Assembly: GCF_017642925.1 (NCBI RefSeq)
Contig: NZ_JAEPOL010000015.1
Location: forward strand, 18,160 to 82,159
Length of the DNA stretch: 64,000 nucleotides
Source: Maricaulis sp.
GTDB taxonomy: Bacteria > Pseudomonadota > Alphaproteobacteria > Caulobacterales > Maricaulaceae
Reading direction: 5' to 3'
Made by a program: the position numbers and the translations under genes. How positions within the stretch are numbered: the stretch's first letter is position 1; every line of letters starts with the position of its first letter. Below, in pieces: positions 1 through 64,000 of this stretch. The notes beneath the pieces are model-generated. The model worked only from the letters and a program-made list of their open reading frames with translations. It searched no databases and was not told the origin of the DNA.

Positions 1-1
1 T

Positions 2-1144
2 TCCGGCCGTTACTGGCAGATCGTCGATGATGACGGCAGCGCGGATGGCGGCGAGGTGCTGGCCGTGTCCCGCTCGCTCTGGGACGAGGTCCTGGTACCC
101 GGCAATGCGCTGCTCGACCGGCTGCGGGCAGAGCCCGGCGCGGTTGTCATCATGGACACCAAGGGGCCGAGCGGCGAACCCCTGCGTCTGACAGGCCAGG
201 CCGTGCAACTGTCCGACCGCCCGGGCCTGGTCGTCTTCATGGCGGCCGAGGACCGCCGGCCGGCGGACCGCGATGTGCGGACGTTCGCGATCACGTCCGG
301 CCTGATGTTTCTGGGCTTTGCGGCGGCGATCGCCGCCGGCGTCTTCTTCCAGGTGCGGATCGGTCTGGCACCGGTCCTGCGCATGCGGGACCGGGTGGCC
401 GAGGTGCGAGAGGGGCAGGCTGAACGGGTCGACGGGACCTTCCCGGCCGAACTCCAGCCCCTGGCCGACGAACTCAACGCCATGCTCGATCATTCCCGCG
501 AGCTCGTCGAGCGGTCGCGTACCCATGTCGGCAATCTGGCGCATGCGCTGAAAACGCCGATCGCCGTGCTGACCAATGAGGCGCGAACCTCGCAGGGGCC
601 GCTGGCCGATCTGGTGGAACGCCAAACCGGGATCATGGCGGAACAGGTCGAGCACCATTTGCGCCGGGCCCGGGCGGCCGCGCATGCCAAGGCGGTCGGT
701 GCGCGCACCGATATTGCCCCCACGGTCGACGATCTCGTGCGCACGCTGGGCAAGATCAACGCTGCCCGCGCCCTGACGATCACAGCCGATGTTCCCGGGG
801 ACTTGCGCTTTCGCGGCGAGCGCCAGGATCTCGAGGAAATGGTCGGCAATCTGATGGACAATGCCTGCAAGTGGGCGCGCGGAACCGTGCGGGTCAGTGC
901 CGAACGCACGGATGAGCGGAACCTGGCAATCCTGATCGAAGACGACGGCCCCGGCCTTGACGAAGGCGAGGCGCAATCGGCGCTGCAACGCGGTGTCCGG
1001 CTGGACGAAAAGGCGCCGGGATCGGGGCTGGGCCTGGCGATCGTGTCCGACCTTGCCCATGCCTATGGCGGAGAGCTGACCTTGTCGCGGTCAGAACTCG
1101 GCGGGCTCTCTGCCCGTATCGACTTGCCTGCGACCAGTCGATAA
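2..1144 (+). CDS. sensor histidine kinase (5' truncated by window edge)
   Basis: Frame is open from base 2 upstream of the listed ATG; HAMP-like region, H-box HALKTPIAVL, N-box NLMDNACKWA, G-box EDDGPG/GSGLGLAI. Confidence 0.9.
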   Translation, partial: SGRYWQIVDDDGSADGGEVLAVSRSLWDEVLVPGNALLDRLRAEPGAVVIMDTKGPSGEPLRLTGQAVQLSDRPGLVVFMAAEDRRPADRDVRTFAITSGLMFLGFAAAIAAGVFFQVRIGLAPVLRMRDRVAEVREGQAERVDGTFPAELQPLADELNAMLDHSRELVERSRTHVGNLAHALKTPIAVLTNEARTSQGPLADLVERQTGIMAEQVEHHLRRARAAAHAKAVGARTDIAPTVDDLVRTLGKINAARALTITADVPGDLRFRGERQDLEEMVGNLMDNACKWARGTVRVSAERTDERNLAILIEDDGPGLDEGEAQSALQRGVRLDEKAPGSGLGLAIVSDLAHAYGGELTLSRSELGGLSARIDLPATSR

Positions 1145-1205
1145 ACTGTCTTTAACCTTGCGTGTTCAAAAGTAAGGGACGGGTAAGGCGGATTTATTTT
1201 GGCCT

Positions 1206-2564
1206 ATGGTGACTTTATCGCCAAGCAAGCGGGCTCAGCTCGAAGAATTGTGGCGCAGGATGCCTGCGAACACACGAGCGGCCCTGTGCTCGGCGGTGGA
1301 GGCTGGCAAGGACGCCGATCCGCAGGCCGCGGCACTCCATGAAATCCTGACCAGCCTGGAAGAAAGCGTCGGCAAGCCGGCCGGCGAGCTGGCGAAACCC
1401 TTTATTCTGGCACCCCTGCGCCCGATGGTGGGCACGCCCGGCGATACGCCGCCCTCGCGCTTCCGTTTCTCTCCCGACGATCTCTCGAAGATCTGGGGCT
1501 GGCTGGCGCGGGAATTGGCAAAGGACACGGTCGAGCGCGCCAAGAAGTGCCGCAAGCCGGAGAAGGATCCGGTCTGGTTCGAGTTCCGCCGCGAAGCCGG
1601 TCAGGCCCTGAAGACCGCTATCCAGGCTGCCGACCGCGTACCCAAGGACATGACGGCGCTGACCAAGCGTTTCGGGCCCGACGGCAAGGGCATGCTGACC
1701 GATGCTGCGACGCTGCTCAGCTGTTCGCAGGAAATCGCCGAGGCGATGATCGATATTCCCGAGCGGATCGAGGAGCTGGACGAGGAAATCGTCTACACGC
1801 TCAAGGACAATTACGAGCGCCTGTCGGCCGAGAGCCCGGAAGCGGCCCTGTGGACCCTGCTGCTGACGATCGGACGTCTGGACTATCCCTGGCAGATATT
1901 CCGGGCGGTCGCGAAGATCGGCAATCGCGAAGACGATCTCGTCGTCTCGAAGACCGACATGGCCGCGGTCGGCGACGCCGTGCTGGCCGATACGGGCTAT
2001 TTCGCTGCCAAGCTGAAACAGCCGCCCCAGACCCTGGAAGAAGCCAAGGCGGCCTTCGACCTGTTCGACCGTTTCGTGGCGCACTCCACCGGCATGACCA
2101 AGGAGTTCGGCATCCGCAAGGCCGGGCGTTGGGGGCAGGTCCTGTTCAGCCTGCGGGCCGAGGCCTCGTCCAATGTCGAGAAGACGCTCAACAAGGTGCC
2201 GCTGTCGCTGGATACCGGCCTGCCGGAACCGCGCCGTGGACGCAGCGGGCGGATCATTCCGGCGCAATTGCCGCCGGAACAGGCGATCGACCGGGCCGAG
2301 GGCCTGCTTTACTTCCTCTCCAATTGCCGGGCCCACGCGACGGCGGCGGCCATTGCCAGCACGCAGAAGCGCATTGCCGACGCGGCCGAGAAGCGTCTCC
2401 AGGAGGCCGGCGCCATGCTGGTGGACCTGATCGCGGACAGCGAGGGGCAGAACCGGACCACCGCCCAGGACGGGCTTGAAATCACCGCGCGTCTGCTCGA
2501 TGCGGCCGGGCGTGCAGACCTTGCCGACATCCTGCGCCGGCGCGGCCTCGCCGCCGCGGCATAG
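1206..2564 (+). CDS. conserved hypothetical protein, 452 aa
   Basis: Long ORF with coding-like GC3; no family recognised. Confidence 0.8.
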   Translation: MVTLSPSKRAQLEELWRRMPANTRAALCSAVEAGKDADPQAAALHEILTSLEESVGKPAGELAKPFILAPLRPMVGTPGDTPPSRFRFSPDDLSKIWGWLARELAKDTVERAKKCRKPEKDPVWFEFRREAGQALKTAIQAADRVPKDMTALTKRFGPDGKGMLTDAATLLSCSQEIAEAMIDIPERIEELDEEIVYTLKDNYERLSAESPEAALWTLLLTIGRLDYPWQIFRAVAKIGNREDDLVVSKTDMAAVGDAVLADTGYFAAKLKQPPQTLEEAKAAFDLFDRFVAHSTGMTKEFGIRKAGRWGQVLFSLRAEASSNVEKTLNKVPLSLDTGLPEPRRGRSGRIIPAQLPPEQAIDRAEGLLYFLSNCRAHATAAAIASTQKRIADAAEKRLQEAGAMLVDLIADSEGQNRTTAQDGLEITARLLDAAGRADLADILRRRGLAAAA

Positions 2565-2622
2565 CGTCCCGCCCGGCACTCCCGGCTTGCACGGCACGCC
2601 CGGCCGGACTACCTCGACCGGT

Positions 2623-3294
2623 ATGAAGACGCCGTCCTCTTCCCTGTCCTCTTCTCAGACCATCGCGCTCGAGACGCGGGATAGCGATGCCGATCGCCTG
2701 ATGTCGCCCAGCGCGGCGCGCAATCGTGCGCCGATTGCCGAGCTGCTGGCGGGAATTCTTCCTGAAAACGCGCAGGTTCTGGAGATCGGTTCGGGCACGG
2801 GCGAACATGCCGTCGCCGCCTGTCAGGCCCGTGCCGATATCCGCTGGCAGCCCAGCGATCCGGACGCGCAGTCGCGCCGCAGCCAGGCCGCCTGGGCGAG
2901 CGAGGCGGACGGGCGGATTTCCGCGCCGCTGGCGCTGGATCTGCGCGAGGCGGACTGGTTCGCGGACGCCGGAGCGCCGGATGCGCTCGTCTGCATCAAT
3001 GTGATTCACATCTCGCCCTGGATCGTGACCGAGCATCTGGCCGCCGGTGCCGCCGCACTGCTGCCGGCCGGGGCTCCGGTCTATCTCTACGGACCCTATC
3101 AGGAGGGCGACGCCACGGCGCCGTCCAATCTGGAATTCGACCGCTCGCTGAAGACCCGCAATCCGGACTGGGGCGTGCGGGCGCTGGCGGATGTCGTCGC
3201 GGTGTTCGACCGGGCCGGCTTTGTTCTTGAAAGCCGCACCGGCATGCCGACCAACAATCTCTCCCTGGTTTTCCGAAAGCGCGAGGCTTCGTGA
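2623..3294 (+). CDS. DUF938-type SAM-dependent methyltransferase
   Basis: SPSAARNRAPIAELL, VLEIGSGTGEHAV, WQPSDPD motifs; ATG at 2623 is more plausible than the upstream start inside the previous gene. Confidence 0.85.
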   Translation: MKTPSSSLSSSQTIALETRDSDADRLMSPSAARNRAPIAELLAGILPENAQVLEIGSGTGEHAVAACQARADIRWQPSDPDAQSRRSQAAWASEADGRISAPLALDLREADWFADAGAPDALVCINVIHISPWIVTEHLAAGAAALLPAGAPVYLYGPYQEGDATAPSNLEFDRSLKTRNPDWGVRALADVVAVFDRAGFVLESRTGMPTNNLSLVFRKREAS

Positions 3295-3767
3295 TGCGTC
3301 ACCGTAACCGCCGTCTGGCCACCATTGCCGCTGCCGGGATCGTGCTGGCCGCGGCCGTCGGGCTCGGGCTGACCGCGATGCGCAGCGCCATCGTCTATTT
3401 CTATTCGCCCAGCGAGGTGATGGCCGAGCATCCCGCCTTCGATGAACGCGTCCGTGTCGGCGGGCTGGTCGAGACCGGCAGTGTGGACGAGGAGAGCGAC
3501 GGCACGATCCGCTTTGTCGTCACCGACGGTGCCGCAAATGTGACCGTGCGTTATGCCGGCATCCTGCCGGACCTGTTCCGCGAGGGGCAGGGCGTGATCG
3601 TGCAGGGCCGGTTTGTCGAGCATGGCCTCCTGTCCGCCGAGACAGTGCTGGCCAAACACGATGAGACCTACATGCCGCCCGAGGTGGCCGAGGCGCTGCG
3701 CGAGGCGGGCGTCTGGCAGGGTGACGGCGAAGGCGAAACGGCTGCGGGCGAGCCCGGGACTGACTGA
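3291..3767 (+). CDS. ccmE: cytochrome c maturation protein CcmE
   Basis: N-terminal TM, YFYSPSEV, RVGGLVETGSV, YAGILPDLFREGQGVIVQGRF, LAKHDETYMPPEV signature. Confidence 0.92.
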   Translation: MMRHRNRRLATIAAAGIVLAAAVGLGLTAMRSAIVYFYSPSEVMAEHPAFDERVRVGGLVETGSVDEESDGTIRFVVTDGAANVTVRYAGILPDLFREGQGVIVQGRFVEHGLLSAETVLAKHDETYMPPEVAEALREAGVWQGDGEGETAAGEPGTD

Positions 3768-3838
3768 CCGGTCTTCGCGGGTGCTTGCGATCCGGCGCAC
3801 AGGCTCTACCTGTTGAGCGAGCGAACCGGAGGCGCAGC

Positions 3839-5062
3839 ATGGCGCATACACTGAGCGTGAGTTTCGAAGGATCCGGCGGCGACACGCTGGACGCCCGTCT
3901 GGAAATGCCAGCCGGCCCGCCGCGGGCCTATGCGCTGTTTGCCCACTGCTTCACCTGCTCCAAGGATTATTTCGCCGCCAGCCGGATCTCGCGCCGGCTT
4001 GCCGATCGCGGCTTCGCCGTTCTGCGCTTCGACTTCACCGGCCTGGGCGAATCGGAAGGCACGTTCTCCGAGACCAGCTTTTCCTCGAACGTCGCCGACA
4101 TCGAAAAGGCGGCGGACTTCCTGAAGCGCGAGTATCAGGCACCGGCGCTCCTTGTCGGACACAGCCTGGGCGGAGCCGCTGTGATCGTGGCGGCCGGACG
4201 GATCGCGTCCGTTAAGGCGGTTGCTACACTCGCTGCGCCGGCCGATGCCAGTCATATCATCCAGTCGATGGGCGTCGATACGGATGCCATCGAGCGCGAC
4301 GGCCAGGCCGAGGCGACGCTCGGCGGGCGCACCTTCACCGTCACACGCCAGTTTCTCGACGACATCGCCGACCTGAATGTCGAGGCCGCTGCGCGGGCGC
4401 TGGAACAGCCGCTCCTGATCGCGCATTCGCCGGTCGATGCGGTGGTCGGGATCGACAATGCCTCGCGCCTCTTCCTGGAAGCCCGCCATCCCAAGAGTTT
4501 CGTCAGCATGGACCATGCCGATCACCTGATCGGCGATCGCCGGGATGCCGCCTATATCGCCGATGTGATTGCCGCCTGGGCTGCGCGCTATGTGGCGGAC
4601 GAGCGGGATGACCGCGTGCCGGAACCGGCCGGCGAGGGCGGGGTCGTGGTCGCCGAGACCGGACAGGGGCGCTATGAGAATCATGTCGTGATCGGCGATC
4701 ACGTCATGCTGGCCGACGAGCCGGAGCGGGTCGGCGGTCATGATTCCGGCCCGTCTCCCTACCAGTATTTGCAGGCTGCGCTGGGCGCATGCACCTCGAT
4801 GACGATGCGCATGTATGCCGAGCGCAAGGACTGGCCGCTGGAGCGGGTGACGGTGACGCTGCACCATGAGAAGGGGCATGCCGAGGACGGCGAGGCGACC
4901 GTCGAAGGCGAGGCCCGCAAGGTCGATATCATCGACCGCTCGATCCGGATCGAGGGCGATCTGGATGAAGATCAGCGCGCCCGGCTGATGGAAATTGCCG
5001 ACAAATGCCCGGTTCACCGCACCCTGAACGATCCGGTCGTGATCCGCACCCGTCCGGTGTGA
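3839..5062 (+). CDS. bifunctional alpha/beta hydrolase - OsmC family protein
   Basis: GHSLGGAA nucleophile elbow in N-terminal half; OsmC-like C-terminal half (ALGACTSMTMRMYAERK ... DKCPVHRTL). ATG 3839 chosen. Confidence 0.88.
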   Translation: MAHTLSVSFEGSGGDTLDARLEMPAGPPRAYALFAHCFTCSKDYFAASRISRRLADRGFAVLRFDFTGLGESEGTFSETSFSSNVADIEKAADFLKREYQAPALLVGHSLGGAAVIVAAGRIASVKAVATLAAPADASHIIQSMGVDTDAIERDGQAEATLGGRTFTVTRQFLDDIADLNVEAAARALEQPLLIAHSPVDAVVGIDNASRLFLEARHPKSFVSMDHADHLIGDRRDAAYIADVIAAWAARYVADERDDRVPEPAGEGGVVVAETGQGRYENHVVIGDHVMLADEPERVGGHDSGPSPYQYLQAALGACTSMTMRMYAERKDWPLERVTVTLHHEKGHAEDGEATVEGEARKVDIIDRSIRIEGDLDEDQRARLMEIADKCPVHRTLNDPVVIRTRPV

Positions 5063-5229
5063 TTGACACGAAACCGCCTGCCGGGGCTGGGCGTTGGGTG
5101 AAACATGTCCGGCATCTTACCGGAAGTAATGTTATTGTAATGTTCGAGAAACGCGCCGGATAACCGTCAGGCGTGAAGTTCGTGCTCGTACGCAGCACAC
5201 ATTCGCAACGAGGAAGGTTGTTCTGTCCC

Positions 5230-6744
5230 ATGATTTCTGTTGATCGCATGCGCCGCCTTGGCGGTGTCTCGCTTCTGGCCCTGTCCACCGTGGCCGCCGC
5301 TTCCCTGGCGCTCCCGCTCGGTACGCCCGCCATGGCCCAGGAAACGGAAATCCGCCCGCCTTTCGCTGCCGCAGTGCCCAATGGCGCGCCGATGTCCTTC
5401 GCCGACCTGATCGAGACGGTCAGCCCGGCTGTCGTGACAATCCGTGCCAGCACGCCGCCGCGCGAGCGGGAAACCGAAATGTCGCCGGATCTCGAGCGCC
5501 TGCCGCCGCAACTGCGCGAATTCTTTTCCGAACGCTTCGGCGATAACGGCCCCGCCATGCCGCGCGGACGCGAATCGCTCGGTTCGGGCTTCTTCATCGA
5601 TGCCGAGGGCCACATCGTCACCAATAACCACGTTGTCGCCGGCGCCGAGGAAATCACGGTCGGCCTGAGCGATGGCAGTGAATACGAGGCGCGCATTGTC
5701 GGCCTCGACGAACAGACCGACCTGGCACTGCTGAAGGTCGAAGCCGATGTCGACTTCCCCTTCGTGACACTCGAGGAAGACGCAAATTACCGCGTCGGCG
5801 ACTGGGTTGTCGCAGTCGGCAATCCCTTCGGTCTGGGCGGTACGGCGACAGCCGGCATCATCTCCGCCATCGGCCGTCCGATCGGCAATGCGACCTATAA
5901 CGACTTCATCCAGGTCGATGCCCCGATCAATCGCGGCAATTCCGGCGGTCCCACCTTTGACCTCGCCGGCAATGTGATCGGCGTGAATTCGCAGATCTTT
6001 TCGCCGACCGGCGGCAATGTGGGTATCGGCTTTGCCATCCCGTCCGATGTCGCCGCCCGGATCGTCGAGCAACTCAAGAGCGACGGCCGTGTCGCGCGCG
6101 GCTGGCTGGGCGTCTCCATCCAGAATGTCACCGACGACATCGCCGGCGCCATGGGGCTGGAGGAAGCGCGCGGCGCGATCGTCAGCTCCATCACCGCAGG
6201 CGGCCCGGCTGCAGACGCCGGGTTCGAGCGGGAAGATGTCATCCTGGAAGTCAATGGCGAGGCCGTCGAAGGTTCGCGCGATCTCACCCGCCGGGTCGGA
6301 TCGTTCGCCGCCGGCGAGGAAGTGCGCTTCCTTGTCATGCGTGACGGCCGGGAGCGGACCCTGCGCGTGCGCCTCGGCGACCGTCCCAGCGAAACCGATC
6401 TCAACGCGATGCAGAATGTCGGTCAGGCCGAAGCAGAGGAATCCTATTTCGGCATGACCCTCGTCCCGATGACGGACGAGGACCGTGAGCGGGCTGGGCT
6501 GGCAGGCAGCGATAGCGGCCTTGTGGTCACCGCGCTTGCGCGTGACTCCGAACCGGCCCGCAAGGGTATGACGACCGGCGACATCATTCTGGAAGCCGGC
6601 GGTTCGCCGGTTGCGTCGCCGGACGCGTTCCGGGCTGCCGTGACCCGCGCCCGCGAAGATGGCCGAACGGCCGTTCTGCTCCTGGTCGAGACGCGTGGCG
6701 GCCAACGCTATGTCGCGCTCGAGCTGGACGAAGAAGACGAATAG
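5230..6744 (+). CDS. degP: Do/DegP family serine endoprotease with PDZ domains
   Basis: Signal peptide, GSGFFID, TNNHVV, DLALLKV, GNSGGPTFD, two PDZ-like regions. ATG 5230 preferred over 5173. Confidence 0.92.
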   Translation: MISVDRMRRLGGVSLLALSTVAAASLALPLGTPAMAQETEIRPPFAAAVPNGAPMSFADLIETVSPAVVTIRASTPPRERETEMSPDLERLPPQLREFFSERFGDNGPAMPRGRESLGSGFFIDAEGHIVTNNHVVAGAEEITVGLSDGSEYEARIVGLDEQTDLALLKVEADVDFPFVTLEEDANYRVGDWVVAVGNPFGLGGTATAGIISAIGRPIGNATYNDFIQVDAPINRGNSGGPTFDLAGNVIGVNSQIFSPTGGNVGIGFAIPSDVAARIVEQLKSDGRVARGWLGVSIQNVTDDIAGAMGLEEARGAIVSSITAGGPAADAGFEREDVILEVNGEAVEGSRDLTRRVGSFAAGEEVRFLVMRDGRERTLRVRLGDRPSETDLNAMQNVGQAEAEESYFGMTLVPMTDEDRERAGLAGSDSGLVVTALARDSEPARKGMTTGDIILEAGGSPVASPDAFRAAVTRAREDGRTAVLLLVETRGGQRYVALELDEEDE

Positions 6745-6755
6745 GAGAGACCGGG

Positions 6756-7427
6756 GTGCGCATCCTGATAGTCGAAGACGATCGCGAGGCCGCGAGCTAT
6801 ATCCGCAAGGGCCTGCGCGAGAGCGGCCATGTGGCCGACCACGCCGGTGACGGCGAAGAGGGCCTGGAAATGGCCCGCGCCGCGGACTACGACGTGCTCG
6901 TCGTCGACCGCATGATGCCGCGCATGGACGGCCTGTCCATGGTTGAAACCCTGCGCGGGGAAGAGGATCGCACGCCGGTCCTCATCCTCTCCGCCCTCGG
7001 CGAGGTCGATGACCGCGTCGAAGGCCTCAAGGCCGGTGGCGACGACTATCTGGTCAAGCCTTACGCCTTTGCCGAACTTCTGGCCCGCGTCGAGGCACTC
7101 GCCCGGCGCCGGGACCCGGAGACCGTCCGCACCAAGCTGGTTGTGGGCGATCTGGAGATGGATCTCCTTGCCCGCACGGTTGTCCGGGACGGCGAGGAGA
7201 TCCTGCTTCAGCCGCGGGAATTCCGCCTGCTGGAATTCCTCATGAAGCATTCCGGTCAGGTGGTGACACGCACCATGCTGCTGGAAAAGGTCTGGGACTA
7301 TCACTTCGACCCCCAGACCAATGTGATCGACGTGCACATTTCACGACTGCGCTCGAAGATCGACAAACCCTTCCCGCGGGCGCTTCTGCACACCGTGCGA
7401 GGGGCCGGCTACCGCCTTCAGGCCTGA
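6756..7427 (+). CDS. OmpR-family response regulator
   Basis: Receiver domain (RILIVEDD, LVVDRMMPRMDG) plus winged-helix C-terminus (TNVIDVHISRLRSKID, VRGAGYRL). Confidence 0.95.
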   Translation: MRILIVEDDREAASYIRKGLRESGHVADHAGDGEEGLEMARAADYDVLVVDRMMPRMDGLSMVETLRGEEDRTPVLILSALGEVDDRVEGLKAGGDDYLVKPYAFAELLARVEALARRRDPETVRTKLVVGDLEMDLLARTVVRDGEEILLQPREFRLLEFLMKHSGQVVTRTMLLEKVWDYHFDPQTNVIDVHISRLRSKIDKPFPRALLHTVRGAGYRLQA

Positions 7428-7433
7428 TCGGGC

Positions 7434-8864
7434 GTGACCCAGCGCAGAGCCGCCTTTCTCAGGACGACAGCGTTCCGGCAGACCCTCCTGTCGGCAGCGC
7501 TGTTCGCCCTGTCCAGCTTCGTCATCCTGGGCTTCGTCTATGCAGCCTCGGCCGGCATGGTCGTGCGCCGGGCGGACGCGGTCGTGAATGACGAGGTTCA
7601 GGTCCTCAATGACCGGTTCCAGTCCGGCGGGATCGACAATATCCGCCTCTATATTCTCCAGCGCACGGTGGGCGGTGGCGATTATCTCTACCTGCTTATC
7701 CATCCGTCGGGACGGACCCTGGGTAATCTGAGTTTCCTGCCCGACGTCCAGCCGGACGAGGAGGGCAGGGTCCAGTTCACCTACAGGCGGCCTCCCGCAG
7801 GTGGCGTGGATGACGACAACGAGAAGGAAGACAGGATTGTCCGCGGCCAGATCGTGGAACTCCCGTCCGGCTATCGCCTGTTTGTCGGCCTGGATGTCGA
7901 TGACGAGACGCGCCTGATCTCGCGCATGCTCAACACGATCCTGGCAGCCTCGGCCCTGGCGCTGGCGCTGGGCGTGGCAGCGGGGATATTCGTCAGCCGC
8001 CGTTTCGTGCGCCGCCTGGACAAGATCAACAATGTCGCCCGCCGGGTCCGGGCCGGTGACCTGCAGCCGCGAGCCCCCCGGAATTATACCGGCGACGAGC
8101 TCGACGAGTTGTCCGAGAATTTCAACAACATGCTCGACCGGGTCGAGGCGCTGATGCATCGCATGCGCCACACCGGCGACAGTATCGCCCACGATCTGCG
8201 CACGCCGCTGACCCGTATGCGCAACCGGCTCGACGAGGCCCTGCGCGAGGATGGCGATCTCGATGCCCGCGAACAGGCCCTCGAACGCGCTGTCGCCGAT
8301 ACCGACGAGCTGCTGGGCATCTTCAATGCCATCCTGTCGCTCTCGCGCCTGGAAGCCGGTGAGAGTCGGGCGTCGATCGTGCGCCTCGATCCGGCCGAGA
8401 TCGCGGCAGACATGGCCGAGCTTTACGAGCCGGTCTGCGAGGATGACGGCCTGTCCTTCGCCAGCGAGATCCAGCCGGGCCTGGCGATGCTGGGCGATCG
8501 CGGTCTGCTGTCCCAGGCACTCGCCAATATTCTCGACAATGCCGTCAAATACACGCCGGCCGGCGGGGCCGTGACCCTGCGGCTGCGCGAGACGGGCGAG
8601 GGGATGATCGAGTTTTCCGTGACCGATACGGGCCCGGGTATTCCCGATGTCGATCGCGAACGCGTGGTGCAGCGCTTTGTGCGTCTGGACAATTCGCGCT
8701 CCCAACCGGGTTCCGGGCTTGGCCTGTCGCTCGTGCAGGCGATTGCCGATGTCCACAATGGCCGCTTTGAACTGAATGAAGGCCCGGGTGTCGTGGCGGA
8801 CGGTCACGGGCCGGGGCTGCGCGCTTCGCTCTGCTTTCCCAAGGCGCCGCGGGAAGCCGGATAA
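7434..8864 (+). CDS. sensor histidine kinase, HAMP domain
   Basis: Two TMs, HAMP, SIAHDLRTPLTRMRNRL H-box, HATPase boxes; immediately follows the response regulator. Confidence 0.93.
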   Translation: MTQRRAAFLRTTAFRQTLLSAALFALSSFVILGFVYAASAGMVVRRADAVVNDEVQVLNDRFQSGGIDNIRLYILQRTVGGGDYLYLLIHPSGRTLGNLSFLPDVQPDEEGRVQFTYRRPPAGGVDDDNEKEDRIVRGQIVELPSGYRLFVGLDVDDETRLISRMLNTILAASALALALGVAAGIFVSRRFVRRLDKINNVARRVRAGDLQPRAPRNYTGDELDELSENFNNMLDRVEALMHRMRHTGDSIAHDLRTPLTRMRNRLDEALREDGDLDAREQALERAVADTDELLGIFNAILSLSRLEAGESRASIVRLDPAEIAADMAELYEPVCEDDGLSFASEIQPGLAMLGDRGLLSQALANILDNAVKYTPAGGAVTLRLRETGEGMIEFSVTDTGPGIPDVDRERVVQRFVRLDNSRSQPGSGLGLSLVQAIADVHNGRFELNEGPGVVADGHGPGLRASLCFPKAPREAG

Positions 8865-8912
8865 TCCGGTAACGCAAAGCAGGACTTCACCTTCAGGGCG
8901 GATCGCGCCAGT

Positions 8913-11795
8913 TTGCCTGTGATGACACACACGGCACCCATTCTCGATGCAGAGCGCAAGCCCCTGCCGGGCCGCAAGCCCGGACGGTGTGTCCATGTAT
9001 TCGAGGCACTTCCCGAGGCCGTCCGTTCGCGCGTCGCACCCGCCCAGGCCTTTCTCGACACCGTGTTCGATGCTGCGCCCTATCTGGCGCGCCTGGCCCA
9101 GCGACGCCCGGCGACGCTGGCCGCGTGCGCGGTCGAGCCGCCGGAGAGCCTGATCGATCACGCGATCGACAATGCCCGTATCGCCGGTGAAGACGCGCCG
9201 GATACCGAGGCGCTGGACCGGGCCCTGCGCCAGGCGAAAGCCGATGCTCATCTGGTGATTGGTCTCGCAGACTTGGCCGGCATCTGGTCCGTCGAGCAGG
9301 TGACCGCGGCAATGACCCGCTTTGCCGATGCGGCCGTCGCGGGTGCCCTGGCGGGGCATGTCCGGCTGCTGGCCGGGCAGGGGCGGGCCTTTCCGCCGGA
9401 AACCGCCGACAATCCGCTGCCCGGCCTCTTCGTCCTTGCGCTGGGCAAGATGGGCACGGGCGATCTGAACTACTCTTCCGACATCGACCTGGTGGTGCTC
9501 TACGACGCCGATGCGCTGGTGTTGCCGGAGGACCAGGAACCGCGCAAGCGTCTGCCCCGCCTCGTCCAGGCCGTGGCGCGTACCCTGCAGGAAATCACGG
9601 CAGACGGCTATGTCTTCCGCGTCGACCTGCGCCTGCGGCCGGATCCGGGTGCCACACCGGTAGTGATCTCGACCGAGGCGGCGCTGAATTATTACGAGAG
9701 CCTCGGCCAGACCTGGGAACGGGCCGCCTGGATCAAGGCGCGCGCCTGTGCCGGCGATTTCGCGGCGGCTGAGGCCTTTTTGCGCTTTATGCAGCCCTTC
9801 ATCTGGCGCCGCTCGCTGGACTTCGCCGCCGTCGACGATATCCGCGGCCTTGCCCGCCAGATCCAGACCGTCGGCCGCCGGGCCGAGGTGCGGCCTGCGG
9901 GGCATGACCTGAAACTGGGGCGTGGCGGCATCCGCGAGATCGAATTCTACGCCCAGATCCCGCAACTCGTTTTCGGCGGGCGAAACGAGGCGCTGCGCCT
10001 GCCTGCAACGCTGGATGCCCTGCAGGCCTTGTGCGAGGCCGATGTGATCGAGACCGATGTGGTCGAGGCCCTGACCGCCGACTATCGCCGGCTTCGCGCG
10101 TGGGAGCACCGCGTGCAGATGCGCCAGGACGAAGCCAGCCAGACCCTGCCGGAGTGCGATGAGGGCCGCGCCGCGATCGCTGCGATGGCCGGGTTTGAAG
10201 ATCTTCCGGCTTTCGATGGCGCTGTGGAGGCCTGCCTGCGGCGCGTGCACGGGCATTTTTCCGACCAGTTCGAGGATGACGAACCGCTGGCATCGGAAGC
10301 CGGATCGCTGATCCTGACCGGTGTCGAACCGACGCCGGATACGCTTGCCACGCTGGAACGGCTCGGCTTTGCCGAGCCCGAAGCCGTCTGGAAACGTCTC
10401 AATGGCTGGGCCGCCGGCCGCGTGCGCGCGGTCCGCACGGCGCGGGCCCGCTCGCTCTTTGCCCGCATCGCGCCGCAGCTCGTCGACCGGATGGCCGCGA
10501 CCGGGGAGCCCGATGCGGCGTTGGTCCGGTTTGCCGGCTTCTTCGAGAACCTGCCCATGGGCGTGCAGCCGCTTTCCCTCCTTTCCAACGAGCCGGGACT
10601 GGCCGCCGATCTTGTCTCGATCATCACGCTGGCGCCGCGCATGGCGACCGACCTGGCCCGCCGGCCCAACCTGCTCGACGCCATGCTCGACCGCCGTTTC
10701 ACGGCACCGCTGGCCGACGATGGGCCCGATGCCTTCGGCACGTTATTGTCCGACGCGCTGGCGCGGGCCGGCGGCTATGAGGAAGCCCTGAACACGGCGC
10801 GCCGCCTGGTGCGCGAGGAACGTTTCCGGATCGGCGCCCAGGTCCTGCGGGGCACAGTCAGTGCCGAACAGGCCGGCGCGGCCTTCTCGTCGATGGCGGA
10901 AATCTCCCTGGCCGCGATGGCGCAGGCGGCGCGGGCCGAAACCGAGCGCCGTTTCGGCACGATGCCGGGCACATTCGTGGTGCTGGGCATGGGCAAGCTG
11001 GGCGGCCGCGAACTCGCCTCGGACAGCGATCTGGACATCATGATCGTCTATGAGGGCGAGGGCGATGCCCAGTCCTGGTTCGGCCGTTTCGCCCAGCGTC
11101 TGATCTCGGCGCTCTCGGCGCCGACCGAGGAAGGCGAGCTGTTCGAGGTCGACATGCAGTTGCGGCCGTCGGGCAAGGCCGGGCCGGTTGCCGTCAGTGT
11201 GGCGCGTTTCGAGACCTATTATCCCGGCGAGGCCTGGACCTGGGAGATGATGGCCCTGACCCGCGCCCGGGTCGTCACCGGTGATGCGGCCCTGTCAGAC
11301 CGGGTGAGCGCGGCCATGCGCGACGCGCTGACCCAGCCGCGCGACAGCCGGGGTGTGCGCGAGGATGCGCTGGCCATGCGCAAGCGCCTTGAGGAGGCGA
11401 AACCCGCACGCGGGCCCTGGGATCTCAAGGCACGGGCGGGCGGCATCCAGGACATCGAATTCATCGCCCAGACCCTGCAGCTGGCCCATGCATCGAAGAA
11501 GGACGTGCTGCGGCCGTCGACCCGCGCCGCGCTGGCGGCGCTGGCGGATTGCGGTGTGCTGCCGGGTGAGGATGCGGAATTTCTCACCGCGTCGCTGGAT
11601 CTCTATCTCGGACTGCTGCAGCTGATGAGAAGTGCGCACGGGTCCGGTTTCGATCCGTCTGCGGCGAGTGCCGGGTTTGCCGAACGCTTTGCGGGGCTGG
11701 CCAGTGTGGGCAGTCTGCCGGAACTCGAAACCGCGCTCGATGCGCGGGCGGGGCGCGTGCGGAAATGCTTCCGCCGCCATGTCGGAAAAATCTGA
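8913..11795 (+). CDS. glnE: bifunctional glutamine-synthetase adenylyltransferase/adenylyl-removing enzyme
   Basis: Two nucleotidyltransferase domains (ALGKMGTGDLNYSSDIDLVVLY; LGMGKLGGRELASDSDLDIMIVY), GGIREIEF and GGIQDIEF motifs. Confidence 0.95.
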   Translation: MPVMTHTAPILDAERKPLPGRKPGRCVHVFEALPEAVRSRVAPAQAFLDTVFDAAPYLARLAQRRPATLAACAVEPPESLIDHAIDNARIAGEDAPDTEALDRALRQAKADAHLVIGLADLAGIWSVEQVTAAMTRFADAAVAGALAGHVRLLAGQGRAFPPETADNPLPGLFVLALGKMGTGDLNYSSDIDLVVLYDADALVLPEDQEPRKRLPRLVQAVARTLQEITADGYVFRVDLRLRPDPGATPVVISTEAALNYYESLGQTWERAAWIKARACAGDFAAAEAFLRFMQPFIWRRSLDFAAVDDIRGLARQIQTVGRRAEVRPAGHDLKLGRGGIREIEFYAQIPQLVFGGRNEALRLPATLDALQALCEADVIETDVVEALTADYRRLRAWEHRVQMRQDEASQTLPECDEGRAAIAAMAGFEDLPAFDGAVEACLRRVHGHFSDQFEDDEPLASEAGSLILTGVEPTPDTLATLERLGFAEPEAVWKRLNGWAAGRVRAVRTARARSLFARIAPQLVDRMAATGEPDAALVRFAGFFENLPMGVQPLSLLSNEPGLAADLVSIITLAPRMATDLARRPNLLDAMLDRRFTAPLADDGPDAFGTLLSDALARAGGYEEALNTARRLVREERFRIGAQVLRGTVSAEQAGAAFSSMAEISLAAMAQAARAETERRFGTMPGTFVVLGMGKLGGRELASDSDLDIMIVYEGEGDAQSWFGRFAQRLISALSAPTEEGELFEVDMQLRPSGKAGPVAVSVARFETYYPGEAWTWEMMALTRARVVTGDAALSDRVSAAMRDALTQPRDSRGVREDALAMRKRLEEAKPARGPWDLKARAGGIQDIEFIAQTLQLAHASKKDVLRPSTRAALAALADCGVLPGEDAEFLTASLDLYLGLLQLMRSAHGSGFDPSAASAGFAERFAGLASVGSLPELETALDARAGRVRKCFRRHVGKI

Positions 11796-11872
11796 CGACG
11801 GGTCCGCGACGGAATCTCCTGTCACCGCCGTTGAAGGGTCAGCGAGGTGATCAAGGACAAGGAAATTCTGTC

Positions 11873-12424
11873 ATGAAACACACCAAGATGATCGTTCTGC
11901 TCGCCGGCTCGACCCTGATGCTGGCCGGTGCCGCAGCCGAGGCTGCCGGTCCCGGCGGCATGCGCGGCCATGGCGGCGGCCGCGATGGCGGACACGGCAA
12001 TGCCATGATGGTGCTGCGCGCAGCCGACGCCAATGGCGACAACTCCATCACACAGGCCGAAGTTGACAGCCTGCAGGCGGAAATGTTCGCCTGGATGGAC
12101 CGCAATTCCGACGGCTATCTCGACGAGGCCGACCAGTCGCCGGTCCATGCCCGCATGCGTGCCATCCGGGCTGAGGAACGCGCCGAACGGGCCGAGAATG
12201 GCGAAGGCCGCCGCTGGGGCCGCCGGGGCGATCCGGACGGCGGGCCGGGCTACATGCGTGCCGATGCCGATGAGGATGGCCGGATCTCCCGCGCCGAATT
12301 CCTGGAGCGCGAGAACCGCCTGTTCAACCGTCTCGATGCCGACGAAAACGGTGTCGTGACGCCGGCGGAGCTGGACGCTTCGCTCGAGCGCCGTCAGGAT
12401 CGCCGTTTCTGGTGGCGCAACTAA
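11873..12424 (+). CDS. secreted EF-hand domain protein
   Basis: Signal peptide plus four EF-hand-like loops: DANGDNSITQAE, DRNSDGYLDEAD, DADEDGRISRAE, DADENGVVTPAE. Confidence 0.88.
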   Translation: MKHTKMIVLLAGSTLMLAGAAAEAAGPGGMRGHGGGRDGGHGNAMMVLRAADANGDNSITQAEVDSLQAEMFAWMDRNSDGYLDEADQSPVHARMRAIRAEERAERAENGEGRRWGRRGDPDGGPGYMRADADEDGRISRAEFLERENRLFNRLDADENGVVTPAELDASLERRQDRRFWWRN

Positions 12425-13107
12425 GCGCCATCGCGATGTTTGACGGGCGCGGCATGGACGACGACACGGCGGCTGGAGAAAGCCTGGCTTCAAGCCGTGT
12501 TCGCGATCCGGCCGGCGAACCGGACGATGCGGACCTGATCGTTCGCGTCGGCCGCGGTGACCGGCCGGCCGCCCGCCTGCTCATGTCGCGCAACCTGCCG
12601 CGTATTCTCGGCCTGGCTCGTCGCATGCTGAATGACGAGATGGAGGCCGAGGATATCGCGCAGGAGACCTTCATACGGGTCTGGAAAGCCGCGCCGCGCT
12701 GGCAGGCCGGTTCGGCCCAGGTCTCGACCTGGATGTGCCGGATTGCCATCAATCTCTGCTATGACCGGCTGCGCCGGCGGCGCGAGGTGCTGACCGACAC
12801 GCCACCCGAGCAGATCGATGGTGCGCCGGATGCCGAGACCGCGATGACCCGAGCGCAAAGCGGCGACCGGATCGCGGCTGCGATGGCGCAATTGCCCGAC
12901 CGGCAACGCCAGGCACTCGAGCTCGTTCACTTCCAGGAGATGAGCAATATCGACGCGGCGGACATCATGTCGGTCTCTGTCGAGGCGATGGAATCCCTGC
13001 TGGCCCGCGGCCGGCGCAAACTGAAGGCCATTCTGACCGGGGATGCCCCGGACCTGATGGCCAGCTATACAGGGCAGCGAGATGCCCGCTACGGTGCAAC
13101 GCAATGA
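12412..13107 (+). CDS. ECF-type RNA polymerase sigma factor
   Basis: Sigma region 2 (ARRMLNDEMEAEDIAQETFIRVWKAAPRW) and region 4 (LPDRQRQALELVHFQEMSNIDAADIMSVSVEAMESLLARGRRKL). GTG start overlaps the EF-hand gene; ATG 12436 or 12454 are alternatives. Confidence 0.9.
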   Translation: MAQLSAIAMFDGRGMDDDTAAGESLASSRVRDPAGEPDDADLIVRVGRGDRPAARLLMSRNLPRILGLARRMLNDEMEAEDIAQETFIRVWKAAPRWQAGSAQVSTWMCRIAINLCYDRLRRRREVLTDTPPEQIDGAPDAETAMTRAQSGDRIAAAMAQLPDRQRQALELVHFQEMSNIDAADIMSVSVEAMESLLARGRRKLKAILTGDAPDLMASYTGQRDARYGATQ

Positions 13108-13517
13108 CCGAAGAACGCTTTTTCCAGATCGTGGAGGCCTACGGCGCCAATCCGGCCCGCTGGCCCGAGACTGAACGTGCGGCCGCGATGGCCTTTGCGG
13201 ATGCGCATCCGGATGCCGCCGACGCCGCCTTGCAGGCCGAGGCCCTGCTGGATGACTGGCTCGGCGGACCCGACGCTCAACCGTCCGAACTGCTCGAACG
13301 CCGTATCCTGAACCGCTTTCCGGCGCCGGTCGCTGCGCCTGTGCGCTGGCAGATACCGGCTGCGGCTGCGGCGGCTCTTCTGGTGGGCGCCTTTATCGGC
13401 TTTGCCAGTGGCGCCCTGACAGTCACCGAGCCCGTGACCCCGACGCTGTACGCCGCGGCCGATGCCTATGCCGGTCTGGATGAAGACTGGATCTCCTGGC
13501 TGGGAGACGACGTTTGA
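13104..13517 (+). CDS. putative membrane-anchored anti-sigma factor
   Basis: Small single-TM protein overlapping the sigma factor stop; call is based on gene order. Confidence 0.6.
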   Translation: MTEERFFQIVEAYGANPARWPETERAAAMAFADAHPDAADAALQAEALLDDWLGGPDAQPSELLERRILNRFPAPVAAPVRWQIPAAAAAALLVGAFIGFASGALTVTEPVTPTLYAAADAYAGLDEDWISWLGDDV

Positions 13518-14080
13518 AACCGTCCACACCCTGGATCGCCGCCCTTCTGGTCTCGGTTCTCGCCAATGGCGTGATGGCCGGCTTCCTTTTGCACCGGACC
13601 ACGGAAGGTCCGGACTGGCGGCAGGCTGAAGATGGAGACCGTGGGCGCGGTGAGCGCCGCCATCACGATTCCCGCCGTGCAGGCTTTGACATGCGCGACA
13701 TGCTGTTCGCCCTGCCTGAAGACGCCCGCGAGGAAGCGCGTCAGCGCGGGCGCGACAATATCGACGAGATCCGGGCCCTGTTCGCCCGGAGCCGAGAGGC
13801 CCGGGAGGATTTCGAAAACGCGGTGCGCGCGGAAACCTTCGATCGCGATGCCGCCGCCGATGCACTCGAACGCTTACGCGCCTCGCGCGAGACGCTGGAG
13901 CTGGGGCTGCAGGATGTCATGCTCGATCTCATGTCCGAACTCGATGCAGAGACCCGGACTGGCATGCTCGAGGCGACCCGGGAACGGGACGGCTACGGCC
14001 ACCGCCGCCCTCGAGATGACCGGGGTGAAGGTCCGCAAGGGGATCGCCCGCCGCCGCCCGACGGCCCGCGTCCGGATTAG
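13514..14080 (+). CDS. periplasmic heavy-metal-sensor (CnrX/CpxP-like) protein
   Basis: N-terminal TM, helical LPEDAREEARQRGRDNIDEIRALFARSREAREDFENAVRAE heavy-metal-resistance-like region; translationally coupled to upstream ORF. Confidence 0.7.
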   Translation: MKPSTPWIAALLVSVLANGVMAGFLLHRTTEGPDWRQAEDGDRGRGERRHHDSRRAGFDMRDMLFALPEDAREEARQRGRDNIDEIRALFARSREAREDFENAVRAETFDRDAAADALERLRASRETLELGLQDVMLDLMSELDAETRTGMLEATRERDGYGHRRPRDDRGEGPQGDRPPPPDGPRPD

Positions 14081-14107
14081 GCCGCCAGCCCGGGCACAGC
14101 GCCTTCG

Positions 14108-16804
<2,697 letters not shown>

Positions 16805-16854
16805 GGTCTCAAATTAGGGTGTGTCGGCCTGTGCTGTCGACACCGGGCTTGGCG

Positions 16855-17415
16855 TCACGAGCCGGTCTGCGCCGGCTTCGTTCCTTCTGTTTCCCCACCC
16901 TCGTCCTTGGCGGCCGCTTTCTGGCGGCTCTTGCGTCTTTCCGGCCCCTTGTAGGTCGACTTGTCCGGATCGTTCCGGCGCCGGTCGGGTCCGAAATAAT
17001 GACGGTTCCGGATAAAGGGACGGGGCTCGTTGATCACCGCCGCGATCTTGGAGAACATCTCCTTCGCGGTAATCGGCTTGCAGCAGAACTCCGTCACACC
17101 GGCATCGCGGGCCGCCATGACCTTGGAGCGCTCGGAATAGGCGCTCAGCATGATGATGGGCACCAGCGGATTGGGGCTGTCATCCGCCGTGCGCACCAGG
17201 CGCACGAAGTCCAGCCCGTCCAGAATGTCCATCTGGTAGTCGGTGATGATGATGTCGATCGAGTCCGAGCGCACCATGTCGAAGGCTTCCGCCGGGTCGC
17301 GCGACTCGTAGATCTGCTTGATCCCGAACCCGTGCAGAATCGTCCGCAGGATCGTCAGCATGTAGGTGTTGTCGTCGACGATAAGCGTCCTGACGCGGCT
17401 GAAATCTGCGGCCAT
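16855..17415 (-). CDS. single-domain response regulator with basic C-terminal extension
   Basis: Receiver domain (TLIVDDNTYML, IIITDYQMDILDGLDF, MLSAYSE, CCKPIT). Confidence 0.9.
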   Translation of the reverse strand: MAADFSRVRTLIVDDNTYMLTILRTILHGFGIKQIYESRDPAEAFDMVRSDSIDIIITDYQMDILDGLDFVRLVRTADDSPNPLVPIIMLSAYSERSKVMAARDAGVTEFCCKPITAKEMFSKIAAVINEPRPFIRNRHYFGPDRRRNDPDKSTYKGPERRKSRQKAAAKDEGGETEGTKPAQTGS

Positions 17416-17437
17416 GGCGGCGGTCTCGTGGTTTGGC

Positions 17438-19015
17438 TCAAGCTGCCCGCGTTTTGTTGATTCGCGGATCCTTGAGTTCTTTTAGCGCAACAGGCTTACC
17501 GAAATAGAAACCCTGTCCGTACCGAACGCCAAGCTCGCGCATCAGTTTCGCGGACGCTTCGCTTTCGATCATTTCCGCAACGGTTTCCGTGCCCAAGGCG
17601 TTGCAAAGGTCGATCATCCCGCGCAGCAGAATGGTGTCGCGTTCGGAGCGCGAGGCGTTGCGGATATAGGAACCGTCGATCTTCACCACATCGGCCGGGA
17701 AGTCGCGCAGGTAGTGGAAGCCCGCAGCGCCGGCGCCGAAATCGTCCAGGCAGACCGCATGTCCGCGCTCGCGGATCTTGGCGATGACATTGTTGGCGGC
17801 CTTGATGTTCTTCACCGACGCCGTCTCGGTCAGCTCGAACATGAGCCGGCTGCGATCGATCTTCAGATCGGCGAGAAGCGCCAGGAATTTCTTCGCCCAG
17901 GCCATGTTGGTCAGGGACTTGCCGGACAGGTTGACGGCCAGGGCAGGGCGGTCGAAATCCTCGCGCAGGAACTGCGCCGCGATTTCGGTCATCGCATAGT
18001 CGATTTCGTGGATCAGGCCGGTGCTTTCCGCGAAGCCCACACTCTCCTCGATCGGCCGACCGCCGGGCAGGCGCAGCAGCAGCTCGTAGTGGTGCACCTT
18101 GCCGGTTTCCAGGTCGACGATGGGCTGGGCGTGCGGCTCGATCACCCGGCCGGCAATCGTCGTGCGCAGCTCGGTCATGCGTTTGCGGGTTTCGTGCATC
18201 AGGCGGTCGGCGGTTTCCTGCAGCGAGATCACGTCGAGGGCCTTGCCGCTGTCGGCAGCTTCGTTGATCGCATGCAGGAAGGCCTGAACGGCAATTTCCG
18301 GCTCCAGCTCGGGCGCATCGCAGACCGACTCGATCCGGACATCGGCCTTGCCCAGGTCAAACCCCTTGAGTGTCGCCATGACCTCGTCGCGCAGGCCTGC
18401 CAGATCGACGGATCGGGCATGGATCAGGGCGGTGCGTGCTGCGTCGATCTGCCGGGCAACGCCGTCATTGCCGATGGCCAGCGCACAGGAGGCCGCGACG
18501 GAGGTCCGCAATTGTTCGGCATTGGCCGGACCGATCAGACGCTCGATATCGTCGCCGGCCTCGATGCGCAGCACCGACATCGCCATGTCGGTGCCCACAT
18601 TGCGGGCCGATGCGATAGCGCCTTCGGCACTGCGTTCGAAGGCCTGGGGATCGACATCGTCGGGCGCATGCATGGCGTTGAAGGAGATCGACCAGCGGAT
18701 GCGATCGTCATCGCCCAGCGACCAGCCGCAAAGCTGGGCCTCGCGGCCGTCGATCGTGATGCGGACGGGCCCGAGCCGGTGACCGGGTTTCAGCCGGCGC
18801 ACCAGCGCCTTGAGGATCGGGCGTGAGGTGCGGTCGATACGGCTTTCAAGCGGATCGCCCACACCGTCGCTATCGGCGCCGGCGGGACTGGAGCCGAGGG
18901 CCGCGACCGCGCCGGCCGTGTAGGTGATGCGGCAGGACGAATCCGTTTCGACAAGAATATCGGCCGAAGCAAAGGCGAAGGACAAAAAGCGATTGCGTTG
19001 TTCGACAAGCGACAT
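17438..19015 (-). CDS. EAL-domain (c-di-GMP phosphodiesterase-type) protein
   Basis: C-terminal EAL domain: YELLLRL, AVNLSGKSL, FELTETA, LDDFGAGAAGFHYLRDFPADVVKIDG, ETVAEMIES, GQGFYFGKP. Confidence 0.9.
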   Translation of the reverse strand: MSLVEQRNRFLSFAFASADILVETDSSCRITYTAGAVAALGSSPAGADSDGVGDPLESRIDRTSRPILKALVRRLKPGHRLGPVRITIDGREAQLCGWSLGDDDRIRWSISFNAMHAPDDVDPQAFERSAEGAIASARNVGTDMAMSVLRIEAGDDIERLIGPANAEQLRTSVAASCALAIGNDGVARQIDAARTALIHARSVDLAGLRDEVMATLKGFDLGKADVRIESVCDAPELEPEIAVQAFLHAINEAADSGKALDVISLQETADRLMHETRKRMTELRTTIAGRVIEPHAQPIVDLETGKVHHYELLLRLPGGRPIEESVGFAESTGLIHEIDYAMTEIAAQFLREDFDRPALAVNLSGKSLTNMAWAKKFLALLADLKIDRSRLMFELTETASVKNIKAANNVIAKIRERGHAVCLDDFGAGAAGFHYLRDFPADVVKIDGSYIRNASRSERDTILLRGMIDLCNALGTETVAEMIESEASAKLMRELGVRYGQGFYFGKPVALKELKDPRINKTRAA

Positions 19016-19097
19016 GAGAGCGGCCCGACCCCGTTCAAGACAGAACGCTCAAATTCACAGCTAAACGTTAGAAGGCGATTAAATTTTTACCGGTCGT

Positions 19098-19649
19098 CTA
19101 GGCGGCCTGGCGTGACTTGCCGTTATCCTTGCTAGAAGGTTTCGTGTTGATTTCGCGAAGCGTTTTACTCGCATCGTGGCTCAGCTTGGCTAACGCGGGC
19201 GGCAGTTCGCCGTCTTCGCTGGCCAGCCGGGCAAGCTGCTCGGCAATCGCCATCAGGTGCGGGGCATTGGCGATCAGCCGGGCCTGCCCCTCGATGCGCG
19301 AGGGGTCGCGATCGTATTCCGCGGCCGGTACGCGCCAGCCGCCCCAGTCCATGCTTTCGGTGACCACGACCGGGAAGGTGCCGGGATAGGGGTGATGGCC
19401 GCATTCCTCGACGGACTGCCACTTGTTGCGGGCGCGCAGGACGCGCCAGCTCGCCGTGTCGATCTCGTCGGCCTGTTCGGCGGCAAGCTCGTCAGCCACG
19501 AAGTCGCGGCCCAGCCCGCAGTCGTAATAGACCCGCACGGGCTCCTCGACATCCTTCACCCATTGCGGCTTGACCTGTTCGACAAGCGCCCAGGTTCCTA
19601 CCGGGCGGACGAATACGCGCTGATGCTTGTGATAGATTGCCTTGGCCAT
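19098..19649 (-). CDS. conserved hypothetical protein
   Basis: ORF MAKAIYHKHQRVFVRPVG...; the listed longer frame runs antisense through dusA and is not credible, so ATG 19649 is used. Confidence 0.75.
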   Translation of the reverse strand: MAKAIYHKHQRVFVRPVGTWALVEQVKPQWVKDVEEPVRVYYDCGLGRDFVADELAAEQADEIDTASWRVLRARNKWQSVEECGHHPYPGTFPVVVTESMDWGGWRVPAAEYDRDPSRIEGQARLIANAPHLMAIAEQLARLASEDGELPPALAKLSHDASKTLREINTKPSSKDNGKSRQAA

Positions 19650-19802
19650 GAAACGCCTCCCTCGCCGTTGCAGGAAAGCAGACCGGGATTGAAATGGCGT
19701 GAAGTGAACAGATCGAATTTGAACGTTTTGCTTGCGGGTGCGCGTGACGCTGGACGGCTTTGTGCGCCGCCGTGACTTGGTTCGGCGGGCGGTCCGCGCT
19801 AA

Positions 19803-20807
19803 ATGGCGCGCATGACTGCAGCCCGCACGCCCGACCGCCGCCTTTCCGTGGCCCCGATGATGGACTGGACCGACCGGCATTGCCGGGCGTTTCACCGTGT
19901 CCTGACGAAAGGCGCGCTGCTCTACACCGAAATGGCCGTCGACAAGGCGGTGATCCATGGCGACAGGGACAAGCTGATCGGGTTCGACCCCGCCGAACAT
20001 CCTGTGGCCATCCAGCTGGGCGGTTCCGATCCGGCCGACCTGGCCAAGGCCAGCCGGATTGCCGAGGGGTTCGGCTATATCGAGATCAATCTCAATGTCG
20101 GCTGCCCGTCCGACCGCGTGCAATCGGGCCGGTTCGGGGCTTGTCTGATGCAGGAACCGGCGCTCGTCGCCGACTGCGTGAAGGCGATGCAGGATGCGGT
20201 GTCGGTACCGGTTACGGTGAAGTGCCGGATCGGCGTCGACGAGCAGGATCCCGAAGTGGCCCTGTTCGATTTCGTCGAGACGGTCGCGGCGGCCGGGGTG
20301 ACGAGTTTCACCGTGCACGCCCGCAAGGCCTGGCTGAAAGGTCTGAGCCCGAAGGAAAACCGCACGGTGCCGCCGCTCGACTATGACCTGGTGCGCCGTC
20401 TCAAGGCGCAGCGTCCGGAGCTCGAGATCATCCTCAATGGCGGTCTGGAAACGCTCGACCAGGGGCTCGCGGAAACGGTGCCGCTGGACGGGATGATGCT
20501 CGGCCGCGCCGCCTACCACACGCCCTGGATCCTGGCCGAGGCCGACAGCCGGCTGTTCGGCAAGGTCGATCCGGTTGCCAGCCGTGTCGAGGCGGTCGAC
20601 GCCTACCGGCCCTATCTGGAAAGCCAGCTCGGCAAGGGGACGCGACTGCACGACATGACGCGCCATATGCTGGGCCTGTTTACCGGCCAGCCCGGCGCGC
20701 GGCTGTGGCGGCGTATCCTGTCGGAAAAGGCGCCCAGGCGTGGCGCGGGGCTTGAAGTGATCGACGAGGCACTGGCGGCGGTCGTGCCGCATGACGAGGC
20801 GGCATAG
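19803..20807 (+). CDS. dusA: tRNA-dihydrouridine(20/20a) synthase
   Basis: SVAPMMDWTDRHCR, EINLNVGCPSDRVQSGRFGACLM, FTVHARKAWLKGLSPKENR, MLGRAAYHTPW. Confidence 0.95.
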   Translation: MARMTAARTPDRRLSVAPMMDWTDRHCRAFHRVLTKGALLYTEMAVDKAVIHGDRDKLIGFDPAEHPVAIQLGGSDPADLAKASRIAEGFGYIEINLNVGCPSDRVQSGRFGACLMQEPALVADCVKAMQDAVSVPVTVKCRIGVDEQDPEVALFDFVETVAAAGVTSFTVHARKAWLKGLSPKENRTVPPLDYDLVRRLKAQRPELEIILNGGLETLDQGLAETVPLDGMMLGRAAYHTPWILAEADSRLFGKVDPVASRVEAVDAYRPYLESQLGKGTRLHDMTRHMLGLFTGQPGARLWRRILSEKAPRRGAGLEVIDEALAAVVPHDEAA

Positions 20808-20809
20808 CG

Positions 20810-21625
20810 ATGCAGGATATCTGGGTTCTGGTCCTGGCGATGGCCGCCACGGGCGCGTTTGCGGGACTGATCGCGGGCATGTTCGGTATCGGCGGCGGTA
20901 TCGTCATGGTGCCGGCGCTGTATTTCGCCTTCAATTCGCTGGGTTATGAAGACCCGCGGGTGATGCATGTCGCGGTCGGGACCTCGCTGGCGGTGATTGT
21001 CGCGACCTCGCTGCGCAGTGTCTCGGCCCATGCCAAGCGCGGGGCAGTGGATTTCAAGGTGCTGCGCGAATGGGCGCCCTGGATCATTGCCGGCACGCTG
21101 ATCGGTACGGTGATCGCGCACTATCTCTCCGGCCGCATGCTGACCGGCATTTTCGGCGGCATGGCGATGCTGCTCTCGCTGCAATTCTTCTTCGGCCGGC
21201 CCGACTGGACGTTGCGCGAGGACATGCCCGGCGGGATCGCCCGCATCGGTCTGGGCGGTACGATCGGGGCGTTCTCGGCGTTGATGGGCATCGGTGGCGG
21301 CGTCATGGGCGTCACCCTGATGACCTTGTGCGGCAAGCCGATCCGGCAGGCTGTGGCCACGGCTGCCGGTTTCGGCGTCGCGATCGGGGCGCCCGGTGCG
21401 ATCGGCTTCATCGTCAATGGCTGGGGGCATGAAGTCGTGCCCTGGTCGCTGGGCTATGTGAACGGGCCCGGCTTCGCGCTTCTGGCCAGCTGCGCCTTCT
21501 TCGTCGCGCCGCTGGGCGCCAAGCTGGCGCATGATTTGCCGGAGCGGACGCTGAAGCGTCTCTTTGCCATCGGACTGGTCGTGGTCGGCTTCATGCTGGT
21601 CCGTGAAGCGGTGATCGGCGGCTAG
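20810..21625 (+). CDS. TauE/SafE family sulfite exporter-like permease
   Basis: GMFGIGGGIVMVPAL and GIGGGVMGVTLM repeats, multiple TMs. Confidence 0.88.
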   Translation: MQDIWVLVLAMAATGAFAGLIAGMFGIGGGIVMVPALYFAFNSLGYEDPRVMHVAVGTSLAVIVATSLRSVSAHAKRGAVDFKVLREWAPWIIAGTLIGTVIAHYLSGRMLTGIFGGMAMLLSLQFFFGRPDWTLREDMPGGIARIGLGGTIGAFSALMGIGGGVMGVTLMTLCGKPIRQAVATAAGFGVAIGAPGAIGFIVNGWGHEVVPWSLGYVNGPGFALLASCAFFVAPLGAKLAHDLPERTLKRLFAIGLVVVGFMLVREAVIGG

Positions 21626-21701
21626 GGCTGCAGGCGCCGGCGGTCGAGCTTGCGATCTACGAGTGGCTCCAGCGGCGCGTGTCGTGAGAAAACGACCGGG
21701 T

Positions 21702-22433
21702 TCAGGGTCGTAGAATCAGCTGGTCTTCCCGGATTTCGATCGAGCTGAATTGCTCCAGGATCGACATGCCGAGAAGCGAGACATCCCCGCCTTGCAGGAC
21801 AAGTGCCGGAAATTCTTCGAAATATTGACCATGGAGGTCCAGTCTGCGGAGGTCGACCGGCGCGGCAAACGTCTGGCCGGACGCTGTCGATACTGGAACC
21901 GTGAAATCTAACCTGTCCATATGCAGGCCGATCCGCTCGGCGTCGTACGGGGTAAGCATGATCCCGCTGGCGCCAGTATCGACGAGGAAACCAACTTCCG
22001 ACCCGTCGATCATCACGTTGACGTAATAGTGTCCGTCTTGTTGGCGGTTGAGGATGATCGCACCCTCGCGCAACGCCGTCGCTCTGCGCGCCAGCACGGT
22101 GGGTAACTGAAGGGGGGCAATCGCCACGATCTCGATGTCATGGTTCGCCCACCACCAGTCGTCATAGTCCCGGTCGGCAACCGGTATGATCGCGAAGCTT
22201 GCCAGTACGCTGACCCAGGCGATCAGGTTGCGATGGCGGCTCTCCCGGTGAGCAAATCCGGCACCGATGAGCGCAACAAGCAAGGCAGCCACGATTACGC
22301 ATGCCAGAGCGATGCGCAGGGTTGGAGGCACATGGCTCCATAGAGGCCAGCCAGCCAGGCGGAGGAAAAGGAGGGCCAGGCCCAGCAGCAGCGCCGGCGG
22401 CGCCATTCGTGCCATCAGTCCAGGAAGCCGCAT
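21702..22433 (-). CDS. membrane-anchored retropepsin-like aspartic protease
   Basis: N-terminal TMs; VGFLVDTGASGIMLTPYDAERIG and SLLGMSILEQFSSIEI signatures. Confidence 0.85.
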   Translation of the reverse strand: MRLPGLMARMAPPALLLGLALLFLRLAGWPLWSHVPPTLRIALACVIVAALLVALIGAGFAHRESRHRNLIAWVSVLASFAIIPVADRDYDDWWWANHDIEIVAIAPLQLPTVLARRATALREGAIILNRQQDGHYYVNVMIDGSEVGFLVDTGASGIMLTPYDAERIGLHMDRLDFTVPVSTASGQTFAAPVDLRRLDLHGQYFEEFPALVLQGGDVSLLGMSILEQFSSIEIREDQLILRP

Positions 22434-22449
22434 CGCCTCGCTCGCCTCG

Positions 22450-22662
22450 TTAGCATTGCTTGACCCTGGTCGCGCGATAGGCCGTTTCCCGCTCCGGCAA
22501 GGCCTGCATGATCGCGTCGCGCTCCGCGTCTGAATAGCGGGTCCAGCGTCCCAGCTCCTCCATGGTGCGGAAACAGCCCAGGCAGACGCCGGCCTTGGGG
22601 TCGACGAAACAGACTTTCACACAGGGTGTCTTGATCGGGGTGCGGTCCATGCATCGCAGCAT
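22450..22662 (-). CDS. DUF1289-type small Cys protein
   Basis: IKTPCVKVCFVDPKAGVCLGCFRTMEELGRW. Confidence 0.85.
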   Translation of the reverse strand: MLRCMDRTPIKTPCVKVCFVDPKAGVCLGCFRTMEELGRWTRYSDAERDAIMQALPERETAYRATRVKQC

Positions 22663-22747
22663 TCCGTGTGGTCTTCATTGTGGCAAGTGCTTGCGGCGGC
22701 GGGGCCTGCCGGAATATTGTCCCGCCTTTATCTGCCTGGGGACATTC

Positions 22748-24025
22748 ATGGACGATCTGGTGCTGCAGGCCCGCAGCTTTGTGGGACTTTTTGCTCTTGC
22801 GGGCGTGGCGTGGCTGCTGGGTCCGCGCAAGAAGATCTCCATTGTCCTGCTGGTCGGCGCCATCGCCCTGCAATTGCTGATCGCCTGGCTGCTCTATTCC
22901 GTCGCGCCCTTCCGCGCCTTCCTGCAATCGCTGACCGGCGTCGTCGCCGTGTTGCAGGAGGTGACGAATGAGGGCGCGCAATTCGTGTTCGGCTATCTCG
23001 CCGGCAGCGAGGCGCCCTGGGAGACCGACCCGGCCGGCGGTTCCGGTTTCCTCTTTGCCTTCCAGGCCCTGCCCATGGTGATCGTACTGTCGGCGCTGTC
23101 GGCCCTGCTGTGGCGCTGGCGGATCCTGGAATTCCTGGTGCGCGGCTTCGCGGCGGCTTTCCGGCGCCTTTTGAACCTGTCCGGTTCGGCCAGTCTGGGC
23201 GCTGCGGCGAATATCTTCCTGGGCATGACGGAAAGCCCGGTGCTGATCCGGCCGCGCCTGCCGGACATGACCCGGCCCGACCTCTTCCTCATCATGACGG
23301 TCGGTTTCTCGACGGTCGCCGGTTCGGTGATGGCGCTCTATGTCAGCCAGCTGACCGGGGTGATCGACGGTGCGGCCGGGCATATCTTCACCGCCTCGCT
23401 GATCTCGGTGCCGGCGGCGGTGCTCCTGTCGCGCCTGATGATGCCGGCCGAACCGGTCTCTGAGGAGGCGCTGCAGAAAGAGAAGATCCCGACGCCGATC
23501 TACCACTCCTCCATGGACGCGCTGACGACCGGCGTGTCGGACGGTATCCGCCTGTATTTCAACATCATCTTCATGCTGCTGGTGTTCACCGCCCTGGTCG
23601 CGCTGGTGAACGTCCTGCTCGGGCTTTTCCCGGATGTGTTCGGTGCGCCGCTTTCGGCCGACCGGATCCTGGGCTGGGTCTTCGCGCCGATCGTCTGGCT
23701 GGCGGGTATTCCCTGGAGCGAGGCCACCCAGGCCGGTTCGCTGATGGGGCTGAAGACGGCGCTGAACGAGGTCTATGCCTATGATCAGCTGTCCCGGATC
23801 GGCGGCGATCTGTCCGAGCGCACGCGCCTGATCATGACCTATGCGCTGTGCGGTTTCGCCAATTTCTCCTCGGTCGGCATCCTGACCGGCGGTCTGGTGG
23901 CGATTGCGCCGTCGCGCCGCGAGGACATTCTGCAACTGGCCCCGCGGGCGCTGATCTCCGGCACGCTGGCAACGCTGATGACAGGCGCTGCCGTGGGCGT
24001 TCTGCCGTCAGGCCTGTTCGGCTAG
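22748..24025 (+). CDS. NupC/CNT family nucleoside transporter
   Basis: TESPVLIRPRL, NFSSVGILTGGLVAIAPSRR; ATG 22748. Confidence 0.9.
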   Translation: MDDLVLQARSFVGLFALAGVAWLLGPRKKISIVLLVGAIALQLLIAWLLYSVAPFRAFLQSLTGVVAVLQEVTNEGAQFVFGYLAGSEAPWETDPAGGSGFLFAFQALPMVIVLSALSALLWRWRILEFLVRGFAAAFRRLLNLSGSASLGAAANIFLGMTESPVLIRPRLPDMTRPDLFLIMTVGFSTVAGSVMALYVSQLTGVIDGAAGHIFTASLISVPAAVLLSRLMMPAEPVSEEALQKEKIPTPIYHSSMDALTTGVSDGIRLYFNIIFMLLVFTALVALVNVLLGLFPDVFGAPLSADRILGWVFAPIVWLAGIPWSEATQAGSLMGLKTALNEVYAYDQLSRIGGDLSERTRLIMTYALCGFANFSSVGILTGGLVAIAPSRREDILQLAPRALISGTLATLMTGAAVGVLPSGLFG

Positions 24026-24744
24026 TCGCCGCGTTTCGGCCAGAGACGGCTGCGCAGCCAGCCGGGGGTGGAATTGCCTTTGAGGGCCTGGCGATAGGCG
24101 GTGTCGAAAAAGCGGTGCAGGCCTTCGGCATCGGCGTAGAGATCGCTGCGGGTCTTCATCGGTGCGTCCGGATCGATGCGCTTGACCACTTTGGCCGGAT
24201 TGCCGGCGACAATGGTCCAGGGATCGACATCGCGGGTGACGACCGAGCGGGCGCCGACGACGGAATGGGCGCCGATGGTCACGCCCTTGCCGATAAAGGC
24301 ACCGTCGCCGATCCAGACATTGCGTTGAAGTTTCACGGGTTTCCAGGCCGGTGCCGGGTCGACGCGGTCGTGGATGGAGTGCCAGTCGCAATCCGAGATC
24401 GTGGCCTTGTTGGCGATCAGGCAGTCATCGCCGATCTCGATATCGCCGGCGGCGAGAATGCGGGTTCCGCCGGCCATGAAGACATTGTTTCCGATCGCGA
24501 TCCGCCCGGCCTGGGTCTGCGGCGACCAGACGGTGAGGCGGACGGGATCGGCCTTGTTTGCGACGATGTGCAGGCGGTCGCCGGCGGTGATGTTGGGGCC
24601 GAAAACCTCGACATGCCAAGGACATACGACTTTCGGCTCGATGCCCAGCGCGGCAAAGTGGGGGGCGAGGAAATGGCCCGTCCAGGCGTTTTCGAACGCT
24701 TCCCAGGCGCGGTGCATCCAGTAGGGGCGGTGGTCCCGTTTCAT
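24022..24744 (-). CDS. left-handed beta-helix (WcaF/LacA-like) acyltransferase
   Basis: Hexapeptide repeats (NNVFMAGGTRILAAGDIEIGDDCLIANKATISDCD ... VWIGDGAFIGKGVTIGAHSVVGARSVVTRDV). Confidence 0.85.
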   Translation of the reverse strand: MKRDHRPYWMHRAWEAFENAWTGHFLAPHFAALGIEPKVVCPWHVEVFGPNITAGDRLHIVANKADPVRLTVWSPQTQAGRIAIGNNVFMAGGTRILAAGDIEIGDDCLIANKATISDCDWHSIHDRVDPAPAWKPVKLQRNVWIGDGAFIGKGVTIGAHSVVGARSVVTRDVDPWTIVAGNPAKVVKRIDPDAPMKTRSDLYADAEGLHRFFDTAYRQALKGNSTPGWLRSRLWPKRGD

Positions 24745-24889
24745 TTTGTCCCGGCGCTCCCTATATCCATCCGGCGCGTTCGGCGTCCGGCGTTTCGCGG
24801 CCTGGACGCCCATGAGACAATACCGCTTCATACTTGTCTCGCAGCGGGTACATAAGGGCCCCATAGGCGCAACACGGGAGTAACGCCCA

Positions 24890-25324
24890 GTGACATATGA
24901 GGTCGCGATGACGGCCGACGCGGTGACCGGCTTCCTGGAGGAGGTTTTTCCGGAGATGAACCGCGCGGGCCGGATCTTCACCATCGACACGATCGAACCC
25001 GGCCGCGCCATCGTCCGGGCGCGCACGGATGACACACATCTGCGCCCCGGCGGCACTGTTTCCGGACCGACGCTGTTCTCCCTGGCCGACTTTGCCGCCT
25101 ATGTGGTGATCCTCGGCCATATCGGACCGCAGGCGCTGGCGGTGACCACCAATCTCAATATCAACTTCCTGACCAAGGCCGGCCCCGGCGACCTGATTGC
25201 GCGCTGCCGCATCCTTAAACTGGGCAAGCGGCTGGTCGTCACCGATTGCGACATCACGGCGGACGGCAGCGACGACTTGATCGCACAGGCCAGTGCGACC
25301 TATTCCATCCCGCCTGCAAGATAA
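24890..25324 (+). CDS. PaaI-family hotdog thioesterase
   Basis: LRPGGTVSGPTLFSLADFAAYVVI, TTNLNINFLTKAGPGDLIARCRI. Confidence 0.85.
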   Translation: MTYEVAMTADAVTGFLEEVFPEMNRAGRIFTIDTIEPGRAIVRARTDDTHLRPGGTVSGPTLFSLADFAAYVVILGHIGPQALAVTTNLNINFLTKAGPGDLIARCRILKLGKRLVVTDCDITADGSDDLIAQASATYSIPPAR

Positions 25325-25366
25325 CTCCGGCGTGATAACCCCGCGCACCGAGCGAAGGACAGCAAG

Positions 25367-25624
25367 ATGAGCGAGACCGAAGGCAGCGATCCGATCGAGG
25401 CGATCATCGTGAAACTCGTGGCGGCCGCGCCCGAGGGGCGCTCGGTCTCGCCGGCGGATGTCGCCAAGGCGATCGACCCGGAACGCTTCAACCGCCAGTT
25501 CGGCCATGTGCGCCAGGCGGCGATCCGGCTGGCCCGGCGCGGCGAGGTGACGATCCTGCGCAAGGGCAAGCCGGTCGAGGATCCGGAGAATTTCAAGGGA
25601 GTCTGGCGGATTGGCCGCGCCTGA
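25367..25624 (+). CDS. DUF3253-type protein
   Basis: RSVSPADVAKAIDPERFNRQFGHVRQAAIRLARRGEVTILRKGKPVEDPENFKGVWRI. Confidence 0.8.
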   Translation: MSETEGSDPIEAIIVKLVAAAPEGRSVSPADVAKAIDPERFNRQFGHVRQAAIRLARRGEVTILRKGKPVEDPENFKGVWRIGRA

Positions 25625-26201
25625 TCTCGATCCGCTGCTCGACGAGATCCGCGCCTGCCGCGTGTGCGCGGCGGCCATGCCGCATGAACCGCGCCCGGTG
25701 GTCCGGGCCGCCTCCACCGCCCGCATCATGATTGTCGGCCAGGCGCCGGGCACGCGGGTGCATGCCTCGGGCAAGCCCTTCACCGACCCGTCCGGCGACC
25801 GGCTGCGCGACTGGCTGGGGGTGGACGAGGCGACCTTCTACGACACGTCCCGCATTGCCATCGTGCCGATGGGCTTCTGCTTTCCCGGTCTCGACGCGAA
25901 GGGCGGCGACCTGCCGCCGCGCAAGGAATGCGCGCCCTTGTGGCAGGCACGGGTGCGCGCGGCCCTGCCGGATGTGCGCCTGACCCTGCTGGTGGGACAG
26001 TATGCCCAGCGCTTTCATCTGGGTTCGCGGATGCAGCAAACACTGACCGAAACCGTCCGCCGCGGCACGGATTACGGGCCGGAATTTCTGCCGCTCCCCC
26101 ATCCCTCCTGGCGAAATAATGTCTGGCTGAAGAAAAATCCGTGGTTCGAAGAAAAAATTCTCCCCATGTTGCGCTGCCGCATGAAAGAATTATTACGCTG
26201 A
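25611..26201 (+). CDS. uracil-DNA glycosylase superfamily protein
   Basis: IMIVGQAPGTRVHASGKPFTDPSGDRLRDWLG, LPLPHPSWRNN. Confidence 0.88.
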   Translation: MAAPDLDPLLDEIRACRVCAAAMPHEPRPVVRAASTARIMIVGQAPGTRVHASGKPFTDPSGDRLRDWLGVDEATFYDTSRIAIVPMGFCFPGLDAKGGDLPPRKECAPLWQARVRAALPDVRLTLLVGQYAQRFHLGSRMQQTLTETVRRGTDYGPEFLPLPHPSWRNNVWLKKNPWFEEKILPMLRCRMKELLR

Positions 26202-26305
26202 GCGGCATTCGGGGTGTTTTCGCGCGCTTGTAAGGCGGCTCGCGAACGGGTATTCCACGGCCCGACTTCGCAGCCCGCGGACGGGCTGCCACCGTTGAAA
26301 AGGGT

Positions 26306-27388
26306 ATGCCCGTAATGAGTGTTCTCGAGCACGTATCGTTCGACAATCACGAAAAAGTCCTGTTCGCCACCGACGAGACGACCGGCCTCAAGGCGGTCAT
26401 CGGTGTGCACTCCACGGCCTCCGGCCCGGCCTGCGGCGGCTGCCGCATGTGGTCCTATCCCAATTCGGACGCGGCCCTGACCGACGTGCTCCGCCTGTCC
26501 CAGGGCATGAGCTACAAGAATATCATGGCCGACCTGCCCATCGGCGGCGGCAAATCCGTGATCATGAAGCCGGAAGGCGCCTTCGACCGCAAGGCGCTGT
26601 TCGAGGCCTTCGGCCGCGCGGTGGAAAGCCTCAACGGCCAGTACATCACCGCCGAGGATGTCGGCGTCAGCCCGGACGACATGATGGCCGTGCGCCGCTC
26701 GACCGAGCATGTGGTCGGCCTGCCGGAAGGCAAGGCGGCCTCGGGCGATCCCTCGCCGGTGACCGCCGAGGGCGTCTATCGCGGCATCATGGTGTCCGCC
26801 GAGCGCGGCCTGGGCAAGCGCGACCTCAACGGCGTCAAGATCGCCATCCAGGGCGCGGCCGGCCATGTCGGCACCTATCTGGCCGGCCATCTGGCCAAGG
26901 CCGGTGCCGAGCTCTTCGTCACCGATATCAACCAGGACGGGCTGGAAAAGCTGAAGGCGGAATACGGCGCCACCATTGTCGGTCTCGACGAGATCTACGA
27001 CCAGGATGTCGACGTCTTCGCCCCGTGCGCCCTCGGCTCGATCATCAATCCGGACACGATCGACCGCATCAAGGCGAAAGTGATCGCCGGCGCCGCCAAC
27101 AACCAGCTCGCCACGCGCGAGATGGGCGCGGAAGTCCTCAAGCGCGGCATCGTCTATGCGCCGGACTATGTCATCAATGCCGGCGGCATCATCAATGTGA
27201 TGGGCGAGATCGCCGGCGACTTCAATCCGGCATGGGTGAAGGGCAAGCTGGACGGTCTGGAAGCGACCCTGGGCGAGATCCTCGACCAGTCCAGCAATGA
27301 AGGCCGCCCCTCCAACATCATCGCCGACGAGATTGCCCGCCAGCGCATCGAAGAAAAGCGCGCTGCGAAGCTGGGCAAGGTGGCTTAG
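26306..27388 (+). CDS. leucine/Glu/Phe/Val dehydrogenase family protein
   Basis: GGGKSVI, ITAEDVGVSPDDM, IQGAAGHVGTYLAGHLAKAGAELFVTDIN, PCALGSIIN, GAANNQLA. Start may be 26315. Confidence 0.93.
   Translation: MPVMSVLEHVSFDNHEKVLFATDETTGLKAVIGVHSTASGPACGGCRMWSYPNSDAALTDVLRLSQGMSYKNIMADLPIGGGKSVIMKPEGAFDRKALFEAFGRAVESLNGQYITAEDVGVSPDDMMAVRRSTEHVVGLPEGKAASGDPSPVTAEGVYRGIMVSAERGLGKRDLNGVKIAIQGAAGHVGTYLAGHLAKAGAELFVTDINQDGLEKLKAEYGATIVGLDEIYDQDVDVFAPCALGSIINPDTIDRIKAKVIAGAANNQLATREMGAEVLKRGIVYAPDYVINAGGIINVMGEIAGDFNPAWVKGKLDGLEATLGEILDQSSNEGRPSNIIADEIARQRIEEKRAAKLGKVA
27226..27388 (+). repeat. direct repeat copy A (3' end of intact leucine dehydrogenase gene)
   Basis: 163 bp matching 28239-28401 with 6 mismatches by manual alignment. 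Confidence 0.95.
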
Positions 27389-27415
27389 GTTTCAAGCGCC
27401 GGATCCGGTTCGACC

Positions 27416-27450
27416 AAAAACCCCCGCCCGAACAGGCGGGGGTTTTCTTT
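27416..27450. terminator. bidirectional intrinsic terminator between convergent genes
   Basis: AAAAACCCCCGCC-CGAACA-GGCGGGGGTTTTCTTTT: GC stem with T-tract on both strands, between the leucine dehydrogenase gene and DUF805. Confidence 0.9.
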
Positions 27451-27460
27451 TGCGTGGATG

Positions 27461-28060
27461 TCAGAGCTCGCCGTTCGCAGGGCCGAACCGTGTCGGGCGC
27501 GTCGTGCTGCTGCCTGCAAGCTGGACCAGCAGGAAGATCAGCGAGACGAGGTAGAGCAAATTGTTCGCGAAGCCGAACATGAACAATGCCGGGTTGGGAA
27601 TTCCCTCATCGCCCATCATCTGAGCGAAGAGTGTGGCGAAGATGGCCAGGCCGGACAACAGGAGAACCGCCGGAGCCATGCCCCACAGGCCCGACATGCC
27701 GCGATCATGCAACCGCCGGGTCACAGCTGCGGCCAGAAGCGCGACTGTGACGGCAACAACGACACTCATCGCGGTGACGATGATTGTGAAGTCTGGGAAA
27801 AGTTCCGGGTGGCTTCCTTCGATGCGAACGGAATACTGGCCCGCGGATCGATCGACCGTTGCGAGTTCGGGATTCTCGGCAATGAAGGTGTCAACCCGTT
27901 CGAAGGTGGACAGGATTTCGGGGACCATGGCCAGCATCGCCCCCAGAAAGGCGAGTGCCAGAACAACGCCCGCATAAGGCCAGAAGCTGTCGCGTGCCTG
28001 CCGCCCGTTGAAATTGGACAGGTTTTCAAGATTGTAGCGAATGGCTGCGCCGAAAGTCAT
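27461..28060 (-). CDS. DUF805-type membrane protein
   Basis: NLENLSNFNGRQARDSFWPYAGVV start plus RRLHDRGMSGLWGM. Confidence 0.8.
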   Translation of the reverse strand: MTFGAAIRYNLENLSNFNGRQARDSFWPYAGVVLALAFLGAMLAMVPEILSTFERVDTFIAENPELATVDRSAGQYSVRIEGSHPELFPDFTIIVTAMSVVVAVTVALLAAAVTRRLHDRGMSGLWGMAPAVLLLSGLAIFATLFAQMMGDEGIPNPALFMFGFANNLLYLVSLIFLLVQLAGSSTTRPTRFGPANGEL

Positions 28061-28238
28061 GATTGCCCCGAGTGTGTCATGGGCCGAGCCTAGTGCAGCG
28101 CAGGGTTGAAAGCGAGCACTCTACGCCGGCGCGGCAACCGTCACGAATGCAGGGTCGAGCTTTGCGGAAACCCGCTCGGCCTCGTTGATGGCGAGGACAG
28201 TCAAGAAGGGGACATCAAAAAGGGGACACACACCATTT

Positions 28239-28401
28239 TCCGGAATGGGTGAAGGGCAAGTTGGGCGGTCTGGAAGCGACCCTGGGCGAGATCCTCGACC
28301 AGTCCAGCAATGAAGGCCGCCCCTCCAACATCATCGCCGACGAGATCGCCCGCCAGCGCATCGAAGAAAAGCGCGCCGCGAAGCTGGGCAAGGTGGCGTA
28401 G
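28239..28401 (+). pseudogene. orphan duplicated 3' fragment of the leucine dehydrogenase gene (direct repeat copy B)
   Basis: Encodes EWVKGKLGGLEATLGEILDQSSNEGRPSNIIADEIARQRIEEKRAAKLGKVA-stop with no upstream gene body; 6/163 mismatches to copy A. Confidence 0.95.
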
Positions 28402-28451
28402 TTTCTGGCGCCGGGCGCCTGAGGGCGTCCGGGGTTTTGATGGCGAGTTTG

Positions 28452-28487
28452 ATCTGCCGCGCCCGCCTGGGTGCGGCAGATTTTTTT
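28452..28487 (+). terminator. intrinsic terminator after the dehydrogenase 3' fragment
   Basis: ATCTGCCGC-loop-GCGGCAGATTTTTTT. Confidence 0.85.
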
Positions 28488-28741
28488 GGGGTGGGGAGCG
28501 CTTGAAGTCAGGGCTAAACTAGGTGTCGTCACCGGCTGGTCGGAGCTATTCCGATTGCGTGAATTCAGATCGCTGTTCAGGCATGGTTCTCGCTCTGGTG
28601 CTTCTTCCAGTTGTTGGGGCGCGGGAGTATAACTGTCTGATTTAGAATATTTTCCTTTTCCATTGCTGCTTAAGGTCGACAGAGTTGCCATGCAAAAGCA
28701 AAGTTGAGAAAGTTTGGGGGACGGAAGGGACGACCACAAAC

Positions 28742-30040
28742 ATGATCGATCAACTGGACGAACATGAATTCGGGGAAAAACTTGCTACCGTTCTGCGGCC
28801 AGCGCGACCTGTTGACAGCGAGGAGCTGCTACACGGACGTACGACGCAATTGACCAAAATTCGACGTGCAATGATGTCGCCCGGCCAACATGTATTTATC
28901 TATGGCGATAGAGGGGTGGGAAAAAGCTCGCTTGCCCAAACCGCATCCGCCTTGCACCAGTCCCTAGATTTAAATGAAATCGTAGTTTCATGCAGTAATG
29001 AAACGGAATTCTATGGTCTCGTGCAGGATATCGCACGAAAGCTCGCACCAGAAGCGTCAATGGTGGAGCGAAAGGAGCGCACGACTTCGGGTGAACTCGC
29101 GTTGGGCGGTCTGAAAGGGGGAGTGTCAGAGAAGGTACAGCGCGGAATTATTCCCGGCCTCGCCACGATCAATGACGCTGGTCAGCTCCTGCGCGAGGTT
29201 GCATCACCTTTTCGAGAGCCAGTCGTCGTTATCGTGGACGAGTTTGATCAGCTCATCGAAGACAGGGACAAAAAACTGTTCGCTGATCTGATTAAGCACG
29301 TTTCTGATACGAGTGTCCCAATCAGATTTGTTTTCTGCGGAATTGGAAAATCGCTTCAGGAGTTGATTGGGGTCCATTTGTCCACCGATCGATATCTTAC
29401 TCCGGTAGAACTTTCTCCACTATCCCATGACGCCCGATGGGCAATTTTGGAAGGGGCTGCCGAGGCCCTCTCTGTTTCGGTAGACCGCGAGACGCTAATA
29501 CGGATTGGTCAAATCAGTGATGGTTTTCCATACTATGTCCATTTGATCGGCCAACATATGTTTTGGGCTGCATACGAAGCGCAGGAAAAGGTGACCAACG
29601 TCGCGCTTGGACACTTTCATGAAGGCGTTACGGGCGCCATTCAGGACGCGCAAACTTCGCTCAGGCAGGCGTACGAACAGGCCACTCAGAAGTATGATGG
29701 CAAAAAACAATATGAACATGTTCTTTGGGCCGTTGCGGATTCGACAGATTTCCAACGAGCGTCAACGGAAATATTCGAAAACTCTTACTTGCCAATCTGT
29801 CAGCGGTTGAATGTAGACCCCGTGACCAAGCAGACATTTCACAACCGAATGAACCGTTTAAAATCAGAAGCTCACGGAACTATATTGGAATCACCTCGAC
29901 GGAGCTGGTATCAGTTCAAAGAAAATATGGTTCGGGGGTATGTTCGCATGCGTGCGTCGCAATCTGGAATAGAACTTGGTGCGGATCACCATGCTGCGCG
30001 AAAGGCTCCGACCTGGACGCGCGAACTGAGCGAACAGTAG
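28742..30040 (+). CDS. Orc1/STAND-like AAA+ ATPase
   Basis: Walker A FIYGDRGVGKSSLAQT, Walker B VVVIVDEFDQLIED, sensor-like IRFVFCGIGKS; lower-GC region; ATG 28742. Confidence 0.85.
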   Translation: MIDQLDEHEFGEKLATVLRPARPVDSEELLHGRTTQLTKIRRAMMSPGQHVFIYGDRGVGKSSLAQTASALHQSLDLNEIVVSCSNETEFYGLVQDIARKLAPEASMVERKERTTSGELALGGLKGGVSEKVQRGIIPGLATINDAGQLLREVASPFREPVVVIVDEFDQLIEDRDKKLFADLIKHVSDTSVPIRFVFCGIGKSLQELIGVHLSTDRYLTPVELSPLSHDARWAILEGAAEALSVSVDRETLIRIGQISDGFPYYVHLIGQHMFWAAYEAQEKVTNVALGHFHEGVTGAIQDAQTSLRQAYEQATQKYDGKKQYEHVLWAVADSTDFQRASTEIFENSYLPICQRLNVDPVTKQTFHNRMNRLKSEAHGTILESPRRSWYQFKENMVRGYVRMRASQSGIELGADHHAARKAPTWTRELSEQ

Positions 30041-30150
30041 CGTGTCCTTCCGCGCCAACGGCGACATGTAAGAGCCTGGCTGATGAGTTAAGATGGGTAA
30101 CGTCAGATTCTCCGTGACCAAATAGCCAGCTAGAGACGTGGGAGTCCTTA

Positions 30151-31110
30151 TTGCCCAGCTTGTTCTTTTCCTATTCCCACAAGGATGAGGAACTTCGCGA
30201 TCAGCTCGAAACCCAATTGGCCATGCTGAAGCGCCAAGGCGTGATTGAAGCTTGGCATGACCGCCGCATACCAGCCGGTGGAGAGATCAATCGCGAAATC
30301 GACCAGCACATAAACACTGATGATATTATACTTTTGCTTATCAGTCCTGACTTCATTGCCTCGGACTATTGCTGCGAAGTCGAAATGACGCGTGCGATGG
30401 AACGACACGAAGCAGGGGAAGCGGTTGTGATCCCGGTGATCCTGCGACATTGCGACTGGAAAGAAGCGCCATTCGGACGCCTCAAGGCCGTGCCACGGGA
30501 TGGTAGGCCGATCAAGCAATGGACTGACACAGATGAGGCATTTCTTGAGGTCGCGAAGGAAGTTCGAGCCGTCGCAAGACACGTCGGCGCCGCCAATGCT
30601 TCAGCATCAAAAGAGCCTGTACTGCTAGCGTCTCCAGTTGAAATGCCGGCGGCGCCCGCACCGCCGCGTTCGAGCAATTTGCGTGTGGCTAAGACCTTTT
30701 CTCAACGCGACAAAGACAAATTCAAGCTTGAAACATTCGCGTTCATGGCCCGCTTTTTCAAAAACTCGCTGGAAGAGCTGACGACCAGAAACAGCGATCT
30801 TGAAGGTGTATTTCGCCAAATTGATGCCAACCGCTTTACTGCGGCCATCTACCGTGCTGGCGCCAACGTCGGAAGTTGCACAGTTTTTATGGGAGGTGGT
30901 TTTGGCGACGGAATCAACTACGTCCACGGGGAAAGAAGCGAGAGCAATTCAATGAATGAATCCTTGCGGGTCGAAGCGGATGGTCAGTCGCTCTATTTCA
31001 CCAGCATGGGTATCGCGATGTTTAATGCGTCAAGGGAGCGCGATGCCAAGCTCTCCCAAGAGGGTGCGGCGGAGCTTTTCTGGGGAATGCTCATCGCTCC
31101 GCTCCAATAG
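30151..31110 (+). CDS. TIR-domain protein with uncharacterised C-terminal domain
   Basis: LFFSYSHKDEELRDQLETQLAMLKRQGVIEAWHDRRIPAGGEINREIDQHINTDDIILLLISPDFIASDYCCEVEMTRAMERH is a typical bacterial TIR domain. TTG start at 30151 with upstream GGAG. Confidence 0.88.
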   Translation: MPSLFFSYSHKDEELRDQLETQLAMLKRQGVIEAWHDRRIPAGGEINREIDQHINTDDIILLLISPDFIASDYCCEVEMTRAMERHEAGEAVVIPVILRHCDWKEAPFGRLKAVPRDGRPIKQWTDTDEAFLEVAKEVRAVARHVGAANASASKEPVLLASPVEMPAAPAPPRSSNLRVAKTFSQRDKDKFKLETFAFMARFFKNSLEELTTRNSDLEGVFRQIDANRFTAAIYRAGANVGSCTVFMGGGFGDGINYVHGERSESNSMNESLRVEADGQSLYFTSMGIAMFNASRERDAKLSQEGAAELFWGMLIAPLQ

Positions 31111-31123
31111 TTCGAGGCTCATC

Positions 31124-31582
31124 ATGATTGGTATTTCTCAAGTTTTTTCCGGAAGCCTTCATGAGGTTCTTCCTTTGTCATTTTTTGTCGCCACTGGGGG
31201 CGATAACTTGGATATACTTACGATTGGTTCCCAAGATAACCCTTGGGATATTGTGCTGTCTGGGCAGGACCCGTTTGTGTGCTATGAGCACGGCTACCAT
31301 GATTGGAGTGGCGCTGCTTTTCCTGATGTGACTATAGAGTTAGATCCTGCAAAGGTGATCGATGATAGTTTTAGGAAAGGCCCGCCGGGGAGCATCATAC
31401 TAGTTGGTACAGAGCCGAGAATACGCTTGTTGGGAAATCATGGTAGGGCTTATACAAGGCCGATATACGGGTCCGACCAGTCCCAACAGGGAGGGTTTGG
31501 TGTTTGCTTTCCTCGTTGGCAGATCGTTATTGGCGAGGGCGACAATAAACAGGTGCTAAAAACTGTAGATGTCTCTTCCTAA
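31124..31582 (+). CDS. hypothetical protein, 152 aa
   Basis: ATG 13 nt after the TIR gene stop; same strand; no recognised family. Confidence 0.7.
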   Translation: MIGISQVFSGSLHEVLPLSFFVATGGDNLDILTIGSQDNPWDIVLSGQDPFVCYEHGYHDWSGAAFPDVTIELDPAKVIDDSFRKGPPGSIILVGTEPRIRLLGNHGRAYTRPIYGSDQSQQGGFGVCFPRWQIVIGEGDNKQVLKTVDVSS

Positions 31583-31699
31583 CAACCGCTCACTACTTTT
31601 TGGCATGTCTGTCAACACCCCGCCAATTCTTAAATCGTTGGCATTGGATATGAGCGGCAGTGCGGGGTAGGGGGCTGCCCTCCCGCACCAAAGCCCCCC

Positions 31700-32740
31700 T
31701 TACGCCCCCACCACAGTCACAAACGCTTCGTCCAACTCCACACCCACCTTGTCCCCCACAGCCAGCTTGGACGGCACCGGTGTGTGCGTCGTGAAGCTCT
31801 GGCCTTCGGCGTTCTCGATCGTGAAGGCGAGGTGTGTGCCGGCGGAGCGGCGGCGGGTTACGGTGAAGGGGGCGTCTGCGGCCGGGGTGAGGCGGATGGC
31901 CTGGGGTCTCACCAGGACGTAGACGGTGCAGCCGTTCTTGAAATCCGGCGTGGCGACCGGGCCCAGCGGGGTGTCTGCGGCGCCGGCCTTTATGAAGGCC
32001 TCGATCACCTCGATATCGCCCAGAAGGCGGGCGGCGGTGACGCTGTGCGGATGGGTCCAGACATGTTCCGGCGTGCCGGTCTGGATGACGCGGCCCTGGT
32101 CCATCAGGGCGAGGGCGTCGGCGACGGCCATGGCTTCGTCGGCATCATGGGTGACCATGAGGGCGGTGGCGCCGGCGCGGCGCAGCGTGTCGACGGTGCG
32201 CTCGCGCAATTCCTGGCGCAGGCGGCGGTCGAGGCCGGAGAAGGGCTCGTCCAGAAGGACGATGGCGGGCGCGGGGGCGAGGGCGCGGGCCAGGGCGACG
32301 CGCTGCTGCTCGCCGCCGGAAAGCTCGTGCGGGAAGGCTTTCGCCTTGTGTCCCAGTTCGGCGGCCTCCAGCTGGGCCATGGCGATGGTTTTGGCGTCGG
32401 GGCCCTTGAGGCCGAAGGCGACATTGGCCAGGGCATCGAGATGCGGGAAGAGGGCATAGTCCTGGAACACCATGCCGACGCGGCGGCGTTCCGGGGCGAG
32501 GTGGCGGCCGGGCCCGGCCCACAGCGTGTCGCCCAGGCGGATCTCGCCGCCATCGAGACGTTCCAGTCCGGCAATGGCGCGCAGCAGGGTGGACTTGCCG
32601 CTGCCCGAGGGGCCGAGGAGGGCGGTGATGCGGCCCGGCTCGAGATCGAGATCGGCGCCGGCCAGGGCGGCCGTCTCCTTCACATAGCGGCGCTGGGCGC
32701 CGCGTATGCTCAATCCCCTGCGCGTGTGCGTATCCGTCAT
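31700..32740 (-). CDS. fbpC: ABC transporter ATP-binding protein (Fe3+-type)
   Basis: GPSGSGKSTLLRAIAG, LSGGEQQRVALARALAPAPAIVLLDEPFSGLD. Confidence 0.9.
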   Translation of the reverse strand: MTDTHTRRGLSIRGAQRRYVKETAALAGADLDLEPGRITALLGPSGSGKSTLLRAIAGLERLDGGEIRLGDTLWAGPGRHLAPERRRVGMVFQDYALFPHLDALANVAFGLKGPDAKTIAMAQLEAAELGHKAKAFPHELSGGEQQRVALARALAPAPAIVLLDEPFSGLDRRLRQELRERTVDTLRRAGATALMVTHDADEAMAVADALALMDQGRVIQTGTPEHVWTHPHSVTAARLLGDIEVIEAFIKAGAADTPLGPVATPDFKNGCTVYVLVRPQAIRLTPAADAPFTVTRRRSAGTHLAFTIENAEGQSFTTHTPVPSKLAVGDKVGVELDEAFVTVVGA

Positions 32741-32750
32741 GCCGTCCCGC

Positions 32751-34376
32751 CTAGACCTGGCCCGAAGAAGAGCGTGCCCGGGAGAGGTAGCGGGCGACGA
32801 AGATCATGGGAAGCAGGGCGACCAGCGGAATCAGGAGCGAGGGCAGTGCCGCCTCGCCCAGGCGTTCGTCGCTGGCGTAATTGTGGGCGATGATGGCGAG
32901 CGTGTCGTAATTGAAGGGGCGCAGGATCATTGTCGCCGGCAATTCCTTGAGCACTTCGACAAAGACCAGGAGGCCGGCCGAGGTGATGCCCGCGGCGATC
33001 AGCGGCCAGTGGACGCGGCGCACGGTCTCGCCCCGTGTGGCGCCCAGCGTGCGGGCGGCCCCGTCCAGCGCCGGCGTGACGCGGGCGAGGGCGGCTTCGG
33101 ACGGTCCGATCGCGGCGGCGGCAAAGCGCGAGAGATAGGCGAAGATCAGGGCGGCGGCGCCGCCGGTCAGCAGGACGGGGAAGACCTCGCCCGTGAAGGA
33201 TTGCCAGGCCGGGTCGATCAGCGCCTGGGTGCCCGACAGGATGGCGATCACGCCCACCGCCGCCACCGCGCCGGGCACGGCATAGCCCAGACCCGCCGCG
33301 CGCGCCGAGGCGGTGGCGATGAAGGTCCGGCCGCGCAGGGCGTAGGCGGTCGACAGGCCCAGGCCTGCCGCCAGCACGGCGCTGATCGCGGCGAGGGTGA
33401 GGCTGTGCCAGCTGGCGGGCAGGAGGTTGGGCGCGGGCTGTTCGTTCAGCGCCAGCCAGCCCAGACGCGCCAGCGGGACGATCAGGCCCAGGGCGAGCGG
33501 GATGAGGCAGGCCAGGGCTGCGGCGAGGCCCTGTGTCCGCGAGAGATGGAAGCGCGGCGCCGGACGGTGGCGTCCCGAGGCGGCGTGCGAGCGCGCACGG
33601 CTGCGCTGGGCCCGTTCCAGGCCGAACACGATCAGCGCGACGGCGACGAGGATGAGGGAGAGGCGGGCCGCATCGACCAGCGATCCCGCCCCGCTCCAGG
33701 CGCGCACCAGCCCGATCGAGAGCGTCGGCGCGCCGAGATAGGAGACGGTGCCATAATCCGCCAGGCTTTCCATGATCACCAGGGCAAGCCCCGCCGCCAG
33801 GGCCGGCCGCGCCATCGGCAGCGAGGTGCGGGCAAAGGCGCTGAACGGTCCCGCGCCCAGCGTGCGGGCGGCATTGTAGGCGTCGGCGGACTGGCCGGTA
33901 AACGTGTCGCGCGCCAGCAGGTAGACATAAGGATAGAGCACGAGGGCGAACATCAGCCCCGCCCCCCAGGCGCCGCGCACGGTGGGGAAGAGCCCGGCCG
34001 TGGCCGCGTGCAGCGGTCCGCCGGCCTGGCTGAGATCGAGCCAGGCATAGGCCGCGACATAGGCCGGCACGGCCAGCGGCAGGATCAGCACCCAGCTGAA
34101 CAGGGCGCGTCCGGGAAACTCGGTCCGTGCCACCAGCCAGCCCAGCACCGTGCCGATCAGCCCGGCACCGCCGGCTGCGATCGCCGCGACGAGGGCGGAA
34201 TTGACCAGATAGACAGGCAGGCGCGTGCGCGCGAGGTGGGCGAGATAGTCGCCCGTCTCACCGGTCACGGCGATCCAGGCGACGGCAAACACCGGCGCTG
34301 CACAGACCAGGGCTGCCAGGATCGCGAGAGCCGTCGCGCGATCCGGCAGCCGGCCGCCCTGCCTGGCTGGCGTCAC
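32751..34376 (-). CDS. fbpB: ABC transporter permease (Fe3+-type, fused two-domain)
   Basis: Many TMs, two EAA-like regions (AARTLGAGPFSAFARTSLPMARPAL; AARTLGATRGETVRRVHWPLI). Confidence 0.9.
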   Translation of the reverse strand: MTPARQGGRLPDRATALAILAALVCAAPVFAVAWIAVTGETGDYLAHLARTRLPVYLVNSALVAAIAAGGAGLIGTVLGWLVARTEFPGRALFSWVLILPLAVPAYVAAYAWLDLSQAGGPLHAATAGLFPTVRGAWGAGLMFALVLYPYVYLLARDTFTGQSADAYNAARTLGAGPFSAFARTSLPMARPALAAGLALVIMESLADYGTVSYLGAPTLSIGLVRAWSGAGSLVDAARLSLILVAVALIVFGLERAQRSRARSHAASGRHRPAPRFHLSRTQGLAAALACLIPLALGLIVPLARLGWLALNEQPAPNLLPASWHSLTLAAISAVLAAGLGLSTAYALRGRTFIATASARAAGLGYAVPGAVAAVGVIAILSGTQALIDPAWQSFTGEVFPVLLTGGAAALIFAYLSRFAAAAIGPSEAALARVTPALDGAARTLGATRGETVRRVHWPLIAAGITSAGLLVFVEVLKELPATMILRPFNYDTLAIIAHNYASDERLGEAALPSLLIPLVALLPMIFVARYLSRARSSSGQV

Positions 34377-35434
34377 TGCCAGCCGACGCGGTCGAAGATG
34401 CGCTGGGCGGTGGCGTTGTGGTCGCCCAGTTCGGAGACATTGCGGGTATCCGCGGTGAAGGGCATCACGGCGTCCAGACGCTCATTCTCCCATTCCACGC
34501 CCTCGACGACCGGGATTTCATTGGTCATCTCGGCGAACATGCGCTGGGCCTCGTCCGACAGGAAGAAGGCGATCAGTTCGCGGGCCTCGTCCGGATGCGG
34601 CGCGTTCACGGCGATGCCGGCCCCGGAAATGTTCACATGGGCGCCGGAGGTGTCCTGGTTCGGGAAGAACAGGGTGACGGCCTCGGCGGCAGCGCGATTG
34701 GCGGCCTCGCCGGAATTCTGCATCAGCAGGTAGTAGTAGTGATTTGTAATCGCGATATCGCAATCGCCGGCGGCCACGCCGATGATCTGCGTGATGTCGC
34801 CGCCCTGGGGCGGGCGGGCCATGTTGGCGACGATGCCGGCGGCCCAGGCCTCGGCCTCCTCCTCGCCCAGGCGCGCAACCATGGAGGCGAGCAGGGACTG
34901 GTTATAGGCATTGCCGCTCTCGCGCACACAGATCCGGCCTTCCCAGCGCGGATCGGCGAGGTCCTCATAGGTGGAGACCTCGTCCGGCTGGACGCGCTGG
35001 TTCGAATAGGCCAGCACGCGGGCACGCTTGGCGATGGCGATCCAGTAGCCGTCCGGATCGATCAGATTGTCGGCGATCTCAGGCGTGAATTCGGAAAAAT
35101 CGCTCTGGGCGAACAGGCCGGCTTCCTCGGCACGGTGCAGGCGGGCGGCGTCGACCGTGATGATGACGTCGGCCGGGCTGCGCGGACCGTCGGCGCGCAC
35201 GCGCTCGATCAGCTGGTCGCCGCTGGCCTCGATCAGGTTGATCTCGATGCCGGTCTGCTCGGTGAAGGCCGCATAGATCGCCGCATCGCTGCGATAGTGG
35301 CGCGCGCTGTAGACGTTCACCACGCGCGGCGTGTCGGCCTGTTCGCTGCCGGCACCGGCGGCGGTGTCAGGCTGGGAGCAGGCCGCGGCGAGAACGCTGA
35401 GCGCGCCGGCGGCCAGGAGCTTGGCATATTTCAT
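34373..35434 (-). CDS. fbpA: Fe3+ ABC transporter substrate-binding protein
   Basis: Lipoprotein-type signal (LSVLAAACSQ), VVNVYSARHYRSDAAIYAAFTEQTGIEIN, CDIAITNHYYYLLM. Confidence 0.9.
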   Translation of the reverse strand: MKYAKLLAAGALSVLAAACSQPDTAAGAGSEQADTPRVVNVYSARHYRSDAAIYAAFTEQTGIEINLIEASGDQLIERVRADGPRSPADVIITVDAARLHRAEEAGLFAQSDFSEFTPEIADNLIDPDGYWIAIAKRARVLAYSNQRVQPDEVSTYEDLADPRWEGRICVRESGNAYNQSLLASMVARLGEEEAEAWAAGIVANMARPPQGGDITQIIGVAAGDCDIAITNHYYYLLMQNSGEAANRAAAEAVTLFFPNQDTSGAHVNISGAGIAVNAPHPDEARELIAFFLSDEAQRMFAEMTNEIPVVEGVEWENERLDAVMPFTADTRNVSELGDHNATAQRIFDRVGWQ

Positions 35435-35475
35435 GAGTCACCCGTTTTCCTTGCAGTCTCCGCATCCCTGCCACT

Positions 35476-35494
35476 CTTGCGAATGTTTCGCAAG
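35476..35494. promoter_or_regulatory. Fur/iron-box-like palindrome
   Basis: CTTGCGAA-TGT-TTCGCAAG, 8-bp perfect arms, about 40 bp upstream of fbpA. Confidence 0.6.
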
Positions 35495-35652
35495 TTATTG
35501 CCGCAGGAAACCGGTGCGGTGGGGTGACGCAGGGGGGGATTGTCGAGCGTGTCGCGGGCAGTCCGCCTTCGCCAAAGGCTCCGGCGAGACATCCTCCGCT
35601 CGATCATGGGGTTCGGCTTGCCTAGCCGAAGCTCGCGCCAGCGAGCGTAGGA

Positions 35653-35727
35653 TGGTGGGCGATACTGGGATTGAACCAGTGACCCCCTCGGTGTGAACGA
35701 GGTGCTCTCCCGCTGAGCTAATCGCCC
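35653..35727 (-). tRNA. tRNA-Val(CAC)
   Basis: Minus strand GGGCGATTAGCTCAGCGGGAGAGCACCTCGTTCACACCGAGGGGGTCACTGGTTCAATCCCAGTATCGCCCACCA; loop TTCACAC gives anticodon CAC; CCA encoded. Confidence 0.95.
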
Positions 35728-35981
35728 GATCCATAGTCGGAGGGCGCCGTATAAGCAGGCTCTTGGCGCCGGTCAACTACATGTGGAAGTTGAAGTGCAG
35801 ATCGGATACGCCGCAGGTGCGACAACTTGCCACACCGTCATGGTCTCGTCATATGCGCCGGGCCCATATATCAGCCTGCCCCAAGCTGGGTTCGGGGCCA
35901 TTGAAGGCCCGTCCTGTCAATCACTCGATTGGACACAATTCCCGGCCGAGGGAAGCTTCGGTCGACTAGGAGGTTTTGTTA

Positions 35982-36200
35982 ATGAGCAACGATCTGTGCA
36001 CGCCCGAAGGCGCTCGCCGTCTCAAAGCGCGAATTGAAGCCTACTGGGCCGAGCGCGGCTATGATGTAAGTGTCGACCTCGTCGAAGCCGGCTTCATGCC
36101 GGCCATGCGCTCTGCGCGCACCGACGTCCGGTCCAACCTCGTCAACGGCATGCCGACCCGTCCGGCCAACGATACCGGTCGCGAGCGTCGCACGGCGTAA
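35982..36200 (+). CDS. small conserved hypothetical protein, 72 aa
   Basis: ATG preceded by TAGGAGG; IEAYWAERGYDVSVDLVEAGFMPAMRSARTDVRSNLVNGMP resembles a small alphaproteobacterial family. Confidence 0.75.
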   Translation: MSNDLCTPEGARRLKARIEAYWAERGYDVSVDLVEAGFMPAMRSARTDVRSNLVNGMPTRPANDTGRERRTA

Positions 36201-36890
36201 TCAGCTGGCGCGCTGCCAGATTTCGGCCAGCGCCCGCGGTACATCGCCAAATGCATGAAGAACCCGGTCGGCTCCCAGCGAGCCGGCCGGGTTTTCGCTA
36301 TAGCCATAGCTCATCACGATGACGGGCAGGCCCGCCGCCCGGGCCGAGCCGACATCCGGCGCGCTGTCGCCGATCAGGGCGGCCCGCGCAAAGTCCGCAC
36401 CCAGCGAATCGCGCAGATGCGCCGCATCCGGTTTCTTCGCCGAGGTGCGCTCCGGCCCGACAATCCGCTCGAAATAATCCGCCAGCCCCAGTTCCGCGAT
36501 CAGAAGATCGGACAGGACGGAGGGTTTGTTGGTACACACCGACAGGCGCGCGCCGGCATCCTTCAGCCAGGCCAGCGTGTCCTCGACGCCGGGAAAGGCC
36601 CGGCTCTCGGCGGCGACATCGGTCTTGTAGATCTCGATGAATTCCGCGACCAGCGCGTCGCCGTCCTGCATCTCGGCGCCGCTGCGGGCATGGGCGCGTT
36701 CCAGCAGCACGCGCGCGCCGCGGCCGACCATCGCCCGCACATCCGCCAGCGGCACGGCCGGCAGGCCGCGCGGCACGATCACGGCATTGAGGGCGCGCAC
36801 CAGATCGGGCGCCGTATCGACCAGCGTGCCGTCGAGGTCGAAGGCAATGGCGGCATTGTCGAACAGGGCGGCCTGGCCTGTCTCCAGCAT
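36201..36890 (-). CDS. gph: phosphoglycolate phosphatase-like HAD hydrolase
   Basis: AFDLDGTLVDTAPDLVRALN, CTNKPS, KKPDAAHL, ALIGDSAPDVGSARAAG. Confidence 0.88.
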   Translation of the reverse strand: MLETGQAALFDNAAIAFDLDGTLVDTAPDLVRALNAVIVPRGLPAVPLADVRAMVGRGARVLLERAHARSGAEMQDGDALVAEFIEIYKTDVAAESRAFPGVEDTLAWLKDAGARLSVCTNKPSVLSDLLIAELGLADYFERIVGPERTSAKKPDAAHLRDSLGADFARAALIGDSAPDVGSARAAGLPVIVMSYGYSENPAGSLGADRVLHAFGDVPRALAEIWQRAS

Positions 36891-37001
36891 GATCTGCATC
36901 CTTCTGCCCCTCACGGGCTCGCAAGCATGGTTACGTGCCCCGGCCCGATAGGCTATAGCGCCTGACAGACACAGGTGCAGATTCTCGCGACAGGACGGTC
37001 C

Positions 37002-38357
37002 ATGTCTCATTCCCGTGCCGCCATCATTCTCGCTGCCGGTCAGGGCACGCGGATGAAGTCCAAGACGGTCAAGGTGCTCCACAGTGTCGGCGGACGGCCG
37101 ATGCTGGACTGGTCGGTCGACCTGGCGCGCAAGAGCGGGGCGGACCGGATCGTCACGGTTTATGGCGCGCATTCCCCGGCCGTGAAGACCGCCGCCGAGG
37201 CGCTGGGCACCCAGACCGCGCTGCAGGATCCGCCCAAGGGCACCGGCCACGCCGTGCTGGCCGCGCGCGAGGCGCTGGCGGATGTCGAGGGCGCGGCGAT
37301 CGTGCTCTATGCCGACACGCCGCTGATAACGCCGCAAACCGTGGCGAAGGTCTTTGCAGCGCTGGAAGGCGGGGCCTCGGTCGCCGTGCTCGGCTTCGAG
37401 CCGGAGGACCCGGCCGCCTATGGACGCCTGATCACGGATGGCGAAGGCAATCTCGACCGCATCGTCGAATACAAGGATGCCAGCGAGGCCGAACGTGCCG
37501 TGCGCCTGGTCAATTCCGGCGTGCTGGCCGCCCCGGCGCCGCTGCTGCTGGAATTGCTGGGCGAGGTCGGCAACGACAATGCGAATGGCGAATACTATCT
37601 CACCGACGTGGTGGGCCTGGCCCGCGGGCGCGGGCTGAAAGCCGTCGTGGTGAAGGCCGAAGCGGGCGAAGTGCTGGGCGTGAATTCGCGGGGCGACCTG
37701 GCCGAGGCCGAGGCGGCCTTCCAGGCCCGCATGCGCAAACAGGCCATGGCGGACGGGGTGACGCTGGTCGCGCCGGAAACGGTCTTCTTCTCCCACGACA
37801 CGCAGATTGCCCGCGATGTGATCATCGAACCGAATGTCGTGTTCGGACCCGGTGTGACGATCGGCGAGGACGCCGTGATCCATGCCTTCTCGCATCTGGA
37901 AGGGGCCAGCGTGGCGCAGGGCGCCAGCGTCGGCCCCTATGCCCGTCTGCGCCCGGGCGCCGAGCTGGGGGCCGGGGCCAAGGTCGGCAATTTCGTGGAA
38001 GTGAAAAAGTCGCAGCTGGGCGAGGGCGCCAAGGTCTCGCATCTCACCTATATCGGGGATGCGAGCATCGGCGCGAACGCCAATATCGGAGCGGGCACGA
38101 TCACCTGCAATTACGACGGATACGACAAGCACCGCACCGTGGTGGGCGAGGGCGCCTTTATCGGCTCCAATACCTGCCTGGTGGCGCCCGTGACCGTCGG
38201 TGCCGGCGCCTTCACGGGCACCGGAACCATCGTGACCGAGAATGTGGAGGCGGATGCGCTGGCCCTTGCGCGCACGCCGATGACCACCAAATCCGGGTGG
38301 GCGGCCCGCTTCCGCGCCGCCAAGGAAGCCCGCAAGGCCAAGAAGGAGAGCCTGTGA
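37002..38357 (+). CDS. glmU: bifunctional N-acetylglucosamine-1-phosphate uridyltransferase/acetyltransferase
   Basis: AIILAAGQGTRMKSK, hexapeptide C-terminal half with TITCNYDGYDKHRTVVGEGAFIGSNTCLVAPV. Confidence 0.95.
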   Translation: MSHSRAAIILAAGQGTRMKSKTVKVLHSVGGRPMLDWSVDLARKSGADRIVTVYGAHSPAVKTAAEALGTQTALQDPPKGTGHAVLAAREALADVEGAAIVLYADTPLITPQTVAKVFAALEGGASVAVLGFEPEDPAAYGRLITDGEGNLDRIVEYKDASEAERAVRLVNSGVLAAPAPLLLELLGEVGNDNANGEYYLTDVVGLARGRGLKAVVVKAEAGEVLGVNSRGDLAEAEAAFQARMRKQAMADGVTLVAPETVFFSHDTQIARDVIIEPNVVFGPGVTIGEDAVIHAFSHLEGASVAQGASVGPYARLRPGAELGAGAKVGNFVEVKKSQLGEGAKVSHLTYIGDASIGANANIGAGTITCNYDGYDKHRTVVGEGAFIGSNTCLVAPVTVGAGAFTGTGTIVTENVEADALALARTPMTTKSGWAARFRAAKEARKAKKESL

Positions 38358-39844
38358 TGACCGTACTCGACCGCCCCGAAACCGTCTCGGACCGCCTGAC
38401 GGACAAGAGCCTCTTCCGCACCGAGAGCTTTATCGGCGGTGAGTGGGTGGCCGGTTCGGCCGTCTTCGAAGTCACCAACCCGGCGAACAACCAGGTCATC
38501 GCGACCGTTGGCGATGTCGGCGAGGCCGGTGCCCGCCAGGCGGTCGCCAAGGCTGCGGAAGCCTTCGAGACCTGGAAGAAGGTCTCGCCCTTCGAGCGCG
38601 CCAAACTGCTGATGAAATGGCACGATCTCATCCTCGCCAACCAGTCCGACCTGGCCAAGCTGATCACGCTGGAAATGGGCAAGACCTATCGCGAGGCGAT
38701 GGGCGAGGTGGTGTATGGCGCCGGTTTCATCGAATGGTCGGCCGAAGAGGCCAAGCGCGTCCATGGTGAAACACTCGCCACGCCTTTCCCGGGCTCGCGC
38801 GGCTGGACGATCCGCCAGCCCGTCGGCGTGGTCGGCTGTATCACGCCGTGGAATTTCCCCAATGCGATGATCACCCGCAAGTGTGCGCCCGCCCTGGCGG
38901 CCGGCTGCACCATGGTGATCAAGCCCGCCCCGGAAACGCCGCTCTCCGCGCTCGCCCTGGCCGAGCTGGCCAAGCGCGCGGGCATCCCCGACGGCGTGTT
39001 CAACGTGGTGTGCGGCGACGCCCAGAAGATCGGCCCGGTGCTGACCGGTTCGCCCGAAGTGCGCATGATCGGTTTCACCGGCTCGACCCAGGTCGGCAAG
39101 CTGCTGATGCGCCAGGCCGCTGACGGCGTGAAGCGTGTCGCGCTGGAACTGGGCGGCAATGCGCCCTTCATCGTGATGGACGATGCCGATATCGAGAAGG
39201 CCGCCGACGGCGTGATCGCCTCGAAATTCCGCGTTTCCGGCCAGACCTGTGTCTCGGCCAACCGGATCATCGCCCAGCCGGCGATTGCCGACAAACTCGT
39301 CGCGGCGCTGGAAGCGCGCGTGTCCAAGCTCAAGGCCGGTGACGGTTTTGCCGAGGACAGCGATCTGGGCCCGCTCGTGCACATGGAAGCGGTGACCCGC
39401 GTCGACAAGCTGGTGCAGCAGGCCCGCGAGGCCGGTGCCCGCATCGTCACCGGCGGCAAGCGTCTGGACGGCGAGCTGGGCGGGGCTTTCTATGCGCCGA
39501 CCCTGATCGATGGCGGCGATCCGAAAATGGATGTCGCCTGCAACGAGATCTTCGGCCCTGTCGCCTCGATCTACCGCGTCGAGAGCGAGGCCGACATCAT
39601 CAAGCTGGCTAATGACACGCCCTACGGGCTGGCGGCCTATATCTACACCCAGGACGTCAACCGCGTGCACCGGCTTACCGAGGGCATCGAGTACGGCATG
39701 ATCGGCGTCAATGCGCCGATGGTCGGCGCTGCCTCCACCCCGTTCGGCGGGGTGAAGGAAAGCGGCATCGGCCGCGAAGGCGGCAAGTGGGGCGTGGAAG
39801 AGTTCACCGAGCTGAAATACGTGCTGCTCGGCGGGGTTGGCTGA
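38357..39844 (+). CDS. gabD: NAD(P)-dependent succinate-semialdehyde dehydrogenase-type ALDH
   Basis: GFTGSTQVGKLLM, LELGGNAPFIVMDDAD, GQTCVSANRI. Confidence 0.88.
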   Translation: MTVLDRPETVSDRLTDKSLFRTESFIGGEWVAGSAVFEVTNPANNQVIATVGDVGEAGARQAVAKAAEAFETWKKVSPFERAKLLMKWHDLILANQSDLAKLITLEMGKTYREAMGEVVYGAGFIEWSAEEAKRVHGETLATPFPGSRGWTIRQPVGVVGCITPWNFPNAMITRKCAPALAAGCTMVIKPAPETPLSALALAELAKRAGIPDGVFNVVCGDAQKIGPVLTGSPEVRMIGFTGSTQVGKLLMRQAADGVKRVALELGGNAPFIVMDDADIEKAADGVIASKFRVSGQTCVSANRIIAQPAIADKLVAALEARVSKLKAGDGFAEDSDLGPLVHMEAVTRVDKLVQQAREAGARIVTGGKRLDGELGGAFYAPTLIDGGDPKMDVACNEIFGPVASIYRVESEADIIKLANDTPYGLAAYIYTQDVNRVHRLTEGIEYGMIGVNAPMVGAASTPFGGVKESGIGREGGKWGVEEFTELKYVLLGGVG

Positions 39845-40545
39845 TGGGCGCAGAACGCCAGAAGGCCCATGCCGCGGCGGCGGCGCTGGGTTATGTCGAG
39901 AGCGGCATGACGCTGGGGCTGGGCTCCGGCTCGACGGCGGAGATTTTCCTGCGCCTGCTGGGCGAGCGCATCAAGGACGGGCTCGATGTGCGCGGCGTGC
40001 CGACTTCGCAGCGCACCGCCGAGGTCGCCCGCGAGAACGGTGTGCCGCTGATCGAGGTCGATCATGTCGACCATCTCGCCGTCACCATTGACGGGGCCGA
40101 CGAGGTCGACGGACGCTTCCAGCTGATCAAGGGCGGCGGCGCCTGCCTCTTGCGCGAGAAGATCATCGCCCATGCCTCCGATCTGATGGTGGTCATGGTC
40201 GACGAGAGCAAGCTGGTCGACACGCTGGGCAAATTCCCGCTGCCGGTCGAGGTCGATCCGTTCGGCTTCTCGCTGACCGCCAAGCAGATCTATGACGCGC
40301 TGAAAAAGGCCGGTGTGAACGCGCCGGATGTGCAATTGCGCCGCAAGGGGGACGGTCTGGCCCCTTTGATCACGGATGGCGGTCACTACATTCTCGACTG
40401 CGCCTGCGGCGCCATTCCCGACGCGGCCCTGGCCGACCGGTATCTCAAGGAGATCCCCGGCGTCGTCGAGCACGGTCTCTTCCTGGGCCTCGCCCGGGTG
40501 GTGATCGTCGGCGAGGACAGCGAAGCGCGGGTGATGGAGCTGTAG
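39844..40545 (+). CDS. rpiA: ribose-5-phosphate isomerase A
   Basis: LGLGSGSTAEIFL, IDGADEVDGRFQLIKGGGACLLREKI. Confidence 0.95.
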   Translation: MGAERQKAHAAAAALGYVESGMTLGLGSGSTAEIFLRLLGERIKDGLDVRGVPTSQRTAEVARENGVPLIEVDHVDHLAVTIDGADEVDGRFQLIKGGGACLLREKIIAHASDLMVVMVDESKLVDTLGKFPLPVEVDPFGFSLTAKQIYDALKKAGVNAPDVQLRRKGDGLAPLITDGGHYILDCACGAIPDAALADRYLKEIPGVVEHGLFLGLARVVIVGEDSEARVMEL

Positions 40546-40562
40546 GTCATCCATTGATGCGT

Positions 40563-40729
40563 TGTCATCCCGGCCGAATGCCCCGCGAAAGCGGGGCGCA
40601 GAGCCGGGACCCATACGCATCGATGCTGGCCGGAAGCAGGCTCGGCTTTGGCGAAAGGCGGTTTCACACCGGGATTATGGGTCCCGGATCTACGCCCGGC
40701 TCAAGGCCGGGCATGCGTCCGGGATGACA
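40563..40729. repeat. intergenic palindromic repeat, family 1, copy 1
   Basis: Ends TGTCATCCCGG / CCGGGATGACA; related to 61494-61657 with core inverted. Confidence 0.85.
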
Positions 40730-40818
40730 GACATTGTCGGTCGTCAAACAGACGGCCGCAGACACAACAGATCGGGGCACAGCGCCCCGGATGGACAGCA
40801 AGACAAGGGCGCTGACCC

Positions 40819-42207
40819 ATGAGCCAATACGACTACGATCTTTTTGTCATCGGTGCCGGGTCCGGCGGGGTGCGTGCGGCGCGGATGGCCAAGCAGCATG
40901 GTGCCGGCAAGGTGGCGATTGCCGAGGAGTACCGGTTCGGCGGAACCTGCGTGATCCGCGGCTGTGTGCCCAAGAAACTCCTGGTCTATGCCAGCGAGTT
41001 CTCCAAGACGTTCAAACTGGCCGAGGGCTATGGCTGGACGGTCGGCGAGACCGAATTCAGCTGGCAAAAGCTGATCGCGGCCAAGGACAACGAGATCGAC
41101 CGCCTGTCGGGCATCTATGAGCGCAATCTCAACAATTCCGGCGTCGACACGATCGAGGACCGGGCCGTGCTGGAAGATGCGCACACGATCCGCCTGATCA
41201 AGTCGGATCGCACGGTGACCGCCGACAAGATCCTGATCGCGGTCGGCGGCACGCCCTTCGTGCCGGATATCGAGGGCGCCGAGCTGGGCATTACCTCCAA
41301 CGAGGCCTTCCATCTGGAAGAATTGCCCAAGCATGTCGTGATCGCCGGCGGCGGCTATATCGCCTGCGAGTTCGCCCAGATCTTCGCCGGGCTGGGATCG
41401 GAGGTCTGCCAGGTCTATCGCGGCGAGACCGTGCTGCGCGGGTTTGACGACGATATCCGCTCCACCGTGCACGAGGAGCTGGTGCGGTCGGGCGTGCGGG
41501 TTGTCACCCATACCGTCTTCGAAAAGATCGAACAGCTCGAGGATGGCCGCAAGCGGGTGCATCTCGACAATGGCCATCACGTGGACACCGATGTCGTGAT
41601 GTATGCCATAGGCCGCAATCCGTACGTCGCCGATCTGGGCCTGGACAAGGCCGGGGTGGAGCTTGACGAGGCGGGGGCCATCAAGGTGGATGCGTATTCA
41701 AAGACCTCGGCCGACAATATCTATGCCGTGGGCGATGTGACCAACCGGGTCAATCTGACGCCGGTGGCGATCCGCGAGGGCGCCGCCTTCGCCCAGACCG
41801 TGTTCGGTGGCCAGCCGCTGGCCTATGATCATGACGATATCGCCTCGGCCGTGTTCACCCAGCCGCCGGTCGGATCGGTCGGCCTGTCCGAGGCGCTGGC
41901 CCGGAAAAGCTTCGACAAGGTCGATATTTACAAGACGTCCTTCCGCCCCATGAAAGCGTCTTTCTCCAACGACGCTTCCCGCATGATGATGAAACTTGTC
42001 GTCGACGGGGAGACAGACCGGGTGTTGGGCGTGCATATTGTCGGGCCGGATGCGCCAGAGATGATCCAGCTGGCCGGTATCGCCGTGAAGGCGAAGCTGA
42101 CCAAGGCGCAATTCGATGCCGCCTGTGCGGTGCATCCGACAAGTGCCGAAGAACTGGTGACCATGAAGGAGAAGTGGACACCGCCCGAGTTGAAAGCAGC
42201 TGAGTGA
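40819..42207 (+). CDS. gor: glutathione-disulfide reductase
   Basis: [36 protein letters not shown] redox motif, [30 protein letters not shown]. Confidence 0.95.
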
Positions 42208-42208
42208 T

Positions 42209-43576
42209 ATGACCTGGTCTCCGAAATCCTGGCGGGACTTCCCCGTCAAGCAAATGCCGACCTACAAGGATGAAGCCGCCCTGGCCGGCGTGATCGACGA
42301 GCTTTCCGCCCGTCCCGCGCTCGTCTTTGCCGGCGAGGCCCGCAAGCTGCGGCGCCAGCTGGCCGATGTGTCGGCCGGCAATGCCTTCCTCCTGCAGGGC
42401 GGCGATTGCGCGGAAAGCTTCACCGAATTCTCCACCGAAGGCGTGCGCGACACCTTCCGCGTCCTGCTGCAGATGGCGGTGGTGCTCACCTTTGCCGCCT
42501 CCAAGCCGGTGGTGAAGGTCGGCCGCATGGCGGGGCAGTTTGCCAAGCCGCGCTCCTCCGATACCGAGACGATCGACGGGGTCACCCTGCCCAGCTATCG
42601 CGGCGACAGCGTCAACGGTGTGGACTTCACGGCCGAGGCCCGCGAGCCGGACCCCAAGCGCCTGATCCGCGCCTACGACCAGTCGGCCTCGACGCTGAAC
42701 CTGCTGCGTGCCTTTGCGTCCGGCGGTTATGCCGACCTGCACAATGTCCACCAGTGGACCCAGGATTTCGTCAAGGACAGCCCGGCGGCGGAACGCTATG
42801 CGGAGACGGCGGTGCGGATTTCCGAGGCGCTGGACTTCATGAAGGCCTGCGGCATCGGCCGGGATTCCACCCCGTCGCTGGAGGCCGTCGACTTCTTCAC
42901 CAGCCACGAGGCCCTGCACCTGCCCTTCGAGGAGGCGCTGACGCGTCGCGACCCGAATACCGGGCAGTGGTATGCGACCTCCGCCCACATGATCTGGGTC
43001 GGCGAGCGCACCCGCCAGCTCGACGGGGCGCATCTGGAATATGCCCGCGGCATCGCCAATCCGGTCGGTGTGAAGTGCGGTCCCACCATGACGGCGGACG
43101 AGCTCCTGCCGCTGATCGACACCATCAATCCGGACAATGAGGCCGGCCGCCTGGTGCTGATCGTGCGCATGGGCGCCGACAATGTCGGCAACAACCTGCC
43201 GGCGCTGGCGCGGGCGGTGACTGAGGCCGGCCGCAAGGTCGTCTGGTCGTCCGATCCGATGCACGGCAATACCGTCAAGGCGTCCAGCGGCTACAAGACG
43301 CGGAATTTCGACCGCATCCTGACCGAGCTGGAAAGCTTCATGGACGTGCTCTACTCCGAGGGCGCCTATCCGGGCGGTGTGCATTTCGAGATGACCGGCC
43401 GCGACGTGACCGAATGCACCGGCGGTGCGAAACCGGTCACCGAGGCCGATCTGGCGGCGCGCTATCACACCCAGTGCGATCCCCGCCTCAATGCCGACCA
43501 GGCGCTCGACATGGCCTTCCGCATCGCGGAATCGCTCAAGCGCGTGCGCAACAATAATTCCGCTGCTGCGGCCTGA
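42209..43576 (+). CDS. class II 3-deoxy-7-phosphoheptulonate synthase
   Basis: [52 protein letters not shown]. Confidence 0.94.
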
Positions 43577-43604
43577 CAGGCGCGTTGACAGCGAAACGAA
43601 CACA

Positions 43605-43632
43605 GGCGGGGCCTCCGGGCTCCGCCTTTTTT
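43605..43632 (+). terminator. intrinsic terminator of DAHP synthase gene
   Basis: GGCGGGGCC-TCCG-GGCTCCGCC followed by TTTTTT. Confidence 0.8.
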
Positions 43633-43651
43633 CTTCCCGCCTCTCACCCCT

Positions 43652-43759
43652 CCGTCATCCCACGGTGCCCGCAGGGCATCCGGGGGACCTGCGCTCACCT
43701 GTCGGCAGGATGGCTGAGGTCCCCCGGATCGCTGCTGCGCACCGACCGTGGGATGACGG
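43652..43759. repeat. intergenic palindromic element with 15-bp perfect inverted termini
   Basis: CCGTCATCCCACGGT (43652-43666) and ACCGTGGGATGACGG (43745-43759). Confidence 0.85.
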
Positions 43760-43815
43760 TGTTCAAGGAAACCGGGTAGGCCAGCTTCTCGCTCTTGATG
43801 GACTCCTCCGCCCAA

Positions 43816-43850
43816 AGAAAAACGCCGCCCGGATGGCTCCGGGCGGCGTT
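43816..43850 (-). terminator. intrinsic terminator of HU gene
   Basis: Minus strand AACGCCGCCCGGA-loop-TCCGGGCGGCGTTTTTCTTT just after the HU stop. Confidence 0.88.
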
Positions 43851-43877
43851 CGTGTAATCAGAACCCGTTTGGACTGA

Positions 43878-44144
43878 TTAGATGTCCTTCAGGGCAGCAG
43901 CCGGACGGAAAGCCGCCTGGGTGCGAGCCTTGGACATCATTTTTTCGCCAGTGCGCGGATTGCGGACTTCGCGGGCTTCGCGGTGCTTGGCGTAGAAGGT
44001 GCCGAAGCCAGCGAGCTGAACGCTGTCATTGCCCTTGACCGAAGCGATGACGGCTTCGATTGCGGCGTCGACCGCATCGCCCGCTTGAGCGCGGGACAGG
44101 CCGGTCTTGTCGCTGACGGCTTTGGCGAGATCAGACTTGTTCAT
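43878..44144 (-). CDS. hup: HU-family DNA-binding protein
   Basis: MNKSDLAKAVSDKTGLSRAQA, VQLAGFGTFYAKHREAREVRNPRTGEKM. Confidence 0.95.
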   Translation of the reverse strand: MNKSDLAKAVSDKTGLSRAQAGDAVDAAIEAVIASVKGNDSVQLAGFGTFYAKHREAREVRNPRTGEKMMSKARTQAAFRPAAALKDI

Positions 44145-44350
44145 AGGGTTCCCCCCGTTTAGTCGCGGCGCCGGCAGACACGGTCATCGTGTCCGGCCGG
44201 TGTGCCGCGTGTTCGTGGACGCCTCATCAAGGCCGAGAACCGGGCGCCTTTGCAAGCCATAACAGGTGAATCGGGCCGGATTCACTGCAATTTCCTTGGG
44301 ACAAGTCCCATTTCTCGCCTTCGGCACCCGTTTTGCGTACATTTTGCAGC

Positions 44351-44539
44351 ATGTATCAGGGTGAACCGACTCCTAACGCCGCCTCCGCGAATCGCCCGAT
44401 TCGCCTGCTGCCGTTCGCACTTGCAGCAGGATTGGGCGCCTATGCGCTCGCTTTTCTCGCGGGTGCGGGAGAGACCTGGTCGCCGGTGATCGCGGCCTGC
44501 GCAGCCGGCTGGACGCTGGGCCGCCTGATGCGGCGCTGA
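44351..44539 (+). CDS. small hypothetical membrane protein, 62 aa
   Basis: Short ORF with a hydrophobic segment LLPFALAAGLGAYALAFLAGA. Confidence 0.5.
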   Translation: MYQGEPTPNAASANRPIRLLPFALAAGLGAYALAFLAGAGETWSPVIAACAAGWTLGRLMRR

Positions 44540-44540
44540 A

Positions 44541-44972
44541 CTATCCGGCGCTCGGCCAGAGGATCATCTGCGTGCAGCGGAAAAGGGCGACCGTCTTGCC
44601 GTCGCTGTCCCGGAAAGCACGCGCATCCCAGACATGGGTGGTGCGGCCACGATGGACCGGCGTTGCCACGCCCCTGAGACGGCCATCGCGGGCGGTGCCG
44701 AGATAGTTGGCCTTCAGCTCGATCGTGGTGAAGCCGCTCGCCCCTTCGGGCAGGTTGGCCACCGTGCCATAGCCGCACAGCGTGTCGACGAGGCCGATCA
44801 CGCTGGCGGCATGCAGGAAGCCGTTCGGCGCCATCAATTCCTGGCGCACGTCCAGGAAGCCGGCAACCTCTTCGGCCGTCGCCGTCTCGATCACGACGCC
44901 GAGATGGCCGGGCAGATGCCCGGCCCCCCGTGCGTTCAGCATGTCGCGCAATGCGCTGCTGTCTTCGCTCAT
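44541..44972 (-). CDS. PaaI-family thioesterase
   Basis: MAPNGFLHAASVIGLVDTLCGYGTVANLPEGASGFTTIELKANYLGTARDG hotdog signature. Confidence 0.85.
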   Translation of the reverse strand: MSEDSSALRDMLNARGAGHLPGHLGVVIETATAEEVAGFLDVRQELMAPNGFLHAASVIGLVDTLCGYGTVANLPEGASGFTTIELKANYLGTARDGRLRGVATPVHRGRTTHVWDARAFRDSDGKTVALFRCTQMILWPSAG

Positions 44973-45967
44973 CAGATCTTGACCAGCATCTTGCCGGTAT
45001 TGCGGCCGGAGAAGAGCCCCATGAAGGCGTCCGGAGCGTTTTCGATACCCTCGATGACCGTCTCGGCCGGCTTGATCTTGCCGGCGGCCATCCAGGCCGA
45101 CAGGTCGCGCACGAAGCCGTCCATCATGTCGGCGTGATCCGTGACAATGAAGCCCTGGATCTTCAGCGATTTGCCGACGATGAAGGTGAGATTGTCGGTG
45201 ATCATCGCCGGCTGGGCGTCGTTATAGCGCTGGATCATGCCGCAGGCGGCGATCCGGCCCTTCGGTTTCAGCGTGTTGAGGGCGGCGGTGAAATGCGTGC
45301 CGCCGACATTCTCGAAATAGCCGTCAATGCCCTTGGGGGCGGCTTCCTGGATGGCGGCGGTGAGATTGTCGGCCGCCTTGTAGTCGACCACGGCATCGGC
45401 GCCGATCGACTTGACGAAGTCGCACTTCTCCTGGCCGCCGGCGGTTGCGACGACCGTGGCGCCCATCGCCTTGGCAAACTGGATACCGGCCGAGCCGACC
45501 GCGCCCGCACCGGCGGACATCCACATCGTCTCGCCTTCCTGCAGGTCTATGATGCGCTTGATACCGACATAGGCGGTCAGGCCCGTCAGGCCGGCAATGC
45601 CCAGATAGGCCTGCGGCGGCAGGACGGAAGTGTCGATCTTCTGCAGGGCCTTGCCAGGCGCGGTATAGGCCTCGCGCCAGCCGAACATGGAATTGACGAA
45701 ATCACCGGGCTTGAGACCCTCGTAATTGCTCTCGACCACTTCGCCGACAGCGCCGCCTTCCATCACCTTGCCGAGCTCGAACGGGCCGACATAGGTGCGG
45801 ATGCCGCTCATCCGGCCGCGCATGTAGGGATCGACCGAGATATAGTGGTTCTTCACCGTCACCTCGCCCTCGCCCGGAGCCGGGACATCGGCCTCGGCGA
45901 GCTTGTAGTTCTCCGGCTTGGGATCGCCCTTGAGATATTCCAGGAGGTGGATTTCGCGAGACTTCAT
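44972..45967 (-). CDS. NADP-dependent MDR oxidoreductase (CurA-like)
   Basis: SVDPYMRGRM, SAGAGAVGSAGIQFAKAMGATVVATAGG, GYFENVGG. Confidence 0.9.
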   Translation of the reverse strand: MKSREIHLLEYLKGDPKPENYKLAEADVPAPGEGEVTVKNHYISVDPYMRGRMSGIRTYVGPFELGKVMEGGAVGEVVESNYEGLKPGDFVNSMFGWREAYTAPGKALQKIDTSVLPPQAYLGIAGLTGLTAYVGIKRIIDLQEGETMWMSAGAGAVGSAGIQFAKAMGATVVATAGGQEKCDFVKSIGADAVVDYKAADNLTAAIQEAAPKGIDGYFENVGGTHFTAALNTLKPKGRIAACGMIQRYNDAQPAMITDNLTFIVGKSLKIQGFIVTDHADMMDGFVRDLSAWMAAGKIKPAETVIEGIENAPDAFMGLFSGRNTGKMLVKI

Positions 45968-46000
45968 GGCGGTCTCTCCTTTTTTCAGGGTTGGGGAGGA

Positions 46001-46819
46001 TCATTCGAGATCCGGCGCATAGAGCCGGATCAGGCTGAGATCGTAGTTGGTGTCGAGCGTGAAGGCGGTGCCCAGAATCTGGCCGATCCCCGTCATCAGG
46101 AGCGTGACCGGCATGAGCAGTACGAGGCCCAGCAGGCGCAGGGCCGCGCCACCCGCACTATGGCTGTAGAAGCGCACGATAATCCGGCCGGTGCAGAAAT
46201 AATAGACGATCATGGCAAAGCCGATTCCCAGCGAGAACCAGCCAAGGCCCAGGAGAATCAGCGGAATGGTCGCGATCATCACCACGAAGGACGCATTGGT
46301 GGCGGTGAGGAAGAATTGCAGATGCCCCCAGAGCGGCACGCCGGGGCGGTAGAGCTTCAGCAGCAGCAGATAGGGCAGGGCGGTGATGATCGTGATCGGC
46401 CAGAGCAGCATGGCGCCCCAGCTTTCGACGGTCTGGTTGACCTCTGCGTGGGTCGGTACCTCACCGCTGGCAGTCTGCCCGGTAGCGAGCCAGGCCTCGA
46501 CCGCTTCCGGTTCGACACTCACCGTGAGCTGGTCCAGTGAGCCCGCCAGCGGCGTGCCGAACAGCGAGGCGACGACAAACTGGAAGGAAAAGAGCGCGAC
46601 GAAGACGCGAACGGGCGAGAGATATTGGCTGAAATCGCCTTTTGCGCCGGCCAGTGCCACATCCGGCGTCCGGGTCAGCGAATGCCAGAGGGTGCGGAAG
46701 ATGCGCCCGTCCAGATCGAAGGCGGCGATCGACACGGAGTCGAGAATGTCGTTCGGCTTTGCCTTCGCCGCGGGCTTTTCCTCGGTATCCACGTCTGCAT
46801 CCTCCCCCTTGCACAGCAT
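46001..46819 (-). CDS. DUF3667-like membrane protein
   Basis: FRTLWHSLTRTPDVALAGAKGDFSQYLSPVRVFVALFSFQFV; multiple TMs. Confidence 0.65.
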   Translation of the reverse strand: MLCKGEDADVDTEEKPAAKAKPNDILDSVSIAAFDLDGRIFRTLWHSLTRTPDVALAGAKGDFSQYLSPVRVFVALFSFQFVVASLFGTPLAGSLDQLTVSVEPEAVEAWLATGQTASGEVPTHAEVNQTVESWGAMLLWPITIITALPYLLLLKLYRPGVPLWGHLQFFLTATNASFVVMIATIPLILLGLGWFSLGIGFAMIVYYFCTGRIIVRFYSHSAGGAALRLLGLVLLMPVTLLMTGIGQILGTAFTLDTNYDLSLIRLYAPDLE

Positions 46820-46969
46820 GGTAGTGCGCTTCGATCTGCGTGCAAGCCGGTTCGACGCTGCGGTATGGCGGCAGCGGGCTGCAATGCGCGGAAACACGTC
46901 TTGATGCAGGAGCGGCTTGATCGCAGGGGCGGGCGGGGTATTCAGCCGACAGACGGACAAGGACGTATC

Positions 46970-47899
46970 ATGGTTTCGGAAAACAAGCGCCTGCGGGCCG
47001 GTGTTGTCGGTGCAGGCGTGTTCGGCGGTTTCCACGCCTCGAAATATGCGGCGCATGAGCGGGCCGATCTGGTCGGTGTCTATGAACCCGATATCGAGAA
47101 GGCGCGGGCGCTGGCGCACAAGCATGGCGCAAAGGCCTATGACAATCTGGCCCGTCTGATCGCCGATTGCGATGCCGTCACGGTCGCCTCGCCGGCGGTC
47201 CACCATTTCGAAGCCGCCGCGGCCGCGCTGGCAAACGGCCGCCACGTCCTGGTCGAAAAGCCGATTGCCTCCAGTGTCGAGGAAGCGCGAGAGCTGATCC
47301 AGCTGGCTGCGACGCATGGCTGCGTGCTGCAGGTGGGTCACCAGGAGCGCTTCGTGTTCAACGCGATGGGCCTGTTTGCGGTGCCGGACCGTCCCAAGCG
47401 CATCGTCGCCAGCCGCATGGGCCCGCCGTCCGAGCGCTGTCTCGACGTGTCGGTGACGCTGGACCTGATGGTGCACGATCTCGATCTCGCCATTGCGCTG
47501 GCCGGCGGGGCGGTGACATCCGTCGAGGGCGAGGTCGACAAGGGCCGTTTCGGCACGCCGGATATCGCCCGGGCAAAGCTCGTCTTCGACAATGGCTGCG
47601 TCGCCGAGCTGGAAGCCAGCCGGGTCCATCACGAACGCGATCGCAAGATGCGGGTGGAATACGAAACCGGCGTTCTGGAGATCGATTTCGTCGCCAAGAC
47701 CTTCGAGAATTCCACGCCCTACGCGCTCAATGCCGATTTCGCCGAGACCCCGGTTGCGCGCGATTCCCTGAGGGCCAATGTCAACGCCTTCATCGCCTCC
47801 GTGCTGGACGGCGAGCCGGTCGCGGTGCCGGGCATTGCCGGCCTGCGCGCGCTGGATGCGGCCCGGGCGATCGACGGGGCGCGTGTCTACGGATCGTGA
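46970..47899 (+). CDS. Gfo/Idh/MocA family oxidoreductase
   Basis: RAGVVGAGVFGGFHASKY, GRHVLVEKPIASSVEEARELI, LMVHDLDLAI. Confidence 0.9.
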   Translation: MVSENKRLRAGVVGAGVFGGFHASKYAAHERADLVGVYEPDIEKARALAHKHGAKAYDNLARLIADCDAVTVASPAVHHFEAAAAALANGRHVLVEKPIASSVEEARELIQLAATHGCVLQVGHQERFVFNAMGLFAVPDRPKRIVASRMGPPSERCLDVSVTLDLMVHDLDLAIALAGGAVTSVEGEVDKGRFGTPDIARAKLVFDNGCVAELEASRVHHERDRKMRVEYETGVLEIDFVAKTFENSTPYALNADFAETPVARDSLRANVNAFIASVLDGEPVAVPGIAGLRALDAARAIDGARVYGS

Positions 47900-47939
47900 G
47901 CCTCTTGCGGCGGGGCACGGCGCGGTCTAAGTCGCCCTC

Positions 47940-49604
47940 ATGACGGACCGGATTTCCATTCTGACGGCCCAGCTCAACCCCGTGGTCGGGGATGTGTCGG
48001 GCAATCTGGCCAAGGCGCGCGCCGCGATGGCCGACGGGCGCACCCGCGGCGCCGACCTTGTCGTCTTCCCGGAAATGTTCCTCCTGGGCTATCCGCCCGA
48101 GGACCTGGTGCTCAAGCCGGCGGCCGTCGAGGCCTGCAAGCGCGCACTGGATACGCTGGTCGAGGACACCAAGTCCGGCCCGGCCGTGCTGGTCGGCCTG
48201 CCCTGGCGCCAGGGGCGCAAGCTGCACAATGCCGTCGCGCTGATCGATGACGGCCATCTCGTCGCCCTGCGCTTCAAGCATGAATTGCCCAATTACGCCG
48301 TGTTCGACGAGATGCGTGTCTTCCAGCCGGGCCCGGTGCCGGAGATCGTCAAATGGCGCGGCATCCGCCTCGGCTTGCCGATCTGTGAGGACATCTGGCG
48401 CGAGACGGTGCCGCAGGCGCTGATCGACCAGGGCGCCGAGATGATGATCGTCATCAATGGCTCGCCCTGGCGCCGCACGATCGAGCGCGAGCGCAAGACC
48501 GCTTTTTCCGCCTGGTTCGACCGCTGGCAGGGCCGCAAGGCGATGATCTTCGTCAACCAGGTCGGCGGCCAGGACGAGCTGGTCTTCGACGGCGCCGGCT
48601 TTGCCCGTGACAGCGCCGGCGAGACCGTCCAGCGCCTGCCCGCTTTCGAGGAGGCGATGGACCTCGCCGTCTGGCAGCGCACAGAAACCGGCTGGTCCTG
48701 CGACAGCGAGGCGCGGGCGCCGGTCGTGTCCGGGCTCGAGGCCGACTGGAAGGCGATGGTGCTGGCGCTACGCGATTATGTCGACAAGGCCGGTTTCCCG
48801 GGCGTTGTGCTGGGCATGTCCGGCGGCATCGACAGTGCGATCTCGGCGGCGATTGCCGTCGATGCGCTGGGACCGGAGCGGGTGTGGGCGGTGATGATGC
48901 CGTCGAAATACACCTCGCAGGAAAGCCTCGAGGATGCCCGCGAATGCGCGCAGATGCTGGGCATCCGCTACGACATCATCGATGTCGAGCCGACCATCGA
49001 GGCGTTCGGATCGACCCTCGCCGGGGTGTTTGCCGGCAAGGAACCCGACACGACCGAGGAAAACATCCAGTCGCGCGCCCGCGGCGTCGTGCTGATGGCG
49101 CTGTCCAACAAATTCGGTCCGATGGTGCTGTCCACCGGCAACAAGTCGGAAATGGCCGTCGGCTATGCCACGCTCTATGGCGACATGAATGGCGGCTATA
49201 ACGCGCTCAAGGACGTCTACAAGACGGAAGTCTTCGAGCTGGCCTGGTGGCGTAATGCCCATCCGCGCGCGACCGGTCTCGGTCCCGTCGGCCAGGTCAT
49301 TCCCGAGCGCATCATCACCAAACCGCCCTCGGCCGAGCTGCGTGAAGACCAGACCGACCAGGACAGCCTGCCGCCCTATGACGTGCTGGATGCCATTCTC
49401 TTCGCCCTCGTCGAGGAGGAGCGTTCGGTGCGCGACCTCGTCGCCGAAGGCCAGGACGAGGCGACGGTGCGCCGCATCGAGAACCTGCTCTACCGCGCCG
49501 AATACAAGCGCCGCCAGGCGCCGCCGGGCGTGAAGATCGGCTCCAAGAATTTCGGCCGCGACCGCCGCTACCCCATCACCAACCGGTTCAAGTCGGGGGA
49601 TTGA
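47940..49604 (+). CDS. nadE: glutamine-dependent NAD+ synthetase
   Basis: N-terminal nitrilase-like domain (VFPEMFLLGYPPEDL, LPICEDIW), NAD synthase GMSGGIDSAI and STGNKSEMAVGYATLYGDMNGGYN. Confidence 0.95.
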   Translation: MTDRISILTAQLNPVVGDVSGNLAKARAAMADGRTRGADLVVFPEMFLLGYPPEDLVLKPAAVEACKRALDTLVEDTKSGPAVLVGLPWRQGRKLHNAVALIDDGHLVALRFKHELPNYAVFDEMRVFQPGPVPEIVKWRGIRLGLPICEDIWRETVPQALIDQGAEMMIVINGSPWRRTIERERKTAFSAWFDRWQGRKAMIFVNQVGGQDELVFDGAGFARDSAGETVQRLPAFEEAMDLAVWQRTETGWSCDSEARAPVVSGLEADWKAMVLALRDYVDKAGFPGVVLGMSGGIDSAISAAIAVDALGPERVWAVMMPSKYTSQESLEDARECAQMLGIRYDIIDVEPTIEAFGSTLAGVFAGKEPDTTEENIQSRARGVVLMALSNKFGPMVLSTGNKSEMAVGYATLYGDMNGGYNALKDVYKTEVFELAWWRNAHPRATGLGPVGQVIPERIITKPPSAELREDQTDQDSLPPYDVLDAILFALVEEERSVRDLVAEGQDEATVRRIENLLYRAEYKRRQAPPGVKIGSKNFGRDRRYPITNRFKSGD

Positions 49605-49616
49605 TGGTCGATATCC

Positions 49617-49762
49617 CCTTCTCCCCGGCTGGGGGAGAAGGTGGCCCAAAGGGCCGGATGAGGGGCGCCGCGCTGCGGCCAAGAGAACCCTTTGATTGCG
49701 TCCTGACGGACGCGCCCCTCACCCCTCGCTGCGCTCGGACCTCTCCCCGGTCGGGGAGAGGT
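49617..49762. repeat. intergenic stem-loop mosaic repeat
   Basis: CCTTCTCCCCGGCTGGGGGAGAAGG ... CCTCTCCCCGGTCGGGGAGAGG with GAGGGGCGC/GCGCCCCTC internal arms. Confidence 0.8.
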
Positions 49763-49853
49763 GCTGTGATCCCCTTCACCCCTGCGACACCCCGCCCCAT
49801 CCTTTTGTTCCGAAATTTCTGTCAAAACAGAAATAGATGAAAAGGAGGCCGCC

Positions 49854-50303
49854 ATGACTGTCGCAACGCCTGCCACGAGAGCCGCCGGAACCCTCGCCCG
49901 CACCATCCTCCGCCCCGTCGGCGCCTGGCTGGTCGCCTGTTTCGCCAGCGGCGCGGCGCTGGTGGCGGCCTTCGGCATGATCGGGGCCGTGGGCGAACGG
50001 CCGAGCGCGCCGGATATCGCCGAATTCGCAGCGGCGATCCTTCCCGGCACCCTCTATTTCGGTGTCTTCATGATCGTGCTGACGGCCATCCCCACCTTTA
50101 TCTTTGTCTGGATCATGCACAGCCAGGGCTGGAAGAAGATCTATACCAGCGCCCTGTTCGGCGGGCTCACCGGCGCCGGTGTCTTCCAGCTCTTCGGCTT
50201 TCCCATCCGGCACGGCGCCGACGCCATACCGGTCACCGTGATGTTCTTCTGCGTCGGCCTGGTCGGCGGCGGGGTCTACCGGCTGGTGGCGGGGAAGCAC
50301 TGA
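49854..50303 (+). CDS. hypothetical membrane protein
   Basis: 149-aa ORF with several TMs; ATG preceded by AAAGGAGG. Confidence 0.7.
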   Translation: MTVATPATRAAGTLARTILRPVGAWLVACFASGAALVAAFGMIGAVGERPSAPDIAEFAAAILPGTLYFGVFMIVLTAIPTFIFVWIMHSQGWKKIYTSALFGGLTGAGVFQLFGFPIRHGADAIPVTVMFFCVGLVGGGVYRLVAGKH

Positions 50304-50373
50304 ACCCCCGCTTGCCCCGGCGCGCGCGCGGCGCTAAGCCCTGCGGCTCATCTTCGAGCCAAGGCCTGCACCG

Positions 50374-51711
50374 ATGACCAAAGTCCGTTTTGCGCCCAGC
50401 CCGACCGGCAAGCTTCATGTCGGCAATGTCCGCACCGCGATCTTCAACTTTCTGTTCGCGCGCAAGGCGGGCGGGACTTTCCTGCTGCGCATCGACGACA
50501 CGGATACGGAACGCTCGACGCAGGCCCATGAGGACGGCATCCGCACCGACCTGACCTGGCTGGGCATCACCTGGGACGACACGTTCAAGCAGTCCGAGCG
50601 CTTCGAGCGCTATGGCGCGGCAGCGGAAAAGCTGAAGGCGAAGGGCCTGCTCTATCCCTGCTACGAGACCGGTGACGAGCTGGAGCGCAAGCGCCGCCTG
50701 CAAATGGCGAACGGCCGTCCGCCGGTCTATGACCGCGCCGCGCTGGAACTGACCGAGGCCGACCGCGCGAAGCTGGAAGCCGAAGGCCGCAAGCCGCACT
50801 GGCGCTTCAAGCTGTCGGGTAATCCGGTGGAATGGGACGATATGGTGCGCGGCCATGTCGCCATCGAGACCTCGTCGCTGTCCGATCCGATCCTGATCCG
50901 CGAGGACGGTTCCTATCTCTACACCCTGCCGAGCGTGGTCGACGATATCGAGGCGGAGATCACCCACATCATCCGCGGCGAGGACCACACCACGAATTCC
51001 GGCGCCCAGATCGAGATCTTCGAGGCGCTGGGCGGTGCTGCCCCCAAATTCGGTCACCAGGCCCTGCTGGTCGGTGCCGATGGCGGCAAGCTGTCCAAGC
51101 GGACCGGTTCGCTGGGGATTGCCGAGCTGCGCGACGAGGAGGGCATCGAGCCGATGGCGATCATGTCGCTCCTCTCCAGGATCGGCACTTCCGACCCGGT
51201 CGACGCCTTCGCCGATATCGACGGCCTGCTCGAAGGCTTCGACCTGGGCAAGCTGTCGCGTTCGCCGGCGCGTTTCGATCCCGAAGAGCTCAAGCGCGTG
51301 AATGCCAAACTCCTGCACACGCTGCCCTATGCCGAGGCGCAGCCGCGCCTGGCCATGCTGGGCGCCGATGGCGGCGAGGCCTTCTGGAATGCGGTGCGCC
51401 CGAATCTGGAACGCCTGGACGATGCCAAGAGCTGGATGAGGCTGGTCGAGGGACCGGTGACGCCGGTGATCGAGGATGCCGGCTATGCCGCCGCCGCGGC
51501 CGAACACCTGCCGGCCGGCACGCTCACCGAGGCGAGCTGGGGCGAGTGGACGAATGCGCTCAAGGCCGCGACCGGCCGCAAGGGCAAGGAGCTCTTCATG
51601 CCGCTGCGCCTGATGCTGACCGGCGAGCCGCGCGGTCCGGAAATGGCTGTCCTCCTGCCGCTGCTGGGCCGCGACACGGTGCTCAAGCGCCTGCAGGGCG
51701 AAACGGCCTAA
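50374..51711 (+). CDS. gltX: glutamyl-tRNA synthetase
   Basis: RFAPSPTGKLHVGNVRTAIFNFLFAR (HIGH-like), GGKLSKRTGSLG (KMSKS-like). Confidence 0.93.
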   Translation: MTKVRFAPSPTGKLHVGNVRTAIFNFLFARKAGGTFLLRIDDTDTERSTQAHEDGIRTDLTWLGITWDDTFKQSERFERYGAAAEKLKAKGLLYPCYETGDELERKRRLQMANGRPPVYDRAALELTEADRAKLEAEGRKPHWRFKLSGNPVEWDDMVRGHVAIETSSLSDPILIREDGSYLYTLPSVVDDIEAEITHIIRGEDHTTNSGAQIEIFEALGGAAPKFGHQALLVGADGGKLSKRTGSLGIAELRDEEGIEPMAIMSLLSRIGTSDPVDAFADIDGLLEGFDLGKLSRSPARFDPEELKRVNAKLLHTLPYAEAQPRLAMLGADGGEAFWNAVRPNLERLDDAKSWMRLVEGPVTPVIEDAGYAAAAAEHLPAGTLTEASWGEWTNALKAATGRKGKELFMPLRLMLTGEPRGPEMAVLLPLLGRDTVLKRLQGETA

Positions 51712-51720
51712 GTCGCACCA

Positions 51721-51883
51721 AGGGCTCGCCCCGCCTGCGGGGGAGCTGTCCGCGTCAGCGGACTGAGGGGGCGCTGCCAAAGCAGCGCAGAGCGCGATAG
51801 CGCGCAACCGACTCACCCCCATCGACCTCACCCGGCCCCAGGGGCCGGGCTCGGCCACTTCCCCCGCTTCGCAGGGGAAGCCC
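51721..51883. repeat. intergenic palindromic mosaic repeat
   Basis: Ends AGGGCTCGCCCCGCCTGCGGGGGAGCTG / CACTTCCCCCGCTTCGCAGGGGAAGCCCT, inner stem-loops. Confidence 0.75.
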
Positions 51884-51919
51884 TGTGTGTGCGCAAAAGT
51901 CGAGAGTTTCTGTCTTTAA

Positions 51920-51968
51920 GTCAGGTTATCTTGACACGCGCGCCTCGTAATGTCAGGTTTACGTGACA
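51920..51968. promoter_or_regulatory. paired operator-like sites
   Basis: GTCAGGTTATCTTGAC and TGTCAGGTTTACGTGACA, centres about 32 bp apart, upstream of ATG 51999. Confidence 0.55.
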
Positions 51969-51998
51969 GTAAGTCATATCAACCTGATGGAGCTTTCC

Positions 51999-52907
51999 AT
52001 GTTCAAGTTCAAACCCGTGCCGCCGGCGATCGGCGCTCTGATTGCTGCCGCGACCGCGCTGACCGCCGTGATGGCGGCTGAGGCCAGCGGCCAGGAGACG
52101 CTGCAGGTCGAGCGGGCCGGCACGGCCGGTGCACGCACGGTGATCCTGGTTCCGGGCCTGGCGACGCCGGGTGAAGTCTGGGACGGAACGGCCGGGCATT
52201 TTGAAAACACGGCGGACCTGTATGTCGTTACCCTGGCCGGGTTTGGCGGTGCGGCACCGGCTGAGCGCTCCGCCGGTGTGATCGAGACAGCGGTCGCCGA
52301 TCTGACAGCGCTGATCGACCGGGAGGGGCTGACGGACGCCGTGGTCGTCGGACACTCGATGGGCGGCCAGATTGCGCTGCAGCTCGCCGCCGCCCGGCCG
52401 GATGCCGTTAGCGATGTGGTCGTCGTCGACAGTGCGCCCTTCTTCGCCCGCCTTTTCAATCCGGCCATCACGGCTGACCAGGCCGCGGCCTTCGGTCAGG
52501 CGACCGCAGCCCAGATGGCGGCGATGGATCGCGACACCTATCTGGCCCAGTCGCGCATGGGCCTGCCCATCCAGTCGATCTCGGACGAAGGCCAGGCGCA
52601 GGTGCTGGCCTGGATGGAGGCCTCCGACCAGGCCACCGTCGCCACGGCGTTCGGGGAAGTGGCCGGCAGCGACTTCTCGCCCGTGCTCGCCGGTGTGACG
52701 GCAGACGTGACGGTCCTGGTCGCCTGGGCGCCGGGCGCGCCGGTGGGCGCAGAGGCGCTGGCCGGTGTCTATTCCAGCCAGTACGCTGGCTTGGAATCGG
52801 TTGAGGTCGGCGTGATCGAGGGATCGCGTCACTTCATCATGATCGACCAGCCGGACGCGTTCGCCGAACGCCTGGCGGCTGTGATCGCAAACGGGGAGGG
52901 TGAATGA
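51999..52907 (+). CDS. secreted alpha/beta hydrolase
   Basis: Signal peptide, VILVPGLATPGEVW, VVGHSMGGQIALQLA; ATG 51999 preferred because GTG 51963 lies in the operator-like repeat. Confidence 0.88.
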   Translation: MFKFKPVPPAIGALIAAATALTAVMAAEASGQETLQVERAGTAGARTVILVPGLATPGEVWDGTAGHFENTADLYVVTLAGFGGAAPAERSAGVIETAVADLTALIDREGLTDAVVVGHSMGGQIALQLAAARPDAVSDVVVVDSAPFFARLFNPAITADQAAAFGQATAAQMAAMDRDTYLAQSRMGLPIQSISDEGQAQVLAWMEASDQATVATAFGEVAGSDFSPVLAGVTADVTVLVAWAPGAPVGAEALAGVYSSQYAGLESVEVGVIEGSRHFIMIDQPDAFAERLAAVIANGEGE

Positions 52908-53311
52908 TGGCGGCTGACAGGAAACCGTCCGCGAACAGGCGCTATGTCGTCCATTTCGGCGTTGCGATGCTCGCCTACATGCTGGTGCTGTTCGGCTCGA
53001 TCACGGCGATCAACAATGGCGAGCTGTCGGGCTGGTCGGCGGGGCTCGCCTCGCTGACCCCGCTGATCCCGGCCTTCTATGCCCTCAGGGCCTTCATCGT
53101 GCGCATCCGCGAGATGGACGAATACCAGCGGCGCATCGCCACAGAGGCCATCCTGTGGGCCGCCGGCATCGTCGGCTTTGCCAGTTTCGGCTATGGCTTC
53201 CTGGCCGGTGCCGTGGAGGTGCCCGAGATCAGCCTGATCTGGGTATTGCCTGCCCTGGCCGGCTCGTTCGGCGTCGCACAGTGTTACCTCTACTGGCGGG
53301 AAAACCGGTGA
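52904..53311 (+). CDS. four-TM hypothetical membrane protein
   Basis: Hydrophobic 135-aa ORF, overlaps flanking genes by a few bases. Confidence 0.75.
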   Translation: MMAADRKPSANRRYVVHFGVAMLAYMLVLFGSITAINNGELSGWSAGLASLTPLIPAFYALRAFIVRIREMDEYQRRIATEAILWAAGIVGFASFGYGFLAGAVEVPEISLIWVLPALAGSFGVAQCYLYWRENR

Positions 53312-53511
53312 GGAACCGGTTGCGCGTGCTACGGGCCGAACGCCGCTGGAGCCAGGCCGAGCTGGGCGAGCGGGTCGGGGTGTCGCGCCAGGCGATCAAC
53401 GCGGTCGAAACCGGCAAGCACGACCCCTCGCTGACCCTCGCCTTTGCCCTGGCACACGCCTTCGAACTGACAATCGAGGACGTGTTCGACCCGCATGGCG
53501 AGCCGGATTAG
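53308..53511 (+). CDS. small XRE/HTH_3 transcriptional regulator
   Basis: GTG start; LRVLRAERRWSQAELGERVGVSRQAINAVETGKHDPSLTLAFALAHAFELTIEDVF. Confidence 0.9.
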   Translation: MRNRLRVLRAERRWSQAELGERVGVSRQAINAVETGKHDPSLTLAFALAHAFELTIEDVFDPHGEPD

Positions 53512-53722
53512 GGCTGTCGCGCCGGATGTGAATGGCAAAATGCACAAGCAGACCTTACTTTTGCCATCGAACATCGCTCATACTGCAGGTCCGGGAATGG
53601 GGGACCCGCGCAGCTCCGGCGGCGCGGGTCTTGCATCCGGTAGAGCAGTCTGACGAAATGCCCGCGCCGGCACGCCATGACAGCCGGCCATAACACCGCC
53701 GGCCGATGACAGGAGGTCCGCC

Positions 53723-54757
53723 ATGACCGCAACGCGGTCGTTCATCATAGCCGCCGTACTCGCCGCCCTGGCGATCGCTGCCGCGATGGCCTTCATCATG
53801 TACCGGCCTTCTGCCGACCAGAGTGTGCCGCAACAGCCGGCCGAGACCGCTCGGTCCGGCGAGACCGGTGGCGAGCGCGGTACCACACCGGCCGCCATGA
53901 TCGCGCCGCCCGTCTTCGACATCGTGCGCGTCGCGCCCGTCGGCTCTGCCGTCACGGCCGGCCGCGGCGAACCCGGCGCGACGATCCAGCTCCTGGCCGA
54001 TGGCGAACCCCTGACATTCACCGGCGAAGCGGGTGAGCGCACCGATACCCAGACCATCAATGAGCGCGGCGAATGGGTGATCATTCCCGACGAGCCACTG
54101 CCCTCGGGCGCGGTCGAGCTGTCCTTGCGCATGGTGGCGCCGGACGGGCGGGAAATGATGTCCGAACAGGTCGTCGTCGTGTCCATTCCCGAACAGCGCG
54201 GTCCGACGCCGCTGGTCGTTGTGGGCCGTCCCGGCGAAGCCAGCCGTGTCTGGCAATGCCCGTCCTGCCTGGATGCGGAAATGGGCACGCTGGTGCTGGA
54301 AACCGTCGATTATGATTCCACCGGTGCCGTGATCTTCTCCGGCCGGGCCGAGACCGGCACGACTGTCCGCATATTCGCCAATGGCGCGCTGGTCGGTGAA
54401 ACCCAAGTCGGCCGGGATGGCCGCTGGGACATGCAGGCCGGCTCCCTCCTGGCGCCGGGTGTCTATGATCTTCAGATCGACCAGGTCGAGCCGGACGGCA
54501 ATGTCTCCGCCGTGATCGTGCTGCCCTTCGAGCGCGTCGCGCCGGAAGCGCTCAATCTGGGCCCCGATTCCGTCGTGGTCCAGCCGGGCAATTCGCTGTG
54601 GCGCCTGGCCCGCCGTCTCTATGGCGAGGGTATCCAGTACACGGTGATCTATGAGGCCAATCGCAGCCAGATCCGCGATCCCGACCTGATCTATCCCGGC
54701 CAGGTCTTCCAGGCCCCGCGTGACGCCGACGGTGCCGATGGCGAGGGCGACGGGTAG
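53723..54757 (+). CDS. LysM-domain membrane protein
   Basis: N-terminal TM; C-terminal VVQPGNSLWRLARRLYGEGIQYTVIYEANRSQIRDPDLIYPGQVFQAP. Confidence 0.9.
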   Translation: MTATRSFIIAAVLAALAIAAAMAFIMYRPSADQSVPQQPAETARSGETGGERGTTPAAMIAPPVFDIVRVAPVGSAVTAGRGEPGATIQLLADGEPLTFTGEAGERTDTQTINERGEWVIIPDEPLPSGAVELSLRMVAPDGREMMSEQVVVVSIPEQRGPTPLVVVGRPGEASRVWQCPSCLDAEMGTLVLETVDYDSTGAVIFSGRAETGTTVRIFANGALVGETQVGRDGRWDMQAGSLLAPGVYDLQIDQVEPDGNVSAVIVLPFERVAPEALNLGPDSVVVQPGNSLWRLARRLYGEGIQYTVIYEANRSQIRDPDLIYPGQVFQAPRDADGADGEGDG

Positions 54758-54786
54758 GACGCGCGCTTGGGCGACAAGGATATCCT

Positions 54787-54918
54787 GCTTCCCCCGGACC
54801 CGTTCCGGGGCCTCGTGCTCAAGAAGAACTGTTGCCGCCTGGAGCCACTTGGCACTGCACAGATAGCCGACGCGGTTTGTCGTTGACTGGCAGGCCCCGG
54901 AACGAGTCCGGGGAAAGC
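54787..54918. repeat. inverted repeat pair (27-bp arms)
   Basis: GCTTCCCCCGGACCCGTTCCGGGGCCT (54787-54813) versus AGGCCCCGGAACGAGTCCGGGGAAAGC (54892-54918), 2 mismatches. Confidence 0.85.
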
Positions 54919-54992
54919 GGGCGCTTTCGAAGTATCGACATGCAGTCTCCCGCACTGGCGCGGCGCGGCCGCGCGCCCTATGTCTCGTCGCG

Positions 54993-56906
54993 ATGAGACC
55001 TCTTCCCGGCGATACCGAAGACGAAGCGAAATCCGCGCCCCAGGGCTCGCTGGGCAAGACCATGGTGCGCCTGTTCGCGCTGCTGGCCTCGCCGGACATG
55101 GCGAAATGGCGCTTCCGCATGGGCGTGGCGCTGGCGCTGACCGTGGTGGCGAAACTGTTCGCCGTCGCGGCGCCGGTCTTTTTCGGTGACGGCATCAACC
55201 TGATTTCCGCCCGGGTGGGCGAGGGCAGTGCCGGCGCAGGCGGGAACGCCGATGCGGCGACGGGCCTCCTGTCCGGTCTCGCCGGCACATTCGGTCTGGC
55301 CTTCTTCGCCTATGCCGCGGCGCGCTTCATGTCGGTGGGGGCACCGCAATTGCGCGACGCCCTGTTTGCGCCGGTCAGCCAGGACGCCCAGCGCCTGACG
55401 GCCGTGAATGCCTTTGCCCACGTGCAGACCCTGTCGATCGGCTATCACCAGACCAAGCGCACCGGCGCGCTCAACCGCATCATCGAGCGTGGTGCGCGGG
55501 CCGTCGATTTCCTGATGCGCTTCCTCATCTTCAACATTGCGCCGACCCTGCTGGAACTGGGTCTGGCGGCGATTGTTCTGAGCGTGAACTATGGCTGGGA
55601 GTTTGCCGCCATCGCCGTGGTAACGGTTGCGGTCTACATGGTGCTGACCTGGTCGGTGACGGAGTGGCGGGTGCGCATCCGCCGCCAGATGAACGAGGCC
55701 GACAATGAGGCCTCGGCCCGCGCCGTGGACAGCCTGATCAATTTTGAGACGGTGAAGGCCTTTGCCGCCGAGCGGCGCGAATCCGACGCGTTCGACGATG
55801 CGATGACCCGCTATGCCCACGCCGCGGCACGGTCGCAATCCTCGCTCGCCCTGCTCAACGGGGCCCAGGCCTTCGTGATGAATGGCGGTCTTCTGGCGAT
55901 GGCGCTGATGGCCGGCTGGAAGGCCTGGAATGGCGTCCTGCAGCCGGGCGATATCGCCGCTGTCACCATGATGCTGATGAATATGTACCAGCCGCTCAAC
56001 ATCCTCGGCTGGGCCTATCGCGAGATCAAGCAGGGTGCGATCGACATGGAGCGGGTGTTCGACACGCTGGCGCTCCGTCCGGAGGTCGCAGATGCACCGG
56101 ATGCGCAGGATTTGCGTCTTTCAGGCGGGGCCGTGCGGCTGCGCGATGTGACCTTCACCCATGATGGCCGCTCGCGCTCGGTCAATGGTGTGGAGCTGGA
56201 CGTTCCGGCCGGCGGCTTTGTCGGCATCTGCGGACCGTCGGGCGCCGGCAAGTCGACCGTGCTGCGTCTCCTGTTCCGCTTCTACGATCCCGACAGCGGC
56301 CGGGTCGAGATTGACGGCCAGGACATCGCCCATGTCACCCAGGAGAGCCTGCGCGAAGCGCTGGGCCTGGTGCCGCAGGATGTTGTCCTGTTCAACGACA
56401 CGCTGCGCTCCAATATCGTTTATGGCCGTCCGGACGCGTCGGAGGACGAGATCTGGCAGGTGCTGGAGCGTGCCCATCTGGCCGCTTTCGTGCGCGGCCT
56501 GCCGGATGGTCTGGAGACCCGGGTGGGCGAGCGCGGACTGAAACTCTCCGGCGGCGAGAAGCAGCGCGTCGGCGTGGCGCGGGCGATCCTTAAAAACCCG
56601 GCCATCCTCGTGCTCGACGAGGCGACATCGGCGCTGGACAGCCAGACCGAGAAAGAGGTCCAGGCGGCGTTGGCCGACGCTGCGCGCGGGCGGACCACGA
56701 TTGCCGTTGCACACCGCCTGTCGACGATTGCCGGGGCCGACCGGATCTTCGTGCTCGACGATGGCCGGGTCGCGGAAAGCGGCACGCATGACGAATTGCT
56801 CGCCCGCGACGGTCTCTACGCCGCCATGTGGCGCCGCCAGAGCGAGGCCGGCGAGGGCAGTGTCGTGCCGTTTCCGGTGAATGCCGGAGACACCGCGGCG
56901 AGTTAG
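54993..56906 (+). CDS. ATM1-type ABC exporter (fused permease/ATPase)
   Basis: GPSGAGKSTVLRLLFRFYDPDSG, LSGGEKQRVGVARAILKNPAILVLDEATSALD, ATM1-like NFETVKAF region. Confidence 0.92.
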   Translation: MRPLPGDTEDEAKSAPQGSLGKTMVRLFALLASPDMAKWRFRMGVALALTVVAKLFAVAAPVFFGDGINLISARVGEGSAGAGGNADAATGLLSGLAGTFGLAFFAYAAARFMSVGAPQLRDALFAPVSQDAQRLTAVNAFAHVQTLSIGYHQTKRTGALNRIIERGARAVDFLMRFLIFNIAPTLLELGLAAIVLSVNYGWEFAAIAVVTVAVYMVLTWSVTEWRVRIRRQMNEADNEASARAVDSLINFETVKAFAAERRESDAFDDAMTRYAHAAARSQSSLALLNGAQAFVMNGGLLAMALMAGWKAWNGVLQPGDIAAVTMMLMNMYQPLNILGWAYREIKQGAIDMERVFDTLALRPEVADAPDAQDLRLSGGAVRLRDVTFTHDGRSRSVNGVELDVPAGGFVGICGPSGAGKSTVLRLLFRFYDPDSGRVEIDGQDIAHVTQESLREALGLVPQDVVLFNDTLRSNIVYGRPDASEDEIWQVLERAHLAAFVRGLPDGLETRVGERGLKLSGGEKQRVGVARAILKNPAILVLDEATSALDSQTEKEVQAALADAARGRTTIAVAHRLSTIAGADRIFVLDDGRVAESGTHDELLARDGLYAAMWRRQSEAGEGSVVPFPVNAGDTAAS

Positions 56907-56908
56907 AG

Positions 56909-57009
56909 CTATTTCATCGCCATTGCGGTCGATGAAATAGTTCTGCTTCTTGAGTGGTCGCATTTTCGAACCGCAAAACCGGTTCCCACTTTTGCTGAAA
57001 ATGCTCTAG
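56909..57009. repeat. alphaproteobacterial-type palindromic intergenic repeat
   Basis: CTATTTCATCG...CGATGAAATAG hairpin followed by CGCATTTTCGAACCGCAAAACCGGTTCCCACTTTTGCTGAAAATGCTCTA. Confidence 0.7.
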
Positions 57010-58415
57010 CCGCGCTCCAGCCCCTTCTGCAGCACCTCATAGATATGCGGATCGTCGCACTGGGCGACGTTGAAGCGCAGGAAGTTGCGGGCCGATTGTG
57101 ACGGGCTGAATGTGTTGCCGGGCGCCAGGACGACCTGGTGTTTCAGGGCGAAACGGGCAAGGTCGGCCGCGTCCGTGTCGCCGGGCAGGCGGCACCACAG
57201 GAACATGCCCGCCGCCGGTCTCACCCAGGGATCGATGCCGATCCGGGCGAGCCGGTCGGCGGTGCGGGCCATGGCCTGGGCCAGGCGCGTGCGCACGCCT
57301 TCGACATGTTTGCGATAGGCGGCGCTGCGCAGGAGGTGGAGGACGATCTCAGAGGTCATCCGCCCGCCGCCGAATGTGGTGGAGATGCGCAAATCGACCA
57401 GCGCCTCGACCCAGTCCGGCCGCGCCGCAATGAAGCCGCAGCGGCCGGCGGCGGTGAGCGTCTTGGAGAAACTGCCCAGATGGATGACGTTTTCCAGCCC
57501 GTCATAGGTCGCCAGGCGCGGGCCGGGGTTCACTTCCAGATCGGCATAGACATCGTCTTCCAGAATGGTCAGTCCGGCGCGTTCGGCCAGTTTGAGCACC
57601 TGGTGCACGACGGTCGGTGACAGGGTCACGCCGGTCGGATTGTGCAGGCCGGAATTGGTGATGTAGAGGCGCGGTTTCTCGCGCTCGAGGATCTCGGCGA
57701 ACGCTTTCACATCCGGGCCGGCGGGCGTGTAGGGCACGCCGACAATCTTCACCCGGTGCGAGCGCAACAGGGTCTGGAAGTTGAAATAGCTCGGATCGTC
57801 CAGCAGCACGGTATCGCCCGGTTCGACCAGGAAACGGCAGACGAGATCGATCGCCTGGGTGCCGGAATCGGTCAGCACGACATGGTCCGGCGAGGTCTCG
57901 ATCCCGCGCTCGGCGAGGCGCCGGGCCACGATCTGGCGCAGGGCGGGCAGGCCGCGCGGCGAGCCGTATTCGACCAGCGTGCTGGTATCGGCCCGGGCGA
58001 GCGAACGCAGCGCCCGGCGGATATCCGCGTGCGGCATCCAGCTGTCGGGCAGCCAGCCGCAGCCGGGCATGCGCACCTCCGGACCGGCTTCCAGCGCCTG
58101 ACGGGAAATCCAGAACGGGTCCACCTCGCGGTCCAGCCTGGGACCGAGGTCGGCAACGGCGAGCGGGGCGAGCGGGGCTGCGACATAGAAGCCGGAACCG
58201 GGTCGCGACTGGATCGTGCCTTCTGCGGCGAGCCGGTCATAGGCCGTCACGACGGTGGATTTGGACACGCCCAGCGTTTCCGCCAGGGCACGGATCGAGG
58301 GCAGGCGGGCGCCGGGCGTCAGGCTGCGCGAAGCGATCCGGCTTTCGATCGTTGCCATGACCTTGCCGACGAGGGAGGTGTCTGCGGCGTGGGAGAGGGG
58401 GCTGCCATCGGCCAT
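57006..58415 (-). CDS. MocR/PdxR-type GntR-aminotransferase regulator
   Basis: GntR wHTH (LPSIRALAETLGVSKSTVVTAYDRLAAEG) fused to fold-type I aminotransferase (LGSFSKTLTAAGRCGFI). Confidence 0.93.
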   Translation of the reverse strand: MADGSPLSHAADTSLVGKVMATIESRIASRSLTPGARLPSIRALAETLGVSKSTVVTAYDRLAAEGTIQSRPGSGFYVAAPLAPLAVADLGPRLDREVDPFWISRQALEAGPEVRMPGCGWLPDSWMPHADIRRALRSLARADTSTLVEYGSPRGLPALRQIVARRLAERGIETSPDHVVLTDSGTQAIDLVCRFLVEPGDTVLLDDPSYFNFQTLLRSHRVKIVGVPYTPAGPDVKAFAEILEREKPRLYITNSGLHNPTGVTLSPTVVHQVLKLAERAGLTILEDDVYADLEVNPGPRLATYDGLENVIHLGSFSKTLTAAGRCGFIAARPDWVEALVDLRISTTFGGGRMTSEIVLHLLRSAAYRKHVEGVRTRLAQAMARTADRLARIGIDPWVRPAAGMFLWCRLPGDTDAADLARFALKHQVVLAPGNTFSPSQSARNFLRFNVAQCDDPHIYEVLQKGLERG

Positions 58416-58523
58416 CTGTATTGCTCTTTGTACCAGTACGGTTTTGCCAAATTGTATCGGAGTGTCTCTCGCCTTTCCAGTCCGACGCCGCTCTCATGAT
58501 GTGGTTACAGACAGGAGAGCGTC

Positions 58524-59435
58524 ATGAGTGGTGCGTATCGCGGCTGGGCCAGCGGATTTGCCGGAATGCTGATCTTCAGCGGATCCATGCCGGCGACACG
58601 GATCGCGGTATCGGGCTTCGACCCGGTTTTCCTGACCGCCATGCGCGGCAGTATTGCCGGCATGCTGGGCCTCCTGTTGCTCGTCGTGCTGCGCGAGCGC
58701 CGGCCGGCACGGGGCGATCTCCTGCCGCTGGCCGCGACGGCGGCCGGCGTGGTGATCGGTTTTCCGCTGCTCTCGGCCCTGGCGCTGGAACGGGTGGATG
58801 CCGCCCGCTCGCTGGTCTTTCTCGGCCTCCTGCCGCTGATCACGGCGATCTTCGGCTTTCTGCGGGCCGGCGAGCGTCCGCATCCGGTTTTCTGGATTTT
58901 CTCCGGCCTCGGCGCGGCACTGGTGGCCGGCTTTGCCCTCGGCCGCGGCGGCAGTTCCGACCTGATCGCCGACGGCATGATGATGGCGGGATTGATCCTG
59001 TGCGGCATGGCCTATGCCGAGGGCGCGCGCCTGTCGCGGCATCTGGGCGGCTGGCAGGTGATCTCCTGGGCGCTGGTGCTGGCCCTGCCGGCCATGCTCG
59101 CCCTCTCGCTGTTCACCGCGCCGGCCAGTTTTGACGGCATCGCCCTGCCGGTCTGGCTGAGCGTGGGCTATGTGTCGGTCTTCTCCATGCTGATCGGCTT
59201 CATCTTCTGGTATCGCGGCCTGGCCCAGGGCGGCATTGCGGCGGTCAGCCAGCTGCAATTGCTGATGCCCTTCTTCGGTCTCATGCTGGCGGCCCTGCTG
59301 CTGCACGAGCAGATCAGCGGTGCGATGCTCGCCACGGCAGCCGGGATCGTGCTGTGCGTCGCCGGGGCGAAGCATTTCTCCCGTCCGGGATCGCGCAGTG
59401 CTGCCGCGTTCACACGCCTGCGTCGGCGTGCATAA
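58524..59435 (+). CDS. EamA/DMT family transporter
   Basis: Ten-TM pattern with two EamA repeats. Confidence 0.88.
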   Translation: MSGAYRGWASGFAGMLIFSGSMPATRIAVSGFDPVFLTAMRGSIAGMLGLLLLVVLRERRPARGDLLPLAATAAGVVIGFPLLSALALERVDAARSLVFLGLLPLITAIFGFLRAGERPHPVFWIFSGLGAALVAGFALGRGGSSDLIADGMMMAGLILCGMAYAEGARLSRHLGGWQVISWALVLALPAMLALSLFTAPASFDGIALPVWLSVGYVSVFSMLIGFIFWYRGLAQGGIAAVSQLQLLMPFFGLMLAALLLHEQISGAMLATAAGIVLCVAGAKHFSRPGSRSAAAFTRLRRRA

Positions 59436-59528
59436 TCGGACCCTGGAGCAGAATCTCGATTGGTCGCGTGATCAGGTGAGCCGGTCTCCTTTTCGCCTGA
59501 CCGCTCTACACGGTCCCACGGAGACGCC

Positions 59529-60278
59529 ATGGCCAGTGCCCCGCAAACCATGCCTGACGGGCGTCCCGCCATCGGCCTCATCGGTCTGGGTGCGTTCGGA
59601 CAGCTGGCCGCGCAGCATCTGGCGCCCCATGCCGACCTGACCGGTCACGATCCCCATGCCTCCATGCCGGACGGTGTGCGGGCCGGGACGCTGGCCGAGG
59701 CGGCAGCGCAGCCGGTGGTCATCCTGGCTGTGCCGGTGCAGGCGCTGGGCGAGGCCGCCGCCGCGATCGCAGCGCATATCCGGCCGGGCGCGCTGGTGAT
59801 CGACGTGGCCTCGGTGAAGCTGGAGCCGATGCGTATCCTGCGCGAGATCTTGCCGGCGGGCACGCGCATCCTGGGCACCCATCCGCTCTTCGGGCCGCAG
59901 AGTGCGGCGCAGGGCGTGGCGGGCCAGTCGATCGTGCTGTGTCCGGAGCCGGGCGTAGACCCGGACTGTGCCGCCACCTTCCTGCGCGAACGCCTGGCGC
60001 TGGACGTGCACCTCTCCGACGCCGACACGCATGACCGTACCATGGCCAGCGTGCAGGCGCTGACCCACCTCGTCTCCAAGGTGATCACCGATCTCGACCT
60101 GCCGCCCGCGCCCTATACGACGCGCTCCTTCGAGCTTCTGGCGGAGGCGGCCCGGCTGGTCTCGCAGGACAGTGACGCGCTGTTCCGGGCGATCGAGCGG
60201 CACAACCCGCATGCGGCCGATCTGCGCCGCCGCTTCTTCGAGGCGGCCCGCGCGCTGGACAAGCGTCTGGCCGAATAG
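59529..60278 (+). CDS. prephenate dehydrogenase-type protein
   Basis: IGLIGLGAFGQLAAQHL Rossmann motif, DVASVKLEPM, GTHPLFGPQSA. Confidence 0.85.
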   Translation: MASAPQTMPDGRPAIGLIGLGAFGQLAAQHLAPHADLTGHDPHASMPDGVRAGTLAEAAAQPVVILAVPVQALGEAAAAIAAHIRPGALVIDVASVKLEPMRILREILPAGTRILGTHPLFGPQSAAQGVAGQSIVLCPEPGVDPDCAATFLRERLALDVHLSDADTHDRTMASVQALTHLVSKVITDLDLPPAPYTTRSFELLAEAARLVSQDSDALFRAIERHNPHAADLRRRFFEAARALDKRLAE

Positions 60279-60378
60279 CACCGGCTTAAGCGCTTGCTCA
60301 CTTTCGGGGGGCATTCTGGTCATCAGCAACCGGACGGCAGCGTCCGGAACATGAGTGCGCGGACCGGAGGGGAGGGCC

Positions 60379-61476
60379 ATGGCACGCGGCGACATCCGTC
60401 CGGTCACACCGGACGATATTCCGGCGATCACCCGTATCGTGCGCGATTGCGGCTTTCCCGAACGCTCTGAAGCAGGCTGGCACTGGGTCTTGTTCGAAAA
60501 TCCCGACCAGGACGGCATCCCGTCCGGCTGGGTGTGCGAGCGCGACGGCGTTGTGGTGGGCCTGATCGGCAATTTCGCCTCGCGCTACCGGATCGGCGAG
60601 CGCACGCTGCGCGCTGCCATCGGCCACACGCTGGTGACCGACCTTTCCGCGGGGCGTCAGGCCGGGATCACCCTGGCGCGTCACGGCCTGCGCCAGACCG
60701 GGGTCGACGTCTATTCCACCCTCAATAATAACGGCCTGTCTGCCCGCATCCTGCCGCGGATCGGCGCCGCGCCCTGGCTGGGCGAGGCGGGGCGGTTGTG
60801 GCTGGAATGGCCGACCGCGCCGCTGCGTATCGCGCTGACGCGTCTGCAGAAGGCGCTGCACCGGCTGCCGCCGGACCGCGAGCGCTTCAGCCGGGTGTTC
60901 GAGCTGGGCCTGGATACCGCCGACCGGCCGGCACCGCGTGTCACGGTAGAGCCGCTGGACCGGGCTGACGATGTCGATCTCGCCCGCCTGACCGAACGGC
61001 TGGCCGCTTCGGGTGAAGCCGTGCGGGTTTTCGACCGTGAGCGCCTGGATTATCGCCGCCGCGACCCCGACCGGGCCGGCGGGTTCGACTATCTCCTCAC
61101 ACGCATCGATGGTGTGCCCGCGCTGCTGGCCGGGACGCTGCTGACCAAACCGTCGGCCGACGGGCTGGAGCATGTCGAGATTGTCGACTGGCTGGGCGTT
61201 GACGATGAGGACGGGATTGCCGCCCAGATCGCGGTCCTGCGGCATATCCTGGCGTGTGCGCGGCGGGCCGGTGTGGCCAAGGTACGGCTGCATTTCCCCC
61301 GCGCGGTTCCCGAGGCTGTCACACAGGCCGGCGGCTGGTGTCTGACGCGCCAGCTCGACTATGATCCCTGCCATGTCCAGTTCCGCGATGACGCCATGCG
61401 CCAGGCCTGGACGCCGCGCCCTGGCGATGCCGACTATTTCTTCGCCTACCGCACGCCGCCGGGCTTGATGCGGTAG
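60379..61476 (+). CDS. GNAT-like acetyltransferase domain protein
   Basis: RPVTPDDIPAITRIVRDCGFPERSEAGWHWVLFENP, VVGLIGNFASRY. Confidence 0.65.
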   Translation: MARGDIRPVTPDDIPAITRIVRDCGFPERSEAGWHWVLFENPDQDGIPSGWVCERDGVVVGLIGNFASRYRIGERTLRAAIGHTLVTDLSAGRQAGITLARHGLRQTGVDVYSTLNNNGLSARILPRIGAAPWLGEAGRLWLEWPTAPLRIALTRLQKALHRLPPDRERFSRVFELGLDTADRPAPRVTVEPLDRADDVDLARLTERLAASGEAVRVFDRERLDYRRRDPDRAGGFDYLLTRIDGVPALLAGTLLTKPSADGLEHVEIVDWLGVDDEDGIAAQIAVLRHILACARRAGVAKVRLHFPRAVPEAVTQAGGWCLTRQLDYDPCHVQFRDDAMRQAWTPRPGDADYFFAYRTPPGLMR

Positions 61477-61493
61477 GGGAAATTTCTTCGATT

Positions 61494-61657
61494 TGTCATC
61501 CCGGATGAATGCCCCGCGCATGCGGGGCGCAAGTCCGGGACCTATAATCCCGGTGATATCCAGCTATCGCGAACACTGAGCCGGCTTCCGGCCCAAAGCG
61601 AGCGTATGGGTCCCGGCCCTGCGGCCTGCCTGCGCAGGCCATTCGGTCGGGATGACA
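61494..61657. repeat. intergenic palindromic repeat, family 1, copy 2 (core inverted)
   Basis: Ends TGTCATCCCGG / CGGGATGACA; core is reverse-complement-like to copy at 40563-40729. Confidence 0.85.
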
Positions 61658-61671
61658 AGGCGCAGACGCAC

Positions 61672-62811
61672 CTACCCCGCCGGGAAGAAGCGCCGCAGGG
61701 CGCTGAGTGTGCCGCGGGTGCGGCCGCGCAGGCTGGTTTCCGCAGCACAGATCTGGTCGAGCCGGCGGCGGGTGCGGCCGATCAGGCGGGCCAGCATGCC
61801 CGGACCGGCATGTTCCAGACGGTGCAGCGTGCGGTGCACGGGCCGGAAGGCCGTGCGGCGGCTTTCCGCGAACAGGGTCGCGGACACGCCGGTGCGTTCG
61901 CCATTGGCGAAATAATCCTTGTAACCGTGCTCGGCCGTGCCGGCATCGTATTCCGCGATGCCGCGCGCGGCGATTTCGGGCAGGAGATGCATCACCAGAA
62001 GATGGCCGGGCGAATAGGCGGCAAAGCGCGGCTCATATCCCGCCAGCCAGCCATGCATGACAGGGCCGGAGCGCAGGTTGAACTCGGCCGCGACGAACTC
62101 ACCGCCCGCTTCCAGCACAAAAAGCTCGGCGCCGAAATCACTGCCGGTGCGCGGCTGGTGCAGGCTTTCCAGCAGGGCCCGGACCCAGGCCGGCGCCAGC
62201 ACGTCGTGCAGGCCCGAGCGCACCAGCTGGGCGCGCTTGAGGTCGAGCAGCCGGCCCAGCGCCTCGCTGTCCGGTCCGGCACGGGTCAGGGTGACCGGGC
62301 CATGATCGGCGGCGAGCTTGCGGCCGAGGCGGCGCAGTTTCTTGAAATGGCGTGGATGACGGCCGGCAAGACCGTCGAGCGTGGCCCGGGCGCCGGCGGT
62401 CAGGTCGGTGACCAGCGAGCGCGTTGTTTCCTCGTGCAGGGCCGGACCGCCGGGGCGGCAGGTCATGTTCGAGCCGGTGTGACCGGCCAGGCCCAGCGCA
62501 TCGATCAGGCGGGCCGGGGTCAGCGCGCTGCCCGGCGCGATCAGCGGGCCGTTCCAGTCGGCAAAGGGTGCACCGGCGGGCCGCGTCCAGCCATCGCGGG
62601 CGACCTGCAGAGGCCAGGCGGCGACGAGTGTCTCGTCCTCGAAGGCAAGGCCGATGAAAGTGTCGGGGCGAACCTGCGCGACGGCGCGGGCAAAAGCAGG
62701 ATCGAGGAAGGGGCTTTCACAGCCGGGGCAGGCCGCGCGCAGGCGTTCGAGGGACTGCCAGTCCTTCTCGCTCAGTGCGGCGGCCTCGACCAGCTGGAAT
62801 GTCTCGCGCAT
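61672..62811 (-). CDS. CelD/BcsL-type GNAT acetyltransferase
   Basis: AEFNLRSGPVMHGWLAGYEPRFAAYSPGHLLVMHLLPEIAARGIAEYDAGTAEHGYKDYFANG. Confidence 0.8.
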   Translation of the reverse strand: MRETFQLVEAAALSEKDWQSLERLRAACPGCESPFLDPAFARAVAQVRPDTFIGLAFEDETLVAAWPLQVARDGWTRPAGAPFADWNGPLIAPGSALTPARLIDALGLAGHTGSNMTCRPGGPALHEETTRSLVTDLTAGARATLDGLAGRHPRHFKKLRRLGRKLAADHGPVTLTRAGPDSEALGRLLDLKRAQLVRSGLHDVLAPAWVRALLESLHQPRTGSDFGAELFVLEAGGEFVAAEFNLRSGPVMHGWLAGYEPRFAAYSPGHLLVMHLLPEIAARGIAEYDAGTAEHGYKDYFANGERTGVSATLFAESRRTAFRPVHRTLHRLEHAGPGMLARLIGRTRRRLDQICAAETSLRGRTRGTLSALRRFFPAG

Positions 62812-62982
62812 CGCTCACCCCTCGTGTGCCGGTGCGGGAATTATCCGCGCCGCAGCAGGGATCATGCGAGTTTCATGCCGGGAACACCGGTTCTGCGGGC
62901 GGGGGCAAGTGTGCGGAATCAGAACGCGCAGGGCGTTCGGAAAACCGGCCTGTGACGGGGGAATTCGCTATCAGGAGAAGAA

Positions 62983-63058
62983 TGGCTCCCCGGGACGGGC
63001 TCGAACCGCCGACCCGGTGATTAACAGTCACCTGCTCTACCAACTGAGCTACCGGGGA
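62983..63058 (-). tRNA. tRNA-Asn(GTT)
   Basis: Minus strand TCCCCGGTAGCTCAGTTGGTAGAGCAGGTGACTGTTAATCACCGGGTCGGCGGTTCGAGCCCGTCCCGGGGAGCCA; anticodon GTT; CCA encoded. Confidence 0.96.
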
Positions 63059-63148
63059 ATACCGTTCTCTCAAGCGAGGACCGGCTTTTATCAGAGCTTC
63101 TGTTCGGGGCGCAAGCACCCTGCTGCTCAAGACCTGCCGGTTTCCTGC

Positions 63149-63179
63149 AAAAAAAATCGGGAGCCACGAAGGCTCCCGA
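63149..63179 (-). terminator. strong intrinsic terminator, minus strand
   Basis: 9-bp GC stem, 5-nt loop, followed on the minus strand by eight Ts; no minus-strand CDS directly upstream. Confidence 0.85.
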
Positions 63180-63225
63180 AAAGGCATTGGGTGGATGGTG
63201 GGGTGTCTTCACGGGAAGACGCGTA
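63149..63225 (-). ncRNA. candidate small RNA ending in an orphan intrinsic terminator
   Basis: Minus strand: GTCTTC-CCGT-GAAGAC hairpin, ACCCCACCATCCACCC linker, TCGGGAGCC-TTCGT-GGCTCCCGA stem and T8 tract; 5' boundary is a guess. Confidence 0.5.
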
Positions 63226-63244
63226 CAGAATTGGTTGAGAACCC

Positions 63245-63259
63245 TTAAGGCGGAGTTAA
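63245..63259. promoter_or_regulatory. full CtrA-type box TTAA-N7-TTAA
   Basis: TTAAGGCGGAGTTAA, about 25 bp upstream of the candidate sRNA hairpin on the minus strand. Confidence 0.55.
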
Positions 63260-63453
63260 CGGGGTCGGGAAAATTGGGAAAATGGTTCACCGTCCTTGCC
63301 GGCTTCCTAATGGATTCATGGAAATGAGCCGCTTTCCGGAGAGATTTCGTTAGCCATGTTTTTCGCGGTTTCCGGTTCGGGCCCCGGCCGTGCTAGTGAT
63401 TCGTCCTGCCGATACACGAATTCGATACGGGAGTTCGACACGGGGAGGTGACG

Positions 63454-63810
63454 ATGCGCGAACACACGACTTTCAGCTCTTTCTGGCCCTATTACCTGCG
63501 TGAGCACGCCCGTCCGGCGACGCGCAACTGGCATTATGTCGGGTCCACCCTGGCCATCCTGGTGCTGATCGCGGCGCTGGCGACGCAGACCTGGTGGGGC
63601 CTGCTGGCGGTTCCGGTCGCGGGCTATTTCTTCGCCTGGGTGAGCCACGCCTTTGTCGAGCGCAACAAGCCGGCGACCTTCACCTATCCGCTCTGGTCAC
63701 TGATCAGCGACTACCGCATGTTCGGCCTCTTTCTGACGGGCCGCCTCGACGCCGAACTGGAAAAGGCGGGCGTGCGCCCGGACGGTACGGTGGAAGCGGA
63801 ACACGCCTGA
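63454..63810 (+). CDS. DUF962/Mpo1-like membrane protein
   Basis: FSSFWPYYLREHARPATRNWHYVGSTLA, GYFFAWVSHAFVERNKPATFTYPLWSLISDYRMF. Confidence 0.9.
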   Translation: MREHTTFSSFWPYYLREHARPATRNWHYVGSTLAILVLIAALATQTWWGLLAVPVAGYFFAWVSHAFVERNKPATFTYPLWSLISDYRMFGLFLTGRLDAELEKAGVRPDGTVEAEHA

Positions 63811-63945
63811 CCCCGGAATAAATCCGGGGAAAGCGTCACTCTCTTTCTTCCCCGACCCGCTCCACTTCCCCCGGCCTCCGCGCCGGGGCCCGGCTGAGCC
63901 TGCATCTGAAACGCCGCCAGACCCCGGAATAAATCCGGGGGAAGC
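63810..63945. repeat. direct repeat pair of a small hairpin unit
   Basis: ACCCCGGAATAAATCCGGGGAAAGC (63810-63834) and ACCCCGGAATAAATCCGGGGGAAGC (63921-63945), 1 mismatch. Confidence 0.9.
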
Positions 63946-64000
63946 ATCAGCGCATCTTTTTCTTCCCACTCCCATTTTTCCCGGATGCAAGCCTGCGCAG

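Follow-up and report, generated by a model that had tools for sequence, protein, structure and literature searches.

A TIR-domain protein and a small, predicted all-beta partner, SM, form a conserved gene pair beside a probably independent prophage-type ATPase in Maricaulis

Overview

The window, a 64,000-nucleotide stretch of a contig from Maricaulis sp., contains an inserted segment in which the genes for a TIR-domain protein (hereafter TIR) and for a small protein (SM) are the conserved unit, preceded by a gene for an AAA+ ATPase. At a probability of roughly 0.6, we read the insertion as two independent modules: a TIR-SM operon for NADase-driven abortive infection in which SM would be the sensor or adaptor, and an ATPase of prophage type. 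Gene anatomy, the conserved linkage of TIR with SM but not with the ATPase, the intact predicted active site, the defense neighborhoods of TIR relatives, and the faster divergence of SM are observations. NADase activity, activation by clustering, an abortive outcome, a sensor role for SM, and co-transcription are inferences, with NAD+ cleavage by clustering argued from analogy.

An insertion at a variable chromosomal site

The AT-richer segment spans positions 28100..31700 (approximate boundaries, no strand assigned), and was delimited by its absence from the corresponding loci of two same-genus genomes (G300 and G289) and by the GC profile. GC content is 0.48-0.54 at 28.5-31.5 kb vs 0.60-0.76 to the left and right, as expected from the AT-rich stretch that a sequence-only reading of this DNA had described; the cassette itself has a GC content of about 50-54%. 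The three same-strand genes of that reading are all present as intact open reading frames on the + strand. The segment is bordered on the left by a DUF805 gene (27461-28060, - strand) and on the right by an ABC transporter gene (31700-32740, - strand), and a leucine dehydrogenase gene lies further left at 26306-27388. In G300 and G289 (loci L169 and L170), leucine dehydrogenase, DUF805, and ABC transporter genes are adjacent without the cassette, and five other genomes of the genus carry either other genes or none between leucine dehydrogenase and the ABC transporter. Because relatives have this interval without the cassette or with other content, we conclude that the cassette was inserted, and recently, at a site whose content varies. 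Different genes occupy the interval in L171, L173, and L174, which may make it a hot spot for insertions. The left edge of the inserted segment holds a feature that the sequence-only reading had not mentioned, a partial duplicate of the 3' end of the leucine dehydrogenase gene (28239..28404, + strand; 166 nt, 96% identical to the original at 27226..27391, + strand). The duplicate may be what is left of an attachment site, or a scar of recombination; a search on the right-hand side of the cassette gave no third copy.

The TIR protein

The TIR gene (30151..31110, + strand, TTG start at 30151) encodes 319 aa comprising a TIR domain at about residues 1-145, a disordered linker at about 153-177, and a C-terminal alpha/beta domain of no named family at about 180-319. 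That the protein opens with a bacterial TIR domain, as had been noted from the sequence, agrees with a Pfam TIR_2 match at residues 5-113 (E = 3.9e-17). The PADLOC ThsB model PDLC00420 matches the full length (residues 1-319, 450 bits), and the Pfam ThsB_TIR model scores 18.3 bits, below its cut-off of 21.2. In the AF2 model the TIR and C-terminal parts are mostly above 85 pLDDT, and searches with the C-terminal domain matched nothing in PDB and nothing consistently in Pfam. The closest solved TIR by sequence is Cat1 (CRISPR-associated TIR 1, PDB 9mud; E = 1.6e-11 with the family profile). The predicted catalytic glutamate, Glu78 (codon 30382-30384), does not vary among 29 relatives and corresponds in the alignment to the glutamate of the Cat1 SDWC..EL motif; the predicted TIR active site is therefore intact. 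With a TIR fold (TIR_2) and a predicted catalytic glutamate (E78), the protein has the features of the bacterial TIR NADase class and, judged by these sequence features, is most likely an NAD+-cleaving enzyme. Its relatives occur in phyla including Planctomycetota, Myxococcota, Verrucomicrobiota, and Cyanobacteriota.

SM is a linked and rapidly diverging partner of TIR

SM (31124..31582, + strand, 152 aa) begins 13 nt downstream of the TIR gene, the spacing originally reported. Its AF2 model, a confident one, is all-beta (pLDDT 88.5, pTM 0.85). No sequence match to SM was found in Pfam, NCBIfam, PHROGs, or PADLOC, a fold search of PDB and BFVD gave nothing below E = 0.06, and comparison of the SM profile with PDB sequences returned a chance match only (E = 0.89). 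A search of viral contigs for SM found nothing, and in a profile search of 385 Alphaproteobacterial genomes SM appeared in the window's genome only, together with one marginal match (E = 9.9e-4) inside a 551-aa frame.

SM had been described from the sequence as a small orphan, a label that its recurrence beside TIR overturns. A genome-wide scan supplied 80 TIR loci taken from at least 368 relatives. Among the matches listed in profile searches, 20 of 92 loci (18 of the 20 distinct) have an SM homolog as the next gene downstream of TIR, in the same orientation, and SM is thus a real TIR partner. The gap between the two genes is 2-15 nt across these loci, with the exception of one plasmid (239 nt). 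A plasmid tblastn search likewise found SM adjoining TIR in Sinorhizobium fredii NGR234 and Sulfitobacter, and the same arrangement occurs in Bradyrhizobium. In a maximum-likelihood TIR tree, 19 of the 20 SM-bearing TIRs fall in a single 45-row clade (SH-aLRT 100), and the presence of SM requires 6 changes on the tree vs 25.8 when shuffled. Nested inside the SM clade is a 14-row gammaproteobacterial clade without SM. This distribution fits one gain followed by a later loss in the Pseudomonas/halomonad branch. Across the family, SM is missing from 64 of the 92 TIR loci among the matches listed, and TIR can therefore work without it.

The same-genus genome G300 carries its own copy of the pair at another chromosomal site, with TIR and SM 12 nt apart, a Tmn gene upstream, and no ATPase. 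Between the window and G300, identity is 80% for TIR and 52% for SM, and pN is 0.120 and 0.306, respectively, with synonymous sites saturated or nearly so in either gene. SM diverges faster than TIR. Pairwise distances of the two proteins are correlated across 15 loci when L010 is left aside (r = 0.78, p = 0.0002) and weakly so when L010 is added (r = 0.31, p = 0.057), in both cases uncontrolled for host phylogeny. Locus L010, on a Sulfitobacter plasmid, pairs an SM close to that of Sinorhizobium with the most divergent TIR, which suggests that partners can change by exchange.

Several further small genes were seen around TIR relatives. In L026 (6982-7467), SM is apparently frameshifted near its 3' end, with the conserved C-terminal motif seeming to continue in another frame (7239-7460); this suggests a sequencing error or a decaying copy. 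Loci L036 (4953-5432 and 6963-7451) and L037 (2439-2948 and 4028-4495) carry SM downstream of TIR and a second small gene upstream, which is SM-like by profile after iteration in L036 and a marginal match in L037. Eight Rhodobacterales loci have a gene convergent with TIR, and not co-directional, whose product is a possible SM relative (hhalign probability 58%); similarity of this retron-linked protein to SM is suggestive only of homology, and the same grade applies to the upstream protein of L057-type loci. In the Pseudomonas/halomonad branch lacking SM, a distinct conserved small gene of 118-125 aa adjoins TIR in two positions and orientations, being upstream and divergent in L006, L029, L030, and L031 and downstream in L035, L038, L041, and L042.

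TIR relatives in defense neighborhoods

To place the TIR family in context, we considered the genes surrounding its relatives. In five Rhodobacterales loci (L007, L011, L047, L048, and L053), TIR follows a type VI retron reverse transcriptase (RT) at a distance of 15-20 nt; in L007, the RT and an HTH gene, matched by PADLOC RT_VI and HTH_VI, lie 20 nt upstream of TIR. These five loci (3789-6523 in L007) also share a conserved convergent gene of 168 aa about 50 nt after TIR, whose product may be a distant SM relative by sequence. In L064, TIR is located inside a type I restriction-modification operon. The gene order there, as seen in L180, places TIR between a PADLOC PDC-S18 candidate, with adjoining stop and start, and a methyltransferase gene 2 nt away. 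Other relatives adjoin genes for PLD_Helicase (L014), Tmn (L167), a Ppl-like protein (L043), RmrA (L102), a type I specificity subunit (L095), and a type III methyltransferase (L074). These neighbors are selected examples without a matched control, and therefore represent an association, not a measured enrichment.

A proposed mechanism for the TIR-SM pair

In the proposed mechanism, TIR subunits would be inactive when separate. Phage infection would bring TIR domains together and switch on NADase activity, by analogy with SpbK (PMC12847820), and the active enzyme would drain NAD+ such that the infected cell stops. SM, probably encoded on the same transcript as TIR, would act as a rapidly evolving sensor or adaptor: on binding a phage protein or some signal of infection, it would cluster or license TIR through the TIR C-terminal domain. 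We consider SM the most likely trigger-sensing or clustering partner because it is linked to TIR, evolves rapidly, and is dispensable in relatives with other arrangements. Rapid divergence is also compatible with SM being an inhibitor or a relaxed accessory protein.

A broader and speculative extension, which we hold to be doubtful, is that SM is the founding member of a class of exchangeable, small, beta-rich infection sensors, with one NADase effector being re-targeted by partner swap. The partners would be SM itself, co-directional, in Alphaproteobacteria; the relative that lies convergently in loci joining retron VI and TIR; a relative encoded upstream in L057, L060, and L061; and the unrelated 118-125 aa protein in Pseudomonas and halomonads.

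Alternative explanations and the place of the ATPase

The main rival is a toxin-antitoxin-like pair, in which TIR is toxic and SM inhibits it until infection removes or titrates SM. We regard this as rather unlikely. The tight linkage of a small gene to an effector, its fast divergence, and its spread on plasmids and insertions all speak for such a pair, and a precedent can be found in Sofic, for which a small regulatory gene adjoining a toxic defense gene is reported (PMC12249575). However, the 64 of 92 TIR loci without SM, which include the 14-row gammaproteobacterial clade, argue that SM is not a universal antitoxin of the TIR family, and so many TIRs without SM disfavor an obligatory antitoxin role. 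Many antitoxin genes precede the toxin gene, with exceptions, whereas SM lies downstream of its effector.

Far less probable is a role for TIR as the ThsB of a Thoeris system, producing a cyclic ADP-ribose signal that acts on ThsA or another effector encoded elsewhere. The full-length match to PDLC00420 favors this idea; against it, neither STALD nor ThsA_Macro was found in the window's own genome, and among 44 TIR-bearing genomes STALD occurs in 1/44 and ThsA_Macro in 0/44, the Macro search having been run without a positive control in both cases. In the single genome with STALD, STALD is on contig C14 and the TIR locus is on a differently numbered contig, C6. ThsA is also absent from the recurrent neighbors of TIR.

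The sequence-only reading had given the ATPase the task of sensing or regulating and TIR that of depleting NAD. The ATPase gene (28742..30040, + strand) encodes a 432-aa, ORC/Cdc6-like AAA+ protein in which both of the motifs first pointed out from the sequence, Walker A GDRGVGKSS (28904-28930) and Walker B VVIVDEFDQL, are present. It matches Pfam AAA_16 (E = 4.8e-11) and, below the model cut-off, an ORC/Cdc6 model, and it matches phrog_6841 over almost its full length (residues 13-417, E = 1.8e-72). Its relatives include 16 plasmid records and 34 loci in viral contigs, and the genes near sampled relatives encode antitermination Q, Rha/KilAC, DUF968, a restriction endonuclease, an FRG protein, and an AbiJ_NTD5 protein. 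The profile match over most of the protein and the phage context of its relatives place it in the phrog_6841 prophage ATPase family, although in the window it neighbors a TIR module within an insertion in the chromosome and does not lie in a prophage.

A three-gene unit, in which the ATPase senses, TIR executes, and the small protein assists, draws on the three genes being adjacent on the same strand in one insertion of similar GC content. Two other loci point the same way: in L111, one of the closest ATPase relatives, of viral type, is 44 nt from an AbiJ_NTD5 protein (4175-4915) whose C-terminal stretch matches a PADLOC TIR effector model, and in L010 (4992-10909), TIR and SM are followed by a giant NACHT-like protein of >1400 aa whose gene overlaps SM by 4 nt. 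Nonetheless, we judge this unit to be quite improbable. The ATPase is absent from all TIR loci other than the window's (0/100 among the matches listed), and no TIR-profile match occurs in any ATPase locus other than the window's (0/42), some of which have near-identical ATPases. Such rarity in a neighborhood search is the result that the sequence-only reading itself had named as refuting the ATPase-TIR pair, and a conserved trio of ATPase, TIR, and small gene was rejected on these counts. When 41 TIR-bearing genomes were searched whole for the ATPase, two candidates emerged. One is a true relative, located about 11 kb from TIR, and the interval contains an integrase gene and a type I restriction-modification operon; the other, in the genome of L045 (G457), was rejected as an unrelated exopolysaccharide-type protein. 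Among 61 relatives of the window's genome, the ATPase and TIR occur together only in the window's own. Spacing differs as well, with 110 nt separating the ATPase from TIR vs 13 nt between TIR and SM, and in G300 the DNA homology starts 45 nt before the TIR start, excluding the ATPase. The ATPase is probably an independent module with its own separate anti-phage or prophage-maintenance role. What stands of the sequence-only reading is the mobile defense context, the intact predicted TIR active site, and the lack of a matching named system, and what falls is the division of labor between the ATPase and TIR.

Some bacterial TIR proteins have been proposed to act on a eukaryotic host, and several relatives do come from host-associated bacteria such as Sinorhizobium fredii NGR234, but their spread across Planctomycetota, Myxococcota, Verrucomicrobiota, and Cyanobacteriota, beside defense genes, leaves such a role, or the lack of any defense role, most improbable.

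Implications

To our knowledge, little is understood of how bacterial TIR proteins that stand alone detect infection. SM, a fast-evolving protein without a known fold match that is locked to one TIR clade, offers a testable two-gene candidate for the sensor that is missing from this picture. TIR proteins without any ThsA can receive a full-length ThsB annotation, so automated counts of Thoeris systems taken from the PDLC00420 model alone would mislead. The case of the ATPase is a warning that neighbors in defense islands need not form one system.

Comparison with known systems

The three genes could not be assigned to any named system, in agreement with the sequence-only reading: membership in Thoeris, retrons, CBASS, SPARTA, and TIR-STAND fails in each case. 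With Thoeris ThsB, the window's TIR shares the TIR domain and the full-length PADLOC match, whereas the partner is ThsA there and SM here; Thoeris membership was rejected as the defining effector, ThsA, was not found. Retron membership was rejected since no reverse transcriptase is encoded among the open reading frames at 28.4-31.7 kb. The type VI retron loci of Rhodobacterales have a TIR of the same family and a possible SM relative in convergent orientation, whereas the window's SM is co-directional and no RT accompanies it. A CBASS TIR-SAVED assignment was rejected because the alignment to PADLOC SAVED_TIR is confined to the TIR part (residues 3-144), and no SAVED or CD-NTase match was found in the three genes. 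The short Argonaute system SPARTA was rejected in the absence of an Ago or APAZ match, and Foldseek matches of TIR to SPARTA (TM-scores 0.23-0.36) are read as resemblance of the TIR part only. TIR-STAND and TIR-NLR were rejected given that the ATPase and TIR are separate genes that do not co-occur (0/100 and 0/42).

Two characterized TIR proteins offer closer likenesses. SpbK of Bacillus subtilis is a TIR NADase that becomes active when its molecules associate with one another on a phage portal protein, with abortive infection following from NAD+ cleavage, and its TIR domain is C-terminal, at residues 111-266 (PMC12847820). Like SpbK, the window's TIR protein carries another domain besides the TIR domain and is not accompanied by a separate effector that degrades NAD, with clustering and NAD+ cleavage shown for SpbK and proposed here. 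The SpbK-like architecture of a C-terminal TIR behind an N-terminal portal-binding domain is not the one found in the window: the TIR domain lies at the N terminus, no search connected the remaining domain with that of SpbK, and downstream there is a small gene for a dedicated partner. Cat1 is a filament-forming assembly according to its PDB molecule name; it differs from the window's TIR in its second domain and in its association with CRISPR, no CRISPR genes being found in the cassette. A literature search, with most subscription journals and bioRxiv outside its coverage, found no description of a TIR and SM pair. Set against these systems, TIR and SM appear to be a two-gene form of TIR-based phage defense that has not been described before.
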